From Acidimicrobiales bacterium (GTDB taxonomy: Bacteria > Actinomycetota > Acidimicrobiia > Acidimicrobiales > SKKL01): a DNA stretch of 64,000 nt. The stretch covers positions 186,001 to 250,000 of the forward strand of contig JAXHLR010000006.1 in assembly GCA_034521975.1 (NCBI GenBank), written 5' to 3'. The translations under genes and the position numbers were made by a program. Shown here in pieces: positions 1-64,000 of this stretch. Within the stretch, counting starts at the first letter, position 1. Each line of letters begins with the position of its first letter. Below the pieces are notes generated by a model. The model worked only from the letters and a program-made list of their open reading frames with translations, ran no database searches and was not told the DNA's origin.

Positions 1-1216
1 CACCGATGAGTCCGGAGGCACGCAACTGCTCGAGCCGTTCGGGGCCGAGACCCAGCAGCTCGGTGAGCACCTCATCGGTGTGCTCGCCGAGGAGGGGCGC
101 CAGACGGACCTCGGGTGGGTTGTCGGCCGACCGCAGCACCGAGCCGGGCGCCGGGTATGTTCCGATGCCGGGCTGGTCGACCGACGCGAAGATCTGACTC
201 TGGGCGAGCAGAGAGTCGTCATCGATCACCAGTTGCTCGACCGTGCGGTACGAACCCCACAGGACCCCGCTCGCGTCCAACTCCTTGGCCACCAAGTCAT
301 AGGGACGACTCGAGAACCAGGGGCGAAGCAGCGCGGCAAGGACCTCACGGTGGCGGTACCGCTCCTCCTCTCGACTCAGATCGGCCTCGAGCGACGTCTC
401 GAGCGCCGCGACGACCTGCTCGAGGCGAGTGACCTCCAGGAGGTGCTTCCATTGACGTGGGGTGAGCGCCACCACCATCACCCGCTCGCCGTCGGCCGTG
501 GCGAAGTCGCAGCCGAAGCTGCCGTAGAGGTAGTTGCCTTCACGCAGGCGGCTCCTGCCGTTGATCGCCACGTCACCGACGAACCCCAGGTGAGCCATCG
601 TCGCCACCGCCACATCGGCCAAGGCGACGGTGATCGACTGCCCCTCGCCGGTGATCGTGCGATGACGCTCTGCCGCGAGCACCGCCATCGCCGCGTGGAC
701 ACCGGTGAGGAGGTCCCAGGCAGGCAGAACGTGGTTGACCGGTTGATTGAGCGTCTCGGGTCCGGTGATGAGGGGGAGCCCCACACCCGAGTTGATGGTG
801 TAGTCGACCGCTGGTCCGCCGCTGCTGAGCCCCTCGATCTGGACATGGATGAGGTCCTCACGCTCGGCCCGAAGCGCCTCGTAGCCGAGCCACTCCTGTC
901 CAACCGCGTTGGTGAGCAGGATCCCACCAGCGGGCGCCTGTGCGCGCAGGAGGTCGGTCACAAGCTCGCGCCCCTCATCGGAGCGCAGGTCGATCTCGAT
1001 CGAGCGCTTGGCTCGGTTGAGCCCTGCCCAGTAGATGCTCACACCGCTCGGAGCGAGGGGAAGCCGGCCCACGTCGGTCGCTCCTCCGACCGGGTCCACC
1101 CGCACCACCTCGGCACCGAGCTGGGCGAGCGCCATGGCACCTGACGGCCCGGCGACATAGGTCGAGACCTCGATCACCCGGAGGCCTTCGAGCGGTTGCC
1201 AGGCACCTGCGGTCAA
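1..1216 (-). CDS. CaiB/BaiF family CoA-transferase (3' end outside window)
   Basis: Class III CoA-transferase, which moves CoA between carboxylic acids; the substrate cannot be read from sequence. The reading frame is open across the whole interval and runs off the window at position 1, so the C-terminus is missing. The N-terminus has the family signature, GLRVIEVSTYVAGP followed by AQLGAEVVRVDP and a NRAKRSIEIDLRS block. A TTG start at 1216 is chosen because GGAG lies 7 nt upstream and the overlapping GTG at 1224 meets a stop after three codons. It is divergent from a MarR gene, a common arrangement for a local regulator and its catabolic target. Family assignment is confident; substrate unknown. 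Confidence 0.85.
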   Translation of the reverse strand, partial: MTAGAWQPLEGLRVIEVSTYVAGPSGAMALAQLGAEVVRVDPVGGATDVGRLPLAPSGVSIYWAGLNRAKRSIEIDLRSDEGRELVTDLLRAQAPAGGILLTNAVGQEWLGYEALRAEREDLIHVQIEGLSSGGPAVDYTINSGVGLPLITGPETLNQPVNHVLPAWDLLTGVHAAMAVLAAERHRTITGEGQSITVALADVAVATMAHLGFVGDVAINGRSRLREGNYLYGSFGCDFATADGERVMVVALTPRQWKHLLEVTRLEQVVAALETSLEADLSREEERYRHREVLAALLRPWFSSRPYDLVAKELDASGVLWGSYRTVEQLVIDDDSLLAQSQIFASVDQPGIGTYPAPGSVLRSADNPPEVRLAPLLGEHTDEVLTELLGLGPERLEQLRASGLIG

Positions 1217-1308
1217 CGGTTCACTCCGATGTCTCTCGGCTGGATGTGCATGCCCGGACTGTAGATGAGCGCTCACATACATGTCGAGGTCCAGGAGGGT
1301 GTAGCGTC

Positions 1309-1836
1309 GTGCCCACCATGGGGAGGGCCTACCGTCGCACTGTCGGACACGACCGGGACGCGACCTTCGATCCCCTTGCCGAGGCCAATCGGCAGTTCCT
1401 CGCTCATGATCTGGACCGACCGCGTTCGATGCACGCCGCGGTCTCGCTCATCCACGCCCACCAGGTCGTGAGCACCCGGATCGAACGCACGCTTCGGCCC
1501 CTGGGGCTGACCTTCGCCCGCTACGAGGTGCTCATGCTGCTCTCGTTCTCTCGCTCCGGCTCCCTGCCCATCACCAAGGTCGGCGAGCGGCTCCTGGTCC
1601 ACCCCACCGGCGCCACCAAGCTGGTCGACAAGCTCGAGGCCCAGGACTTGGTGTGCCGCAAGCCCAATCCGCAAGACCGCCGCGGCACCTTGGCCGAGAT
1701 CACTCCGGCCGGGCGTCGACTCGGCCAGCGCGCCTCATCACTGCTCGGCGAGATCGGCTTCGGCGTCGACCTGCCCGACCCAGACCTCGAGACACTGATC
1801 GAACTGCTCCGGACCGTCCGATCGATGGAAGCCTGA
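1309..1836 (+). CDS. MarR family transcriptional regulator
   Basis: Predicted winged-helix DNA-binding regulator of about 175 aa. The core shows the MarR pattern: a helical dimerisation segment, FARYEVLMLLSF, the recognition region VHPTGATKLVDKLEAQDLV, and the wing with PQDRRGTLAEITPAGR. The GTG at 1309 has GGAGGG nine nt upstream and is preferred. The alternative is ATG 1318, which lies 10 nt after a TAGCGT hexamer and could be leaderless. It is divergent from the CoA-transferase gene, which it may control by binding in the roughly 90-bp intergenic space. The ligand is unknown. Confidence 0.88.
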   Translation: MPTMGRAYRRTVGHDRDATFDPLAEANRQFLAHDLDRPRSMHAAVSLIHAHQVVSTRIERTLRPLGLTFARYEVLMLLSFSRSGSLPITKVGERLLVHPTGATKLVDKLEAQDLVCRKPNPQDRRGTLAEITPAGRRLGQRASSLLGEIGFGVDLPDPDLETLIELLRTVRSMEA

Positions 1837-1884
1837 CTCGCAAGGCGCGCCCCCTTCGGGCCGGGTCTGCCCTGACCGGCGACG

Positions 1885-2688
1885 CTAGGAGCCGACTCGC
1901 CGGGCGAACTCGACGGCACGCTCGTTGATGAGCTCGCGGTCGTGGTCGAGGGTGGCGACGTGGTAGCTGCGTTCGAGAGCGACACGTTCGACCGGCCCGC
2001 CGACCGACGCGGCGATGTGCTCGCTGTGCTCGGGGGCGACGACGTGGTCCTGGGGGCTGGTGAGCAGCAGCACCGGGCACTCGATGGACCCGAGTCGACC
2101 GGCGAGCTCCTCGCCCTCGGTGAGCAGGCTGATGAGCGGCTTGACCGGGGTCTGCTCGTAGGCGAGCTCGGTCTGGTCGGGGTCGGCGATGTCGTTGCCG
2201 ATCGCGTCGAACGCCTCCACCCCGGCATCGGCGAAGGCCTCGAGCCCGGCGAGGGTCTCGGCCGAAGACCCAGGGGGCGGGCATGCGGGGTTGATCAACA
2301 CGATGCCGGCGATGTCGTGGTGTCGGGACGCCAGCCACAGGGTGAGGGTGCCGCCCATGGACAGCCCGGCGACGACCACCCGTTCGCATCGACCGGCCAG
2401 GTCGACATAGGCGGCTTCCGCCGCGGAGGACCAGTCGTCCCAGGCGGTGTCGAGCATCTCGTCGAGTGAGGTGCCGTGCCCGGGGAGCAAGGGCATCTCC
2501 ACGCTGAACCCGGCGTCGACGAACGCCTCGGCCAGGCCACGCATCGACTGGGGCGTGCCGGTGATCCCGTGAAGAACCAGCACCCCGATGGGGCCGCCCT
2601 CGGCCGACAGTGGCTCGGCACCGGGGAGCACTTCGGCCCGGGCCTCGCCTTCGCGACGAATGGCGGTGTCGGGGGTGGGTTCGGGCAT
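1885..2688 (-). CDS. alpha/beta-hydrolase, Est30-type carboxylesterase / monoacylglycerol lipase
   Basis: Predicted 267-aa soluble esterase. Visible motifs are the oxyanion-side HGITGTPQSM (about residue 40), the nucleophile elbow GLSMGG with Ser110, an acid in SPQDHVV (Asp214) and the catalytic His in SYHVATLD (His243). The last segment closely follows bacterial Est30-like carboxylesterases (SxHVxTLD). Start ATG 2688 has GAGGAG five nt upstream; longer in-frame readings run into the neighbouring gene and lack family similarity. The ferredoxin gene ends 32 bp upstream on the same strand, so the two are probably co-transcribed. The gene is convergent with marR. The natural substrate is not known. 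Confidence 0.88.
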   Translation of the reverse strand: MPEPTPDTAIRREGEARAEVLPGAEPLSAEGGPIGVLVLHGITGTPQSMRGLAEAFVDAGFSVEMPLLPGHGTSLDEMLDTAWDDWSSAAEAAYVDLAGRCERVVVAGLSMGGTLTLWLASRHHDIAGIVLINPACPPPGSSAETLAGLEAFADAGVEAFDAIGNDIADPDQTELAYEQTPVKPLISLLTEGEELAGRLGSIECPVLLLTSPQDHVVAPEHSEHIAASVGGPVERVALERSYHVATLDHDRELINERAVEFARRVGS

Positions 2689-2720
2689 GGTGCTCCTCGG
2701 AGGGTGTGCGACCGGGTGGC

Positions 2721-3068
2721 TCAGCGGTACGGATCGTCGGTCGCGGGCTCGTCCCACCAGTCGTCGGGCGCAGGTGACCAGTTCGGATCCTCGTAGATGC
2801 AGTCGACCGGGCACGGCTCGACGCACTTGCCGCACCCCGAGCACAGCTCGGGGATGATGACGACGTCGATGCCGTGGTTGAAGATCGCCCCGAACTGGGG
2901 CGGGCAGTGGCGGATGCAGGTGTCACAGTTGATGCAGATCGACATGTCGATCCACAGCGGGACGTTCTTCCACTTGGGGTTGCGGGCGCGGGTCTCGAGG
3001 CGCCCGGGGCGCGACGCGGGTGTGGCCTCGGTGGCGGTCGCGCTGGCGTCGTTGCCGATGTCCCCCAT
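2721..3068 (-). CDS. 2x[4Fe-4S] ferredoxin
   Basis: Small electron carrier of 115 aa. Two CxxCxxCxxxCP clusters are plain: CINCDTCIRHCP (Cys45/48/51/55) and CSGCGKCVEPCP (Cys76/79/82/86), each expected to bind one [4Fe-4S] centre. A roughly 30-residue low-complexity N-terminus and a Trp/Asp-rich tail flank the fold. Start ATG 3068 is supported by GGAGGT six nt upstream. The second cluster with its following CPVDCIY is typical of ferredoxins and ferredoxin-like oxidoreductase subunits. The redox partner cannot be deduced; the downstream esterase gives no hint. Confidence 0.9.
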   Translation of the reverse strand: MGDIGNDASATATEATPASRPGRLETRARNPKWKNVPLWIDMSICINCDTCIRHCPPQFGAIFNHGIDVVIIPELCSGCGKCVEPCPVDCIYEDPNWSPAPDDWWDEPATDDPYR

Positions 3069-3118
3069 GTCGGTACCTCCCTCTCACTCCACCCTACCGG
3101 TGTCGCGGCGGCGTCTTG

Positions 3119-3124
3119 TAGCGT
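3119..3124 (+). promoter_or_regulatory. -10 box of leaderless promoter
   Basis: TAGCGT ends 7 nt before the GTG at 3132. No purine-rich ribosome binding site lies between, so transcription should begin at or next to the start codon. Confidence 0.6.
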
Positions 3125-3131
3125 TCACGCC

Positions 3132-3542
3132 GTGAACCGGCATCTGTTCCTCAGTTCGGAGTGGATCGAGGCGGCGCGCCAGATCCGTGACGAATACCAC
3201 GACCGGCTTCCGCCCGCCCCCGTCGCGATTCGGGCCAACGTCACCGTCACCGATGCCCCCTTCGCCGACCAGTCGATCGCGGCCTACCTCGACACCAGTC
3301 AGGGCACCCTGATGCTCGACCTGGGTTCGATCGAGGACCCCGAGCTCCACATCCGGGTCGACTACGCCACCGCACGACGCCTCTTCGTCACCCGGGACCA
3401 GGGCGCTGCCATGGAAGCGTTCATGACCGGTCGCCTCGTCGTCGAGGGCGACTTCGCCAAGCTGATGGCGCTGCAGGGCCAACCCTTCGACCCCGTCGCC
3501 GAGGAGATCGCCGCCCGCCTCAGCGAGCTCACCGAGACCTGA
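3132..3542 (+). CDS. SCP2 sterol-binding-like domain protein
   Basis: A 136-aa single-domain protein with the SCP2-like pattern: acidic N-terminal helix, a beta-sheet core (GTLMLDLGSIEDPELHI), then DYATARRLF, a helical stretch, FMTGRLVVEGDFAKLMAL and a hydrophilic end. The GRLxVEGDxxKLM segment is the most characteristic part. SCP2 domains bind acyl chains or sterol-like lipids; no ligand can be assigned here. Start GTG 3132 is leaderless behind TAGCGT. The last 14 bp overlap the convergent MFS gene. It is divergent from the ferredoxin gene. Confidence 0.8.
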   Translation: MNRHLFLSSEWIEAARQIRDEYHDRLPPAPVAIRANVTVTDAPFADQSIAAYLDTSQGTLMLDLGSIEDPELHIRVDYATARRLFVTRDQGAAMEAFMTGRLVVEGDFAKLMALQGQPFDPVAEEIAARLSELTET

Positions 3543-5043
3543 GACCCGCCATCTGGAGGTCGGGGGGCTGGTCCTTGGTGGATCGAACCGACAGGGCACA
3601 CATCATGCCCGCCACCGCGACCCCGGCGCCGACGAGGTAGGCCTGGGAGTACGACCCCACCAGCCCCTCGTCGGACACCCTGCTGGCCTGGACGGTCTGC
3701 AGGATCTGGATCCCCGCCACCACCGAGATCTGGGTCATCATCTGCTGGGCGGCACCGGCGATGCCGAGATCTCGCTCGTCGACGGCATTGGCGATCGATG
3801 CGGCCATCGCCGGCGACGCCGCCCCCATCCCGACACCCGAGAGTCCGAGCACCAGCACGATGAAGGGGTCGGGCGTGCCGGGAGCGACCTGGGCGAGGCC
3901 GACCATGGACGCCACCACGCACAGCGCGCCGAACGTGCCCGAGTTGCGCTCGCCGACCCGCACGGCCAGGTAGCCGGCGATGGGACCGGCGATGGCGAAC
4001 AGCAGTGGCCGGGCGATGGACAGCAACCCGGTGCGGGTCTCGCCGTAGCCGAGGACGTCCTGGAGCAGCAGTGGGGTCATGATGAACCCGCCCATGTAGG
4101 CGAAGTTGGTGAGCATCAAGGCCCCGATCGGCATCGCGAAGTTGCGGCGGCGCAGGTACTCGAGCGGGACGAGCGGGTACGCGAACACCTTCTGACGCCA
4201 CAGGAAGAGCACGATCCCCACCGGCAGCCAGGCGAACCCGGCGATGACGACCGGATGGTCCCAGCCCAGCAGCGGCCCCCGGTTGAGGGCGAGGACCGCG
4301 AACGCGGCAGTGCCACCCAACAGCACCGATCCGACCACGTCGAAGGGCTGGCGTTCGGTGCGCTCGCTCTCGGGCAACAGCGCGAACGCGATCAACAGGC
4401 CGGCGAGCACGAAGGGCACCTGACCGAGGAAGATCCACCGCCAGCCGAAGGCCTCGACGATCGGACCGCCGGCGACGACGCCGAGCACCGGTCCGCCGGC
4501 CATGACCAGCGACCAGTATCCCATCGCCTGCACCCGAGCCTCGCGGCTGAACAGGCGGTTGATCATCGCCATCGATGCCGGACCGCAGGCCGCTCCCAGG
4601 GTGGCGCCCAACACCCGGAAGGCGATGAGCGACCCGGCGCTCCAGCTCACGGCGGTGGCGGCGGCAAAGACCGCGGCTCCGCTCAACCCGATCAGGTAGA
4701 TCCGGCGGTGGCCGTAGGTGTCGCCCAGCTTGCCCGCGGTCGGCCCGATGATGGCGAAGGCGAGCATGGGACCGGTGATGACCCAGGTGAGGGTGGCTTC
4801 GGTGGCATCGAGATCGCGGGCCATGCGGGGTATCGCCACCGCGAGGATCGTGATCGTGAACCCGACGGTGAAGAGCCCGAACAAGGCGGTCGCCAGCACG
4901 ATCCAGGGATAGCGGGCGCTGTCGCCGAGCCGCCGCTGCACCCGCTCTCGCCACATGAGCGGCCACGGGACCACACTGATCGGCGTGATCCCCGGGGCTT
5001 CGGTGGTGAGGTCGGTGGGGCCGGACCGTCCCTCAGTGTCCAC
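3529..5043 (-). CDS. MFS transporter, DHA2 (EmrB/QacA-like) drug exporter family
   Basis: Inner-membrane secondary transporter of 504 aa, long enough for the 14 transmembrane helices of the DHA2 group. Helix 1 (ALFGLFTVGFTITILAVAIP) is followed by RMARDLDATEATLTWV, the usual DHA2 loop, and by GKLGDTYGHRRIYLIG, the motif-A loop between TM2 and TM3. Proton-coupled drug or metabolite export is the family's role; the cargo is not predictable. The GTG at 5043 lies 8 nt after TAGTCT and may be leaderless, though a later start is possible because the first 45 residues are hydrophilic. It overlaps the SCP2-like gene by 14 bp tail to tail. Confidence 0.87.
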   Translation of the reverse strand: MDTEGRSGPTDLTTEAPGITPISVVPWPLMWRERVQRRLGDSARYPWIVLATALFGLFTVGFTITILAVAIPRMARDLDATEATLTWVITGPMLAFAIIGPTAGKLGDTYGHRRIYLIGLSGAAVFAAATAVSWSAGSLIAFRVLGATLGAACGPASMAMINRLFSREARVQAMGYWSLVMAGGPVLGVVAGGPIVEAFGWRWIFLGQVPFVLAGLLIAFALLPESERTERQPFDVVGSVLLGGTAAFAVLALNRGPLLGWDHPVVIAGFAWLPVGIVLFLWRQKVFAYPLVPLEYLRRRNFAMPIGALMLTNFAYMGGFIMTPLLLQDVLGYGETRTGLLSIARPLLFAIAGPIAGYLAVRVGERNSGTFGALCVVASMVGLAQVAPGTPDPFIVLVLGLSGVGMGAASPAMAASIANAVDERDLGIAGAAQQMMTQISVVAGIQILQTVQASRVSDEGLVGSYSQAYLVGAGVAVAGMMCALSVRSTKDQPPDLQMAGLRSR

Positions 5044-5051
5044 GACGGCCG

Positions 5052-5057
5052 AGACTA
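5052..5057 (-). promoter_or_regulatory. -10 box of leaderless promoter for the MFS gene
   Basis: TAGTCT on the minus strand is separated by 8 nt from the GTG at 5043; no ribosome binding site is visible. Confidence 0.45.
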
Positions 5058-5182
5058 CTCATGCTCACCGTCGCCCCCTTCGGGTAGCCAGAGACTTCGG
5101 TCACCTCACCGAGGACGTCCGCTGACCGGGATTTCCACCCCCGAGTCCTCGTCGCACCGACGCGGCGTCCGACCACTCCCCC

Positions 5183-6544
5183 ATGCTCGAGCGCAAGCTC
5201 CGTCGACGCGCCCGGAGAGGTTGGCCCCAACGATCTGTCGAGGCCGCCCCGCCCCCGGCGCCATGGGGGATCGACTCCGAACCTCCGCGACCCATCCTCA
5301 GCGAAGGTCCGTCCGGCTCGGTCATCTACGTGGGCCGCGCTCCGGTGTTCGACCGCCGTCTGGGAGTGGCGGGGTTCCAGCTGCTCATCGACGAGTTCGA
5401 GCCCGGCTCCGCACCCGATGAGCGCCGCCCCTCCCACGACGCGCGGCGCTCGCGTCAGCTGCTCACACGGGCGTTGCTGGAGGTGGGCCTCGACAGCCTC
5501 ATCGGGGGCAAGCTCGGCTTCGTCGAGGTCCCCGTCGACGTGCTCGCCGACGGGGCGCACCTAGCCCTTCCTCCCCATCGGATGGTGCTCGAGGTCGGCG
5601 GTGAGATCGACGAGCGCGGAGTGGAGGTGCTGCGTCAGGTCCGAGCCGACGGCTACCGAGCGGTCATCGGGTCGCTGGACCGGTGCAGTGATCGGGCCGA
5701 GGCGGTCCGGTCCTGTGCCGGAATCCGGGTAGATCACCGCGACGCCGGAGCCGACGACGCCGTGGCCGAGGTGCTGAACCACACCCCTCGTGCCCAGGTG
5801 CTGGTCACCCACCTCCCCGACACCGGAGCGGTAGAACGGTGCCGCCAACTCGGCGCGACGTGGATGCGAGGCGATGTGTTGCGCCCCGCCGAGCAGATCG
5901 ACGAACCGACGGTCCCGCTGCAGCGCTTCACCGTGTTGCAGCTGCTGGCTGCGCTGGAACGCCCCGAGGTCGACTTCGACGACATCGACGACCTCGTGAG
6001 CACCGACCTGGGCATGTCCTACAAGCTGTTGCGGATGGCGAACTCGAGCTACCTCGCGCTCGAACGGCGGGTCGAGCGCACCCGTGACGCCATCGTCTAC
6101 CTGGGGATCGACACCGTGCGGGCCGCCGCCGCACTGCTCGCCCTGTCGGAGGTGACCGACCACCCGCCCGAGATCGTGCAGCTCAGCCTCATCCGGGCCC
6201 GACACTGCGAGGAGTTGGTGCGCCGACAGCATCCCGAGCTGACCCACGCCGCCTTCACCACCGGGCTGTTCTCCACCCTCGACACGCTGCTCGGACTGTC
6301 CATGGATCAGATCCTGTTGCGGATCCCCATCGCCGACCGCATCGCCGACGCCCTGCGGCACCGGGCAGGGGCGCTCGGATCCGTGCTCGAGATCGTCATC
6401 GCCTACGAGCGCGGGGACCTGGCGCGGCTCAACCTGCTCGGCGCCGACCCGTCGGCGACCGTGCTCGGCTACCGCCAGGCCCTGGCCTGGATGAACGACA
6501 TCGTGCTCGGACTCGACGGCCCTCCCCGGCTGGCCCATCGCTGA
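5183..6544 (+). CDS. HDOD-domain protein with degenerate EAL domain (YuxH-like)
   Basis: A 453-aa signalling protein of the EAL-HDOD type. After a basic, disordered N-terminus (about 1-45) comes an EAL-like fold beginning YVGRAPVFDRRLGVAGFQLL. It lacks the EAL/ExLE catalytic residues, so it should not hydrolyse c-di-GMP. The C-terminal half (about 245-440) is an HDOD domain: FTVLQLLAALERPEVD, then LGMSYKLLRMANSSYL and a helical bundle. Known relatives (YuxH, CdgJ) influence motility, and this gene faces fliA tail to tail. The ATG at 5183 has no clear ribosome binding site, so the true start is uncertain by some codons. Confidence 0.82.
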   Translation: MLERKLRRRARRGWPQRSVEAAPPPAPWGIDSEPPRPILSEGPSGSVIYVGRAPVFDRRLGVAGFQLLIDEFEPGSAPDERRPSHDARRSRQLLTRALLEVGLDSLIGGKLGFVEVPVDVLADGAHLALPPHRMVLEVGGEIDERGVEVLRQVRADGYRAVIGSLDRCSDRAEAVRSCAGIRVDHRDAGADDAVAEVLNHTPRAQVLVTHLPDTGAVERCRQLGATWMRGDVLRPAEQIDEPTVPLQRFTVLQLLAALERPEVDFDDIDDLVSTDLGMSYKLLRMANSSYLALERRVERTRDAIVYLGIDTVRAAAALLALSEVTDHPPEIVQLSLIRARHCEELVRRQHPELTHAAFTTGLFSTLDTLLGLSMDQILLRIPIADRIADALRHRAGALGSVLEIVIAYERGDLARLNLLGADPSATVLGYRQALAWMNDIVLGLDGPPRLAHR

Positions 6545-6549
6545 ACGCG

Positions 6550-6567
6550 CGGCCCCGGGAGGGGCCG
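6550..6567. terminator. hairpin between convergent genes
   Basis: Seven-base-pair stem CGGCCCC/GGGGCCG around the tetraloop GGGA, in the 40-bp gap between the stops of the HDOD gene and fliA. There is no T-run, so it is a likely but not certain two-way terminator. Confidence 0.5.
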
Positions 6568-6584
6568 AAGAGCGATGGCCGGCC

Positions 6585-7484
6585 TCAGGCGCCGGCAGCC
6601 GCCGAGCTGGTCACGCTCTCGCGATCGTCGACCACCCCGTCGATGCCAAGGTTGCGCATCGACTCCACCGACCGGTTCGACGCGTCGAGCCGGGTCCGCC
6701 AGTCGGCGTGAGCGGCGACCTCGGCGGCGAAGCGGGCCTTGCGGATCGCGACGCGACCGACCGGCTTGGTCTCGGTCCCGGGTTCGTACTGGGCGTCGAT
6801 GGCATCGCGGATCATCTCGACCGCATCGGCGCGCAGCTGCGACACCCGGGACGGGGTCACGCCCAGGAACTCTGCCAGCTCCTCGAAGGATCGCTGCTCG
6901 ATGTAGTGACCGACCACCACGATGCGGTGCCGCTCGGGCAGGTGCTTCAGCGCCGCACGGAGATAGCCCTTGAGCTCTTCCTGCTCGAGGACCTCATCGG
7001 GGCTGGAGGCGCTCCGATCGACCAGTCGCTCCAGCGGGCTGGTGCCCTCATCGTCGGTCGGTCGCAGCTCGAGCGACTGAACGACACCGCGATGCACCCG
7101 TCCACGCAGCTCCTGGATCTCCGATTCGGCGACACCCAGCTCGCCGGACAACTCGGTGTCCGATGGGGTGCGGCCGGTTCGGCTGGCGAAGGCCTGGGTG
7201 GCAGCATCGGCCTGACGTGCCATCTGGCGGGTGGAGCGCGGCGCCCAGTCGGCGCTGCGAACGGCGTCGAGCACCGCGCCCCGGATCCGACGGGCGGCGT
7301 AGCGACCGAAGGGCACGCCCCGATCGGCGTCGAAGCGCAGTGCCGCCTCGACCAATCCGAGGGTGCCGGCGGCGATGAGCTCGCCACGGTCGACGTGGCG
7401 AGGAAAGCCTGCGCTCGCTCGCAGCACGAGGTGCTCGACCAGCGGAAGGTGAGAGTCGACCAGTGCTTGCTGTTCGGCGTTCAT
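6585..7484 (-). CDS. fliA: flagellar sigma factor FliA/WhiG (sigma-28 family)
   Basis: Alternative RNA polymerase sigma factor for late flagellar promoters. Region 2 is classic for the FliA/WhiG group: GTLGLVEAALRFD, GVPFGRYAARRIRGAVLD, then SADWAPRSTRQ. Region 3 and region 4 follow, with a helix-turn-helix in FEELAEFLGVTPSRVSQLR. About 60 extra C-terminal residues after region 4 have no clear role. ATG 7484 (299 aa) is chosen because GGGGAG lies 10 nt upstream; an in-frame GTG at 7520 would add 12 residues. It is the last gene of the long minus-strand flagellar run, about 230 bp after csrA. No flgM anti-sigma gene is present in the window. Confidence 0.92.
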   Translation of the reverse strand: MNAEQQALVDSHLPLVEHLVLRASAGFPRHVDRGELIAAGTLGLVEAALRFDADRGVPFGRYAARRIRGAVLDAVRSADWAPRSTRQMARQADAATQAFASRTGRTPSDTELSGELGVAESEIQELRGRVHRGVVQSLELRPTDDEGTSPLERLVDRSASSPDEVLEQEELKGYLRAALKHLPERHRIVVVGHYIEQRSFEELAEFLGVTPSRVSQLRADAVEMIRDAIDAQYEPGTETKPVGRVAIRKARFAAEVAAHADWRTRLDASNRSVESMRNLGIDGVVDDRESVTSSAAAGA

Positions 7485-7600
7485 CCTGGTGTTGCTCCCC
7501 TGCGAGTCCCGATGTTCCACGCACAGGGCATCGAGCGAACAACGCCAGAACTGGAGGGCTTTTCACGGCTCGAGCTCGAAATGATCCGCTGGCCCCATGC

Positions 7601-7648
7601 CGTTCGACCCATCTTGGTCCGCAAGCTCGGAGCGGGGTGGGTCGAACG
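7601..7648. repeat. 11-bp perfect inverted repeat between csrA and fliA
   Basis: CGTTCGACCCA (7601-7611) and TGGGTCGAACG (7638-7648) are exact complements separated by 26 bp. The spacer itself contains CTTG/CAAG. It lies in the roughly 230-bp gap after csrA and before fliA, so it could be a transcription attenuator or an operator for fliA. Confidence 0.65.
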
Positions 7649-7711
7649 ACCTGTACAGCGTAAGAACGCGATGCCGGGAGGGTCGCTCGCGGGGACGCGG
7701 CGTCCGCGCGG

Positions 7712-7942
7712 TCAGGACGGTCGAGGAGCGCGGGGCAGACGGCCGAGATCGTCGGAGCGCACCGTCGCCGCCGACTGGTTGGCGCGCTGGATCTCGGCGT
7801 GGACCTCCTCGCGGTGCACCGTGACGCTTCGGGGTGCATCGATCCCGAGGCGGACCTGGTCGCCCCGGATCTCGAGGACGGTGACCACCACCTCACCGCC
7901 GATGACGATCGATTCGTTGGATCGGCGTGACAGGACCAGCAT
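7712..7942 (-). CDS. csrA: carbon storage regulator CsrA
   Basis: RNA-binding translational regulator, 76 aa, working as a dimer on GGA motifs in mRNA leaders. It has the family N-terminus MLVLSRRSNESIVIG, the core RLGIDAPRSVTVHREEV with the RNA-contacting Arg44, and a C-terminal extension of about 25 residues. In Gram-positive bacteria such an extension takes part in FliW binding. The start ATG shares one base with the fliW stop (TGATG), giving translational coupling. Known circuit: FliW sequesters CsrA until flagellin is exported, and free CsrA represses flagellin translation. The flagellin leader in this window has suitable GGA sites. Confidence 0.95.
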   Translation of the reverse strand: MLVLSRRSNESIVIGGEVVVTVLEIRGDQVRLGIDAPRSVTVHREEVHAEIQRANQSAATVRSDDLGRLPRAPRPS

Positions 7943-8361
7943 CAGGCCGCCGCCAGCGGCATGCGGGCGGAGTAGTCCGAGTCGCCGAGGACGATCTGGC
8001 GTCCCTCGCGCGTGGTGGCGTTGACGATCAAGGGACCGAGAAGGTTGGCGGTGACGGCTTCGTCGCTGAAGGTGAGCAGGCACAACACGAGTGCATCGGC
8101 AGGGTCGGTGAGTCCGAGCGTCTCTTGATCGGGCATGGACAGCTCGGGTTCGTAGTCGGGGAAGAACGCCCACGGCACCGCCGCCAGGAAGGCGAGTTGC
8201 GGATCGTCGAGGGCCTGCAACCAGAAGTAGGTGCCGTCGTCGCCGGCGTCGAGGAGGGCGAAGCGACGCGCGTCGGGGAAGCCGAGCAGACCGTCGGGAA
8301 AGGTCAGGACCTTGGTGTCGTCGACCTCGACCGCGCCCAGACGTTCGGACTCAATGAGCAC
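7942..8361 (-). CDS. fliW: flagellar assembly factor FliW
   Basis: 139-aa protein that binds flagellin and CsrA in turn. FliW hallmarks are FPDGLLGFPDARRFALLD and FWLQALDDPQLAFLA, then DYEPELS and the C-terminal LGPLIVNATTREGRQIVL. Start GTG 8361 lies 6 nt after TAGGCT with no ribosome binding site, so fliW may have its own leaderless promoter within the operon. Alternatively it is coupled to the upstream gene, whose stop lies 11 bp inside fliW. The following csrA start overlaps the stop by one base. Confidence 0.95.
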   Translation of the reverse strand: MLIESERLGAVEVDDTKVLTFPDGLLGFPDARRFALLDAGDDGTYFWLQALDDPQLAFLAAVPWAFFPDYEPELSMPDQETLGLTDPADALVLCLLTFSDEAVTANLLGPLIVNATTREGRQIVLGDSDYSARMPLAAA

Positions 8362-8728
8362 CGTCTGAGCCTACCGATTCGGAGTGTGCGGGTGGGGACC
8401 CTTGGGGGCTGGGTGAGGAGGCGGCCGTCCCCGGCCGCGCCTGGTCCTCGGGCATCGCTCCCGCCTCGTCGACGGAGCGACCGCGGCCGGCGAGGGCCAA
8501 CGCCCCTCCCAGGAGTCCGGCCAGCACCCACACGACCACGAGGGTGGCGGCGTAGATCGCGAGTGCGGTGGGCACCGACTGGCGGCCGAACAGCGCCGCG
8601 CCGAGGACCGGAGCGGCCACCACGGTGCCCACCACCAGGGTGATCCCGAAGTGCATGCCGGGCTCTGGGCTCGACAGCTCCCTCGCCACCCGTGATGCCA
8701 GCTGATGATCACTCATCGCGATGCTCAT
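8351..8728 (-). CDS. small two-helix membrane protein of the flagellar operon
   Basis: I do not recognise a family. The 125-aa product has a short helical head (LASRVARELSS), two hydrophobic spans at about 28-49 and 54-80 (VVGTVVAAPVLGAALF and LVVVWVLAGLLGGALALA), and a Pro/Ser/Glu-rich tail, so it should be an integral membrane protein. Start ATG 8728 has GGAGG five nt upstream. It overlaps the flhF-like gene by 20 bp at its start and fliW by 11 bp at its end, so it is tightly embedded in the operon. The position suggests an accessory role in export or polar localisation, but this is inference only. Confidence 0.72.
   Translation of the reverse strand: MSIAMSDHQLASRVARELSSPEPGMHFGITLVVGTVVAAPVLGAALFGRQSVPTALAIYAATLVVVWVLAGLLGGALALAGRGRSVDEAGAMPEDQARPGTAASSPSPQGSPPAHSESVGSDGAH
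8368..8373 (-). promoter_or_regulatory. -10 box of internal leaderless promoter for fliW
   Basis: TAGGCT is followed by 6 nt and the fliW GTG at 8361. The box lies inside the 3' end of the preceding membrane-protein gene. Confidence 0.5.
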
Positions 8729-9786
8729 CGATCCTCCGTTCGTACAGCAGTGAGGCCCACAGCTCGCTGGTCGCCCGTCGCCCGTCGATGGCCAGCACCG
8801 GCAGGTCCAGCTCGAGGAACAGCTCGGGTTCGGCTGCGGTATCGACCTCGACGACGTCGAGCCCGTCCACGCCACCCAGCGCGAGGGCCTTGGCCGCCAG
8901 GTGGTCGCTGAGCTGCCAGGCCTTGGCCACCAGCCGCACCTGATCGGCCTGCACCGCCTGGAGCATCGACTCGGCCCAGGCATGGCCCTCGCGCCCGGGA
9001 GCGAGCTCAACCAGCAACACCGTCGCGTGACCGCTCCCCCGCCAGCGACTGGCCCTGGCCCGCGCCTGGCCCGGCGTCGTGATCTCCAGCCACGGTGGTG
9101 TGCCCTCGACCGGTTCGGACCGGGCGATCACCACGTCGGAGACATCGAGACCCAGCTGGGCAGTGAGCGCGTCCGCCGCCAACCGCGACGATGCCAGGTC
9201 CCCGACCACGGCGATTACCGGTGCCGCGGTGTCGGGAAGCGCCTCGCCGGGCACGAGCTGGTCGAGGTGGGCGAGCAGCGACCTCAGGTCGAGGTCGCGC
9301 AGGCGCCGGGTGCGTGGGGCCGGGACCGCAGCCAGACCCGACGACCGTGGGCGTGTCATCGGCGATACCGCGGCGCTCGGGGCAGCGACCGAGGCAGCGG
9401 CGGTCTGGTGGTGGGCATGGTCCGAACCCACCGCGGCGTCCCGCTGGGCAGACGCGAGTGCCAGGGCGAACTCCGCGACCTGCGGTGAGCCGACGTCGTC
9501 GACAGAGCCGCCGGTCTCGCGACGGTCGTCGACCGCCAGCGCCATGGCCAGGAACGGATCATCGTCGTGCCCATCGGCTCCCGCACCGTCCGCGGGGCGG
9601 CGCTGCTCGGGCCCATCGACCTGGTCGCGAAGGGTCGCACCGTCGTGCTCCACCACCACCTCGAACCACTCGTGGGCGAAGAAGCCGGCGAATCCGCCGC
9701 GGCGGCTGCGAGTGGCGTCGACGATCGTCACATCGGGTCCGAGCTCGCGTTGCACCCGCTCGAGGAGATCCTCGAGCCGGGGTCCG

Positions 9787-9809
<23 letters not shown>
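8709..9809 (-). CDS. FlhF-like protein lacking the GTPase P-loop
   Basis: 366 aa directly downstream of flhA, the usual place of flhF. The N-terminal 55 residues match the FlhF start: RLEDLLERVQRELGPDVTIV, then SRRGGFAGFFAHEWFEVVVE. A low-complexity linker (about 60-165) follows. The C-terminal domain retains a Rossmann-like outline (VIAVVGDLASSRLAADALTA, VLLVELAPGREGHA), but the GxxGxGKT nucleotide motif of SRP-type GTPases is replaced by GDLASSRL at about 203-210, and no NKxD-type motif is seen. It is therefore unlikely to bind GTP normally. It overlaps flhA by 23 bp. True FlhF directs flagellar number and position; here a structural role is more likely. Confidence 0.72.
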
Positions 9810-11922
<2,113 letters not shown>

Positions 11923-11938
11923 CCTGGCCGAGATGAGG

Positions 11939-13117
11939 CTAGGACGCGTGCTCTTCGGCGGCGCCCTGGTCCCGCAACCGTCGTCGGGTGCGGTTCGCGG
12001 CGGCCAGATCCGAGAGCGCGGGGTCCCAGGTCACCGGCACCTCGAGCAGGTGCTCGCCGCTGATCGAGGGATGCAGACGCAGACGGTGGACGAAGGCGAG
12101 GACGGTGGCGACACCCTCGAACAGAGTGCGGGGGATCTCCTCGTCGACCCGACAGGATGCATAGAGCGCACGGGCGAGCGGCCTGGACTCGACGATCGGC
12201 ACCGACGCCATCCTGGCCTCGTGTCGGATCCTCGAGGCGACGGCGTCGGCTCCCCGTGCCACCACCCGGGGGGCACCGGTCTCGGGGCGGTACCGCAGCG
12301 CCACCGCGACGTGAGTCGGGTTGGTGACCACCACGTCGGCATCGCCGACGGTGGCGATCATCCGGTTGCGGGAGGCGCTCATGCGGATCGCCCGCTGGCG
12401 GGCCTTCACCTGTGGATCGCCCTCGGTGTTCTTGGTCTCCTGCTTGACGTCGTGTTTGGACATCATCATGTCCTTGTCGGTGCGCCAGCGCTGGAACGCG
12501 TAGTCGGCGAGGGCGATCACCAGACCGACCACCGCGGTGATCCTGACGATGGCAAGGGTGCTGCCGGCCACATAGGCGATGGCCGAACGAAGCTCGAACT
12601 GCATGTCGCCGCTGAGGTCCCTCGCCACGCCGTACAGCAGCGGGATGGAGACCAGCCCGACGACCGACATCTTGGCCACACCGGTGGCTGCCTGCCACGC
12701 GGTGCGGACCGAGAACAGCCGCTTGAACCCCTGAATGGGATCGATCCGCTTCGGCTGGGGCTTGAGCGGCTTGCCCGAGAGCACGAAGCCGACCTGGGCC
12801 AGGGTCACCCCGATCGACAGCAGCATCGCCCCCACCAGAAAGACCGAGAGCAGGCCGAACACCGACACCGCCAGCGATGACGTCACCTGGTGCATGGAAG
12901 CGACCTCGGGCCGCGCGATCACATCGGGGAGCCTGGTGAACAGGTCGGTGAGCCGGCCCCCGACGCCCGAGATGAGCAGCGGGATCACGAACGAACCGCC
13001 GAGCACCGCGACCCACCCGTAGAGATCCTGCGACTTGGCGATCTGGCCTTCCTTGCGCGACTCCCGACGCTTGCGCGGGGTGGCCTTCTCGGTCTTCTGA
13101 CTCTTGTCCTCGGCCAC
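11939..13117 (-). CDS. flhB: flagellar export switch protein FlhB
   Basis: 392-aa export-gate component that switches substrate class from rod/hook to filament. The basic N-terminus (EKATPRKRRESRKEGQIAKS) precedes four membrane spans, then the cytoplasmic domain with the self-cleavage site NPTH at residues 266-269 (VVVTNPTHVAVALRY). Cleavage between Asn and Pro is the family's known mechanism. FliK, which triggers the switch, is encoded in the same run. Start GTG 13117 lies 3 nt after the fliR stop. Confidence 0.97.
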   Translation of the reverse strand: MAEDKSQKTEKATPRKRRESRKEGQIAKSQDLYGWVAVLGGSFVIPLLISGVGGRLTDLFTRLPDVIARPEVASMHQVTSSLAVSVFGLLSVFLVGAMLLSIGVTLAQVGFVLSGKPLKPQPKRIDPIQGFKRLFSVRTAWQAATGVAKMSVVGLVSIPLLYGVARDLSGDMQFELRSAIAYVAGSTLAIVRITAVVGLVIALADYAFQRWRTDKDMMMSKHDVKQETKNTEGDPQVKARQRAIRMSASRNRMIATVGDADVVVTNPTHVAVALRYRPETGAPRVVARGADAVASRIRHEARMASVPIVESRPLARALYASCRVDEEIPRTLFEGVATVLAFVHRLRLHPSISGEHLLEVPVTWDPALSDLAAANRTRRRLRDQGAAEEHAS

Positions 13118-13120
13118 CGC

Positions 13121-13882
13121 TCACCCCCCGAACCAGGCGTTGGGAGCCATGACCGACTGCTCCACGATCCGCGCCACGGCCGCGGGGAGCACCGCCAGGG
13201 TGAGCCCACCGAGGAAGATCAGCACCAGGATCTTGACGTTGAAGCCGATGACCAGGATGTTGATCTGGGGAGCTGCCCTGCTCAGCAGCCCCAACGCCAC
13301 CTCGGCCAGGAACAGCGCGGCCAGCATCGGGAACGCGATCTGGGCCGCGGCCACGAAGAAGGTCGTGACGTCGCCGACGAGGAACTCGGCGTAGCCGTCG
13401 AGCTGGAGCCCGCTGAGCGGCGCCGCCTCGAAGCTGGCCATCAGGCCCCGGACCAGCATGAGATGGCCGTCGATGGCGAACAGGATCGTGATGGCCACGA
13501 GCTGGAACAGCCGACCCATCGGGGTGGACGACGCGTTGGAGAACGGGTCGTACAGCGACGCGCTGGCAAAGGCGCCTGCCATGTCGATCATCTGACCGGC
13601 AGCCTGGACCGCGGCGAAGAACAGCTGCACGACGAAGCCCAACGCCACACCGACCAGCGCCTGGTAGGCGAGCATGGTCACGAAGGTCGTCGTCTCGAGC
13701 ACGCCGGGGTCGGCATCGAAGGTGGGCGCCAGCAGCATCGCCAGCGACACCGAGATGGCCAGCTTCACCCGGATGGGTACGGCGTTGGAGTTGAACGGCG
13801 GCGCCACCGCGATCCACGCTCCGGTACGCACCAGGGCGAAGAGGAACCCGGCGAGAAGCGTGGGGTCGATGTCGAGGACCAT
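13121..13882 (-). CDS. fliR: flagellar export gate protein FliR
   Basis: 253-aa polytopic membrane protein of the FliPQR export pore. Features include an N-terminal span (LLAGFLFALVRTGAWIAVAP), the conserved FNSNAVPIRVKLAISV segment and several further helices. The family motif around PFSNASSTPMGRLFQLV is well kept. FliR forms the pore with five FliP and four FliQ subunits in characterised systems. Start ATG 13882, 18 bp after fliQ. Confidence 0.96.
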   Translation of the reverse strand: MVLDIDPTLLAGFLFALVRTGAWIAVAPPFNSNAVPIRVKLAISVSLAMLLAPTFDADPGVLETTTFVTMLAYQALVGVALGFVVQLFFAAVQAAGQMIDMAGAFASASLYDPFSNASSTPMGRLFQLVAITILFAIDGHLMLVRGLMASFEAAPLSGLQLDGYAEFLVGDVTTFFVAAAQIAFPMLAALFLAEVALGLLSRAAPQINILVIGFNVKILVLIFLGGLTLAVLPAAVARIVEQSVMAPNAWFGG

Positions 13883-13900
13883 CGGGGCGCGTCGTCCGGC

Positions 13901-14170
13901 TCAGCTGAGGAGGGTGGGGACGAGCTCGAACAACGACTCGGTGAAGGCCACGGCCTCGGCCAGCATCCAGGCGCCACCGACGAGCAGCACCACCGCGGTG
14001 CCGATGAACTTGGGCACGAAGGTGAGCGTGGGCTCCTGGATCTGGGTGACCGACTGCACCAGGCCGACGCCCAGGCCGAGACCGAGGGTGGTCAACAGGA
14101 TGGGGCCGGCCAGCTTGGCGGCCAGCAGCATGGCCTGGAGGCCGATCTGCACCACCATCGAATCGGTCAT
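13901..14170 (-). CDS. fliQ: flagellar export gate protein FliQ
   Basis: 89-aa protein with two hydrophobic helices joined by a short loop. It shows the FliQ signature GLGLGVGLVQSVTQIQEPTL, which ends in the conserved Q-Q-E region, followed by FVPKFIGTAVVLL. Four copies join FliP and FliR in the pore. ATG 14170 starts 10 bp after the fliP stop. Confidence 0.96.
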   Translation of the reverse strand: MTDSMVVQIGLQAMLLAAKLAGPILLTTLGLGLGVGLVQSVTQIQEPTLTFVPKFIGTAVVLLVGGAWMLAEAVAFTESLFELVPTLLS

Positions 14171-14180
14171 GACAGCTCCC

Positions 14181-15083
14181 TCATCGGTAGCTCTCCAGCA
14201 GGGTGCGGGCGATGAGCGACCATCCGTCGACCATCACGAACAACAGGAGCTTGAACGGCAGCGACACGAACACCGGTGGGAGCATCATCATGCCGAGCGA
14301 CATCAGCACCGCGGAGACGACCAGGTCGATGATCAGGAACGGCACGAAGATCACGAAGCCGATGATGAAGGCACTCTTGAGCTCGGAGAGGATGAACGCC
14401 GGTGCCACCGTCGTGATCGGAAGGTCCTCGACCTCCTCGGGCGCGTCCTGACCCGACGCCTCCACGATCATCTGCAGCTCGCCCTCACGGGTGTTGATGA
14501 GCAGCCAGTCCTTCAGCGGCGCCGAGGCGGCGTCGTAGGCTTCGCCCTGGCTGATCTCTCCCGCCAGCAAGGGCTGGAGGCCCTCCTCGTTCATGGCGCT
14601 CAGCGTCGGAGCCATGACGAAGAACGAGAGGAACAGCGCTAGGCCGATCACGACCTGGTTCGGAGGCACCGTCTGCAGCCCCAGGGCGTTGCGGGTGAGC
14701 GACAGCACGATCACCATGCGGGCGAAGCTGGTGAGCATGATGAGCAACGACGGGGCGACCGACAGCACCGACAGGGCCAAGATGATGACCACGCTCTGGC
14801 TGGGCGCCTCCCCCTGGCTCAGGTCGATCGAGAGCGAGGCGTTGGGCCCCTCCGGCTCATCGAGCGGGTCGGCCTGTCCGGGCTGTCCCGGCGTCGGGGC
14901 ACCGGGTGCCGCAGGCGTGGGCACCTCGGGCTCGGGAGCGACCTGGGCCGCTGCCGGCCCGGTGACGAGCAGCACGAAGATGCCGAGCAGCGCCGCTGCC
15001 GCGGCCAGTCGACCCACGATCCCACGCACCGACGGCGAGGTCGGCGGGGGTCGCTTCCACCGTGTCGGTGGAGGAACGGACAT
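14181..15083 (-). CDS. fliP: flagellar export gate protein FliP
   Basis: 300-aa pore-forming export protein. A signal-peptide-like N-terminus (about 22-47, ALLGIFVLLVTGPAAAQ) is followed by a Pro-rich spacer of about 45 residues, longer than usual. The conserved body includes TSFARMVIVLSLTRNALGLQ, PPNQVVIGLALFLSFFVM and, near the end, MLPPVFVSLPFKLLLFVMVD. Signal processing is known for FliP in other bacteria. It lies 28 bp after fliO. Confidence 0.96.
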   Translation of the reverse strand: MSVPPPTRWKRPPPTSPSVRGIVGRLAAAAALLGIFVLLVTGPAAAQVAPEPEVPTPAAPGAPTPGQPGQADPLDEPEGPNASLSIDLSQGEAPSQSVVIILALSVLSVAPSLLIMLTSFARMVIVLSLTRNALGLQTVPPNQVVIGLALFLSFFVMAPTLSAMNEEGLQPLLAGEISQGEAYDAASAPLKDWLLINTREGELQMIVEASGQDAPEEVEDLPITTVAPAFILSELKSAFIIGFVIFVPFLIIDLVVSAVLMSLGMMMLPPVFVSLPFKLLLFVMVDGWSLIARTLLESYR

Positions 15084-15111
15084 CTGGGTACCACCTCATG
15101 GGCGGCTGCGA

Positions 15112-15540
15112 TCACGACCGTCGGACGGTCGACTCCCGTAGCGCCTCGAAGAAGTTCATCCGTGCCGGCTCGGGAGCACCGGTGACCTCCGGCCACCGTG
15201 AAACCTCGTGCTCCACAGGAGGCGCAGTCCGTTCGGCCTCCTCGTACTGGGATTCATAGCGGTCGACCAGCTCGGGGGCCTCGGTGAGCAGGGTCACCGA
15301 CTGGTCGGTGACCCCGACGACCAGGCCCCGTCCTCCGACGCGCACCACCGCCACCGACGCGCTGCGCGACAGCGAGGTGCGGTCGAGCACGTCCACGCGC
15401 GGCCCACCGGCCGAACGGCCCAAACGAAGACCACCGCGACGGCGCAACACCTTGGCGGCGACGAGGATGATCGCCACCACCATGCCCAGCGAGGCCGCCA
15501 GGCGGATCAGCACCTCGACCGCGTTGATCTCGGGGGCCAT
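15112..15540 (-). CDS. fliO: flagellar biosynthesis protein FliO
   Basis: 142-aa bitopic membrane protein that helps FliP assemble. One N-terminal helix (LAASLGMVVAIILVAAKVL) is followed by a basic stretch and a small beta domain, VDVLDRTSLSRSASVAVVRV then GGRGLVVGVTDQSVTLL, which is the recognisable FliO pattern. The last 50 residues are poorly conserved. Its ATG overlaps the fliN stop by one base (TGATG). Confidence 0.88.
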   Translation of the reverse strand: MAPEINAVEVLIRLAASLGMVVAIILVAAKVLRRRGGLRLGRSAGGPRVDVLDRTSLSRSASVAVVRVGGRGLVVGVTDQSVTLLTEAPELVDRYESQYEEAERTAPPVEHEVSRWPEVTGAPEPARMNFFEALRESTVRRS

Positions 15541-16379
15541 CAGTGGTCCTCGGCCCGATCCACGATCTCAGAGATTCGGACGCCGAACTCCTCGTCGATC
15601 ACCACGACCTCGCCCCGTGCGATCAGGGTGCCGTTGACCAACAGGTCGATGGGGCTCCCGGCCACCTTGTCGAGCTCGACGACCGAGCCGGGGGTGAGCG
15701 ACAGGAGGTCGGCGACGGTCATCCTCGACCGGCCGAGCTCGGCGGTCACGTCCATCTCGACGTTTCGCAGCAGGCTCAAGGACCGAACCCCCTCGGTCGC
15801 TCCCGGCACGACGTCACCCGCGCCGGCGGTGCCCGGTCGGGGGGATTCGACCTCGGGGAGGTCCATCCCGCCGGTCGGGGGTGCGTCGCCGGCCTCTACG
15901 TCGCCGGGATCATCGCCGTCGCCGGGGATGCCGATTCCGACGGTGGCCACATGATCGGTTCCGAGGAACAGACCCGAGGCGACCAGCGTCTCCCCGGAGC
16001 CACCACCGGATGCGGGGACGTCGGCGAGCCCGATGGACCCGATCCCGAGGCGAACCTGGTCCTCGTGCACCTCGTGGGGCCCGGCCAGTTCGGCGATGAC
16101 CGGCGACAGGGCGTCGGCGAGCCCGTCGGCATCGCTCAGTCCCAGCGCCTTCAACAGGCTGGGACGCACCACGAGCACGAGGCGTTGACTCGGAGCGGGC
16201 CCGGCGGGAACCACCAGCACGAAGGCGTCCTCGGCGGGCAGCAGCTCGTCGAGCACCTCCTGGGTGTCGGCCGGGCCGGCGACCAGCCCGTCGGCCGGGA
16301 ACCTGGCCGCCGCGGCGACGACCCGTTCGGTGAGGACGGGCAGCGCCTCGGCAAGGGATGTGGTGGTGGCCGGGGTCAT
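15540..16379 (-). CDS. fliN: flagellar motor switch protein FliN with long N-terminal domain
   Basis: C-ring component of 279 aa, roughly twice the usual FliN length. The C-terminal 80 residues are a SpoA (FliN) domain: LLRNVEMDVTAELGRSRMTV, LLSLTPGSVVELDKVAG, IDLLVNGTLIARGEVVVIDE, FGVRISEIV. The first 150 residues form a separate alpha/beta domain (LVLVVRPSLLKALGLS, LADALSPVIAELAG) that I cannot assign; by position it resembles the CheC-like domain of FliY, but no ExxN phosphatase motif is present. An acidic linker joins them. Start overlaps the fliM stop (ATGA). Confidence 0.92.
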   Translation of the reverse strand: MTPATTTSLAEALPVLTERVVAAAARFPADGLVAGPADTQEVLDELLPAEDAFVLVVPAGPAPSQRLVLVVRPSLLKALGLSDADGLADALSPVIAELAGPHEVHEDQVRLGIGSIGLADVPASGGGSGETLVASGLFLGTDHVATVGIGIPGDGDDPGDVEAGDAPPTGGMDLPEVESPRPGTAGAGDVVPGATEGVRSLSLLRNVEMDVTAELGRSRMTVADLLSLTPGSVVELDKVAGSPIDLLVNGTLIARGEVVVIDEEFGVRISEIVDRAEDH

Positions 16380-17320
16380 CGAGGACCTCCTGGGACGTGG
16401 GTGGTGGGATCTGGGCCGATGATCTGGGCGGCAAGGCGCTTCCCTGCCTTGGCGGGACGCACCTCGAAGGTCGGGACCCCGTCGACCAAGGCCGACAGCG
16501 GTTCGTCGACACCGTGGTCGAGCGCGATCACATCCCCGACCTCGAGCGCGAGGATCTGGCCGGAGGACAGGCGTGCCTGGTCGAACTCGACCACCAGGTC
16601 GACGGGAACGTCGAGCAGGCGGTCCGACAGGCGCTGGCGCATGGTCTCGAGGTCGCCCCGCCCCGCCTGGGCGTGGGTTGCGGCCTGAGCGATCGTGTCG
16701 AGGATCGGCTGGAGAGCGGAGTACGGATAGCAGAGCGACGCCACGTTCTCCTCGGCGCCCAGCTTGATCTCGAACATCACGACAACGGTCATGTCCGACG
16801 GCGCCACGATCTGGGCGAACTGCGGGTTCGACTCGTGCTGGATCACCGCGGGGCTGATCCTGGTGACCGACTCGAACGAGTAGGCCAGCTCCTCGAGCGC
16901 CCGGTCGGTGATGGTTCCGACCAGGCCCCGCTCGATGTCGCTCAAGGGCCGATCGGGCCCGGCACCCGAGCCGTGACCGCCGAGCATCAGGTCGACGATG
17001 GTCATGCCGGTGGACAGCGGCAACTGGAAGATGGCGACACCCGGCAGCGGATCGATCGACAGGATCGACAAGTGCGCGGGGTTCGGGGTGTCGCGGATGT
17101 ACTCGTCGTAGCTCAGCTGCTCGATCGACAGCACCGACACGTCGGAGACGACGCGCAGGCTGCTCGAGAACAGGGTGGTGAGCTGGCGGGCGAAGGTCTC
17201 GTGCACGATCTGCAGGCTGCGGACGTGCTCGCGGCTCAGCTTGTTGGGTCGCCGGAAATCGAACGCTCGCACCTGGCGATCGCTGTCGACGCCATCTTGT
17301 CGGGGGACCGTGGTGGACAC
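16376..17320 (-). CDS. fliM: flagellar motor switch protein FliM
   Basis: 314-aa C-ring protein that receives the CheY signal and sets rotation direction. Recognisable blocks are FDFRRPNKLSREHVRSLQIV, FARQLTTLFSSSLR, the central GGHGSGAGPDRPLSDIERGL and a C-terminal SpoA domain (LLDVPVDLVVEFDQARLSSG). The N-terminal CheY-binding LSQxEIDxLL motif is not evident in the first 20 residues. Start GTG 17320 has no clear ribosome binding site, and the true N-terminus could lie upstream within the 67-bp gap to fliL. Confidence 0.94.
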   Translation of the reverse strand: MSTTVPRQDGVDSDRQVRAFDFRRPNKLSREHVRSLQIVHETFARQLTTLFSSSLRVVSDVSVLSIEQLSYDEYIRDTPNPAHLSILSIDPLPGVAIFQLPLSTGMTIVDLMLGGHGSGAGPDRPLSDIERGLVGTITDRALEELAYSFESVTRISPAVIQHESNPQFAQIVAPSDMTVVVMFEIKLGAEENVASLCYPYSALQPILDTIAQAATHAQAGRGDLETMRQRLSDRLLDVPVDLVVEFDQARLSSGQILALEVGDVIALDHGVDEPLSALVDGVPTFEVRPAKAGKRLAAQIIGPDPTTHVPGGPR

Positions 17321-17387
17321 GGATCGGTGATCGGCGAGCGTGGGAAGCTGATGAGGGCCGACCGGCCCATTTCGAAAAGTTCGGGCG

Positions 17388-17915
17388 CTACTGGGTGACG
17401 AACTCGGTCAGATAGACCTCGAGCGCCTGGTCGTCGAGGACCTCGTTCGCTCGATCGAGCAGCTCCGCCTTGGTGTCATCGAGGTTGTCCGAACCGGTCA
17501 ACTCCGAGATCTGTCGTCCCGCGAACATGGCGATGAGCTGGTCGCGCAGCTGGCTGCCGTGGTCGGGAGTGAGCCGCATGGTGCCCTCATCGTCCGCGAA
17601 CGACTCGAACTCGCTGGTGGTGAGCACGGCCACCCCGACTCGGAGGAACCGGCCTCCGTCGAGGTTGAGCGTCATCGGCTCGAGCTCGACGACCACACCG
17701 GGTTCGACCTCCTCGGCGGCCGCGTCCTCGGTTGCAGCGTCGGTCTCGGCCCCGGCGTCGGCCCCGGGAGCGCCGACGTAGTAGCCGCCGGCAGCGATGC
17801 CCGCAGCCAGCACCAGGGCCGGCAACAGGTTCGACCGGCCCTTCTTCGCCTTCTTGGACCTCTTGTCCTCCGCGGCGGCTGATGGCTCGGTGGTGGGTTC
17901 GTCGGTCATGGTCAT
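17388..17915 (-). CDS. fliL: flagellar basal body-associated protein FliL
   Basis: 175-aa single-span protein that surrounds the stator and aids torque or stator stability. A Lys-rich cytoplasmic head (DKRSKKAKKGRSN) is followed by one transmembrane helix (LLPALVLAAGIAAGGYYVG), an acidic linker and the FliL domain (VVELEPMTLNLDGGRFLRVG, LRDQLIAMFAGRQISEL). It directly follows motAB, overlapping the motB stop by ATGA, which fits its stator role. Confidence 0.94.
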   Translation of the reverse strand: MTMTDEPTTEPSAAAEDKRSKKAKKGRSNLLPALVLAAGIAAGGYYVGAPGADAGAETDAATEDAAAEEVEPGVVVELEPMTLNLDGGRFLRVGVAVLTTSEFESFADDEGTMRLTPDHGSQLRDQLIAMFAGRQISELTGSDNLDDTKAELLDRANEVLDDQALEVYLTEFVTQ

Positions 17916-18760
17916 GGCTGATCGCCCCCTCCGTGGGGCTCCATCGACAACACGGCGATGTCAACTCTGCGGTTCTTGCTTCGACCTGCCGCCGTGTCGT
18001 TGTCGCCGAGCGGTCGTTGCTCGGCATAGCCACTGGCGGTCAGGCGATCAGGCGGGAAGGCGTAGGCCTCGAGGAAGTACTGCAGCACCGAGGTGGCCCT
18101 TGCGGTCGACAGCTCCCAGTTCGAGGGGAACCGGGCGTTGGCGATGGGAACGCTGTCGGTGTGGCCCTCGATGGCCACGTGGTTGGGCAGCTCGACCAGA
18201 GCCTCGGCCAGCCCATCGAGCACCTCACGCCCATCGGATCGCAACGATGCGGATCCCGCATCGAACAGCACCTGGTCGCTCACGATCGACACGACCAGAC
18301 CGCGCTCCTCGTGGCGGAAGTCGATCACGTCTGCCACCCCAGTTGCTCGAGCGTGCTCGGTGATGGCTCGCTCCACCTCGGCGAGCTGGGCCGACTCGAC
18401 AGCACGTGCCTCGGCCTGTTGCTCCTCGCGCTCGAGCGCGTCGACGGCGTCACCGAAACGGTCCGGGGTCATGATCTGGGTCTCGGCCAGGAGCCGCTCG
18501 ATCTCGAGCGAGGGCCGTTCGACCCCGTCGAGGACGCCAGGGCCTCCCGCCCCCGGTCCCGCGGCGCTGACGCCCATGCCCAACGACGAGGCGAACCCCG
18601 AGCGGATGTCCTCGAGCTTGGCCAGGTCGGCGGTGCCGATCGACCACATCACGATGAACAGCCCCATGAGCAGCGTGATCATGTCCGCATAGGGGATGAC
18701 CCACGCCTCGTGGTTCTCGTGCTCCTCCTCGTGTTCGACGTGGCCCTTGCTCTTACGCAC
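17912..18760 (-). CDS. motB: flagellar stator protein MotB
   Basis: 282-aa stator subunit that anchors MotA to peptidoglycan. The single transmembrane segment carries the ion-binding Asp26 (WVIPYADMITLLMGLFIVMW), followed by a long charged linker and an OmpA-type peptidoglycan-binding domain near the C-terminus (LPNHVAIEGHTDSVPIANAR, SGYAEQRPLGDND, KNRRVDIAVL). The coupling ion cannot be told from sequence alone. Start GTG overlaps the end of motA by 8 bp. Confidence 0.96.
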   Translation of the reverse strand: MRKSKGHVEHEEEHENHEAWVIPYADMITLLMGLFIVMWSIGTADLAKLEDIRSGFASSLGMGVSAAGPGAGGPGVLDGVERPSLEIERLLAETQIMTPDRFGDAVDALEREEQQAEARAVESAQLAEVERAITEHARATGVADVIDFRHEERGLVVSIVSDQVLFDAGSASLRSDGREVLDGLAEALVELPNHVAIEGHTDSVPIANARFPSNWELSTARATSVLQYFLEAYAFPPDRLTASGYAEQRPLGDNDTAAGRSKNRRVDIAVLSMEPHGGGDQP

Positions 18761-19541
18761 TTCTGCGCTCCTCCATGCGGGCCGACCGGGCCTTGGGCGG
18801 CAGGTAGGACGTCAAGATGTCGTCGAGCATGCGGGGGTTCGAGCCCGCCTGGATCGACAGCACCCCCTCGATGATGAGGTGCTTGTGGGCCAGCTCCTCG
18901 GCGGAGAGGCGCTTGAGCTTGTTGCCGATCGGCAGGAAGATCCCGTTGGCCGCGAACACGCCCCAGAAGGTGGCGATGAAGGCCGCAGCGATGCCCTTGC
19001 CGAGCTGGGACGGGTCGTCGAGGTGGCTCAAGGTCGCGATGAGGCCGATGACGGCGCCGATGATCCCGAAGGTCGGCGAGAAGATCCCGACGGTGGTCAT
19101 GAACTGGGCGTTCACCTTGTGCCGCTCGCGCATGGCGTTGACCTCGGTCTCCATCACGTCGCGCACCATCTCGGGGTCACCGCCGTCGATGGCGAACTGC
19201 AGGCCTCGGCGCATGAAGGGATCGTCGATCTCTTCCACCTCGTCCTCGAGGGCGAGCAGGCCTTCGCGCCGAGCGCGCTCGGCGAAGGACACGATGGTGT
19301 CGATCGAGGTGCTGGGGTCGCCGGTGTCGCCGGGCTTGAACGCCTTGAGCAGCGCCCGCCCCACGTTCTTCACGTCGCCGATCGAGTTGGACATCATCGC
19401 CGCGCCGAGCGACCCGACGATGACGATGAGCAGCGCTGCGGGGACGCCGAAGAAGGCGTCGGGGGACACGCCCTTGAGCAGCGAACCGATGAAGACGCCG
19501 AGCAGGACGAGGATGAGGCCGATGAGCGATGCCGGCTCCAT
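18753..19541 (-). CDS. motA: flagellar stator protein MotA
   Basis: 262-aa membrane protein, the ring subunit of the stator. Two N-terminal helices (LIGLILVLLGVFIGSLL; AALLIVIVGSLGAAMM) are followed by the cytoplasmic loop with conserved charged residues, then TM3/TM4 (SPTFGIIGAVIGLIATLSHL; AAFIATFWGVFAANGIFLP). Start ATG 19541 is chosen because GAGGAG lies about 9 nt upstream and the product then matches the family N-terminus. It begins one nt after the flbD stop, so the two are probably translationally coupled. Confidence 0.96.
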   Translation of the reverse strand: MEPASLIGLILVLLGVFIGSLLKGVSPDAFFGVPAALLIVIVGSLGAAMMSNSIGDVKNVGRALLKAFKPGDTGDPSTSIDTIVSFAERARREGLLALEDEVEEIDDPFMRRGLQFAIDGGDPEMVRDVMETEVNAMRERHKVNAQFMTTVGIFSPTFGIIGAVIGLIATLSHLDDPSQLGKGIAAAFIATFWGVFAANGIFLPIGNKLKRLSAEELAHKHLIIEGVLSIQAGSNPRMLDDILTSYLPPKARSARMEERRSA

Positions 19542-19542
19542 C

Positions 19543-19815
19543 TCAGGTCTCCTCGGTGTGTTCGGCCACCAGTCGCAGCGGCGACGCGGGAGCGACGCCA
19601 TCGGCGGCGGCGCCCTCGTGGCCGGCTTCGGCGGTAGCCAGGATCCGGGCACGGAAGGCGATGATCCGCTCGACCACCTCGTCGACGGTGTCGGCGACGA
19701 CGTACTTGGTGCCGTCGACCAGGCTCACCACCGTGTCGGGTGTGATCTCGATCCGTTCGATGAGATCAGCGTTGATACCGAACTCAGTTCCGTTGAGTCG
19801 TCGCAGGAGGATCAT
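19543..19815 (-). CDS. flbD: FlbD family flagellar protein
   Basis: 90-aa protein. The first 60 residues are a typical small FlbD domain: MILLRRLNGTEFGINADLIE, then ITPDTVVSLVDGTKYVVADT and VDEVVERIIAFR. Its molecular role is not established; it is regularly found just upstream of motA, as here. A 25-residue C-terminal extension is variable. There is a 112-bp gap to flgE upstream that contains a strong hairpin. Confidence 0.9.
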   Translation of the reverse strand: MILLRRLNGTEFGINADLIERIEITPDTVVSLVDGTKYVVADTVDEVVERIIAFRARILATAEAGHEGAAADGVAPASPLRLVAEHTEET

Positions 19816-19870
19816 CCGAATCCGTTCTTTCGATCCCTTGGTTGTCTCTGGGCACCGGGGTCATCGGAAG

Positions 19871-19901
19871 TCGCCCCCCGGTCATGAGGACTGGGGGGCG
19901 A
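19871..19901. terminator. 13-bp hairpin between flgE and flbD
   Basis: TCGCCCCCC (19871-19879) pairs with GGGGGGCGA (19893-19901). The pairing continues inward through G-T, G-C, T-A and C-G to a 5-nt loop. It lies 27 bp beyond the flgE stop. Without a T-run it may attenuate rather than stop transcription into flbD-motAB-fliL. Confidence 0.65.
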
Positions 19902-19927
19902 ATTCATCCGACGCCGCGCCGGTCAGG

Positions 19928-21178
19928 TCATCGCTTGAGGTTGACGACCTCTTGGAGCAGTTCGTCGGAGGTCGTGACCACACGGGAGTTCGCCTGGAAG
20001 CCGCGCTGGGCGACGATGAGGTTGGTGAACTCCTGGGCCAGGTCGACGTTGGACATCTCGAGCGTGCCGGTGGACATCAGCCCCCGGCCACCGGCCCCGG
20101 AGGTCCCGATCTGGGCGAGGCCGGAGTTCATGGTGGCCCGGTAGTTGGAACCGCCCACCTTCTCGAGCCCCTCGGGGTTGGCGAACGAGGCGAGGGCGAT
20201 CTGGCCGATCGCCTTGGTGCCACCGTTGGAGTACGAACCGACGATGAGGCCCTCCTGGGACACGGTGAACGATTGCAGCGAGCCCGCGGCCGACCCGTTC
20301 TGATCGAGGATCGCGACCGTGCTGAGATCGCCGAACTGGGTGAGACGGTTGGGCCCGCCCTCCCGGCCGAACGACAGCTCGAAGTCGCCGGTGAACGACG
20401 CCGGGAGCCCTGCGGTCACGTCCTCCTCGAAGTCGGTGGTCAGCTCACCGTCGGGCCCGAAGGCCAGCGACGCCACCGCGCTGTAGGTGCCGGTCAGCTC
20501 GCCGGTGTCGGGATCGACGTAGTCGATCGCGACGTCCCACGCGTTGTCGCCGGTCTTCTCGAACTGGACCGACAGGGTCCACGGGTTGCCCTGCTCGTCG
20601 TAGATCTCGACCGAGTTGGCGATGGTGGTGCCGTCGTCGGCGTCGCCCGGCAGGTTGCCACCGAGCGACACCCTCTCGGTCGTGACCGGCGCGGTGAGAT
20701 CCCCGACGGGGATCTCGAGCTGGCCGACGCCGGCGTTGGTGTTCACCTCACCGGCGGCGTCGGCGCCCCATCCCTGGACGAAGCCGCCCTCCTGGGTGAC
20801 GAGGCGGCCGAGGGCGTCGATCGACAACGACCCCGCCCGCGTGTAGAGCTCCTGGCCGGCCTGCTCCACCACGAAGAACCCGTCGCCCTGCACCGCGAGG
20901 TCGGTCGCCCGGCCGGTGCGCTGTAGCGCACCCTGACCGAAGTTGGTGGTGATGGCGGCGATGCGTGAGCCGAGACCGACCTGGGCGGGGTTGGTGCCGC
21001 CGAGCTCTTCCTGGGCGGCACCGCCGCCCCGGACCATCTGGCTGAGCACGTCCTGGAAGACGGTGGTGCTCGACTTGAAGCCGGTGGTGTTGACGTTGGA
21101 GATGTTGTTGCCGACGACGTCCATCATCGTCTGGTGGTTCCTGAGGCCGGAGATGGCCGAGAACATGGAACGGATCAT
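19928..21178 (-). CDS. flgE: flagellar hook protein FlgE
   Basis: 416-aa structural subunit of the hook. The N-terminal rod/hook motif is clear (MIRSMFSAISGLRNHQTMMD, VGNNISNVNTTGFKSS), as is the C-terminal coiled-coil motif (NVDLAQEFTNLIVAQRGFQA, NSRVVTTSDELLQEVVNL). The middle holds beta domains exposed on the hook surface. Start ATG 21178 has GAGGAG upstream. FlgF and FlgG, the distal rod paralogues, are not found in the window, so FlgE may join the FlgB/FlgC rod directly. Transcribed with flgD. Confidence 0.95.
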   Translation of the reverse strand: MIRSMFSAISGLRNHQTMMDVVGNNISNVNTTGFKSSTTVFQDVLSQMVRGGGAAQEELGGTNPAQVGLGSRIAAITTNFGQGALQRTGRATDLAVQGDGFFVVEQAGQELYTRAGSLSIDALGRLVTQEGGFVQGWGADAAGEVNTNAGVGQLEIPVGDLTAPVTTERVSLGGNLPGDADDGTTIANSVEIYDEQGNPWTLSVQFEKTGDNAWDVAIDYVDPDTGELTGTYSAVASLAFGPDGELTTDFEEDVTAGLPASFTGDFELSFGREGGPNRLTQFGDLSTVAILDQNGSAAGSLQSFTVSQEGLIVGSYSNGGTKAIGQIALASFANPEGLEKVGGSNYRATMNSGLAQIGTSGAGGRGLMSTGTLEMSNVDLAQEFTNLIVAQRGFQANSRVVTTSDELLQEVVNLKR

Positions 21179-21228
21179 TGGGTGCTCCTCGCGGGTGGGT
21201 AGGTGGGAATCGGATTGGGGGGGGGTGG

Positions 21229-21768
21229 TCAGGCCTCGTCGGCGGAGGCCGACTCGGTGGTGGTGTCGGTGGTGTCGGTGGTGGTCTCGGTGCTGGTCTC
21301 AGGCTCCTCGGAGGTCTGGTCGGGAGCGGGTTCGTCTCCCTCGGTCCCGGGCGGGGCGATGTGGGAGATGGCGCCGAGCGGCACCTGCTCGTCACCGACG
21401 TTGAGGACGATGCCCTCGGGGTCGGTGGTGGCCGATCCGGCCACGCCGGTGCCGGTCGTCCCGTCGGTTCGCAGGAAGGTGATCTCCTGGCCCACGAGAC
21501 CCCCGGCGGTGCTGAGCGCCATCGCCCAGGTCTGTTCGGACACCTGGGTGGCGATGTGCTCGAGCTTCTCGACCGAGGTGAACTGGGCGGTCTGGGCGAG
21601 GAACTCCTGTGGGTCCGAGGGCGAGAGCGGGTCCTGGTACTTGAGCTGGGCGACCAGGAGCTTCATGAACGTGTCCTTGTCCATCTCGGTGGACGACTTG
21701 TCGGCTTCACGGCCAGGGGCGCCCCAGTTGTCAGGCGTTGCGGGGGAGACGGGTGGGATGAACGACAT
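21229..21768 (-). CDS. flgD: flagellar hook capping protein FlgD
   Basis: 179-aa scaffold that caps the growing hook. The conserved N-terminal motif is present (MDKDTFMKLLVAQLKYQDPL; QEFLAQTAQFTSVEKLEHI). A short beta domain follows (GQEITFLRTDGTTGTG, GIVLNVGDEQVPLGAISHI). The tail is Thr/Glu/Asp-rich and disordered. The C-terminal Ig-like part of large FlgD proteins is reduced, as in many Gram-positive forms. It lies between fliK and flgE. Confidence 0.94.
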   Translation of the reverse strand: MSFIPPVSPATPDNWGAPGREADKSSTEMDKDTFMKLLVAQLKYQDPLSPSDPQEFLAQTAQFTSVEKLEHIATQVSEQTWAMALSTAGGLVGQEITFLRTDGTTGTGVAGSATTDPEGIVLNVGDEQVPLGAISHIAPPGTEGDEPAPDQTSEEPETSTETTTDTTDTTTESASADEA

Positions 21769-21786
21769 CGGTGGGACTCCTGAGGG

Positions 21787-23085
21787 TCAGAGGGTGAGAT
21801 CGAGCCGGCCCGCGGCCACGATGGGTGTCGGTTGGGGACCGCTGGCGATGGTGGGAGGAGCGCCGAGGGCGCCGTCGGTGTCCGCCCGGCCACGGCTGGC
21901 ACGACCGGTGGTCTCGTCGCCACCGGACCCGTCGTCGGCACCGTCGCCGGCCATGGTGTCCTCGCCGACGTCGAGCGAACCGATCCCGACACCGGACCGG
22001 GTGAGCTCGGCTCGCAGCTCGGGGAGCGCTCCGACGAGTGCTTCGCGGGCGGCGACGGTCTCGGTCACCGCTCGCATGGTGAGCCGGCCGTCCTCCAACG
22101 CCACCTCCAGGTGCACACTGCCGAGCTCGGCGGGCCGTAGCGCCAGCGCGATCCGGTGGGATCCGTCGGCGAGCTGGCGGAGCGGCCGAACCACCCGGGC
22201 AACCTGTTGCCACGGGTCGTCGCCTTCGAGCGAATCGAGTTCGGCGTCGAACATGGCCTCGGCCACCGTGGTCGGAGCCTTGGCCGACGCCGCTGCATCC
22301 GGCGCGGGGGCGGACGCGCTGGGAGCGGTGGTGGTGTCGAGCACCGCCCGCGTTGCGGAGCGGCTCGACCCCTCCGAGTTCGCCTCGGCCTCAGCGCCTG
22401 CAACCTGGGCCGGCGCCGGGGTCTGGAGCGCGGATACGCCATCCAGTTCGGCGGAGCCGGCAGCCCCGGCCTCTTCACCCAGGGGTCCGCCAGCCGCATC
22501 CGGCGCCGCGGCCCCGGTCCCGGCCACCTCGGCGTCGAGCTCGGGGGCCGTCTCGGTCGTCGCGCCCTCGGCGTCGGGGGTCGTGACCGTGTCGGCGCCG
22601 TCAACCACCGATGCCTCGCCATCGGATGCGCCATCCTCGAGTTGGGCCCCAGCAGCAGCGAACTCTCTCTCGACCACCTCGCCCTCGGCAGCTTCGACAT
22701 CGGCGGCCGCAGGCTCACCCTCGACCGCCTCGCCCTCGGCAGCTTCAGCATCGGCGGCCGCAGGCTCACCCTCGACCGCCTCGGCGTTCGCGGCCCCGGC
22801 ATCGGCAGCGAGCTCGGCCGGGACCTCGGTGACCAACACCTCTGCGGTGTCATCCGCACCGCTCTCGACCTCGACCTCGACGAGCGCCGCGGCCACCTCA
22901 CCGTCTTCGGTCTGCTGCGATCCCTCCTCGGTCCCGGCCGCGTCGCGGCGACCCAGGGCGGCGAGCGCGCCGGCCAGGATGGCCATGAAGTCCGATTCTC
23001 CGGTCTCGGGATCGACGTCGGTCTCGGACCGGGGCTGAGCGTCGTCGGAGGGTGGGGTGGGCGCGACGAGCGACATGATCTGCAT
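21787..23085 (-). CDS. fliK: flagellar hook-length control protein FliK
   Basis: 432-aa molecular ruler that sets hook length and triggers the FlhB switch. Residues of about 45-270 are extremely Ala/Glu/Asp-rich and unstructured and carry a 17-residue tandem repeat (EAAEGEAVEGEPAAAD type). The conserved FliK C-terminal domain lies at about 300-385: LRQLADGSHRIALALRPAEL, GSVHLEVALEDGRLTMRAVT, LPELRAELTRSGVGIGSLDV. Starts at ATG 23085 or ATG 23076 are equally possible. It begins one nt after the hydrolase stop. Confidence 0.9.
   Translation of the reverse strand: MQIMSLVAPTPPSDDAQPRSETDVDPETGESDFMAILAGALAALGRRDAAGTEEGSQQTEDGEVAAALVEVEVESGADDTAEVLVTEVPAELAADAGAANAEAVEGEPAAADAEAAEGEAVEGEPAAADVEAAEGEVVEREFAAAGAQLEDGASDGEASVVDGADTVTTPDAEGATTETAPELDAEVAGTGAAAPDAAGGPLGEEAGAAGSAELDGVSALQTPAPAQVAGAEAEANSEGSSRSATRAVLDTTTAPSASAPAPDAAASAKAPTTVAEAMFDAELDSLEGDDPWQQVARVVRPLRQLADGSHRIALALRPAELGSVHLEVALEDGRLTMRAVTETVAAREALVGALPELRAELTRSGVGIGSLDVGEDTMAGDGADDGSGGDETTGRASRGRADTDGALGAPPTIASGPQPTPIVAAGRLDLTL
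22678..22779 (-). repeat. 51-bp tandem repeat in fliK
   Basis: Two near-identical 51-bp units start at 22678 and 22729, with a decayed third copy from about 22780. The unit is exactly 17 codons, so copy-number change would alter ruler length without breaking the frame. Confidence 0.85.
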
Positions 23086-23086
23086 G

Positions 23087-24133
23087 TCAACGAACTCCGT
23101 TCATGGCGGCGAGCACCTTGGGCACATAGGCCTGGGTCTCAGCGAAGGGTGGAACTCCACCGTGTCGTTGCACGGCACCGGGCCCCGCGTTGTAGGCGGC
23201 GAGCGCCAGCTCCGGGGATCCGAAGGCGTCGAGCTGGGTCCGCAGGTACCGGGCCGCGCCGTCGATGGCCTGGGCAGGGTCACGGGGATCGATCCCCAGC
23301 CCGGCGGCAGTCCCGGGCATGAACTGCATCAAGCCCTGGGCACCGGCAGAGCTGACGGCGTTGGGATCGAAGCCGGACTCGACCTGGGCGACCGCGGCCA
23401 GCAACCGAGCGTCGAGACCGTGGCGAACCGCAGCGGCGTTGAACAGCTGCGAGTACGGGACCGAGGAGACGGGCCGTGCTCCGGCGGAGGCCACGTCGAA
23501 TCCCCCACCGAAGGCTTGCACGCCCCCCGTGGGTGCGCCCGGCGCCGCCGCGCTGTAGCGGCGGATGGCGGTGATGGGACGATCGATCGGTTCGACCTTG
23601 ACCACGTCACCACGACGGGGCGCGTGGACCATCTGACCGTCGCCCAGGTAGATGGCCACGTGGTTGACCGGTTGTCCGAACGCCAGCACGTCACCCGGTC
23701 GGGCATCGGCGAGGGAGGCCACCGGCTGGCCACCGCGGGCCTGGTCCCGGCTGACGCGGGGCAGCTCCATGCCGAGGTCGCGGTGAACCCGCTGGACGAA
23801 CCCGGAGCAGTCGAGTCCCTGGTCGGGGTTGGTGCCACCCCACAAGTAGGGAACACCCAGGTACTCCATCGAACGCTGGACCACCTCGCTGCCGCGGCCG
23901 AGCGGAGCGGCCAAGCCGCGCGCCGCGAACGATCCCGACAGGCCGCCGGCCCTTGCGAGAGGACCGGCCCCGCGCGACTCCAGCTGTCCGAGAACCTGCG
24001 CGAAGCCGGTCCCGCCGACCGATCCCGTCTCACCCGCGCCGCCGGGCCGCCGCTGAGGCTGCGGGTCGAACCGGGCCCGGATGTCGTTCATGCGGGCTTC
24101 GATGGCGGCGAGGCCGCCGGTGGGTGTGGTCAT
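23087..24133 (-). CDS. NlpC/P60 endopeptidase fused to lytic transglycosylase (flagellar peptidoglycan hydrolase)
   Basis: 348-aa two-domain wall hydrolase. An NlpC/P60 domain (about 80-195) has the catalytic Cys109 in GLDCSGFVQ, His158 in VNHVAIYLGDG and His170. A soluble-lytic-transglycosylase domain (about 225-345) has Glu252 in AQVESGFDPNAVSS and the GAQGLMQFMPGTA motif, then AYNAGPGAV. No signal peptide is visible, so it may leave through the flagellar export apparatus as FlgJ does. It lies between fliJ and fliK, filling the place of FlgJ, which opens the wall for the rod. Start overlaps the fliJ stop (ATGA). Confidence 0.92.
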   Translation of the reverse strand: MTTPTGGLAAIEARMNDIRARFDPQPQRRPGGAGETGSVGGTGFAQVLGQLESRGAGPLARAGGLSGSFAARGLAAPLGRGSEVVQRSMEYLGVPYLWGGTNPDQGLDCSGFVQRVHRDLGMELPRVSRDQARGGQPVASLADARPGDVLAFGQPVNHVAIYLGDGQMVHAPRRGDVVKVEPIDRPITAIRRYSAAAPGAPTGGVQAFGGGFDVASAGARPVSSVPYSQLFNAAAVRHGLDARLLAAVAQVESGFDPNAVSSAGAQGLMQFMPGTAAGLGIDPRDPAQAIDGAARYLRTQLDAFGSPELALAAYNAGPGAVQRHGGVPPFAETQAYVPKVLAAMNGVR

Positions 24134-24570
24134 GAGTCCTCCCGCTTGCGGGCGGCCAGCCGCGGCGACACCAGATCGTCCAGCTCGGCCTGCTCCTCGC
24201 GCGCTTCCTCGACGGAGTGACGGTCGCGCATCCGCTCATCGAGACGTTCCATCGCCGAGACCTTCCGCGCCGCCTCGGTCCAGGCGTCGAGCTGCTGTCC
24301 GAGCAGCAGTTGGGCGTTGGCCTCCGCGCTTCGGGCGGCGATGACCGCCATCGACAGCAGGTCGTCGCGGTCGCGGTCGCTGCGGAACTGCGACGACGAC
24401 GACCGCTCGGTGCGGGTCCGGCGGGCCTCGTACTGGTGGGCACGGCTGGCGAGATCGGCGCCGGCCTGGATGAGCCGCTGGCGGGCCAGCAACAGATCGG
24501 CCCTGGCCTGCTCCTCCTGGATCTGGCGGACCCGGGCCACATGCTCGAACCGGAAGCGGTAGCGCTTCAT
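24130..24570 (-). CDS. fliJ: flagellar export protein FliJ
   Basis: 146-aa, almost entirely helical coiled coil rich in Arg, Glu, Gln and Ala. The FliJ start pattern is YRFRFEHVARVRQIQEEQAR. FliJ is the central stalk of the FliI ATPase ring and links it to FlhA. The ATG at 24570 overlaps the fliI stop by ATGA, and the stop overlaps the next gene in the same way, so three genes are tightly coupled. Confidence 0.88.
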   Translation of the reverse strand: MKRYRFRFEHVARVRQIQEEQARADLLLARQRLIQAGADLASRAHQYEARRTRTERSSSSQFRSDRDRDDLLSMAVIAARSAEANAQLLLGQQLDAWTEAARKVSAMERLDERMRDRHSVEEAREEQAELDDLVSPRLAARKREDS

Positions 24571-25898
24571 GACGCCACCGTCGCCGGGTCGAGCCCAAGG
24601 GCACCGGCGAGCCCCTGCCAGGCCTGGCCCGGGCCCGAGACCTCGTTCAGGTCCTGGCGGAGGAACGCCTCGATGGCGTCGTGGCGAGCCACAGCCTCGT
24701 CGACCAGAGCGTTGCTCCCGGGCTGATAGGCGCCGATCTCGATCAGGTCCTTGGCCTCGCGATGAGCGGCGAGCAGCTGCCGGAGCCTCACGACCAGCGC
24801 CTGCTGTTCGGCAGTGGTCACCGCGGGCGCCACCCGGGACACCGACTCCAACACGTCGACGGTCGGGAAGTGTCCCGCCGAAGCCAGCCGTCGCGAGAGC
24901 GCGATGTGACCGTCGAGGAGCGATCGGGCCGTGTCGCCGATCGGGTCGTTGAGGTCGTCTCCCTCGACCAGCACCGTGTAGATGCCGGTGATGCTGCCGT
25001 GCTCGGAGGCGCCCGCCCGCTCCAGCAACCGGGGCATCAGCGCGAACACCGACGGGGGATATCCCCGTGTGGCAGGCACCTCGCCGGCCGACAACCCGAT
25101 CTCGCGCTGGGCCATCGAGAAGCGGGTGAGGCTGTCCATCAACAGGTTCACGTGAGCGCCCTGGTCCCGGAACCACTCGGCGATCCGGGTGGCAGCGAAG
25201 GCGGCCCGCAGGCGCACCAGCGCCGGGGCTTCAGAGGTCGCCACCACCACCACCGATCGGGCCAGGCCCTCGGGGCCCAGGTCGCGCTCGATGAACTCGC
25301 GGACCTCCCGGCCACGTTCTCCGATGAGGGCCAGGACCGAGACGTCGGCATCGGTGCCGCGCATGATCATCGACAGCAGGCTCGACTTGCCGACCCCCGA
25401 CCCGGCCATGATCCCGATCCGCTGTCCACGGCCCACCGGCACGAGGGTGTCCAGCACCCGCACACCGAGGTGCAACGGGGTGTCGACGGTCGGGCGGCGA
25501 AGAGGATGCGGTGGCGCGCCGGCCAGCTCGACCCGTTGGGCGTCGGCCAGACTGGGGCCCTCGTCGATCGGCGAACCGAGACCGTCGAGCACCCGTCCGA
25601 GCAGCTGCCGGCCCACCGGCACCGTCAACGAGCCTCCGGTCGCCTCCACCGGATCGCCGGCACGGAGTCCGTGCAGGTGCCCGAGGGGCATGGCCACGAC
25701 CCCGTCAGGTCCGATGGCGACGACCTCGCCGAGCATCGACCGGTCGGGAGGACCGACCTTGACGGCGTCGCCGATGGCCACATCGACACCATCGACCTCG
25801 AAGGTGAGGCCGACGACACGCCGCACCTGGCCCACCCGGACGGGCCGAGCAGCGCAGAGCGCGGTGTGGGTGCGCGTGGACAGGGTGGAAGCGGTCAT
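24567..25898 (-). CDS. fliI: flagellum-specific ATPase FliI
   Basis: 443-aa F1-beta-like ATPase that energises substrate unfolding and entry into the export gate. Walker A is AGSGVGKSSLL (165-175); the Walker B region is NLLMDSLTRFSMAQREIGLS, followed by GEVPATRGYPPSVFALMPRL and GSITGIYTVLVEGDDLNDPI. Start ATG 25898 is chosen because it overlaps the fliH stop and because longer readings add an unrelated Arg/Pro-rich tract. Confidence 0.97.
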   Translation of the reverse strand: MTASTLSTRTHTALCAARPVRVGQVRRVVGLTFEVDGVDVAIGDAVKVGPPDRSMLGEVVAIGPDGVVAMPLGHLHGLRAGDPVEATGGSLTVPVGRQLLGRVLDGLGSPIDEGPSLADAQRVELAGAPPHPLRRPTVDTPLHLGVRVLDTLVPVGRGQRIGIMAGSGVGKSSLLSMIMRGTDADVSVLALIGERGREVREFIERDLGPEGLARSVVVVATSEAPALVRLRAAFAATRIAEWFRDQGAHVNLLMDSLTRFSMAQREIGLSAGEVPATRGYPPSVFALMPRLLERAGASEHGSITGIYTVLVEGDDLNDPIGDTARSLLDGHIALSRRLASAGHFPTVDVLESVSRVAPAVTTAEQQALVVRLRQLLAAHREAKDLIEIGAYQPGSNALVDEAVARHDAIEAFLRQDLNEVSGPGQAWQGLAGALGLDPATVAS

Positions 25899-26611
25899 GG
25901 CGCGAGGGCCTCCCGCGCCCGCTCGAGGGCGGTGTCGATGCGGGCGTCCAGCCGGGCGGCACCGGCCGCGACGAGGCAACCGCCCCGGCGGATCGACGGA
26001 TCGGAGACGAGGGTGAGGGCCCGGCCAGGTGCGAGATCACTGACCTCGCCCAGCGCCGCCAGGTCGTCGGGATGCAGGTGGGCCACCAGCTCGTCGTGGT
26101 CGGGAGCCAGCGCCAGGGCCCGCCGGAGGGCGTCGCGACCGGGATCGGTGGCGGTGACCACCTCGCGGTCGAGGATCGATTCGGCCAGGGCGACCGCCAG
26201 GTCGACTGCGGTGGCTTCCACCTCCGCGAAGGTGGCCGCGTCGCGGTCGGCGAGGTCGGTGGCGCTGGCCTCGAGCGCGTCGAGTGCGTCCGCGACCCTG
26301 GCTTCGATCTGGCGCCGCGCCTCGGCCTGTGCGGTCTCGAGACCCTCGCGGTGGCCGGCGGCGCGGCCCTCGGCCAGGCCCTGCTCGAAGCCGGCCGCAT
26401 AGCCGTCCTCGGCTCCTTGCGCGCGACCGGAGTCGAAGCCCTCGTCCCACCCGGCGGTACGGATCGCATCGAGGGCGTGGTTGCCGGTCTGGCGGGGACG
26501 GCCGGCGACCAGGCGTGGCAGGTCGGACACCGCGGCGAAGGGATGGTCGCCGACGTGATCGTCCTCGATCCCTCGGATGACTCGGGCGCTGGCAGGTTCG
26601 GTGATGGCCAT
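25895..26611 (-). CDS. fliH: flagellar assembly protein FliH
   Basis: 238-aa regulator of FliI that tethers the ATPase to the C-ring. The middle carries glycine-repeat helices (GWDEGFDSGRAQGAEDGYAA, GFEQGLAEGRAAGHREGLET) typical of FliH/YscL, followed by a C-terminal domain similar to the V-type ATPase E subunit (LAVALAESILDREVV; GGCLVAAGAARLDARID). Start ATG 26611 lies one nt after the fliG stop. Confidence 0.9.
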   Translation of the reverse strand: MAITEPASARVIRGIEDDHVGDHPFAAVSDLPRLVAGRPRQTGNHALDAIRTAGWDEGFDSGRAQGAEDGYAAGFEQGLAEGRAAGHREGLETAQAEARRQIEARVADALDALEASATDLADRDAATFAEVEATAVDLAVALAESILDREVVTATDPGRDALRRALALAPDHDELVAHLHPDDLAALGEVSDLAPGRALTLVSDPSIRRGGCLVAAGAARLDARIDTALERAREALAP

Positions 26612-26612
26612 G

Positions 26613-27638
26613 TCAGTCGATGAACTCCTCGCCGGATCGGGTGAGCACGATCTGACCGGCCTCCTCGAGAGCCCGGATGATCCGCACGACGGCACCCTGG
26701 GCGTCCTCCACGGCCTTGAGCCGGACCGCGCCGAGCATCTCGATCTCCTCGAGCAGGTTCTCGGCCGCGCGCGACGAGATGTTGTCGAGGATCTTTCGCC
26801 GCACCTCCTCGCGAACACCCTTGAGCGCCAGCGCCAGGTCCTTGGAGTCGACCTGGCGGAGCACCTGCTGGACCGCCTTGTCGTCGAGGGTGAGGATGTC
26901 CTCGAAGACGAACATGCGGCTGCGCACCTCGTCGGCGAGCACCTCGTCGAAGTTCTCGAGCCCCTCGAAGATCAGCCGTTCGGTGGCCCGGTCCGAGCGG
27001 TTGAGCAGGTCGACCAGCGTTTGGACACCGCCCACCGAGGAGAGGTCACCTTGCTGGAGCACCGACGACAGGCGGCGCTCGAGCGAACCCTCGACCGCGG
27101 CCACGATGTCGGGCGAGGTGCGGTCCATGGTCGCGACCCGGACCGACACGTCGCGCTGGAGCTCCTCCGGCAACCCACCGAGCACCATCGCTGCCGAATC
27201 CGGCGGCATGTAGGCCAGAACCAGGGCGATGGTCTGAGGGTGCTCGTCCCGGATGAACCCCAGCACCAGCCGCGGGTCGGCCTTGCGGAGGAACTCGAAC
27301 GGTGCGCTCACCAGGCTCATCGACAGGCGAGAGAAGATCTCCTCGGCCTTGCCCTTGCCGACGCTGGCCTCGAGCAGCTCCTTGGCGTAGTCGACCCCAC
27401 CGACGGCGAAGTGGTGACGAGCCGACGCGGTCACCGCGAACTCGTTGAGCACGGCCTCCACGACGTCCTCGCTCACGTCGTTCATCCGGGCGACCTCGGA
27501 CATGATCTCGGTGACCTCGGTCTCCCGAAGGGTCCTCAGCACCTTCGCTGCGCGCTCGGTGCCCATCGACATGAGCACGACCGCCGCCTTCTGAGCCCCG
27601 GTCATGCGCTCTGCCGATCTCGATTCGACCAGGCTCAT
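26613..27638 (-). CDS. fliG: flagellar motor switch protein FliG
   Basis: 341-aa rotor protein that contacts the stator. All three FliG domains are present: the FliF-binding N domain (LTGAQKAAVVLMSMG-type start), the middle domain with EHPQTIALVLAYM, and the C domain with the torque helix DDKAVQQVLRQVDSKDLALA, LKGVREEVRRKILDNISSRA and EEIEMLGAVRLKAVEDAQ. Charged residues of the torque helix (Asp, Arg) are kept. Its ATG overlaps the fliF stop (ATGA). Confidence 0.97.
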   Translation of the reverse strand: MSLVESRSAERMTGAQKAAVVLMSMGTERAAKVLRTLRETEVTEIMSEVARMNDVSEDVVEAVLNEFAVTASARHHFAVGGVDYAKELLEASVGKGKAEEIFSRLSMSLVSAPFEFLRKADPRLVLGFIRDEHPQTIALVLAYMPPDSAAMVLGGLPEELQRDVSVRVATMDRTSPDIVAAVEGSLERRLSSVLQQGDLSSVGGVQTLVDLLNRSDRATERLIFEGLENFDEVLADEVRSRMFVFEDILTLDDKAVQQVLRQVDSKDLALALKGVREEVRRKILDNISSRAAENLLEEIEMLGAVRLKAVEDAQGAVVRIIRALEEAGQIVLTRSGEEFID

Positions 27639-29305
27639 CGGCCGGCCCCCCGTCGGTCACCGAGCCAGCCCCGCAACAGCTGGGCCACCTCGTCGGGCTG
27701 GTTGTCGATCATCTCGGCCACCTCGTTCGCCACGGTCGCCTCGCTCTCGACGGTCGGGGTGCCGACACCACCGATGAGGTTGTTGAGCGACACGAGGTCG
27801 AGCGAGTTGCCCGCAGCGGTGTGGGCGTCGGCCGCCTCGTTGACCCTGGCCATCTGTGCCGGGGTGAGCGAGTCGGGCGCGGCACGCTCGATGGCTCGCA
27901 TCTCGATCGAGTCGGCCAGCGCCGCACGCCGCTTGGCGGCCTTGCGCATGGTCCGGTAGCCGAGCGCCAGGACGATCAGCACCACGACCACCAGGGCGAT
28001 CGTCTGGTAGAGCTGCATCTGGGCCTCCGACGCCGCGGTGTCGTCGGCTTCGGCCAGATCGGCAGCCATCTGGTCGGCAACGCTGGTGTCGAAGGGCATG
28101 GCGCTCACCGCCAGCAGGTCGCCCCGGTCGGGGCGGATGTCGGCGCCGGCGGTCACCACCTGCTCGATCTGGTCAACCATCTCGGGGGTGACGGTCTCCT
28201 CGTCCACCAGCACCGCGACCGACATGCGGGTCACCTTGCCCGGTGCCCGGTTGGTGGCTTCGACGATGCGGTTCACCCCGAACACCACGTTCGACTCGTC
28301 GAGGGTGTACTCGGTCGGCGGACCCTCGGCATCGACGGCCTCGCCGTCGGGTCCCAACACACCCGTTGCCGCCTGGCCCGGCCCGGTGTACTCCTCGTTT
28401 CGAACCTGCTCCTCGAGCGCCACCCGACCGCCGTCCTCGTCGGCGACGTCCTCGTAGAGCTCTCGGGTCACCGTCTGCTCGTCGAAGTCCAGCTCGGCGG
28501 TGACGTTGACCACGGCCTTGCCCGGTCCAACGACCGAGGTGAGCATCGCCTGGAGCTCGCTGGCGACCGACTCCTCGAAGGCGTTGACCTGGCGCATGTT
28601 CATGTCGTTGCCGGCGTAGTCGACCGAGCGCTGGCCGGGGGCCGCCAGCACCATCCCGGTCGAGTCGGCCACGGTGATCTGGCCGGGTCCCAGGCGATCG
28701 ACGCTGGAGGCCACCAGGTTGACGATCCCCTGCACCTGTCCACCATCGAGGGTGGTACCCGCTCGAGTGCTCACCAGCACCGAAGCGCTGGCCTCACGGT
28801 CGTTGAGCGCGAACGCCGTGTCGCGGGGCAACGCCAGGTGCACCGTGGCCCCCTCGATGGCGTCGATCGAGCGGATGGTGCGGGCCAACTCACCCTCGAG
28901 CGCCCGCTGATAGCCGACCCGCTGACTGAACTCGGAAGCGGTGATGCCCTGGTCGTCCAGGATCGACCAGCCAGCGGAACCGCCCGCCGGCAATCCGTCG
29001 GCCGAGAGACGTATGCGGGTCTCATAGAGCTCACCTCGGGGAACCTGCACCGTGGTCCCACCGTTCTCGAGGCGGTAGGGGATCCCCTCGGCCGACAGCT
29101 GCTCGGTCACCGCGGCCGCGTCCGCTGGTTCGAGGTTGGTGTACAGCGCCGCGTACTCCCCCTCGCCGGCCAGGCGGGTGAACAGGAACACCCCGGCGAA
29201 CACCGCGACCACCGCGCCGGCCATCAGGGCCTTCTGGCCCTTGGTGTAGGTGGCGTTGAGCGAGCTGGCCCGCTCCTTGAGGCTGACGAGGTCGAACCCT
29301 GCCAT
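27635..29305 (-). CDS. fliF: flagellar MS-ring protein FliF
   Basis: 556-aa membrane protein forming the MS ring on which rotor and export gate are built. It has an N-terminal membrane span (ALMAGAVVAVFAGVFLFTRL), ring-building motifs starting LYTNLEPADAAAVTEQLSAE, then SQRVGYQRALEGELARTI and HLALPRDTAFALNDREASAS. A second span lies at about 430-450 (TIALVVVVLIVLALGYRTM), followed by a cytoplasmic tail that binds FliG. The ATG shares one base with the fliE stop. Confidence 0.97.
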   Translation of the reverse strand: MAGFDLVSLKERASSLNATYTKGQKALMAGAVVAVFAGVFLFTRLAGEGEYAALYTNLEPADAAAVTEQLSAEGIPYRLENGGTTVQVPRGELYETRIRLSADGLPAGGSAGWSILDDQGITASEFSQRVGYQRALEGELARTIRSIDAIEGATVHLALPRDTAFALNDREASASVLVSTRAGTTLDGGQVQGIVNLVASSVDRLGPGQITVADSTGMVLAAPGQRSVDYAGNDMNMRQVNAFEESVASELQAMLTSVVGPGKAVVNVTAELDFDEQTVTRELYEDVADEDGGRVALEEQVRNEEYTGPGQAATGVLGPDGEAVDAEGPPTEYTLDESNVVFGVNRIVEATNRAPGKVTRMSVAVLVDEETVTPEMVDQIEQVVTAGADIRPDRGDLLAVSAMPFDTSVADQMAADLAEADDTAASEAQMQLYQTIALVVVVLIVLALGYRTMRKAAKRRAALADSIEMRAIERAAPDSLTPAQMARVNEAADAHTAAGNSLDLVSLNNLIGGVGTPTVESEATVANEVAEMIDNQPDEVAQLLRGWLGDRRGAGR

Positions 29306-29637
29306 CAGATCTGCATCCTCATGATCTCGTTGAACGACTCAACCGCCCGGTTGCGCACCGCGACGGTGAGCTGGGTGGCGAGCTGGGTCTGGGTGGCCTG
29401 CACCATGTAGTCCTCGACGGCGGCCAGGTCGCCGGTGGCGGCGGCTTGGGCCAGGCGGTCGGTCTCCGCGTGCGAGGCCTGGAGGTCTTCGAGCGCGGAC
29501 GCGATCTTCGAGCCGAACGCGGTGCCGCGCTCCTCGGCCGCGGGGTCGACCTGCTGGTTCGGGCGAACCGAGGGCGTGAACCCGGCGGGAACGATGCCGC
29601 CGGCGCCGCCGATGCCCGGAGGTGGTTGGATCGGCAT
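29305..29637 (-). CDS. fliE: flagellar hook-basal body protein FliE
   Basis: 110-aa small rod-base protein linking the MS ring and export gate to the rod. The C-terminal pattern is typical (VEDYMVQATQTQLATQLTVA; VRNRAVESFNEIMRMQI). The Pro/Gly-rich first 40 residues are variable. It sits between flgC and fliF, its standard place. Confidence 0.93.
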   Translation of the reverse strand: MPIQPPPGIGGAGGIVPAGFTPSVRPNQQVDPAAEERGTAFGSKIASALEDLQASHAETDRLAQAAATGDLAAVEDYMVQATQTQLATQLTVAVRNRAVESFNEIMRMQI

Positions 29638-29639
29638 GA

Positions 29640-30047
29640 TCAGCGTCCGATCTCGAGGCCGCGCAGGTAGGCATCGCGGGCTCGCTCGAAGACGGTCACA
29701 TTGGCCTGGTAGGCGCGCTGGGCGATGATGAGGTTGGTCATCTGGTCGCTGAGGTCCATGTCGGGCATGCGCACCATTCCCTCTTCGTCAGCAAGGGGGT
29801 GGGAGGGGTCGTAGCTGAGGCGGCCCTCGGGATCGCCGAAGAGCGCCCCCGCGACCCGCACGCCGGAGCCGACCTTGCCCCGCTCGAACTGTGCGGTCTC
29901 GGCGACGATCTGGCGTTCCTGGTAGGCGGGATCCTCGGTCGACCGGACGGTGTTGACGTTGGCGACGTTGTCGGCGGTGGCGTCGATCCAGGTCTTGAAC
30001 AGGTTCATGCCCGAGGCGGCGATCCCGAGCGATCCGAACATCGTCAT
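29640..30047 (-). CDS. flgC: flagellar basal-body rod protein FlgC
   Basis: 135-aa proximal rod subunit. N-terminal motif: MFGSLGIAASGMNLFKTWID, ATADNVANVNTVRS. C-terminal motif: DLSDQMTNLIIAQRAYQANV. Start ATG 30047 (MTMFG) lies one nt after the flgB stop; ATG 30041 is an in-frame alternative. Confidence 0.95.
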   Translation of the reverse strand: MTMFGSLGIAASGMNLFKTWIDATADNVANVNTVRSTEDPAYQERQIVAETAQFERGKVGSGVRVAGALFGDPEGRLSYDPSHPLADEEGMVRMPDMDLSDQMTNLIIAQRAYQANVTVFERARDAYLRGLEIGR

Positions 30048-30048
30048 G

Positions 30049-30396
30049 TCACTGTCCCGTGATCGCGGTGCGAAGGAGGCGGAACTTGCCGTTCATGGCC
30101 TCGACGACGAGTTGGTGGCGGAGCGCGGTCTCGGTCAATCCCACGATCTCCTCGTCCAACGCCACGTTGTTGCCGTTGAGCCGGGTCGCGGCGGTGGAAC
30201 GGGAGATTGCCGGGTTCATCGCCGACGGATCGCCGCGGTCGATGGCGGTGCGCAGCGAGTCCTCGAATTCGACCCGGTTGGCGAGGTAGCCAGGGGTCTC
30301 GACGTTGGCGATGTTGTCCTCGGCGGCCTGGCGACGAAGGCTCAGGCCCTGCAACGAGGCCTGCAACGCCTGGAAGGTGGGATCACCGATCTGCAT
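30049..30396 (-). CDS. flgB: flagellar basal-body rod protein FlgB
   Basis: 115-aa rod subunit nearest the MS ring, first gene of the long flagellar run. The conserved N-terminal part is LQGLSLRRQAAEDNIANVET with PGYLANRVEFEDSLRTAI; the C-terminal helix is EEIVGLTETALRHQLVVEAM. ATG 30396 matches the family start best; an in-frame GTG at 30423 would add 9 residues. Neither has a strong ribosome binding site. The upstream 150 bp should hold the operon promoter; a GATTCGCG element at 30448-30455 (minus) recalls the fliC/flgN motifs. Confidence 0.93.
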   Translation of the reverse strand: MQIGDPTFQALQASLQGLSLRRQAAEDNIANVETPGYLANRVEFEDSLRTAIDRGDPSAMNPAISRSTAATRLNGNNVALDEEIVGLTETALRHQLVVEAMNGKFRLLRTAITGQ

Positions 30397-30576
30397 CAGC
30401 AGACGCCCCGGCGAGCAGAGCACATCGTTGGCATCACAGAGACCTCGCGCGAATCGATCAATCGGACTCGCCAGTCCTTGGCGATCGACCGAGCGCTCCG
30501 TGCTCGCTGCGAGGGGTCGGCGTCACCCCTCCCCCGCTGAGCCTTCGTCGCCGAATGATGCGATCGGCCCAGTTCC

Positions 30577-31515
30577 TCAGCGACCCGCCCCCTCCCAGCC
30601 CCGCTTCATGAGGATGTGGGCCAGGTCGTCGATCAGCTCGGGGAGCGCGTGGTCGATCTCCAGCTCGGGGAAGCGCACCGGTTGCCAGCCAGACATCGTC
30701 AGCTTGCGATCGCGCCGCTTGTCGCGCGCCGACTCGACCACACCGTCGTGCCAGAAGGGGTGATCGACCTCGACCGCCACCTGCCAGCGCGGCCAGGCGA
30801 GGTCCACGACGATGTCCTCACCGTTGACCAGGACGAGGGGCATGTTGACGATCGGCGCAGGCAACCCCCGACCGGTGATCGCCTCGATGACGACGAGCTC
30901 GAGGTCCGAGCGGGCGACGCCTCGCCACTCTGCCCGCGAGAGCAGCGCCTCACGGAAGATCACCGCTGCGGGACGACCGGGCTGGAACAACCGCTTCGAG
31001 GTCGCCATGAGCGTCCCAAGGGTGCAGCGCCGCTCGGCCAGCGCCTGCTCGATGGCGCTGACCGTCTTCCGACGCCCGAGCATCGCCGCGGAGTCGAAGA
31101 GCGTCCGCGGCGGGCTGGTCAAACGGATGCCGTCGGATCGCCGACCAGCCACGTCGACCGGATCGATCCGGCGGGAATGATGGATGATCAGACCGTCGAG
31201 GGTCAGCCGTGCGCCGCGAGGCAACAACACGTGGACACGGGTGTCGCGCATGCCTCGGTATCCCCATTCCTGGCCCGCGGTGGTGAAGCCGATCGCAGCC
31301 AGCGGCTGGCGGAGGCAGGCTGCCACCATCCACTGGATGCGACCCGCCGGAACCGAGGGCGAGCGATAGACCCCCGGACCCATGCGGATCAGCCGTTGCG
31401 ACGCGATCGTCCGATCGGTCTGACGGGCGGTGAACCCGAGGGTCTCGAAGTCAGCGCGAGTGATGACGCCGTGATGGGCGACCATCCACCGGTCGTACTC
31501 CAGCGGGACGGGCAC
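30577..31515 (-). CDS. AbiEi/DUF559-like protein inside the flagellar locus
   Basis: 312-aa protein of a type common in high-GC actinobacteria. The N-terminus (about 1-60) is a winged-helix resembling the AbiEi antitoxin head (VITRADFETLGFTARQTDR, RMGPGVYRSPSV). The C-terminal part (about 205-300) looks like a VSR/DUF559 nuclease-type fold, with LVNGEDIVVDLAWPRWQVAV followed by EVDHPFWHDG, then KLTMSGWQPVRF. No partner toxin gene is adjacent, so a toxin-antitoxin role is unsupported. GTG 31515 has GGGGAGG five nt upstream. It has no known flagellar function; it separates the fliC unit from the flgB unit and may be a later insertion. Confidence 0.78.
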   Translation of the reverse strand: MPVPLEYDRWMVAHHGVITRADFETLGFTARQTDRTIASQRLIRMGPGVYRSPSVPAGRIQWMVAACLRQPLAAIGFTTAGQEWGYRGMRDTRVHVLLPRGARLTLDGLIIHHSRRIDPVDVAGRRSDGIRLTSPPRTLFDSAAMLGRRKTVSAIEQALAERRCTLGTLMATSKRLFQPGRPAAVIFREALLSRAEWRGVARSDLELVVIEAITGRGLPAPIVNMPLVLVNGEDIVVDLAWPRWQVAVEVDHPFWHDGVVESARDKRRDRKLTMSGWQPVRFPELEIDHALPELIDDLAHILMKRGWEGAGR

Positions 31516-31565
31516 GGTGCCTCCCCTGGTCGTCGATCGCCGGGGGAAGGCTCAGGTCAACATAG

Positions 31566-31581
31566 AGCGAGCGCGCTCGCT
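31566..31581. repeat. 16-bp perfect palindrome
   Basis: AGCGAGCGCGCTCGCT reads identically on both strands, 51 bp upstream of the AbiEi-like gene start. It could be an operator for that gene's helix-turn-helix product; this is only positional inference. Confidence 0.6.
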
Positions 31582-31610
31582 GCGCAATGGCCCAACCGGC
31601 CCGCGACTCG

Positions 31611-31657
31611 CAATGGCAGCGTTTTCCTCCCACAGGGGGAGCAAACTGCTGCCATTG
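31611..31657. terminator. long interrupted hairpin after the fliC-fliD-fliS unit
   Basis: CAATGGCAGC (31611-31620) pairs with GCTGCCATTG (31648-31657). Inside, GTTT pairs with AAAC and CTCCC with GGGAG around a 5-nt loop. It lies 40 bp beyond the stop of the FliT-like gene and should end transcription of the filament unit. Confidence 0.7.
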
Positions 31658-31696
31658 GCAGGGGGAGGCGGGGCGGCCGGGGCGCAGGAGCGAGGG

Positions 31697-32032
31697 TCAG
31701 GCGTCGTGGTCGACCATGCTCGGCGCCGGCGGCTCGTCGACGATGGAGGGGCGACGGGGGACGCTCTGGTGCCGGGCCAGCTCGCCGCCGATCGCGTCTT
31801 TGGCCGCGGCGACCCGCTCGGCGGTGGCGTTCACCGCCTCGAGCAGCAGTCGGGCCCGCTCGTGCAACGCCTCGGGCATCGTCCCCATGCCCTCGGGGGG
31901 ATCGAACCCACCGATGGCCTCGAACTCCGACTCCAGCTCGAGCAGGCCGTCGGGATCCACGTGGCCGAGCGCCGCCTCGATGCGATCGAGGACCGCGGTC
32001 CACACCCGCAGCTCCGGGGAACGGTCGTTCAT
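31697..32032 (-). CDS. small helical protein in FliT position
   Basis: 111-aa acidic, all-helical protein with no firm family match by eye. The helices VWTAVLDRIEAALGHVDPDG and ALHERARLLLEAVNATAERV resemble a FliT/FlgN-type four-helix export chaperone, and the gene starts inside the fliS stop (ATGA), where fliT lies in other genomes. I infer a FliD chaperone or a FliT analogue. The C-terminal 25 residues are Pro-rich and probably disordered. Confidence 0.65.
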   Translation of the reverse strand: MNDRSPELRVWTAVLDRIEAALGHVDPDGLLELESEFEAIGGFDPPEGMGTMPEALHERARLLLEAVNATAERVAAAKDAIGGELARHQSVPRRPSIVDEPPAPSMVDHDA

Positions 32033-32463
32033 CCCGAGAGGTCCAGGCCGCCAGCCGAAGCCGCCGGGGCGCCGGCGGAAGCGGCGCTCAGCGACTGGTA
32101 GGCCTCGGCCCAGGTGTCGCGGAGGGGCTGCACCAGCGAGCGGGCCTCGGCCACCAGCGAGGCGCTCTTGGTGATGTTCGCCCGGCCGAGCAGGTCGGCG
32201 AGCCAGGTGTAGAGGTCGGCCATGGCCTGCGCACCGTCCCAGCGGTCGAAGTCGAGCGCGCTGTGCAACTCGGCGACGATGTCCTGCGCGTGGGTCAGCG
32301 CCTCATGGGAGCCGGCGACCTCGCCTCTGCCGATAGCGACGGTGGCGTCGTCGAGGTCCCGGAGGAGTCGATCGTAGAGCAGCACCAGGAGCCGTTCGGG
32401 TGGGATCGTGCCGACGCCGTCGGCGACGAACTTGCTGCGGGCGGTCGTGGTGGGTGCATACAT
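32029..32463 (-). CDS. fliS: flagellin export chaperone FliS
   Basis: 144-aa four-helix chaperone that keeps flagellin monomers unpolymerised before export. Family blocks: PPERLLVLLYDRLLRDLDDA, THAQDIVAELHSALDFDRWD and MADLYTWLADLLGRANI. In characterised systems FliS also affects FliW access to flagellin, fitting the fliW-csrA pair here. A 25-residue Ala/Gly/Ser tail is extra. Start ATG 32463; it lies 21 bp after fliD. Confidence 0.95.
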   Translation of the reverse strand: MYAPTTTARSKFVADGVGTIPPERLLVLLYDRLLRDLDDATVAIGRGEVAGSHEALTHAQDIVAELHSALDFDRWDGAQAMADLYTWLADLLGRANITKSASLVAEARSLVQPLRDTWAEAYQSLSAASAGAPAASAGGLDLSG

Positions 32464-32484
32464 GGGAATCCGTTCCCCTCGTGG

Positions 32485-34053
32485 CTACTGGTTGTAGTTG
32501 GCTTGGAGGCCGGCGAGCTGGCTGGTCAGCCACTGGCTCTGGTTCTGGAGCTGGCCGAGCATCGACTCGAGCGCCGTGTACTGACGGCGGAGCCCGGCCT
32601 CCCGCTTCTCGAGACGCACGTCCCAGGCCTCGATCTGGCGGTTGAGGTCCTTGATCCGGTTCTCGCGGGACTGCTCGGCGGTGGTGAGCTGTCCGTTCAC
32701 CGCGTCGAGCGCCCGGTTGGTGGCGGTGGTGAGTCGCTTGGCGGCGCCCGGCTCGTAGTCGACCGTTCCGACAGCCCCGGTCTGGCCGGCGGCCACGTCC
32801 ACGGTGAGTCCACCGAGGCGCTCGTGGAGGGTGCTCATGGCCACCCGGAGGCTGCCGTCGTCTCGGACCGTCACCTCGGCGGTTTCGCCGTCGACGGTGG
32901 CTGCGAAGGTGCCGTCGCCGTTGTCGGTGACCTCGACGGCGTAGCTGCCGGGCTGGGCCCGCCAGCCGGCCCGGACGTAGGTGAGGTCGCCGGTGGTCTC
33001 GGCGCCGTCGACGAAGAGGCGTTCGACCGCGACGGGGTCGCTCTCGTAGGCCGCGGCGAAGGCGGCCTCGTCGAAGGTGACAGTTCCATCGCGCTGCAGC
33101 TCGACGCCGGCGAGGCCCGGCGTTCCGAGAGCGCTCTGGCCGACGGCACCGGTGAGAGCGCTGGTGAGGCGCCGGGCAACCGTGCGCACCGTCGAGTCGC
33201 CGGTGAGGATCGACCGCTCGTTGGTCTCGGGGTCGTAGTCGGTCAAGCCGTCGATCTCGGCGAGCGCCCCGTTGACGGCGTCGACCATCGCCGCGACCTT
33301 GTCGCTGATGCCGGCGACGTCGCGCTCGACGTCGATGGTGACCTCGGAGGTGGTCTTGGCGTGGAGGGTGATGGTGGCGCCCTCGATCAGGTCGTCGATG
33401 GTGTTGGTGGACCGGGTGACGGTGATCCCACCGACGTCGAGCTGGGCGTCTGCGGCGCTCCGGGTGATGGCGAACGGATCGGTCCACCCGGTGCTGGTGA
33501 CCGAGAACGCGTTGTCGACACCGGTCTCCTCGGCGGTGAGGATCAGCCGGTGCTCGCCGGAGGTGACCTGCAGCGTGCTGGCGGTGACCCCGACGCCGGC
33601 GTCGTTGATCTGGGTGACGAGCTCGCCGAGGGTGCCCGCTGTGTCGAAGTCGTGGGTGGTCCCGTCGGCGGTGATGCTGACCGTCCGGCCGTCGAGGGTG
33701 GCGTCGAGCCCTGCGAAGCTGTCGCCACTCGACTGCTGCATCGCCTGGGCGAGTGACTCGACGGTGAAGCTGAGCGAGTTGCCCGGCGCACCGGTGCCGG
33801 CGGAGACCGACACGGCGTCGGGGTTCGAGGAGGTGGCGGTGAGACCCCGCCAGTCCGTGCTCGATGCGAGCTCGTTGGCCGCGGTGCGGGCCGAGGAGAT
33901 CCTGGAGCGGACCGAGGCGTAGGCGTCGAGGCCGGCCTGGGCGATCTTCGCCCTCTCTTGGAGCCGGGTCTTGGGGATCGACTCGACCTGCATGAGCTGT
34001 CGGATGATCGCGGTGGTGTCGAGCCCGGAGGCCAGGCCGTCGATGTAGCTCAC
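32485..34053 (-). CDS. fliD: flagellar filament cap protein FliD
   Basis: 522-aa cap protein under which flagellin folds. N-terminal motif: SYIDGLASGLDTTAIIRQLM, QVESIPKTRLQERAKIAQ. C-terminal motif: ENRIKDLNRQIEAWDVRLEK, REAGLRRQYTALESMLGQLQ. The middle carries beta-rich head domains with flagellin-hook-like repeats. Start GTG 34053 has GAGGGAGC close upstream. It follows the flagellin gene after a strong hairpin, so it probably receives only part of fliC transcription. Confidence 0.95.
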   Translation of the reverse strand: MSYIDGLASGLDTTAIIRQLMQVESIPKTRLQERAKIAQAGLDAYASVRSRISSARTAANELASSTDWRGLTATSSNPDAVSVSAGTGAPGNSLSFTVESLAQAMQQSSGDSFAGLDATLDGRTVSITADGTTHDFDTAGTLGELVTQINDAGVGVTASTLQVTSGEHRLILTAEETGVDNAFSVTSTGWTDPFAITRSAADAQLDVGGITVTRSTNTIDDLIEGATITLHAKTTSEVTIDVERDVAGISDKVAAMVDAVNGALAEIDGLTDYDPETNERSILTGDSTVRTVARRLTSALTGAVGQSALGTPGLAGVELQRDGTVTFDEAAFAAAYESDPVAVERLFVDGAETTGDLTYVRAGWRAQPGSYAVEVTDNGDGTFAATVDGETAEVTVRDDGSLRVAMSTLHERLGGLTVDVAAGQTGAVGTVDYEPGAAKRLTTATNRALDAVNGQLTTAEQSRENRIKDLNRQIEAWDVRLEKREAGLRRQYTALESMLGQLQNQSQWLTSQLAGLQANYNQ

Positions 34054-34095
34054 GCTCGCTCCCTCGGTCGGTGGTCAGGTGGACTGACCGGGCCG

Positions 34096-34129
34096 GAGGG
34101 GGAGCGGACCCCGTTGTCCGCTCCCCCTC
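34096..34129. terminator. 14-bp perfect hairpin after the flagellin gene
   Basis: Arms 34096-34109 (GAGGGGGAGCGGAC) and 34116-34129 (GTCCGCTCCCCCTC) are perfect complements with a 6-nt loop, 18 bp beyond the fliC stop. A strong partial terminator here would make fliC transcripts far more abundant than fliD. Confidence 0.8.
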
Positions 34130-34146
34130 TCTGGCTCGGTGGGGTA

Positions 34147-35337
34147 CTAGCCGAGGAGCCCGAGCACCGACTGGGGCATGGCGTTGGCCTGGCCCAGCAT
34201 GGCGGTGCCGGCCTGCTGCAGGATCTGGTGCCGGGTGAACTGCACCATCTCGAGGGCCATGTCGGTGTCGCGGATGCGGGACTCCGAGGCAGCCAGGTTC
34301 TCGGTGGTGACCTGCAGGTTGTTGACCGTCGACTCGAAGCGGTTCTGGACCGCACCGAGGTCACCACGAAGGGCGGAGACGTCGTTGATCGCGCCGTCGA
34401 TGAAGTCGATGGCGTTCTCGGCGTCGTTCTCGACGTCGATGCCGCCGACACCGAGGGTGGTGGCGTCGACGCCACCGATCGCAACCTCGATCGTCTCGCC
34501 CTTGTTGGCGCCGACCTGGAACTTGGCAGCATCGCCAGCAGCGGCATCGATGTCGCCGGGGCTGATGCCGAGATCCGCGAGGGCAGTGTCGGTTCCGGAG
34601 TCAGCGAGCGTGAAGGTCTCGGTGTCGCCGAGCCCCCCGATTTCGAGGGTGAGGCTAGAGCCAGCACCAACGGTCTCGCCGGAGACCGACACCTTGTCGG
34701 TGAAGGCCTGGGCATCGGCGTTGCCACTGGCGGCGAGCGCCGACTTGATCGCGGTCTCCAGCGCGGCTGCAGCTGTCTCGACGTCGTCGCCAGCGAGGGC
34801 GGACATCGATACCGTGACCGCGCCGGTCCCGTTGATGTTGATCGTGAACTCGTGACCAGCGGTGGTCGTATAGGCACCATCGGCATCGAGTCCGGTGACG
34901 CTCGCGGGGGTCGAGCCGAAGCTGCCGTCGAGCAGCTTCTGCGAACCGAACTTGGTCGAATCCGCGATGCGGTCGATCTCGGCGGAAAGCTGGTCGATCT
35001 CTGCCTGGGCCGCCGCACGGGCGTCGCTGTCGTTCGAGGCGTTGGAGGCCTGCACGGCCAGGTCACGCATGCGGTTGAGCATGCTGTGGACCTCGTTGAG
35101 GGCGCCTTCTGCGGTCTGCACGACCGAGATGCCGTCCTGGGCGTTGCGGGTGGCCTGGCGAAGACCCGAGACCTGCGCACGCAGACCCTGGCTGATCACG
35201 AGGCCGGCAGCGTCGTCGGCCGCCCGGTTGATGCGGAAGCCCGACGAGAGCTTCTCGAGGCTCTTGCCCATGACGTTGTTCGTCTGGGACAGGTTCCGGT
35301 ACGAGTTGAACGCTGCGATGTTCTGGTTGATCCTCAT
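34147..35337 (-). CDS. fliC: flagellin
   Basis: 396-aa filament subunit. The D0/D1 ends are strongly conserved: MRINQNIAAFNSYRNLSQTN, KLSSGFRINRAADDAAGLVI at the start; SRIRDTDMALEMVQFTRHQI and QQAGTAMLGQANAMPQSVLG at the end. The middle (about 165-300) is a variable Ala/Gly/Thr-rich surface domain. ATG 35337 is fixed by AAGGAGGAA 10 nt upstream and by the conserved MRINQN start. It is the only flagellin in the window. Its leader holds possible CsrA sites and a FliA-type promoter candidate (listed separately). Confidence 0.97.
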   Translation of the reverse strand: MRINQNIAAFNSYRNLSQTNNVMGKSLEKLSSGFRINRAADDAAGLVISQGLRAQVSGLRQATRNAQDGISVVQTAEGALNEVHSMLNRMRDLAVQASNASNDSDARAAAQAEIDQLSAEIDRIADSTKFGSQKLLDGSFGSTPASVTGLDADGAYTTTAGHEFTININGTGAVTVSMSALAGDDVETAAAALETAIKSALAASGNADAQAFTDKVSVSGETVGAGSSLTLEIGGLGDTETFTLADSGTDTALADLGISPGDIDAAAGDAAKFQVGANKGETIEVAIGGVDATTLGVGGIDVENDAENAIDFIDGAINDVSALRGDLGAVQNRFESTVNNLQVTTENLAASESRIRDTDMALEMVQFTRHQILQQAGTAMLGQANAMPQSVLGLLG

Positions 35338-35338
35338 T

Positions 35339-35366
35339 GTTCCGTCTTCCTCCTTGAATGTGGAAC
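35339..35366 (-). promoter_or_regulatory. flagellin leader: Shine-Dalgarno in a hairpin loop, possible CsrA site
   Basis: On the mRNA, GTTCC (35366-35362) can pair with GGAAC (35343-35339), leaving AAGGAGGAA in an 18-nt loop. CsrA prefers GGA in loops, and three GGA triplets lie in this interval, one of them the Shine-Dalgarno itself. This fits the known FliW-CsrA-flagellin circuit; binding is inferred. Confidence 0.5.
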
Positions 35367-35440
35367 TCGGTACCAACCCATGTGGAGCTGGGACCTACCG
35401 CTTCCTGCGGCAGGCGATCGATCGGACCGGCCGAGGGGCC

Positions 35441-35465
35441 GATGAGGCTTCGCCCGCGAATTTCC
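35441..35465 (-). promoter_or_regulatory. bipartite motif directed at fliC (copy 1)
   Basis: Minus strand GGAAATTCGCG, 4 nt, AAGCCTCATC; its downstream end is 103 nt before the flagellin start. The same two half-elements recur inverted at 35534-35561 facing flgN, so this is probably a shared sigma-factor or regulator site. Confidence 0.55.
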
Positions 35466-35533
35466 GCGCCGGCCACCGAGAATGGTTCACCTGGCCCAGT
35501 CCGCGCGCATCGTGGTCGACCGATCCCGTAGGG

Positions 35534-35561
35534 GGAGATTCGCGACGACGAAAGCCTCATC
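35534..35561 (+). promoter_or_regulatory. bipartite motif directed at flgN-flgK-flgL (copy 2)
   Basis: Plus strand GGAGATTCGCG, 7 nt, AAGCCTCATC; it ends 29 nt before the flgN start. Ten of 11 bases of the first half and all 10 of the second match copy 1. The spacer differs by 3 nt. Confidence 0.55.
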
Positions 35562-35590
35562 ACCGCGGCGTCGCTGCCGAACGGTCCGTC

Positions 35591-36100
35591 ATGGCCCCCT
35601 CTGCCGTCGCCGACCGCCTGAGCACGCTCAGCCAGACCCTGTGGCGACAGCGCGCCCTGGTCGAGGTGCTGCTCTACCGTCTCGAGGTCCAGCAGATGGT
35701 CCTCGCCGCCGGCAAGTCGCGCTGGATCGACATGTCGGCCCGCGACGTCGAGGATGCCATCGACGGCCTCCGCTCCGAAGAGCTCGTCCGGGCCACGTCG
35801 GTGGCTGGGGTCGCACCCCTGTTGAAGGTGCCCGAGACCGCGAGCCTGACCGAGCTGGCCGTCGCCGCCGGCGAACCGTGGGACCAGATCCTTCGCGATC
35901 ACCAGGCGGCGTTCCTGTCGCTGATCGCATCGGTCGAGGCGGTGAGCCGGGACAACCGGGAGCTGCTCAACCACGGGTTGCGTGACACCCACGACTTCTT
36001 GTCGAGGGTGGCCAGCGCGCCCGGCAACGACGGCTACTCGGTGGAAGGCACCAGCACCCGACAGCTCGCCAAGCCCACCCTCATCGACTGGGACGTCTGA
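35591..36100 (+). CDS. flgN: FlgN-like export chaperone
   Basis: 169-aa helical protein placed directly before flgK, with its stop sharing one base with the flgK start. The helices (LSTLSQTLWRQRALVEVLLY, RLEVQQMVLAAGKSRWIDM) and an acidic middle fit the FlgN fold, which binds FlgK and FlgL before export. Sequence similarity in this family is always weak, so position is the main support. ATG 35591 lies 29 nt after motif copy 2. Confidence 0.78.
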   Translation: MAPSAVADRLSTLSQTLWRQRALVEVLLYRLEVQQMVLAAGKSRWIDMSARDVEDAIDGLRSEELVRATSVAGVAPLLKVPETASLTELAVAAGEPWDQILRDHQAAFLSLIASVEAVSRDNRELLNHGLRDTHDFLSRVASAPGNDGYSVEGTSTRQLAKPTLIDWDV

Positions 36101-37527
36101 TGTCGGACTTCTCGTCGCTGCAGACCGCGCTGTCGGGGCTCACCGCCCACCAGAAGGCGGTGCAGACCGCGGGGCACAACATCGCCAACGCCGCCACCCC
36201 CGGCTACAGCCGCCAGCGGGTCGACCTCAAGTCCAGCGGGGCCGGCGTGGTGCCGGCGGTGTGGTCCAAGCCCGACGGGATCGGCAACGGGGTCGAGGTC
36301 TCGACCATCGTCCGCATCCGCGACCAGTTCCTCGAGGCCAGGGCGGTGCGCGAGGTGGGCACCGGCGCCCACCTCGAGCGCCTCGGCTCGATCATGGACC
36401 GCATCGAGATGATCTTCCCCGAGCCCAGCGATGTGGGGCTCGCCCACCAGCTCTCGGACATGTGGGCCTCGTTCGACGACGTCGGCAACCAGCCCGGCTC
36501 GAGTGCGCCTCGCATCTCGTTGCTGGAACGGGCCGGCACCGTCGCCAGCGAGCTGAACCGGGCCGCGACCGAACTGGCCAACCTCCACCAGTCGAGCGTC
36601 GACCAGGCCGACGCGCTCGTCACCGAGGTGAACACGACCGCCGCCCGCGTCGCCGAGCTCAACCAGTCGGTCCGCAACGCCACCGCCGCCGGCTTGGCGC
36701 CCCACGACCTCGCCGACCAGCGCGACCGGCTCATCGACCGCCTCGGAGAGCTGGTCGGTGTGACCACCCAGCCAGGTGAGCACGGCACCACCAACGTGTT
36801 CCTCGGCGGCACCGCCCTGGTCCGCGGCGACCGGGCCGAATCGCTCGTCCTCGACACCGAAGGCGACCTGCCCGCCCCCCACGACGGTCTCGACCTGACC
36901 AACACCCAGGTCCGTTGGGCCAAGGACAACTACCCCGCTGCGGTCACCTCGGGTGAGATCGCCGGCCTGATGGAAGGCGCCAACCGCGCCATCCCCGACC
37001 AGCTCGCCGACCTCGACGCGGTCGCCGACACCCTCATCACCCAGGTCAACGACCTTCACGTCCAGGGGTTCGGCCTCGACGGTGCCGACGGCCGCCAGTT
37101 CTTCGCCGGCACCGATGCCGCCACGATCCGCGTGCACGACGACGTGGCCGGCCAGCCGGACAACGTCGCCGCGGCCGCACCCGACCCGGCCAACCCCGGC
37201 AGCCCCCTGGGCGAGCTCGACGCCTCGTGGGCCCAGGCCCTCGCCGCGCTGGGCGACGCCCCCGACGCGCCGGACCAGGTCTACAACGACATGATCGGGG
37301 CGCTGGGCGTCGAGACCCAGGCCCTGCACCGGCGTCAAGCGATCCAGGGCGAGGTCATCCGCCAGGTCGACGACGCCCGCGAAGGTGTCAGGGGCGTCAA
37401 CATCGACGAGGAGATGGTGTCGCTGGTGCAGTCCCAGCACGCCTACGCCGCCTCGGCCCGGCTGATGACCACCATCGACGAGATGCTCGCCACCCTCATC
37501 ACCCGCACCGGTGTGGTCGGGCGCTAG
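36100..37527 (+). CDS. flgK: flagellar hook-associated protein 1 FlgK
   Basis: 475-aa hook-filament junction protein. N-terminal block: SDFSSLQTALSGLTAHQKAV, QTAGHNIANAATPGYSRQRV. C-terminal block: GVNIDEEMVSLVQSQHAYAA, SARLMTTIDEMLATL. Long helical D1 arms and a beta-rich centre lie between. It is translationally coupled to flgN (TGATG). Confidence 0.96.
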   Translation: MSDFSSLQTALSGLTAHQKAVQTAGHNIANAATPGYSRQRVDLKSSGAGVVPAVWSKPDGIGNGVEVSTIVRIRDQFLEARAVREVGTGAHLERLGSIMDRIEMIFPEPSDVGLAHQLSDMWASFDDVGNQPGSSAPRISLLERAGTVASELNRAATELANLHQSSVDQADALVTEVNTTAARVAELNQSVRNATAAGLAPHDLADQRDRLIDRLGELVGVTTQPGEHGTTNVFLGGTALVRGDRAESLVLDTEGDLPAPHDGLDLTNTQVRWAKDNYPAAVTSGEIAGLMEGANRAIPDQLADLDAVADTLITQVNDLHVQGFGLDGADGRQFFAGTDAATIRVHDDVAGQPDNVAAAAPDPANPGSPLGELDASWAQALAALGDAPDAPDQVYNDMIGALGVETQALHRRQAIQGEVIRQVDDAREGVRGVNIDEEMVSLVQSQHAYAASARLMTTIDEMLATLITRTGVVGR

Positions 37528-37535
37528 GAGCCACG

Positions 37536-38435
37536 ATGTCGCGGATCACCAACACCACCACCTCACGGGCCGTGCTGGCCAACATCCAGAACACCGCTCG
37601 CAGCCTGGCCGATGCCCAGGACAAGATCTCGTCGGGCAAGCAGGTGCGCAAGCCGTCCGACGGGCCGGCCCAGGTGCTGACCGCGCTCGACCACCGCAGC
37701 CAGATCCGCCGCAACGAGCAGCTGGGTCGCAACGTGCTCGACGCCCGCAGCTGGCTCGACAACGCGGACAGCGCGCTCACCCACTCGGTGACCGAGATGA
37801 CCAGGGCCCGGACCCTGGTGGTCAACGGCGTCAACGGTGCCACCGATGCCCAGGGACGCTTCGCTCTCGCATCGGAGATCCGCACCATCGCCGAGGGCCT
37901 CGTGCAGACCGCAAACACCAAGCACCTCGGCCGTCCCATCTTCGGCGGCACCACCGGCGGCGACATCGCCTACGACGCCAGCGGGAGCTACCAGGGCGAC
38001 CAGGGCAAGATCGCCCGCACCATCGCCCCCTCGGTGACGGTGCAGGTCAACCGGTCCGGTCCCGAGGTCTTCGGCACCGAGGACGCGGGCGATCCGATGA
38101 ACGGCAACGCCTTCCAGATGTTGAACGCCGTCGCCGACGCCCTCGAAGCCGGCGACATCGAGACCGCCCGCAGCGGGCTCGACGCCATCGACGCCGCCAC
38201 CGCGCGCATCGAGCGGGCCCAGGTCGAGATGGGCGCCCGCGCCAAGCAGCTCGACGAGGTCCACATCCGCAACGAGGACGTCGCCATCGAGCTCAAGTCC
38301 GCCCTGGCCGAGGTGGAGGACACCGACATGGTCGAGGCGATCATCACCCTCCAGGCCCAGGAGATGGCCTACCAGGGAGCACTCGCGGTCACCGCCAAGG
38401 TCGTCCAGCCCACGCTGCTCGACTTCCTGCGCTGA
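37536..38435 (+). CDS. flgL: flagellar hook-associated protein 3 FlgL
   Basis: 299-aa second junction protein, related to flagellin. N-terminal block: SRITNTTTSRAVLANIQNTA, DAQDKISSGKQVRKPSDGPA. C-terminal block: SALAEVEDTDMVEAIITLQA and QEMAYQGALAVTAKVVQPTL. ATG 37536 has TAGGAG upstream and follows the flgK stop by 8 nt. Confidence 0.95.
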   Translation: MSRITNTTTSRAVLANIQNTARSLADAQDKISSGKQVRKPSDGPAQVLTALDHRSQIRRNEQLGRNVLDARSWLDNADSALTHSVTEMTRARTLVVNGVNGATDAQGRFALASEIRTIAEGLVQTANTKHLGRPIFGGTTGGDIAYDASGSYQGDQGKIARTIAPSVTVQVNRSGPEVFGTEDAGDPMNGNAFQMLNAVADALEAGDIETARSGLDAIDAATARIERAQVEMGARAKQLDEVHIRNEDVAIELKSALAEVEDTDMVEAIITLQAQEMAYQGALAVTAKVVQPTLLDFLR

Positions 38436-38510
38436 ACCTGGGCGTTCGCCCTCATCAGGACCCGCTCACCGCCGACCCACCAGCCAGTTCCTCGAACCTC
38501 GGGAGTCGTC

Positions 38511-38873
38511 GTGAACATCCTCGTCGTGGACGACAGCAAGACCATCCGCATGCTGGTGAAGCGCAACCTCAAGCAGGCCGGGTTCGACCACGCCACGATG
38601 TTCGAGGCCGAGGACGGCCCGTCCGGGCTCGAGGTCGCCCGTGCCGAGCCGCTGGATCTCATCCTGTCGGACTGGAACATGCCCGAGATGAGCGGACTGG
38701 CCTTCCTCCAGGCACTGCGTGACGAAGGGTTCGACACCACCTTCGGGTTCATCACCTCCGAGTCCACCCCGTCCTACCGCGACCAGGCGCTGTCCGCCGG
38801 TGCTGCCTTCCTGCTGTCGAAGCCGTTCAACGCGGAGGCCTTCGCCGACGCGCTCGCCGTCGCCACCACGTGA
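38511..38873 (+). CDS. cheY: CheY-like single-domain response regulator
   Basis: 120-aa receiver domain without an output domain. All signalling residues are in place: Asp7 and Asp8 (NILVVDDSK), phospho-acceptor Asp54 (LILSDWNMPEMSG), Thr82 (FITSES) and Lys104 (FLLSKPF). It should bind FliM when phosphorylated. No cheA histidine kinase is in the window, so the phosphate source is elsewhere. GTG 38511; its stop overlaps the next gene (GTGA). Confidence 0.9.
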   Translation: MNILVVDDSKTIRMLVKRNLKQAGFDHATMFEAEDGPSGLEVARAEPLDLILSDWNMPEMSGLAFLQALRDEGFDTTFGFITSESTPSYRDQALSAGAAFLLSKPFNAEAFADALAVATT

Positions 38874-39373
38874 AGCCCCCGCGGGAGGCGGCGCTGCCGC
38901 CCGTCCCGATCCAGGAGTCGGTCGCCGACTTCTACAGCACGCTGTTCGGGACCGGGTGCGCAGCCAGCAAGGTCACCCCCTCCGACATCGGAGCCGACGG
39001 CAACCATGTGGTCAGCGTCTACCACGACGACCTGGGTCGCATCGCCGCGCTCGTGACCGGAGACTCGGCCTTCGTGACCGCCAGCGGGGCCGCCCTCGCC
39101 ATGATCCCCGCCTCGGCCGCCCGCGACGCGCTCGAGGGCGGCACGATCGACCAGAACCTGCTCGAGAACTTCCGCGAGGTGTGCAACATCACCGCCTCCA
39201 TGCTCAACACGGCGACCACACCCCACCTCAGCCTCGTCGATGCCTGGCCGACCGACCACGCCGACCTACCGAACGAGGTGTGGGACGTGCTCGCGTCGCC
39301 CAGAAAGCGACGCGAGTTCGCGGTGACGATCAACAGCTACCACGACGGCCGCCTCGGCATCGTGATCCACTGA
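38870..39373 (+). CDS. cheX: CheX-like chemotaxis phosphatase
   Basis: 167-aa protein with a CheX/CheC-type fold. The catalytic pattern ExxN is visible at Glu103-Asn106 in NFREVCNITASMLNTA, followed by the usual glycine/small-residue helix end and Pro. Beta strands (HVVSVYHDDLGRIAALVTG; RREFAVTINSYHDGRLGIVI) fit the family. It starts in the stop of the CheY-like gene, so the pair likely acts together: CheY activates the switch and this protein removes the phosphate. Only one ExxN motif is present, as in CheX. Confidence 0.75.
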   Translation: MKPPREAALPPVPIQESVADFYSTLFGTGCAASKVTPSDIGADGNHVVSVYHDDLGRIAALVTGDSAFVTASGAALAMIPASAARDALEGGTIDQNLLENFREVCNITASMLNTATTPHLSLVDAWPTDHADLPNEVWDVLASPRKRREFAVTINSYHDGRLGIVIH

Positions 39374-39391
39374 CCACTCCAGGAGCGCCGA

Positions 39392-41332
39392 TCAGCGGGT
39401 GAGGAGGTCGACCTCGGTGCCCTGACGCACCGTCGTGCCGGCGGCGGGGTCGGTGGAGCGGATGTTGCGCGGCGGACCGATCCTGCTGCCCACCGACAGC
39501 CCGTGGTCGCGGATCTCGGCGATGGCCTCGGATTCGGTGAGCCCCGACACGTCGGGGACCTCGACCATCGGCAGCCCCGTCGACACGATCACCCGCACCG
39601 TGGAGCCTCGCGGCACCAGCTCGCCCGAGACCGGCTCGAGAGCGATCACGAACCCCTCGGGGATGGTCTCGCTCGACGACTCGCCCCGCTCCGGGACGAG
39701 GCCGTCCTCATCGAGGAGGGCGGCCATCTCGTCGTAGGTGGTCTCGACCGGGACCGGTGGCAGCTCGCGGGGGGCCGGACCGGACGAGATCACCAAATCG
39801 ACGGGGTCGAGCTCGGCCAGCGGCTCCTCGTGACTTGTCCGGATCACATGGCCCTCGGGGATCTCCTCGTGGTGCTCGGGCCTCTCCTCGCCGACGACCA
39901 GATCGGCTTCCTCGATGCGGCGGACCGCCTCGTCGCGAGGCAGCTCCGGGAGCCCGGGTGGGAGATCGGCCAGCGCGTTGCCCCGTGAGACGTAGATCGT
40001 GAGCACGCTGTCGGCGCCCTCTTCCAGCTCGGTGCCGGCCGCCGGTTCCTGACGAACGACCTCGCCGACCGAGGAGCCGGTCTCGCGCCAGTCCTCCACC
40101 TGGACCTCCCAGCCGTAGTCGGACACCAGGTTGCGGACATCGCTCTCGAACAGCCCGCTGTAGTCCTCGACCTCGTGGGTGGGTGTCTGCAGCGCGGTGG
40201 TGGCGAACACCGTGCCCGCGGCAGCGACCGCCACCACCACCAGGGCCGCCGCGACCCACGGCCAGCGGCGCCTGCGGGTGCGGGCTGCACGGCGCTCGTC
40301 CCGGGCCTGGCGGCGCTGAGCTCGCCGCGCCTGGCGCTTGCTGGGCGGTGCCGCGCCGTCGCCGGCACCATCGATGGCATCGGGACCAGGGACGACGACG
40401 GGCTCGGCGTCGTCGGGAGCGATGTTGGTGAGATCGGGTTGGGGCTCGGCATCGTCGCCGACGGGGGTGGCAGCGCCCGGCAGCACGAGCGGGGTCGGCC
40501 GTGGCAACGACTCGGCCGCGGCCATGAACGAGATGGCCAGTTCTCCGGCGTCGGGGCGATCGGCCGCATCGGGCCGGCACGCACGTTCGAGCACCGGCCG
40601 GAGGGGGCCGAACAGGTCACGGTCGAGCTCGACCGGCGTGTCGATGCGGGCCATGAGCGTGGCGATCGGTGTGTCGGCGGCGAAGGGAACCGTGCCGCTG
40701 ACCGCCTCGATGAGGGTCAGACCCAGGGAGTAGACATCGGACCTGGGCTCGACGTGCTCGCCCTTGGCCTGTTCGGGCGACGCGTACCGGACGGTGCCCA
40801 ACACCGTTCCGGACGGTTCGGTCCAGCCCGCCTCGGCCAGGGCCCTGGCCAGCCCGAAGTCGCCGATCCGCAAGCGTTCGTCGTCGCCGAAGAGCAGGTT
40901 GGCCGGCTTGATGTCGCGGTGGATGATGCCGCGCCCGTGGGCGTACTCGAGACCCCGGGTGGCCTGCAGCCCGACCAGCAGCGCCTGGGAGAGCGTCAAC
41001 CGGTCGCCGTGGTCGAGCACCCCCCGGAGGCTGCCGCCACCGAGGTACTCGGTGACCAGGTAGGGGACCTCGTCACGCCCCCAGTCATAGACCGCCATGA
41101 TGTGGGGGTCGTTGAGCGCCGCCGCCGCCTGGGCCTCGGCCTGGAACCGGCGGAGGAACTGCTCGTCGGCCGCCAGGTTGGGGTGCAGCACCTTCACCGC
41201 GACGCGCCGCCGGAGCCGGACGTCGTCGGCGAGGTAGACCATCGCCGACGCACCCGTACCGATGGGGGCGACCAGCCGGTACCGCCCGTCCAGCACTCGC
41301 CCGATCTGATCGCTCGTGCGCGAAAGGGCCAC
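39392..41332 (-). CDS. PASTA-domain serine/threonine protein kinase (PknB-like)
   Basis: 646-aa transmembrane Ser/Thr kinase. Kinase domain (about 12-275): glycine loop GTGASAMVY, Lys in RRVAVKVLHPN, catalytic loop IIHRDIKPANLLF, DFGLA and YASPEQAKG. A juxtamembrane Arg-rich stretch precedes one membrane helix (WPWVAAALVVVAVAAAGTVF). Four extracellular PASTA repeats follow, the last starting MVEVPDVSGLTESEAIAEIR. PASTA repeats sense peptidoglycan fragments or lipid II, so a role in wall growth or division is likely. GTG 41332 is leaderless (TACCCT, 6 nt). Convergent with the cheX-like gene. Confidence 0.93.
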   Translation of the reverse strand: MALSRTSDQIGRVLDGRYRLVAPIGTGASAMVYLADDVRLRRRVAVKVLHPNLAADEQFLRRFQAEAQAAAALNDPHIMAVYDWGRDEVPYLVTEYLGGGSLRGVLDHGDRLTLSQALLVGLQATRGLEYAHGRGIIHRDIKPANLLFGDDERLRIGDFGLARALAEAGWTEPSGTVLGTVRYASPEQAKGEHVEPRSDVYSLGLTLIEAVSGTVPFAADTPIATLMARIDTPVELDRDLFGPLRPVLERACRPDAADRPDAGELAISFMAAAESLPRPTPLVLPGAATPVGDDAEPQPDLTNIAPDDAEPVVVPGPDAIDGAGDGAAPPSKRQARRAQRRQARDERRAARTRRRRWPWVAAALVVVAVAAAGTVFATTALQTPTHEVEDYSGLFESDVRNLVSDYGWEVQVEDWRETGSSVGEVVRQEPAAGTELEEGADSVLTIYVSRGNALADLPPGLPELPRDEAVRRIEEADLVVGEERPEHHEEIPEGHVIRTSHEEPLAELDPVDLVISSGPAPRELPPVPVETTYDEMAALLDEDGLVPERGESSSETIPEGFVIALEPVSGELVPRGSTVRVIVSTGLPMVEVPDVSGLTESEAIAEIRDHGLSVGSRIGPPRNIRSTDPAAGTTVRQGTEVDLLTR

Positions 41333-41338
41333 GGTGGA

Positions 41339-41344
41339 AGGGTA
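41339..41344 (-). promoter_or_regulatory. -10 box of leaderless kinase promoter
   Basis: TACCCT on the minus strand, then 6 nt, then GTG 41332. The box fixes the kinase start against longer in-frame readings. Confidence 0.6.
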
Positions 41345-41426
41345 GACGGTCACTCCCCGCTCCCGGTGGCACGGTGGATCCGACCACCGGGTGGGCCCCG
41401 AGGTGGGAACCGCCCACACGGTGCGA

Positions 41427-41432
41427 CATGAT
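41427..41432 (+). promoter_or_regulatory. candidate -10 box, leaderless
   Basis: CATGAT lies 6 nt before ATG 41439. The first base departs from TANNNT, so this is weaker than its neighbours. Confidence 0.4.
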
Positions 41433-41438
41433 GGGTGG

Positions 41439-44725
<3,287 letters not shown>

Positions 44726-44821
44726 ATGCCGAACCGGATCGAGGATGAAGCGGAGCGAGCCACAGAGGTGAGCGTAGCGTGCCGCCGCGTCAGGACTCCC
44801 GTCCGAGCCATGCCACGCCCG

Positions 44822-45850
44822 TCAGGCGCCGACCGACAGCCGCACCCCAAGGGCCTGGTCGTGCACCCGGCTCGCCACCTCGCGCGTGAGCAACAGCACT
44901 TGCTCGGCCTGGGGAACACCGTGGGTCGCCAGGCCGCACGCCGGTGTCACCAGCGACTGGAGCCGCAGCGCCACGGGGTCACAACCGCCGCGAACCAGGT
45001 CGCACCAGGTTGCCGACAGCTGCCGCCACGACCGGCCCGGCGAGGATCCGATGGGCGCGTCGGTCGGGATCGCACCCCACGCCACGCGACCCCCGTGGTC
45101 GAGGAAGCGCCCCAACGCCTCGGGCGCATGCTCGAGCCCCTGACCGAGCGGGGCCGAGATGATCTGGGGTCCAGCCTGCAGGACCAGCTTCCAGTCGGTT
45201 GGTCCGCAACAGTGCAAGCCGGTGATCGCTTCGCGTTCGAGCACCGCCAACGCACCCGAGGTGAGATCGATCGCCGCCTCGGGATCGAGTGGGAACTCGG
45301 GATGCAAGAGCCCGGTCAGCCCGGGCTCGTCGAGGAAGGCCACCAGCGGTGTGCCCGGCGCCCTCCGCTCGGCCAGGGCCACCAAGCCAGCCGCTCGTGC
45401 CCGTACGGCGGTGCCGGCGACAGCGAAGGCCGGGCCCACGTCGGCCCCCGCAGCGTGGAGCGCAAGTCCGAGGGTCACCGGCCCGGTGAGCTGGACCTTG
45501 ACGGGCTCGGTCCTGCCTCGCACGGCGTCGAGGAAGGTACGAAGCGTGAGGAAGGGCTCACCCTCGAGGTCGGGGTCGGCCAGCGAGCACTGCGGGTCGA
45601 GGAGATCGAGGCGCAGGTCGAGCGAGCCGTCGTCGGCGACGACGACACCGGGGACCCCCCAGGCGGCCTGGGCCACCATGGCCTCCAGAGCAGAACGCTG
45701 AGGCAGCGATGGGGCCGCAGGAAGCCGGTGCTGGCGGGCGAGCACGAACGCCACCGCCTCATCGGGATCGCGGTGCGGCAGACTTCCGATGGTGGTGTCG
45801 GTTCCGGGCGCGAGAACGGCCACGTCGTCGACCAGCGGTGCAGTTGCCAC
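44822..45850 (-). CDS. cobalamin-independent methionine synthase-like protein (MetE C-terminal type)
   Basis: 342-aa TIM-barrel protein related to the catalytic half of MetE. Zn ligands are recognisable: His213 and Cys215 in GLHCCGPTDW and Cys305 in VTPACGLATHG. The start shows GTDTTIGSLPHRDPDEAVAF and the substrate-loop VQLTGPVTLGLAL. The folate-binding N-terminal half of true MetE is absent, so methyl transfer from another donor is more likely. GTG 45850 is chosen on GGGGGAG upstream. Divergent from a membrane-protein gene. Confidence 0.8.
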   Translation of the reverse strand: MATAPLVDDVAVLAPGTDTTIGSLPHRDPDEAVAFVLARQHRLPAAPSLPQRSALEAMVAQAAWGVPGVVVADDGSLDLRLDLLDPQCSLADPDLEGEPFLTLRTFLDAVRGRTEPVKVQLTGPVTLGLALHAAGADVGPAFAVAGTAVRARAAGLVALAERRAPGTPLVAFLDEPGLTGLLHPEFPLDPEAAIDLTSGALAVLEREAITGLHCCGPTDWKLVLQAGPQIISAPLGQGLEHAPEALGRFLDHGGRVAWGAIPTDAPIGSSPGRSWRQLSATWCDLVRGGCDPVALRLQSLVTPACGLATHGVPQAEQVLLLTREVASRVHDQALGVRLSVGA

Positions 45851-45951
45851 GGTTGCTCCCCCTCTTGCTGCGGTGCTGCGTCCCCCCGGATCGCGGTTCG
45901 ATCCCCTACTGGAATAGCCAGCGGAGGCTCCCATGAGCAAATCTCGGAGTC

Positions 45952-46815
45952 GTGGACTTCGCTGGCCCTTGGCCCATCCGTGTGGCGTGGCTGGTCCAGC
46001 CCCTCGCCCTGAACCCCGTCCTGGGCGACGCGCTCGACCCGCACAGCACGGCGGTGCAGGCCCTGATGCTCGCCCTCGCGTGGGCAGCCTGGACCACGGG
46101 ACTGGTCGCGGTGCTGGTGCCGCGAACCGTGGGCCTCACCACCGTGCGGATCCTGGCCCCCACCGGGTTGGCGCTGGCGATGTGGGCCGCGGTCGTCGCC
46201 GACGGTGTCACGTGGGGCGCCGTGGCGGTCGTCGCGTCGGCGGTGACCGCCACCATCGCGCTGTCGCCGACGACCGGCGACGTGTTCGTGAACGGTTCCG
46301 CCTACGGGGCCGAGCGGCGCTTCGCGCTCCGACCTCCTGCGGTGCTGCTGCTGGGACCGGTGCAGCTCATCTGGGCCTTGGTCGTGGCCGGCACCGTGGC
46401 CGGTCCCCTGCTGCTGGCCACCGAGCAGTGGATCGCCGGGGTGGTGCTCACCCTCGTCGGGCTGTCCGTAGCGGCGCTCGGTTGCCGGTCGCTGCACCAG
46501 CTGTCGCGCCGCTGGCTGGTCATGGTGCCCGCGGGGGTGGTCATCCATGATCCCGCCGCGGTCGTCTCTCAGCTGTTCCGCAGCCCGACGGTCGTCTCGA
46601 TCGGTCCCGCCCCCGCCGACTCGGGGGCGCTCGATCTCACCGCCGGAGCCCCCGGCCTGGCCCTCGAGCTCCAGCTGCACGAGGCCGCAACCCTCGAGCT
46701 GCGCAAGCGGGGGTCGAAGGCGAAGGTGGTGCACGCCACCGCGGTGATGTTCACACCCTCGAGACCGGGCGAGGTGTTGCGCGAGGCGGCCGATCGGTCG
46801 CTGGTCGTGCGCTGA
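45952..46815 (+). CDS. conserved polytopic membrane protein
   Basis: 287 aa, function unknown. The first 190 residues contain about five hydrophobic helices (ALMLALAWAAWTTGLVAVLV; RILAPTGLALAMWAAVVADG; VLLLGPVQLIWALVVAGTV; GVVLTLVGLSVAALG). The cytoplasmic C-terminal 100 residues form a compact domain (LVMVPAGVVIHDPAAVVSQL; ATLELRKRGSKAKVVHATAV). GTG 45952 gives the first residues of the helical part. Proteins of this layout recur next to mnmA in high-GC actinobacteria as far as I recall; that is weak memory, not shown here. Confidence 0.75.
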   Translation: MDFAGPWPIRVAWLVQPLALNPVLGDALDPHSTAVQALMLALAWAAWTTGLVAVLVPRTVGLTTVRILAPTGLALAMWAAVVADGVTWGAVAVVASAVTATIALSPTTGDVFVNGSAYGAERRFALRPPAVLLLGPVQLIWALVVAGTVAGPLLLATEQWIAGVVLTLVGLSVAALGCRSLHQLSRRWLVMVPAGVVIHDPAAVVSQLFRSPTVVSIGPAPADSGALDLTAGAPGLALELQLHEAATLELRKRGSKAKVVHATAVMFTPSRPGEVLREAADRSLVVR

Positions 46816-46824
46816 GCAGCCGAC

Positions 46825-47865
46825 TCAGCTCGTGGCGGGGCTGGCGGCGATGGCGCTGCCGACCACCTCGTCGTTCTCGTAGAACACCACAGACTGGCCG
46901 GGGGCGACCCGACGCCGGGGTTCGACCCATCGCAGCTCGCGACCGACGACGCGTCCCGGTGAAGGTCGGCCGTGGGCCGAGACCTGGGCCTCGACCGGCC
47001 CGGCAACCGGTCCGGCAGCCCACCGAAGGTCGTCGAGTGCCACGGTGGCCGACAAGAGATCGGACTCGTCGCCGATGGTGACCCGTCGACGGGCCACATC
47101 GACCGCCACGGCGAAGCGGCGGTCGCCGGAACCCGCGACTCCGAGGCCTCGACGCTGGCCGATGGTGACGAGCTCGACCGCGGGCACCTCGCCCACCGTC
47201 TGGCCCGCCCCGTCGACGACCGTTCCCGGATGCAGGTCGATGCGTTCGGCGAGGAACCCGGCTCGACCCGCTCCGGTGGTGATGAAGCACACGTCCTGGC
47301 TGTCGGGCTTGGTCGCGGTGCGCAGGCCCAACTCGTCGGCCAGGGTCCGCACGTCGTCCTTGGTGCGGTCGCCGACGGGGAACACGATCCGAGCCAGCTG
47401 ATCCTGGTCCAGCATGTGCAACACGTAGGACTGGTCCTTCGCCGGATCGGCACCCCGGGCAACCCGGTTGGAGCCGTCGGCCCGGGTGGCGATCCGGGCG
47501 TGGTGGCCGGTGGCGACGGCATCGAACCCCAGCGCCAGAGCCCGGTCGAGGAGCCGGTCGAACTTGAGGTGCCGGTTGCACTCGACGCAGGGGTTGGGGG
47601 TGCGGCCCGCGGCGTGGTCGGACACGTAGGGCTCGACCACGTGGCGGGTGAAGTCGTCGCCGAAGTTGAACACGTGATGGTCGATGCCGAGCTGCTGAGC
47701 GACCCGACGGGCGTCGTCGACGTCGGACACCGAGCAGCAACCGGTGTCGGACTCGCCACCCCACAGCTTGAGGGTGACCCCGACCACCTCGTGTCCGGCG
47801 TCGCGCACCAGCGCGGCGGCGACCGAGGAGTCGACGCCGCCCGACATCGCCGCCATCACCTTCAC
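46825..47865 (-). CDS. mnmA: tRNA-specific 2-thiouridylase MnmA
   Basis: 346-aa enzyme that makes 2-thiouridine at the wobble base of certain tRNAs. The ATP-pyrophosphatase motif is VMAAMSGGVDSSVAAALV. The two catalytic Cys lie in RTPNPCVECNRHLKF and DSQDVCFITTG. A beta-barrel C-terminus follows (VTIGQRRGLGVAGSGDRRFA). The sulfur donor, a cysteine desulfurase, is encoded just upstream with an 11-bp gap, a classical pair. GTG 47865 is chosen for GAGG 8 nt upstream; GTG 47874 and ATG 47856 are alternatives. Confidence 0.96.
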   Translation of the reverse strand: MKVMAAMSGGVDSSVAAALVRDAGHEVVGVTLKLWGGESDTGCCSVSDVDDARRVAQQLGIDHHVFNFGDDFTRHVVEPYVSDHAAGRTPNPCVECNRHLKFDRLLDRALALGFDAVATGHHARIATRADGSNRVARGADPAKDQSYVLHMLDQDQLARIVFPVGDRTKDDVRTLADELGLRTATKPDSQDVCFITTGAGRAGFLAERIDLHPGTVVDGAGQTVGEVPAVELVTIGQRRGLGVAGSGDRRFAVAVDVARRRVTIGDESDLLSATVALDDLRWAAGPVAGPVEAQVSAHGRPSPGRVVGRELRWVEPRRRVAPGQSVVFYENDEVVGSAIAASPATS

Positions 47866-47875
47866 GATCGGCACC

Positions 47876-49027
47876 TCATCGGTGGCTCCGGAGCCGGTCG
47901 ACGGCGTGGACGATCGCGTCGACGGCGTGGTCGACCTCGGCGTCGGTGGTGGTGGCCCCGAGTGAGAGCCGCAGCGAACCGCGGGCGCGATCGCGGGGTA
48001 CCCCGAGCGCGGCGAGCACGTGCGACGGGTCGAGTGCCCCGCTCGAACACGACGAGGCGGCAGAAGCGGCGACGCCCGCCTGGTCGAGCATGAACAGCAG
48101 GGCCTCGCTCTCGACGCCGTCGATGCAGACGTGGCAGGACGCCGCCACCTTGTTCGACCGGTCGGGGCGCCCGTCGGGGCCCACCCCGACGGCGGTCTCG
48201 ACCACGTCGGGGATCCGGGTCGACAGGCCGTCGGCGAGCCGGTCGCGCAGGCGGGCGACTCGTTCGACCGTGGTGGCCCGCTCGGCCACCACGGCGGCAG
48301 CGGCCGCAGCCATCGCACCGATGCCCGCGACGTTGTGGGTACCGCTACGCAGGCCGCGCTCCTGACCACCGCCGAGCTGCTGGGGGGCGAGCGGGGTTCG
48401 GTTGCGCACGACCAAGGCGCCGACCCCCTGGGGTCCTCCGAACTTGTGGGCGCTGATCGAAACGAGCCGGGCGGGAGCGGCGAAGGTGGCGACGTCGAGC
48501 CAGGGGAAGGCCTGGACGGCGTCGGTGTGCAGCACCGCGTGCGGCGCGTGCTCGGCGATCACCGTGGCAACCGCCTCCAGGTCCTGGATGACGCCGATCT
48601 CGTTGTTGGCCAGCATCACCGACACCAACCCCACGCTGTCGTCGAGCATCGCGGCGAGGGCGTCGAGGTCGATGCCGGCCCACCGGTCGACCGGCAGGGC
48701 GCGCCCACCGAGGGCGACGACGGGATCGAGCACGGCATGGTGCTCGATCGCCGAACACAGCACCGTCGTTCCGGTCGCCTCGACGACCCCCCGCACGGCG
48801 AGGTTGTCGGCCTCGGTGCCACCACTGGTGAAAACGACCTCGCCAGGCGCACAACCCAGCGCGGCAGCCATGACGTCGCGCGCCTCGTCGACGACCTTGC
48901 GGGCGGCGCGTGCGCCCCGGTGCGAGCCGGTGGGGTTGCCGAGCGGGTCGTCGAGCAACTCGGCCATGGCCGCGCGCGCCTCGGGGCACATCGGCGTGGT
49001 GGCCGCGTGGTCGAGGTAGGCGTTCAC
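47876..49027 (-). CDS. cysteine desulfurase (IscS/NifS family)
   Basis: 383-aa PLP enzyme releasing sulfur from cysteine. It starts AYLDHAATTPMCPEARAAM; the PLP-binding Lys is in SISAHKFGGPQGVGALV and the active-site Cys in AASAASSCSSGALDPSHVL. SxHK and the short Cys-loop place it in the IscS/NifS group. Being directly upstream of mnmA, it most likely supplies sulfur for tRNA thiolation. GTG 49027 is leaderless (TAGCCT, 7 nt). Confidence 0.94.
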   Translation of the reverse strand: MNAYLDHAATTPMCPEARAAMAELLDDPLGNPTGSHRGARAARKVVDEARDVMAAALGCAPGEVVFTSGGTEADNLAVRGVVEATGTTVLCSAIEHHAVLDPVVALGGRALPVDRWAGIDLDALAAMLDDSVGLVSVMLANNEIGVIQDLEAVATVIAEHAPHAVLHTDAVQAFPWLDVATFAAPARLVSISAHKFGGPQGVGALVVRNRTPLAPQQLGGGQERGLRSGTHNVAGIGAMAAAAAAVVAERATTVERVARLRDRLADGLSTRIPDVVETAVGVGPDGRPDRSNKVAASCHVCIDGVESEALLFMLDQAGVAASAASSCSSGALDPSHVLAALGVPRDRARGSLRLSLGATTTDAEVDHAVDAIVHAVDRLRSHR

Positions 49028-49034
49028 CCGACCC

Positions 49035-49040
49035 AGGCTA
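49035..49040 (-). promoter_or_regulatory. -10 box of leaderless desulfurase-mnmA promoter
   Basis: TAGCCT, 7 nt, GTG 49027 on the minus strand. Confidence 0.6.
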
Positions 49041-49069
49041 GGCCCTGGGTCGGGGGGCGCCTCGTGGGA

Positions 49070-49663
49070 TCAGACCTCGGAGAGGTTCTGGGCGACGAAG
49101 TCCCAGTTGACGAGCTGGTCGAAGAAGTTGTCGATGAAGCCCGGCCGCGAGTTGCGGAAGTCGAGGTAGTAGGCGTGCTCCCACACGTCGAGGGTGAGCA
49201 GCGCCTTGGCCTCGTGGTTGACGGGGGTGTCGGCGTTGAGGGTCTTCATGACCTTGAGACCACCCCCGTCGTGGGCCAACCAGGCCCAGCCCGACCCGAA
49301 CTGGGTCTTGGCGGCGTTGGTGAACTCGTCGCGGAAAGCCTGGACCGAGCCGAACGCGCTGTTGATCTGCTCGGCCACATCGCCCGAGGGCTCGCCGCCC
49401 CCGGTGGGGCTGAGGCAGCTCCAGAAGAATGTGTGGTTCCACACCTGAGCGGCGTTGTTGAACAGACCCGAGTGGGTCTCGGCCTCCTTGATGATCTGCT
49501 CGAGGGAGTTGTCGGCGTTCTCGGTTCCCTCGACCAGACCGTTGAGGTTGTTGACATAGGTCTGGTGGTGCTTGCCGTAGTGGTAGTCGAGGGTCTCCTC
49601 GCTCATGCCACGGCTGGCCAGGGCGTCCTTGGCAAAGGGAAGGGGCGGCAGTTCGAAGGCCAC
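49070..49663 (-). CDS. sodB: superoxide dismutase, Fe type (SodB-like)
   Basis: 197-aa enzyme dismuting superoxide in the cytosol. Metal ligands by alignment to E. coli SodB are His28 (YHYGKHHQTYV), His77 (VWNHTFFW), Asp159 and His163 (LDVWEHAYYLDFRN). The start FELPPLPFAKDALASRGMS and the block AAKTQFGSGWAWLA are characteristic of Fe-SODs of Gram-negative bacteria rather than the usual actinobacterial Mn/Fe form. Metal choice cannot be proved by eye. GTG 49663 has GAAAGGA upstream. Confidence 0.93.
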   Translation of the reverse strand: MAFELPPLPFAKDALASRGMSEETLDYHYGKHHQTYVNNLNGLVEGTENADNSLEQIIKEAETHSGLFNNAAQVWNHTFFWSCLSPTGGGEPSGDVAEQINSAFGSVQAFRDEFTNAAKTQFGSGWAWLAHDGGGLKVMKTLNADTPVNHEAKALLTLDVWEHAYYLDFRNSRPGFIDNFFDQLVNWDFVAQNLSEV

Positions 49664-49747
49664 AGTAGGGGTCCTTTCACGTCGTCGAAGCTCAACAGTT
49701 CTGCTCTCGGGAGGCTACCTCCATCTGCTTCGAGCGAAACTTGGGTG

Positions 49748-50509
49748 ATGGACGAACCCACACCGACCCCCGACTACGGGGAGTCCTTCGCTGATGTGTA
49801 CGACGACTGGTACGGCGAGATCACCGATGTGGGCGCGACCGCCGACCGGGTCGCGGCCCTGGTCGTGGACGCCGGCACCGACCGGGTGCTCGAACTGGGG
49901 ATCGGCAGCGGTCGCCTGGCGCTGCCGATGGCCGAGCGGGGGCTGCGCGTCGTCGGCATCGATTCGAGCCCGCCGATGCTGGACCGGTTGCGAGCCAAGT
50001 CCGGAGCCGACGCCATCGAGGTGCACGAGGGCGACATGGCCGAGGCCGACACCTTGGTCGACGGCCCGTTCGGGGTGGTGCTCATCGCGTTCAACACCCT
50101 GTTCAACCTGGCCGGCGAGGACCGCCAGCGGGCGTGTCTGACGGCGGTCTCCTCACTGCTCGACCCCCGGGGATCGCTACTGGTCGAGACCGCGGTGTGG
50201 GGCGACCCGCCCGATCGGGTCGAACGAGGGCTGTCCACCACCAGGGTCGATCACGACCGGGTGGTGCTGAGCGCAACCGAGCACGACCCGGCCACCCAGG
50301 TCGTGACCGGCCAGCACATCGACATCACCGCCGACGGCACCCGCCTGCGCCCGTGGCGCATCCGCTACCTGACCCCCGATCAGCTCGACACCATGTCCGC
50401 CGCAGCGGGCTTGGTGCTGGTCGAACGTCACGCCGACTGGACCGGCGCGCCGCTCACCGCACACGACACGGTCCACGTCTCCCGATACCAGCCAACTACC
50501 ACCCGGTGA
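49748..50509 (+). CDS. class I SAM-dependent methyltransferase
   Basis: 253-aa Rossmann-fold methyltransferase. Motif I is DRVLELGIGSGRLALPMAE, followed by GLRVVGIDSSPPMLDRLRA, GDMAEADTLVDGPFGVVLIA and a C-terminal half starting LLDPRGSLLVETAVWGDPPD. Substrate unknown. ATG 49748 is chosen because the product then starts just before the conserved YGESFADVYDDWYGEITD region. Divergent from sodB. Confidence 0.85.
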   Translation: MDEPTPTPDYGESFADVYDDWYGEITDVGATADRVAALVVDAGTDRVLELGIGSGRLALPMAERGLRVVGIDSSPPMLDRLRAKSGADAIEVHEGDMAEADTLVDGPFGVVLIAFNTLFNLAGEDRQRACLTAVSSLLDPRGSLLVETAVWGDPPDRVERGLSTTRVDHDRVVLSATEHDPATQVVTGQHIDITADGTRLRPWRIRYLTPDQLDTMSAAAGLVLVERHADWTGAPLTAHDTVHVSRYQPTTTR

Positions 50510-50534
50510 GGCGACAGCGGCGCTCGGCGACCGC

Positions 50535-50816
50535 TCAGTCCTGCTTGGCGATCCTGGCGCGGATCTCGGCGACGCTGGTGTTGGCCGCGGTCGCGAGCGC
50601 TTGGGCGACGCCTCTGACGTCCTCGCGCACCGCTGGGTCCCGAGACGCGTCGCCGAGCGCCGAGATCACCTCCTCCATCGACTCGCGCAGGCGCTCCAGG
50701 GTGCCGTCGCCCTCATCGCGCTCGGACGCCTCTTCCTCGACGTGCATCTTCAGCTTGAGGCCAAGGGCCGAGAGACGGTCACCGACCTCGTTCCACGACT
50801 CTCTGGTTGTGCTCAT
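50535..50816 (-). CDS. small acidic helical hypothetical protein
   Basis: 93 aa, not recognised. It is predicted wholly helical and charged: ESWNEVGDRLSALGLKLKMH, LERLRESMEEVISALGDASR, VREDVRGVAQALATAANTSV. No Cys, signal peptide or membrane segment. ATG 50816 is 7 nt after CATGCT. It may dimerise as a coiled coil; no function can be proposed. Confidence 0.65.
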   Translation of the reverse strand: MSTTRESWNEVGDRLSALGLKLKMHVEEEASERDEGDGTLERLRESMEEVISALGDASRDPAVREDVRGVAQALATAANTSVAEIRARIAKQD

Positions 50817-50823
50817 GGGCACC

Positions 50824-50829
50824 AGCATG
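50824..50829 (-). promoter_or_regulatory. candidate -10 box, leaderless
   Basis: CATGCT, 7 nt, ATG 50816; one base from TANNNT. Confidence 0.35.
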
Positions 50830-50910
50830 GACCTGTCACCCCGAACGCGCCACCGTCAAAGGTCCCGACTCACCGGTCCCGGCCTCACCCCCGTCGCGTC
50901 CGGCGACCGC

Positions 50911-50916
50911 TAGCGT
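50911..50916 (+). promoter_or_regulatory. -10 box of leaderless galT promoter
   Basis: TAGCGT, 6 nt, GTG 50923; same hexamer as before the SCP2-like gene. Confidence 0.6.
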
Positions 50917-50922
50917 CGGGAC

Positions 50923-51933
50923 GTGGCCTCACCGGCGACCCACCAGCTTCGGCGCAATCCGCTCACCGGCCGGTGGGTCACCATCGCCGCGGCCAGAGCC
51001 AGCCGCCCCCAGGACTTCCTCACCCGGGTGCTCGAGGTCGAACCGGTCGGCGACCGGCCCTGCCCGTTCTGCCCCGGCAACGAGGAGGCCACTCCCCCGG
51101 CGCTGGAGAGCTACGGTCCCGACGGCGGGTGGCTGGTCCGGGTGGTGCCCAACCTCTATCCCGCGTTCGTCGGCACCGAGCCCATGCAGCTCGAACACGT
51201 CACCCCGTTGCACGTGCAGGCACCGGCGAGCGGGCTGCACGAGGTGCTCGTCTTCGCCCCGGAGCACGACCTGCGCCTCGACCAGCTCGACTCGCGGCGC
51301 ATCACGCTGGCGATGGCCGCGCTCAGGGATCGGTTCGAGGATCACTCCCACCACCGCGAGATCGCCTACACCCAGGCGATCGTCAACTACGGCCGCGAGG
51401 CCGGTGCCTCGCTCGAACACCCCCACGCCCAGCTCCTGGGCATCCCCTTCGTCCCCGGCGAGATCGACGACGAGTACCGCGGCATCGACGAGCACCCGTC
51501 GTCGTGCCTGCTGTGCGACACCACCCGCGTCGAGCTGGCCGAGGGTGAGCGTGTCGTCCTCGCCGACGAGCGCGCGGTGGTGATCGCTCCGTGGTGGAGC
51601 GGCGCACCCTATGAGATGCTGATCCTCCCCCGGGCCCACGCCGCTCGGGCCCCCGACGCCGACCCCTTCGATGTGACCGGGGTCGGCAGGGCCTTGCGCG
51701 ACGCGCTGCGCCGGCTGCGTCACGTGCTCGGTGACGTCGCCTACAACGTCATGGTCCACACCGCTCCCCACCAGGCCCGTGGCACCTACCACTGGCACGT
51801 ACACCTCCTGCCCCGCACCTCGACCGCCGCCGGCTTCGAACAGGGCACCGGGGTGCTGATCAACACGGTCGCCCCCGAGACGGCGGCCGCCCAGCTCCGC
51901 CACCCGGAGGCCGTGGCCAGCGCGGGACGCTGA
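50923..51933 (+). CDS. galT: galactose-1-phosphate uridylyltransferase
   Basis: 336-aa HIT-superfamily enzyme of the Leloir pathway. RRNPLTGRWVTIAAARASRP and the Zn-site CPFCPGNEE (Cys47/50) are followed by VRVVPNLYPAFVG and the active site EHPHAQLLGIP, with His166-x-His168 and Gln170; His168 would carry the UMP. A second CxxC (SCLLCDTTR) lies in the C-terminal half. No galK or galE is nearby, so a role in nucleotide-sugar supply or ADP-glucose-type phosphorylysis is possible; some relatives act on other sugar phosphates. Confidence 0.9.
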   Translation: MASPATHQLRRNPLTGRWVTIAAARASRPQDFLTRVLEVEPVGDRPCPFCPGNEEATPPALESYGPDGGWLVRVVPNLYPAFVGTEPMQLEHVTPLHVQAPASGLHEVLVFAPEHDLRLDQLDSRRITLAMAALRDRFEDHSHHREIAYTQAIVNYGREAGASLEHPHAQLLGIPFVPGEIDDEYRGIDEHPSSCLLCDTTRVELAEGERVVLADERAVVIAPWWSGAPYEMLILPRAHAARAPDADPFDVTGVGRALRDALRRLRHVLGDVAYNVMVHTAPHQARGTYHWHVHLLPRTSTAAGFEQGTGVLINTVAPETAAAQLRHPEAVASAGR

Positions 51934-51966
51934 ACCAGAGCCGGTGCGAACGATCGTGCCGCTGCC

Positions 51967-51972
51967 TAAGGT
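51967..51972 (+). promoter_or_regulatory. -10 box, leaderless
   Basis: TAAGGT, 6 nt, GTG 51979 of the SRPBCC gene. Confidence 0.55.
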
Positions 51973-51978
51973 GAGCCG

Positions 51979-52464
51979 GTGACCGAGATCCGCACTGCTG
52001 TCACCATCGCTGCGCCACCGGCGGCGGTCTGGGCCGACGTGCGCGACATCGCGAGCCACGTCGAGTGGATGGCCGATGCCGTCGAGATCCGCTTCACCTC
52101 CGACACCACCGACGGCACCGGCACCACCTTCGAGTGCGACACCAGGGTCGGGCCGTTGCGGTTGACCGACCTCATGGAGATCACCGAGTGGGAGGACGAT
52201 CGCCGCATGGGCGTTCGCCACGTGGGGCTGGTGACCGGCACCGGCGTCTTCACCCTGGAGCCGCTGGACGAGGTCGCCACGGTGTTCACCTGGACCGAGC
52301 GGCTGCAGTTCCCCTGGTGGTTGGGGGGCCCGCTCGGAGCGGCAGCGAGCCGCCCCGTGATGCGCTGGATCTGGAGGCGGAACCTCGCCCGGCTCAAGGC
52401 CCGGATCGAGGGCGCGGCCGGGGGCGGCGACCACCCGGTCCAGCACGATCAGCCGAACGCCTGA
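51979..52464 (+). CDS. SRPBCC (polyketide cyclase/START-like) family protein
   Basis: 161-aa hydrophobic-ligand-binding fold. Typical pattern: TEIRTAVTIAAPPAAVWADV at the start, then VEWMADAVEIRF, TRVGPLRLTDLMEITEWEDD, MGVRHVGLVTGTGVFTLEP and the long C-terminal helix MRWIWRRNLARLKARIEGA. Ligand unknown. The last 16 bp overlap the convergent rhomboid gene. Confidence 0.85.
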   Translation: MTEIRTAVTIAAPPAAVWADVRDIASHVEWMADAVEIRFTSDTTDGTGTTFECDTRVGPLRLTDLMEITEWEDDRRMGVRHVGLVTGTGVFTLEPLDEVATVFTWTERLQFPWWLGGPLGAAASRPVMRWIWRRNLARLKARIEGAAGGGDHPVQHDQPNA

Positions 52465-53342
52465 TCCACCCAGTTGCCCGCGGCCCACAGCGAGCCGACG
52501 AAGCACGCCACCCCGAAGAGCGCGACCAGGGCGGAGGCCACGATGGTCGCCTGGCGCCGGTCGCCGAGCTTCACCCGCCGCGGCAGCTCGATGAACAGGG
52601 CGGCGATGACCGCACCTCCCACAAGGCCGCCCAGGTGCCCGCCGATGGAGATGTTCGGCACGAGGAAGGTGAACACGAGGTTGATCGCGACGAGGCCACC
52701 GATGCCGCTCTGCCACGGGTTGACCCCCACCGCCCGCTGGGCGATGAGCAACGCCCCCATCAACCCGAACACCGCGCCCGACGCGCCGACGGTCGGCTGA
52801 ACGGGATCGAGCAGCAGGACACCGAACGATCCGGCGAGCAGCGAGACGCCGTAGAGCAGCCCGAAGCGCACACGGCCGAGGACCGGCTCGAGCTCGGACC
52901 CGAGCAGCCACAGCAGGAACATGTTGAACCCGATGTGCATGAGGTTGGCATGGAGAAACCCGCCGGTGACGATGCGCCACCACTCGCCGGCGTCAACCCC
53001 GATGAAGCCCACGTCGCTGAAGATGCGGCCGCCGATGAGCAGACCGTCGATGTACAGCGACCCGCCGGTCTGGCCGAGGCCGCCGCCGCCGAACGAGGTG
53101 GCGAGGAACGCCACCACGTTGGCGGCGATGAGCACCTTGGTGACGATCGGGTCGGTACCGGCCCGGATGCTGGCCATGGTGCGCACCTGCTGGCGACCGA
53201 CCTTGGCGCACTCGGGACAGTGGAAGCCCACCGAGGCGGTGTGCATGCAGTCGGGACAGATCGGCCGACCACAGCGCTGGCACCCCACCCCGGCACGGCG
53301 GTCGGGATGAAAGGCACAGGTGCGAGGCGGTGTCGGGTCCAC
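52449..53342 (-). CDS. rhomboid family intramembrane serine protease with N-terminal zinc finger
   Basis: 297 aa. The first 50 residues hold a B-box/zinc-ribbon (CAFHPDRRAGVGCQRCGRPI, CPDCMHT, HCPECAKVG). The membrane part carries the rhomboid signatures: HANLMHIGFNMFLLWLLG (H131, H136, N140), catalytic Ser188 in VGASGAVFGLMGALL and His236 in ISIGGHLGGLVGG. It cleaves transmembrane proteins in the membrane; substrates unknown. GTG 53342 is leaderless behind TAGCGT, whose TAG is also the stop of the preceding enoyl-CoA hydratase gene. Confidence 0.94.
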   Translation of the reverse strand: MDPTPPRTCAFHPDRRAGVGCQRCGRPICPDCMHTASVGFHCPECAKVGRQQVRTMASIRAGTDPIVTKVLIAANVVAFLATSFGGGGLGQTGGSLYIDGLLIGGRIFSDVGFIGVDAGEWWRIVTGGFLHANLMHIGFNMFLLWLLGSELEPVLGRVRFGLLYGVSLLAGSFGVLLLDPVQPTVGASGAVFGLMGALLIAQRAVGVNPWQSGIGGLVAINLVFTFLVPNISIGGHLGGLVGGAVIAALFIELPRRVKLGDRRQATIVASALVALFGVACFVGSLWAAGNWVDQAFG

Positions 53343-53348
53343 GAGTTG

Positions 53349-53354
53349 ACGCTA
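53349..53354 (-). promoter_or_regulatory. -10 box of leaderless rhomboid promoter overlapping a stop codon
   Basis: TAGCGT, 6 nt, GTG 53342. The first three bases are the stop codon of the upstream gene. Confidence 0.6.
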
Positions 53355-54131
53355 CCGGCCTTCGAAGGCGGCCTTGCCGGGACCGTGCTCGAGGAACGAG
53401 GCCACACCGATGCGGGCGTCGTGGGTGTCGAACGCCTCGACGAAGCGGTGCTGTTCGATGCCCAATCCGGCGGACAGGCTGGTGTCGAGCCCCTGGTCGA
53501 TCGCCGCCTTGGCCAGTCCCTGAGCCACCACCGCTCCTCGGGCCAGCTCGGCGGCCTTCTCGCGGGTGCGCGCCTCGAGGTCCTCAGGTGCCACCACTTC
53601 GTCGACCAGGCCGATCGCCAGGGCCTCGTCGGCCTTCACCTGCCGGCCGGTGAAGACCAGGTCCTTGGCTCTGGCCGGCCCCACCAGGCGGGTCAGGCGC
53701 TGGGTGCCGCCGCCACCGGGGATGATGCCCAGCAGGATCTCGGGCTGGCCGAACACGGCCCGCTCCGACGCGATGCGGAAGTCGCAGGCGAGAGCCAGCT
53801 CGCACCCTCCCCCGAGCGCGAACCCCGACACCGAGGCGATGGTGGCCCGTGGAATGGCGGCAACGGCGTCGAGCGCGTCGCGGAACGCTCCGCCGACCTC
53901 ACGAGCCTCGCCGGGCCCGCCGAACTCGGAGATGTCGGCGCCGGCCGCGAAGAGCCGGTCACCACCGGTGACGATGACCGCCCCCGGCGGGTCGACGGTC
54001 AGCTCGCCGGCAACGCCCCGCAACTGGGCGAGCAGGCCGGTGGACAGGGCGTTGACCTTGGGGTGGTCGAGGCGCACGACGGCCACACCGTCGTCACCGC
54101 GGTCGAGATGGACCAGCGTGGGCTCGGACAT
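53352..54131 (-). CDS. enoyl-CoA hydratase/isomerase family protein
   Basis: 259-aa crotonase-fold enzyme. Oxyanion-hole blocks are LFAAGADISEFGG and ASVSGFALGGGCELALACDF, followed by RIASERAVFGQPEILLGIIP and GGGGTQRLTRLVGPARAKDL. Glu residues in the ERAVFGQPE region match the acid-base pair of hydratases. Likely fatty-acid or amino-acid degradation. ATG 54131 lies 8 nt after TACCCT. Confidence 0.92.
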   Translation of the reverse strand: MSEPTLVHLDRGDDGVAVVRLDHPKVNALSTGLLAQLRGVAGELTVDPPGAVIVTGGDRLFAAGADISEFGGPGEAREVGGAFRDALDAVAAIPRATIASVSGFALGGGCELALACDFRIASERAVFGQPEILLGIIPGGGGTQRLTRLVGPARAKDLVFTGRQVKADEALAIGLVDEVVAPEDLEARTREKAAELARGAVVAQGLAKAAIDQGLDTSLSAGLGIEQHRFVEAFDTHDARIGVASFLEHGPGKAAFEGR

Positions 54132-54139
54132 GGATGGTC

Positions 54140-54145
54140 AGGGTA
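54140..54145 (-). promoter_or_regulatory. -10 box, leaderless
   Basis: TACCCT, 8 nt, ATG 54131 on the minus strand. Confidence 0.5.
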
Positions 54146-54179
54146 GGGCCCCCGGCGTGCCCCCATCGAAGCGGGGCAC

Positions 54180-54185
54180 CATACT
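54180..54185 (+). promoter_or_regulatory. candidate -10 box, leaderless
   Basis: CATACT, 6 nt, GTG 54192; only the first base departs from a TATA-like box. Confidence 0.45.
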
Positions 54186-54191
54186 CACGCC

Positions 54192-55310
54192 GTGACACCT
54201 GTCCGCCGACGCCTCGCCATCGCGGCCGCCGTCCTGCTCGCGCTGGTGCTGGTGACCTGGTCCTGCGGCACGGGCGGCGACGAGGAGACGAGCTCCGATG
54301 GCGTCACCTCGACCACCGGCGACACGGCGCCGGTCGACGGACCGCCCGCGTTCGTTCCCATCACCGGTGGCACCAGCGACGACGGCCAACCCGAACCGCC
54401 GCCGGTGCACGCGGTGTTCTCGGTGGTGGTGAGGGGCGACACCAGCTGGAGCCCCTACGCGGGGTCCGAGCTCACCGGCGTGGACGCCGAGGAGACCGAG
54501 GCCATCGCCGGTCGGCTCCGCCGCCTCAGCGACCTGCTGCGCGACGCGGGCGTGCCGGCCAGCGTCGAACTGGCCTACGGACCAGCGGCGGCGTTGTGCG
54601 CGCTCGACCCCGGGGTGCTCGACCAGCTCGGGGCGGCCGGCCATCGCCTCGGCATCCATGCCCGGTCCATCGGCGAGGTGTTCCGTGCCCACGACGCGCT
54701 CGATGGCTGCGACCGCCGTCCGACGACGGTGTCGGGGCTGACCGCGATGGCGGATCCGCACGGCCCCGACGGTCCGAGTCGCCAGAGCATCGACGACGCG
54801 ATGGCGGTGTTGAGCGTGCTCGACCTGCATCAGGTCATCGGCCAGGTGTCGCCGGTGTGTGTCGAGGTGGGCCTGGCCGAACCCACCCACGGCTACGGCA
54901 CCGGTGCGTTCACCGCGCCGTGGCGGTCGGGGTGGACCGAGGGGAACCCCTGCTCGGACCTGCCCGGGGGACGGATCGTGATGATCGACCAGACCCCGTT
55001 GGCTCCCGGAGACGGCGCCGAACGCGTCGACTCCGACGCCTTGTCGGTCCTGTCGAGCCGGACCGATCAGGTGCTCGGGTACGCGCTGGATCACCGCTTC
55101 GCCGAGCCCGACGAGCTGCCCCACCCCGGCGTGATCAGCTGGGGGGTGACGGTGCGGCTGAGCGACCTGCGCACTCCCGCTCCCGGCGAGGAGGAAGACG
55201 GCGAGGAGGATCGAGGCCGCCGGGAACGACGGCGTTGGCGCCGGCACCGAACCCCGGCCGGCGCCCCTCGACGAGGAGGTCCTCGCGCAGATGGCGAACC
55301 TGATCGATGA
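54192..55310 (+). CDS. secreted or lipid-anchored hypothetical protein, probable C-terminal frameshift
   Basis: 372 aa as read. The N-terminus is an export signal (RRRLAIAAAVLLALVLVTW) ending at Cys25, a weak lipobox. A Thr/Asp/Gly-rich linker leads to a domain at about 75-330 (HAVFSVVVRGDTSWSPYAG, LRDAGVPASVELAYGPAAAL, AAGHRLGIHARS) that recalls a polysaccharide-deacetylase barrel without clear metal motifs. The last 35 codons become Arg-rich with poor third-position GC, while the next frame reads good protein to 55395. A frame error or true frameshift near 55190-55212 is likely. Function unknown. Confidence 0.68.
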   Translation: MTPVRRRLAIAAAVLLALVLVTWSCGTGGDEETSSDGVTSTTGDTAPVDGPPAFVPITGGTSDDGQPEPPPVHAVFSVVVRGDTSWSPYAGSELTGVDAEETEAIAGRLRRLSDLLRDAGVPASVELAYGPAAALCALDPGVLDQLGAAGHRLGIHARSIGEVFRAHDALDGCDRRPTTVSGLTAMADPHGPDGPSRQSIDDAMAVLSVLDLHQVIGQVSPVCVEVGLAEPTHGYGTGAFTAPWRSGWTEGNPCSDLPGGRIVMIDQTPLAPGDGAERVDSDALSVLSSRTDQVLGYALDHRFAEPDELPHPGVISWGVTVRLSDLRTPAPGEEEDGEEDRGRRERRRWRRHRTPAGAPRRGGPRADGEPDR

Positions 55311-55395
55311 GCAGTGGCGACCGGCGATGGAACGGGATCGCCTGCGATGGATGCTCCCCGACGAGCTGGCCCAGATCCTGCGACCCCTGCCCTGA
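55213..55395 (+). pseudogene. out-of-frame C-terminal continuation of the preceding gene
   Basis: Shifted by one base relative to the upstream frame, this stretch reads without a stop as a normal acidic helical tail (LDEEVLAQMANLIDEQWRPA, MERDRLRWMLPDELAQILRP) with strong third-position GC. It has no convincing start of its own except ATG 55291. It most likely belongs to the gene starting at 54192. Confidence 0.6.
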
Positions 55396-55460
55396 GAGAC
55401 CGGGCAGGCCGGCAGCCGCGCGAGGAGCGCCCACCTACCCGCAACGGCACGGTTGGGGGC

Positions 55461-56594
55461 TCAGAGGCAGGCGTAGAGCGCGTCGACCAGGGCGCGGTTC
55501 CGGGGGCTCTGCCACCGGGGGACGACGTGGTTCATCACGTACCCGAAGGCGACCTCGGCGGTCGGATCGGCAAAGCCCAGCGCCCCTCCCGAGCCGTAGT
55601 GACCGAAGCCGCCGGGGTTGCGGCCGAAGGGGCGGTGCTCGGTCCACGGCTGCAGGCCGAGCCCGAAGGTGACGTCCTGGCCGAGCACCGGGCACGGGCC
55701 CGAGACCTGGGGGGTGATCGCCTCGGCCAACAGGTCGTCGCTGATGAGGCGCCCCGCGAGCAGTTCGGCGTAGAACCGGGCCACGCCCCGGGCCGACATG
55801 TGCCCATTGGTGGAGGGGACCTGGGCCCGGCGCCACTCCGGGGTGTTGACCACCCCCATCGACGAGTAGCCCGGGGGGTTGGCATAGCCGAGGGCGAGCA
55901 TCTGGCGCTCCTCGTCGGCCCCGGTCGACATCGCGTCGGCGGCGGGCGACGACACCAGATCGAAGTGCACCTCGGCGCAGCGCGGATGTTCGGCATCGGG
56001 TACCCCGAACCAGAGGTCAGCGCCGATGGGATCGGCCACCGCCCGCAGCCCGGTGCCGGGAAGCTCCCCGGTCACGTGGCGGATGAGCCCACCGATCAGG
56101 TGCCCGAAGGTGTTGGTGTGATACACGTGGCGCTCCCCCGGCACGAACCACGGCCGGGTGGCGGCGAGGGCGGCGGTCATGCGGTCGAAGTCCCACAGGT
56201 CGTCGTTGGTGAGCGGCTCCCGGATCGCCGGCACCCCGGCCTGATGTGACAAGCCGTGGCGCACCGTCGCCCGTTCCTTGCCGTGCTGGGCGAAGTCGGG
56301 CCAGTACCGCGCCACAGGGGCGTCGAGCTCCACCGCTCCCCGATCGACCAGCGCCAGCAACAGGACCGACACGACCGCCTTGCCGACCGAGTAGGCGTTG
56401 ACGAGCGTGTCCGAACGCCACGGGGCGGTGCGGGCGAGGTCGGAGTGCCCGCCCCAGAGGTCGACCACCGTCTCGCCGCCGACCACCATCGTGGCGGCGG
56501 CACCGAGTTCGCCGTGGTCCACGAAGTTCGCCTCGAACGCAGCCCGTACGCGCTCGAAGCCGGCCGCGCAGTACCCGTCGACGGGAACGGTCAC
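55461..56594 (-). CDS. serine hydrolase, beta-lactamase/esterase family (EstB-like)
   Basis: 377-aa class C beta-lactamase-fold hydrolase. The SxxK motif is in NAYSVGKAVVSVLLLALVD, the Tyr motif region is RHVYHTNTFGHLIGGLIRHV, and the third block is GFGHYGSGGALGFADP. Esterase or carboxypeptidase activity is more likely than lactamase. No signal peptide. GTG 56594 overlaps the meaB stop by 4 bp (GTGA), so the two genes form an operon. Confidence 0.88.
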   Translation of the reverse strand: MTVPVDGYCAAGFERVRAAFEANFVDHGELGAAATMVVGGETVVDLWGGHSDLARTAPWRSDTLVNAYSVGKAVVSVLLLALVDRGAVELDAPVARYWPDFAQHGKERATVRHGLSHQAGVPAIREPLTNDDLWDFDRMTAALAATRPWFVPGERHVYHTNTFGHLIGGLIRHVTGELPGTGLRAVADPIGADLWFGVPDAEHPRCAEVHFDLVSSPAADAMSTGADEERQMLALGYANPPGYSSMGVVNTPEWRRAQVPSTNGHMSARGVARFYAELLAGRLISDDLLAEAITPQVSGPCPVLGQDVTFGLGLQPWTEHRPFGRNPGGFGHYGSGGALGFADPTAEVAFGYVMNHVVPRWQSPRNRALVDALYACL

Positions 56595-57568
56595 CGGTGC
56601 CGTTCCGACTCCACGCCGAGCAGCTCGTCGGCGGCCGACCACGGGTCGAGCTCGCCGCGCCGGATCCGGGACTGCACCGCTTCGAAGGCGTCGCCACCGC
56701 AGAGCTCGTCGGCGCGGGCCCGGAGCCGTTCGGTCACGATGTGGGCGAGCTCCTCGCGGCGGCGCTCCTCGCGGCGGCGCTCGAGCTCGCCGCTGGCCTC
56801 GAGGTAGCTGCGGTGTTCGCCGATGGCGGACCACAGCTCCTCCACCCCATCGCCGTCGACCGCCACGGTGCCAACGATGGGCGGACGCCAGCCGCGCCCC
56901 TCGGTGAGCTCGAGCATGGCATCGAGGTCCCGGCGGGTGTCGTCGGCCCCCGGCCGGTCGGCCTTGTTCACCACGAACACGTCGGCGATCTCGAGCAGAC
57001 CGGCCTTGTTGGCCTGCACGGCGTCGCCCCAGCCGGGATTGACCACCACCACCGTGGTGTCGGCCGCCCCCGCGACCTCGACCTCGACCTGGCCGACACC
57101 GACGGTCTCGATCAGCACCCAGGGTCGTCCCGCCGCATGCAGGAGGCGCACGGCTCCGGGCGTGGCCAGACCGAGCCCACCGAGGTGGCCGCGGGTGGCC
57201 ATCGATCGGATGAACACCCCGTCGTCGAGGGCGTGGTCGGACATCCGCACACGGTCGCCGAGGATGGCACCGCCGGTGAACGGGGACGACGGGTCGACCG
57301 CCAGCACCGCCAGCTCGATGTCGTCGCGGCGTATCCGCCGAACCAGGGCGTTGGTGAGGGTCGACTTGCCGGCGCCGGGAGCCCCGGTGATGCCGACCGT
57401 GTAGCCGGTACCAGGGGCGGCGCTCGCGGCCGCGACACGAGCCACCGCGTGGGCCTCGGCGCCCCCTCGCTCGACCATGGTGAGCAGCCGAGCCAGCGCG
57501 CCGCGCTCGCCGGAGCGTGCGGCATCGAGCAGCCGGGCGGCCTCGGAGTCGGCGAGGGTCTCGGTCAT
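56591..57568 (-). CDS. meaB: methylmalonyl-CoA mutase-associated GTPase MeaB
   Basis: 325-aa G3E-family GTPase that protects and reloads adenosylcobalamin mutases. Walker A is GITGAPGAGKSTLTNALVRR; the family blocks LAVLAVDPSSPFTGGAILGD, RVRMSDHALDDGVFIRSMAT, RGHLGGL and ETVGVGQVEVEVAGAADTTV are intact; NKAD supplies guanine specificity. The mutase is not in the window. ATG 57568 is leaderless (TACCCT, 6 nt). Confidence 0.95.
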   Translation of the reverse strand: MTETLADSEAARLLDAARSGERGALARLLTMVERGGAEAHAVARVAAASAAPGTGYTVGITGAPGAGKSTLTNALVRRIRRDDIELAVLAVDPSSPFTGGAILGDRVRMSDHALDDGVFIRSMATRGHLGGLGLATPGAVRLLHAAGRPWVLIETVGVGQVEVEVAGAADTTVVVVNPGWGDAVQANKAGLLEIADVFVVNKADRPGADDTRRDLDAMLELTEGRGWRPPIVGTVAVDGDGVEELWSAIGEHRSYLEASGELERRREERRREELAHIVTERLRARADELCGGDAFEAVQSRIRRGELDPWSAADELLGVESERHR

Positions 57569-57574
57569 CGCCGC

Positions 57575-57580
57575 AGGGTA
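57575..57580 (-). promoter_or_regulatory. -10 box of leaderless meaB promoter
   Basis: TACCCT, 6 nt, ATG 57568 on the minus strand. Confidence 0.6.
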
Positions 57581-57628
57581 ACCCGATCGAGGCGGACCAC
57601 GGCGAAGGGCCTCAGCACACCGCTGGGA

Positions 57629-57883
57629 TCAGAGCGACACGGCGGTGCCGTCGGACACGGTGAGATCGCGCACCTCGGTCACGCCCTCGACCCGGTCGCG
57701 CAGGATCCGCTCGACGCCCGCCTTGAGGGTCTGGGTCGACGCAGGACAGGTCACGCACGCCCCCACCAGCTCGACGGTCACCACGCCCGCCTCCTCGTCG
57801 ACGTCGTGCAGGACGATGTCGCCGTTGTCGGCTTGGATGGCCGGACGGATCACCTCGATGACCTTCTCGACCTTCTCTCGCAC
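57629..57883 (-). CDS. NifU C-terminal (Nfu) domain protein
   Basis: 84-aa Fe-S carrier domain. It begins VEKVIEVIRPAIQADNGDIV and carries the cluster-binding CxxC in VGACVTCPASTQTLKAGVE. Nfu proteins deliver [4Fe-4S] clusters to target enzymes, often as dimers. GTG 57883 has AGGAG eight nt upstream. The 122 bp upstream hold no gene that I can support. Confidence 0.93.
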   Translation of the reverse strand: MREKVEKVIEVIRPAIQADNGDIVLHDVDEEAGVVTVELVGACVTCPASTQTLKAGVERILRDRVEGVTEVRDLTVSDGTAVSL

Positions 57884-58005
57884 AGCGCTGCTCCTGAACC
57901 TGGTGGGTGGATCTGCCCCTCCAGCATGCCCGCTGGAGGACCGTTCTCACACCCCCGACCGGTCACACATCCTGGGCCAGGGTCGTACCGCAAGCCCCGG
58001 CGACG

Positions 58006-58569
58006 CTACAGGCGGTGGAGCCAGTCCCCGACCACCGCCACGATCTCGTCGTCGTGGCCCTTGACCTCGTGGCGGGCACCGTCGATCCAGTGCATCGTCA
58101 CCGGTGCGGGGATGGCGGCCACGGCCTTCTGGAGCTCATCGGGGGTCCCGAAGGGATCGCGGGTGCCGGACACGAAGAGGCAGGGAACATCGAGGTCGGC
58201 AAAGTGGGCGATGCGCAGCTTCTCGGGCTTGCCCGGCGGATGCAGCGGATACGACAACAGCACCAGACCGGCCGCCGCTCGCCCCTCGGCCACCGCCATC
58301 GAGCACATCCGGCCACCCATCGACCGTCCTCCCAGCACCAGTGACCCCTGGTCGACCCCCAGCCGTTCGGCAAGGCCGTCGGCCTCGTCGTTCACACAGG
58401 CGATCAGCTTGGGCGCCCGGTCGGGGGCCTTGCGGCCCTCGCGCCGGTAGGGGAAGTCGATGCGGGCGACCGGGAGCGGGGCCAGAGCCCCCTCGAGCGC
58501 GACCAAGGTCTGGTGATCGGCACCGGATCCGGCGCCCGGGGTCAGCAGCACTCCCTCGGGGGTGCTCAT
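58006..58569 (-). CDS. alpha/beta-hydrolase, TEX30/KANL3-like
   Basis: 187-aa compact hydrolase. Start GVLLTPGAGSGADHQTLVAL gives the oxyanion region; the nucleophile elbow is LVLGGRSMGGRMCSMAV (Ser83), acid in FVSGTRDPFGTPDEL (Asp138) and His167 in GARHEVKG. The short size and RSMGGR match the TEX30/dienelactone-hydrolase-like group of unknown substrate. The ATG overlaps the stop of the J-domain gene (ATGA). Confidence 0.87.
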   Translation of the reverse strand: MSTPEGVLLTPGAGSGADHQTLVALEGALAPLPVARIDFPYRREGRKAPDRAPKLIACVNDEADGLAERLGVDQGSLVLGGRSMGGRMCSMAVAEGRAAAGLVLLSYPLHPPGKPEKLRIAHFADLDVPCLFVSGTRDPFGTPDELQKAVAAIPAPVTMHWIDGARHEVKGHDDEIVAVVGDWLHRL

Positions 58570-59291
58570 GCCAGGAGGATGCGACGGGCCTCGGCCAGTT
58601 CGGCGATGCGACGAGCAGCCTCTTCGCTCGCTCCCCCGTGGTCGGGATGGGCGGCACGGAGCAGCTCGCGGAACCGGCGCTGGACGTCGCGCCGGTCGAG
58701 GTCGAACCGATCGAGACGGTCCGGTCCGACGGCGGGGTCGGCGTCGATCCCGAACACCTCGAGCGCCCACTGGAGGGGGTCGCCGGCAAGGCCCGCCAAC
58801 ACCGGGGCCACTGCCCTGTCGGCCAGGTGAGCAAGGAGTTGATCGCCGATCTCACCCCGCCAGTGGGCGCCCCGGCGGACGGTGTCCATCACCGGTCTGC
58901 GGTGCGCGGGGGCGAGCGTGGCGACCGCGTACACCGCGCCGAGGACCTGTTGCACCGGTGCACCCCGATCGTCGAGCTCGAGCGCGAGCTGCTGGCCCCT
59001 TGCCACCAAGCGGTGCGTGCTGCGCTGCAATCCGACCCGGTCGTGCTGGTAGCGGTGGCGGAGCCGAGGCTGGGAGATCCGGTGACCGGCCTCCACCTGG
59101 TGCATCAGCCGGTTCAACTCGTCGTGGAGCTCGGGGGCCACGGCTGCCACGTTGGCCGCCATCAACGCCCCCAGGAGCATCCCGCCAGGACCAGGATGAG
59201 GTTCGACCGGCAGGACGGCGTCGCCGAGAGCGACCCGACGCGTCGGAGCGATGGGTCTGGAGTGGAAGACCTCGAGCTCGGCGACGACCAT
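58566..59291 (-). CDS. J-domain (DnaJ-like) protein with unknown N-terminal domain
   Basis: 241 aa. The C-terminal 60 residues form a J-domain-like hairpin with the HPD tripeptide at 215-217 (FRELLRAAHPDHGGASEEAA), preceded by LDRRDVQRRF and a helix. The first 160 residues have no family I recognise; they contain LGDAVLPVEPHPGPGGMLLG, a long Arg/His-rich helix and ALAVATLAPAHRR-like segments. J-domains stimulate Hsp70 ATPase, so this may recruit DnaK. ATG 59291 is leaderless (TACCCT, 6 nt). Confidence 0.8.
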   Translation of the reverse strand: MVVAELEVFHSRPIAPTRRVALGDAVLPVEPHPGPGGMLLGALMAANVAAVAPELHDELNRLMHQVEAGHRISQPRLRHRYQHDRVGLQRSTHRLVARGQQLALELDDRGAPVQQVLGAVYAVATLAPAHRRPVMDTVRRGAHWRGEIGDQLLAHLADRAVAPVLAGLAGDPLQWALEVFGIDADPAVGPDRLDRFDLDRRDVQRRFRELLRAAHPDHGGASEEAARRIAELAEARRILLA

Positions 59292-59297
59292 GCCCGA

Positions 59298-59303
59298 AGG
59301 GTA
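59298..59303 (-). promoter_or_regulatory. -10 box of leaderless J-domain gene promoter
   Basis: TACCCT, 6 nt, ATG 59291 on the minus strand. Confidence 0.6.
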
Positions 59304-59386
59304 ACGGTGAGCCAGCCGGTTCCTGATGTCGGATCGAGAAGATCCAGCCCCGCACCATCCACCCCAACATCCACATCCTGGAGAAC

Positions 59387-60268
59387 TCAGACGTAGTCGC
59401 GCAGGGTGCTGCGAAGCTCGGCCGCAGCGTCCTCGACCGCGTCGTCGTCGAGGCCACCGGAGTCGATCTGTTCGGTGAGCGCCCGGGCCTGCCCGAGGAT
59501 CGCCTCCCACACCTTCGGCGAGAACCCGAACGGCAATCGGTGCTCGTCGGCCCTGGCCTTGGCCGCCACGAGCGAACGGGCAGCGTTGCCGTCGAGCGGG
59601 TTCCTGGCCAAGGTGTCCGCGGCGAGAAACATCTCCGAAAGCGTCTCCAGCGCCTCGGGGCCCTCGTCGTCGGCGGCCTCGTCGGCGTCGTCGCCATCCA
59701 CGCCGTCGCTCAGCCGAGCAAAGATCGAGTCGACGGTCGCCTCGTGGTCGACCGCCACCACCAGGTCTCCGTCTTCGTCCCAGCCGTAGGGAACCTGGTT
59801 GCGGGCAAGCAGCTCCTCGAGTCGGTCGAGAGCATCGGCGGGCCAGTCCGACACCTCGTACCCGACCGTCTCCCCGATGGTCGCACCGGCGTCGGCCGCG
59901 GCGAGGGTCTCGTCGTCGAGTCCCACGCGCGCGTCGCCCCGGGCGACCACGGCGACCATGTCGTCCACCTGATCGCGCACGGTCCGGGGCGCCACCAGGG
60001 ACGCACCCTGCCAGCCACGGGGGATCTCGGCACTGGACAGCATGCCGTCGAGCAGACGCCGACCCTCCATGGTCCAGGCGTCGAGCTCCCACACGGCATG
60101 GTCGCCGGTGACGCTGCTCGTGGTCGTCGACTCGGGAGCCGCGGTCTCGGCGGGAACCTCGCCCGAGTCGGCATCGTCGACCTCGACGAGGCCGATACCG
60201 CAGTCGGCGCACACGTCGACCGCGGCCAGGTACAGGTCGCCGCAGTTCGGGCATCGCTTCACTGCCAT
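59387..60268 (-). CDS. zinc-ribbon protein with two internal repeats (DUF2007-like)
   Basis: 293 aa. An N-terminal zinc ribbon (CPNCGDLYLAAVDVCADCGI, Cys6/9/20/23) is followed by two copies of one module at about 63-109 and 138-187. Each has a helix, an I/V-P-x-GW turn (AEIPRGWQGASLVAP; NQVPYGWDEDGDLVVAV) and a VD-containing helix. The pattern resembles the putative signal-transducing DUF2007 domain. The C-terminal 100 residues are helical (MFLAADTLARNPLDGNAARS). Function unknown. ATG 60268 is the first start before the ribbon. Confidence 0.78.
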   Translation of the reverse strand: MAVKRCPNCGDLYLAAVDVCADCGIGLVEVDDADSGEVPAETAAPESTTTSSVTGDHAVWELDAWTMEGRRLLDGMLSSAEIPRGWQGASLVAPRTVRDQVDDMVAVVARGDARVGLDDETLAAADAGATIGETVGYEVSDWPADALDRLEELLARNQVPYGWDEDGDLVVAVDHEATVDSIFARLSDGVDGDDADEAADDEGPEALETLSEMFLAADTLARNPLDGNAARSLVAAKARADEHRLPFGFSPKVWEAILGQARALTEQIDSGGLDDDAVEDAAAELRSTLRDYV

Positions 60269-60335
60269 GGCCCCATCCTCGCACGCGCCCGACGTCGAGC
60301 TCTGATCCACATGGCCTCCTCGTGTGGCGAGTGGG

Positions 60336-60341
60336 TAGTGT
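60336..60341 (+). promoter_or_regulatory. -10 box of leaderless glpX promoter
   Basis: TAGTGT, 6 nt, ATG 60348. Confidence 0.6.
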
Positions 60342-60347
60342 CGGATC

Positions 60348-61358
60348 ATGAGCGACGACTCCAGTGACGACCCCGGAGAGGCTCCGGACCGGAACCTTGC
60401 CCTCGAACTGGTACGGGTCACCGAGGCGGCGGCGCTCGCGGCCGCCCGCTGGGTGGGCAGGGGTGAGAAGGAAGGGGCCGACGGAGCGGCGGTGGACGCC
60501 ATGCGCAAGGTCCTGGCCACGGTTCCGATGGACGGCACCGTCATCATCGGCGAGGGCGAGAAGGACGAAGCGCCGATGCTCTACAACGGCGAGCACATCG
60601 GCGACGGCAGCCCTCCCCGCTGCGACATCGCGGTCGACCCGATCGAGGGCACCACCCTCACCGCCAACGGCCAAGGTGGCGCCACCTCGGTCATCGCGGT
60701 CTCCGACCACGGGTCGATGTTCGATCCCGGTCCCATCTTCTACATGGACAAGTTGGCGGTCGGACCCGAGGCCAAGGGGCTGGTCGACATCGACCGGCCG
60801 GTGATCGACAACCTCAAGGCGGTGGCCAAGGCCAAGGGCAAGTCGGTGCGCGACCTCACGGTGGTGATGCTCGATCGACCCCGCCACGACGACCTCATCG
60901 CCCAGGTCCGCGAGGCGGGGGCCCGCATCCGCCTCATCGAGCACGGCGACGCTCCAGCGGCGATCGCCCCGGCCTGGCCCGAGTCGGGCATCGACGTCCT
61001 CATCGGCATCGGCGGTTGCGCCGAGGGTGTCATCTCCGCGGCGGCGCTCAAGTGCATGGGCGGCGAGCTCCAGGGACGGCTCCACCCGCGCGACGACGCC
61101 GAACGACAGGCGGCGATCGACGCCGGCTACCAGATGGACGAGGTCCTCACCACCGACAGCCTGGTGCGCAGCGAGAACTGCTTCTTCGCCGCCACCGGCA
61201 TCACCGACGGCGAGCTGTTGCGGGGTGTGCAGTACGACTTCAGGGGTGCAACCACCCAGTCGCTGGTCATGCGATCCAAGTCCGGCACCGTGCGCCAGGT
61301 CAACGCCCAGCACCGCCTCGACAAGTTGCGAGACTACGCCTCGATCGAGTTCGACTGA
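60348..61358 (+). CDS. glpX: fructose-1,6-bisphosphatase class II (GlpX)
   Basis: 336-aa gluconeogenic enzyme removing the C1 phosphate of fructose-1,6-bisphosphate. Landmarks: [39 protein letters not shown], the metal-site [20 protein letters not shown], and [20 protein letters not shown]. GlpX is the usual FBPase of actinobacteria. Its 3' end overlaps the convergent LigT-GNAT gene by 25 bp. Confidence 0.97.
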
Positions 61359-62314
61359 CCCAGATCGTCGGGACCCAACGCCCGCCAGAGGCGCGGGCCA
61401 CCCGGGCCCGGCCGTTCGGTCCACCCACGAGCGGCGAGGGTCCGTGCCCCGGGTTCGTCGAGCGGGGGCAGCGCCTCGAGCACCGCCCCACCGTGGCGGG
61501 CCACGTCGTGCTCCACCGCGGCGACGAGGTGACCGGCGAGGCCCGTTCGCCGCGCGGCGGGGGCAACGAAGATGTGGTCGAGCACGGCTGCACGGCCGGC
61601 TTGGCGACCCCACGCAACACCCGCGACCGAGCCCTCCATCCGCCCGGCGACCACGATCGACCGCCAGTGACCGGTGGGCAGCGCGACATCGCACCCGTGG
61701 TCCACCAGGAACCGTCGGGCTTCGGGGTCGGCCAGCGTCGACACCGAGAGCTCGATCTCGACCCCGCCGGTGCCGATCATCCGGCGTGGCCCGAAGGCCG
61801 CATCCGCGGTGGGGACCCAGTGGCGTCCCCGGTCGGGGTCGGCCACCTGGGCCAACAGGTGCAGACGGTCGATCTCCACCTCCCGTTCGTAGCGACCCAG
61901 CAGACGCCGCACCGTGGCATCGTCCTCGGGTGAGAGCCCACGCGTCACCGTGACGTGGGGAACGTAGGGCCGTGTCTCGGGACGACCGAAGGGGCCGTCC
62001 CAGCAGGCGTCGCGCAGCGCAGTGACATGATCCGGAGACCCGCCGACCGCCAGGTAGATCACCGGGTTGCGGGGCAGGAACGTGTCGAAGGGACCAAGGG
62101 TGAGCCTCAACGGGGGGTCGACACCAGCAGCAGCCCGCCGCAGGATCGCCAACGTCTCGGGAACCTCGTCGTCACCGATGTTCACCGGTGGGACGAGGGT
62201 GATGTGGGGGGCGATGTAGCTCGGATCGGCTCCGAACGCCCGCCGGAGCCCGTCCACCTCGGGGGCCACCTGCTCGGGCAGGAGCAACGCCACCGCGAGA
62301 CGAACCCGTGCCAC
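61334..62314 (-). CDS. 2H phosphoesterase (LigT-like) fused to GNAT acetyltransferase
   Basis: 326 aa in two domains. Residues 1-170 are a 2'-5' RNA ligase/LigT fold with both HxT motifs ([10 protein letters not shown], His37/Thr39; [10 protein letters not shown], His120/Thr122). Residues of about 178-326 are a GNAT acetyltransferase: [20 protein letters not shown] gives the acetyl-CoA loop V-x-x-x-x-R-x-x-G-x-A. The two activities are rarely joined. GTG 62314 is 7 nt after TACCGT. Confidence 0.86.
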
Positions 62315-62321
62315 CCGCCGG

Positions 62322-62327
62322 ACGGTA
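62322..62327 (-). promoter_or_regulatory. -10 box, leaderless
   Basis: TACCGT, 7 nt, GTG 62314 on the minus strand. Confidence 0.5.
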
Positions 62328-62363
62328 GCACCACGGAGCCGACCACGGATTGCAGCGGTGCGC

Positions 62364-62369
62364 TAGACA
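62364..62369 (+). promoter_or_regulatory. candidate -10 box, leaderless
   Basis: TAGACA, 7 nt, ATG 62377; the last base departs from TANNNT. Confidence 0.4.
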
Positions 62370-62376
62370 CGGGGCG

Positions 62377-63186
62377 ATGGACACCGAGCGATTCCGTGTA
62401 CGCCCCGGGGCGATCGTCGATCTGGCCGACTTCTCACCCGACTCGACCGACGGCTTCGACGGCGAGAAGGACGACGCCAAGGACTGGAGCGACGACATCT
62501 CCGAACGTCTCAGCGAGCTCCAGGTGCTGCTCCACGCGACGAAGGCGGCGCGGCTGTTGATCGTGCTCCAGGGCATGGACACCTCGGGCAAGGACAGCAC
62601 CACTCGCCGAGTGTTCGACGCCGTCAACCCACTCGGTATCCGGGCAGCCGAGTTCAAGCGTCCGACCGAGGTGGAACTGGCGCGCGACTACCTCTGGCGG
62701 GTCAACATGCAGATCCCCAAGGACGGCGAGATCGTCATCTTCAACCGCAGCCACTACGAGGACGTGCTCGTCGTTCGTGTCGAGGATCTCGTTCCCCGTG
62801 AGCGATGGGAGAAGCGGTATGGGCACATCGTCGACTTCGAACGACGGCTGACTGACGAGGGCACCATCATCCGCAAGTTCTTCCTGCACATCTCCAAGGA
62901 CGAGCAGAAGGAGCGTCTGGAGGAGCGGCTCGAGAACCCCACCAAGCACTGGAAGTTCGAGCACGGCGACCTGCGCACTCGCGAGCGGTGGAACGACTAC
63001 CAGGAGGCCTACCGCGTGATGCTCGAACGGACGAGCACCAACACCGCCCCCTGGTACGTGGTGCCCTCGGACCGCAAGTGGTTCCGCGACCTGTTGGTCG
63101 GCCGGGTCCTGGTCGAGACGCTCGAGCACCTGAACATGGATTGGCCCGAACCCATCAAGGACCTGAGCAAGATCACCATCGACTGA
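62377..63186 (+). CDS. polyphosphate kinase 2 family protein
   Basis: 269-aa PPK2 that transfers phosphate between polyphosphate and nucleotides. Walker A is LIVLQGMDTSGKDSTTRRVF (66-74); the lid and Walker B region is IVIFNRSHYEDVLVVRVEDL; later blocks are FFLHISKDEQKERLEERLEN and WYVVPSDRKWFRDLLVGRVL. The GMDTSGKD form suggests a class III-type enzyme that can act on NMP and NDP, which I hold with moderate confidence. ATG 62377 is chosen because it follows a -10-like box by 7 nt. Confidence 0.92.
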   Translation: MDTERFRVRPGAIVDLADFSPDSTDGFDGEKDDAKDWSDDISERLSELQVLLHATKAARLLIVLQGMDTSGKDSTTRRVFDAVNPLGIRAAEFKRPTEVELARDYLWRVNMQIPKDGEIVIFNRSHYEDVLVVRVEDLVPRERWEKRYGHIVDFERRLTDEGTIIRKFFLHISKDEQKERLEERLENPTKHWKFEHGDLRTRERWNDYQEAYRVMLERTSTNTAPWYVVPSDRKWFRDLLVGRVLVETLEHLNMDWPEPIKDLSKITID

Positions 63187-63265
63187 CTGACCTCGGTCAG
63201 CGGGCGATGAGTGAACCGGGCGCGTTCCGGGCAGGTGAGGGTCACGCGACAGAAAGAGGTGCTTC

Positions 63266-63661
63266 ATGGGACTTGCCGACGTGCTCGCCGACCACCCGAA
63301 CAAGGACACGTTCGATCTGGCCGAGATCACCCGGGCGGTGCAGGCCTGCTTCGAGTGCGCGGCGGGATGCACCGCCTGCGCCGATGCCTGCCTCGCCGGG
63401 GACGACGTGGCCGACATGCGCCGCTGCATCAAGCTCGACCTGATCTGTGCCGAGATCTGCGCGGCGACCGGCCGCGTGCTGAGCGGTCCCGGACCTGGCG
63501 GCGATTCGTGGCGTCAGCTGGTGGAGGTGTGCGCCCGTGCCTGCGCCGAGTCTGCCGAGGAGTGCGGCTCGCACAGCGACGAGCACTGCCAGCGGTGCGC
63601 CGACCTGTGCCGCGAGTGCGAACGGGCCTGCCAACAGCTCCTCGCCGCCGCGTCGGGCTGA
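63266..63661 (+). CDS. cysteine-rich four-helix copper-storage-like protein (DUF326)
   Basis: 131 aa with 16 Cys arranged as CxxxC/CxxC along predicted helices: QACFECAAGCTACADACLAG, RRCIKLDLICAEICAATG, VEVCARACAESAEECGSHSD and HCQRCADLCRECERACQQLL. This is the pattern of Csp-type cytosolic copper stores. No signal peptide, so cytoplasmic (Csp3-like). ATG 63266 has AGAGGT six nt upstream. It may bind Cu(I) or other soft metals. Confidence 0.88.
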   Translation: MGLADVLADHPNKDTFDLAEITRAVQACFECAAGCTACADACLAGDDVADMRRCIKLDLICAEICAATGRVLSGPGPGGDSWRQLVEVCARACAESAEECGSHSDEHCQRCADLCRECERACQQLLAAASG

Positions 63662-63673
63662 GGCGGCCCGCTC

Positions 63674-64000
63674 TTAAGCCCGTCCGGCGCGGCGCACCGA
63701 CGACGCCTCGGCGCTCGACGAGTCAGACCGCAGACCCTGAAGGCCTCGAAGGATCACGTCCACCACCTCGTCGGCGGCTTCTTTGGGCGAGGAGCAAAGG
63801 GTGGAGATCACTTCGGCTCGTGAAAAGTCGCGACCGACACCAGCCATGACCCTGGCGAGGGCCGCGGTGTCCACCGGGGAGATGTCGCCGCGCTCGATCG
63901 CGAGGTCGAGCAGACACCGTGTGATCCCCACGATGTAGTCGGAGTGCGCTTCGTACATGTCCCTGCCGGCGGGGATCGACGCGAGGTCGCGGGTCACTGC
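63674..64000 (-). CDS. TetR family regulator, C-terminal part (5' end outside window)
   Basis: Only the ligand-binding domain is inside the window; the frame continues past 64000 without a start, so the DNA-binding head is missing. Visible helices: MYEAHSDYIVGITRCLLDLA, TAALARVMAGVGRDFSRAEV, PKEAADEVVDVILRGLQGL. This layout matches the TetR C-terminal half. Convergent with the copper-storage-like gene, 12 bp apart. Confidence 0.68.
   Translation of the reverse strand, partial: AVTRDLASIPAGRDMYEAHSDYIVGITRCLLDLAIERGDISPVDTAALARVMAGVGRDFSRAEVISTLCSSPKEAADEVVDVILRGLQGLRSDSSSAEASSVRRAGRA

Follow-up and report, generated by a model that had tools for sequence, protein, structure and literature searches.

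The inverted motifs located between fliC and flgN in the flagellar cluster of an Acidimicrobiales bacterium are, in all probability, two divergent FliA-type promoters of the actinobacterial form and not a new two-part signal, as judged from the sequence of a 64,000-nt stretch (hereafter the window) and of related genomes. They share the general layout CTCA-N16-NCCGA(A/T), which reads CTCA-N16-GCCGAA before flgN and CTCA-N16-TCCGAT before fliC (Table 1). The same FliA-family sigma factor would switch on both divergent operons together. The + strand promoter is predicted to drive flgN-flgK-flgL, with a transcript whose first base would be the A of the start codon of flgN (ATG, 35591), and the - strand promoter would drive fliC, probably then fliD and fliS, from a predicted start at 35411.

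Elements, conservation and spread of the probable promoter pair

The first-pass annotation had described two inverted copies of a bipartite motif, the letters of which are real: on the + strand, GGAGATTCGCG is separated by 7 nt from AAGCCTCATC (35552-35561) and, on the - strand, GGAAATTCGCG is separated by 4 nt from AAGCCTCATC (35450-35441), each copy being oriented toward its own operon and either half having two copies in the window. The partition of the motif is wrong: AAGCCTCATC contains the -35 element (CTCA), the true partner of which is the -10 element found downstream. No resemblance to GCCGATAA had been seen, but GCCGAA (flgN) and TCCGAT (fliC) lie 16 nt downstream of CTCA. A copy of GATTCGCG near flgB, put forward as a recurrence, is indeed present (30448-30455, - strand); since this 8-mer has 2 copies versus 4.9 expected by chance, it carries no weight as support.

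The consensus of sigma-28 (FliA/SigD/WhiG) promoters is TAAAGTTT-n11-GCCGATAA. Its GCCGA -10 core is intact before flgN, whereas the -10 element of fliC (TCCGAT, or CCCGAT in the relatives) is a weaker match with one core mismatch. The canonical -35 TAAA is found at neither promoter, CTCA being present at both of them and in the relatives. CTCA and GCCGA are 16 nt apart here and 16 or 17 nt apart among the relatives' matches listed, versus about 15 nt after the canonical TAAA. Taken as a whole, the promoters resemble those of sigma-28 by their GCCGA core, their similar spacing, their location before flagellin, hook-associated, motor and chemoreceptor genes and the presence of a FliA-family sigma gene in the cluster. 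They differ by CTCA in place of TAAA, by a spacer 1 nt longer than in the E. coli consensus (PMC2859248) and by the many starts that are predicted on the start codon. The earlier suggestion of a lineage-specific FliA promoter was right in kind, with a -35 that is CTCA and not TAAA; the form runs through flagellated actinobacteria.

Two genomes of the same family carry the locus (G002 and G003), with fliC and flgN likewise divergent; neither gene was detected in the same-genus genome G001. Alignment of the three species revealed conserved blocks on the flgN side (CCTCATC and GCCGAAC) and on the fliC side (CGAAnCCTCAT, CCGATC, the leader hairpin and the ribosome-binding region). Within the source genome, promoters of the actinobacterial CTCA type (CTCA-N15-17-NCCGA before flagellar genes) precede fliC, flgN, fliM, flhA and a CheY-like gene, and those of fliM, flhA and an HDOD gene are also present in relatives. 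Besides the genes listed in Table 1, the identities of the FliD and FlgK genes were confirmed by profile matches. A search of Rfam over the fliC-flgN spacer gave no family and a single chance sub-threshold match.

Table 1. Genes, promoter elements and other features of the window (strand given for each)
Feature	Position	Strand	Remarks
FliA-family sigma gene, candidate reader of the promoters	6585..7487	-	TIGR02479 4e-54, slightly below cut-off; recognition helix ..TPSRVSQLR..
csrA	7712..7945	-	Pfam CsrA 2.7e-25
fliW	7942..8361	-	NCBIfam FliW 1.9e-38
CTCA-type promoter upstream of flhA	11913..11937	-	Orthologous site in G002 (L177)
CTCA-type promoter, predicted leaderless, before fliM (GTG 17320)	17331..17355	-	Orthologous promoters in G002 and G003
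fliC (flagellin)	34147..35340	-	ATG at 35340, ribosome-binding site GGAGGAA; NCBIfam flagellin 2e-82
5'-terminal hairpin GCCGC-AGGAA-GCGGT of the predicted fliC mRNA	35397..35411	-	CsrA-like, AGGA in loop; kept in three species
-10 TCCGAT of the fliC promoter, 16 nt past CTCA	35421..35426	-	CCCGAT in relatives
-35 CTCA (inside CGAAGCCTCATC) of the fliC promoter	35443..35446	-	ATGAGG.TTCG (+ strand) invariant in three species
GGAAATTCGCG, upstream half for fliC, about -54 to -44	35455..35465	-	A/T-bearing patch, unconserved
GGAGATTCGCG, upstream half for flgN, about -57 to -47	35534..35544	+	A/T-bearing patch, unconserved
-35 CTCA (inside CGAAAGCCTCATC) of the flgN-flgK-flgL promoter	35556..35559	+	CCTCATC invariant in three species; geometry of the leaderless set
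-10 GCCGAA of the flgN promoter, 16 nt past CTCA	35576..35581	+	GCCGAAC invariant in three species
flgN	35591..36100	+	Pfam FlgN 3.3e-13; ATG 35591 is the predicted leaderless transcription start
CTCATC-N14-GCCGA promoter upstream of the receiver-domain (CheY-like) gene at 38511	38451..38475	+	

This form was sought upstream of 36 non-redundant flagellin genes from outside the window, mostly actinobacterial. CTCA-N14-17-NCCGA was found in 18 of these regions, including loci from Nocardioidaceae, Geodermatophilus and Cellulomonas; the corresponding figures are 1.25 for dinucleotide shuffles (never above 4) and 2 for the reverse strand. The other half have no clear CTCA-type match. Canonical promoters were considered and rejected for this set, TAAA replacing CTCA in only 1 of the 36 regions. 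The excess of 18 over 1.25 indicates that the promoter form is spread through flagellated actinobacteria and is not special to the source genome. In Actinoplanes missouriensis, the FliA-type promoters reportedly read CTCA-N15-17-GCCGAA, according to work attributed to Jang et al. in 2016. If this consensus is right, the -35 and -10 cores and the spacing are the same in the present bacterium, which belongs to a different class, Acidimicrobiia.

Some other genes of the flagellar cluster were also noted. One of them (30577-31515, - strand), the matches of which are weak and AbiEi-like or DUF559/MTES_1575 nuclease-like, is oddly located between flgB and the end of the cluster that carries fliS. 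Another one (23087-24133, - strand) has a product in which NlpC/P60 and transglycosylase (SLT) domains are combined; the product of L208 in G003 has a similar N-terminus but carries a VanY peptidase domain, and its gene has a CTCA-type promoter. Beside the FliA gene, a 453-aa open frame (5183-6544, + strand) has no NCBIfam match.

The upstream half of the reported motif

Among the upstream regions of orthologous fliC and flgN in the two same-family relatives, CCTCATC is kept and GGARATTCGCG is absent. The 3.3-Mb genome contains three copies of the latter, two in the spacer and one in a coding sequence (contig C3). When at most 3 mismatches are allowed, 5 of 20 other flagellin promoters contain it, which is no enrichment over shuffles (5.29). 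GGARATTCGCG was rejected as a regulon motif, being missing from the other FliA-type promoters of the genome and from the relatives, with a third copy that is coding.

The A+T content of 20 other promoters is 0.47 at -20..-11 from CTCA versus 0.27 further up, in a zone that was partly picked post hoc; likewise, the Wilcoxon p value of 0.0005 for A/T at -28..-11 from CTCA concerns a region partly picked after the data were seen. As GGARATT falls at this A/T-rich patch of many CTCA promoters, it would be at most an UP-like, non-specific A/T-rich contact of the alpha C-terminal domain, or a product of chance; UP elements are A/T-rich DNA located at about -40 to -60. That the two upstream halves resemble each other by chance and have no function is a serious possibility, which we nonetheless judge slightly short of probable. 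The chance rate of a 10/11 match at a similar distance is 0.45% for shuffled pairs and 1.4% for pairs of 40-mers drawn at random from the window. This rate holds for a pair chosen beforehand, whereas this unconserved motif was picked freely from 64 kb. The location of the half in the -20..-11 zone that is A/T-rich in the 20 other promoters, partly post hoc as it is, would rather fit the UP-like role. It is very unlikely that GGARATTCGCG is an activator site that serves the two promoters at about -49 and -52, like that of CRP at -49.5 on the E. coli sigma-28 promoter of aer (PMC2859248): two near-identical copies (10/11) do lie in one spacer, out of a genome total of three, but neither conservation nor recurrence supports such a site, and the distance to the -35 differs by 3 nt between the copies. 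A role confined to this species is conceivable.

Start-codon spacing and the leader of fliC

The more interesting by-products of the analysis are a predicted regulon locked on its start codons and a CsrA-like hairpin at the predicted 5' end of the fliC mRNA. G002 and G003 were scanned for CTCA-N16-GCCGA followed by ATG or GTG within 28 nt. Start-codon triplets are found 28 times at offset 10, whereas the other offsets average 3.8 and never exceed 9. A coding origin of this signal was considered and rejected: the in-frame offsets 1, 4, 7, 13 and 16 give 7, 3, 3, 1 and 3, i.e., in-frame neighbours are not raised to the same extent, and codon phasing therefore does not explain offset 10. The start codon of flgN is exactly 10 nt past GCCGA. 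In this geometry, CTCA occupies -35..-32, GCCGA -15..-11 and ATG or GTG +1; because the promoter geometry places the start codon at +1, leaderless mRNAs are predicted.

The full leaderless pattern occurs 8 times in the source genome (G000), 16 times in G002 and 15 times in G003, and the reversed control never does. The motility-type genes so placed are flgN, fliM, two chemoreceptor genes (MCPsignal), five GGDEF, two EAL and one HDOD; the other matches, some of them inside ORFs, reflect chance or have no link to motility, as before short frames or the genes of an ABC transporter and a trypsin-like protein. We know of no such exact locking of +1 and start codon across the regulon in the work on Actinoplanes missouriensis. 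The promoters of Rubrobacter WhiG were searched as TAAA-GCCGATAA (PMC8325347). FliA/WhiG-family promoters precede GGDEF/EAL genes in both organisms, but the -35 here is CTCA and flagellar genes are included, unlike in the Rubrobacter WhiG regulon (PMC8325347).

Over 118 genomes of the order, the pattern has 384 sites versus 127 in controls, and 13 genomes have at least 8 sites (highest control, 5). It tracks the presence of flagellin only in part among these genomes: G005, G022, G030 and G107 harbor 13-23 sites, yet no flagellin of the fliC type was detected in them. Such site-rich genomes suggest that another sigma factor of the FliA family may also use the CTCA form. Pili or cyclic-di-GMP signalling could use the leaderless pattern in these genomes without detected fliC-type flagellin.

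The predicted fliC mRNA would instead carry a leader of about 71 nt. Its predicted +1 is a purine in all three species and coincides with the base that opens the hairpin, [G/A]CCGC-AGGAA-GCGGT, which would reach 35393-35415 if transcription began a few nt earlier. The fold of a 77-nt stretch holding this hairpin gives z = -3.1. The sequence features of a CsrA leader are all found: an ANGGA-loop hairpin, a second GGA at the ribosome-binding site and a csrA gene in the genome. Of the 36 other flagellin leaders, 22 contain a GGA-loop hairpin, whereas shuffles yield 2.07, and csrA and fliW adjoin each other at 7712-8361, in the same flagellar cluster as fliC. Taken together, the hairpin, its frequency in flagellin leaders and the adjacent csrA and fliW genes make a CsrA/FliW check on flagellin translation likely. 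The leader of hag, the flagellin gene of Bacillus subtilis, is under CsrA-FliW control. As in hag, a leader hairpin with a GGA loop, a second GGA at the ribosome-binding site and csrA together with fliW are found here; in contrast to hag, the predicted hairpin is the very 5' end of the mRNA, and the CsrA site is putative.

Candidate sigma factors and implications for the proposed regulon

Three sigma factors of the FliA/WhiG family are encoded by the genome and kept in the family, i.e., the FliA of the flagellar cluster, a FliA-like paralogue (contig C3) and a WhiG-like protein (contig C4). The region 4.2 helix reads ..SR[VI]SQLR.. in both FliA-like proteins and ..SR[VI]CQIH.. in the WhiG-like one, versus QIH and QLH in the solved WhiG and FliA sequences, respectively. 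The two FliA-like sigma factors have Arg where canonical FliA and WhiG carry His. This replacement goes with that of TAAA by CTCA, as a correlation only between the sequences. The FlgM anti-sigma factor was not found in G000, G002 and G003 by a search of which the control works, and was rejected as a regulator in these three genomes.

It is rather unlikely that the promoters, real as they would be, are read by the C3 paralogue or the C4 WhiG-like sigma factor and not by the cluster FliA. In favour of such a reading, all three sigma factors are maintained in the family, a QLR recognition helix is common to the C3 paralogue and the cluster FliA, the former being the better conserved of the two, and some relatives in which no fliC-type flagellin was detected have many leaderless sites. 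However, the gene of the cluster FliA adjoins csrA-fliW within the flagellar gene cluster, and the WhiG-like protein retains the canonical QIH helix, as in sigma factors that read TAAA.

With the cluster FliA as the preferred candidate, we are inclined to propose, with modest confidence, that the family possesses a regulon in which +1 falls on the start codon (flgN, fliM, chemoreceptors, cyclic-di-GMP enzymes and HDOD) alongside a fliC with a CsrA-hairpin leader. A single sigma factor would thus command a CsrA-blind arm and a CsrA-controlled arm, its preference for CTCA going with Arg in place of His in region 4.2. After the joint switch-on of the two operons, CsrA/FliW acting on the leader would adjust flagellin synthesis only.

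To our knowledge, little transcript mapping has been carried out in Acidimicrobiia. What was a puzzling motif yields here a rule by which motility and cyclic-di-GMP genes can be found in this class. The data suggest that the regulon is largely translated without leaders, flagellin alone being under leader control, and that a specific residue of region 4.2 may account for the altered -35 preference of actinobacterial FliA. The back-to-back layout of the promoters would allow the flagellin gene and the neighbouring operon to be switched on together in this little-studied bacterium.
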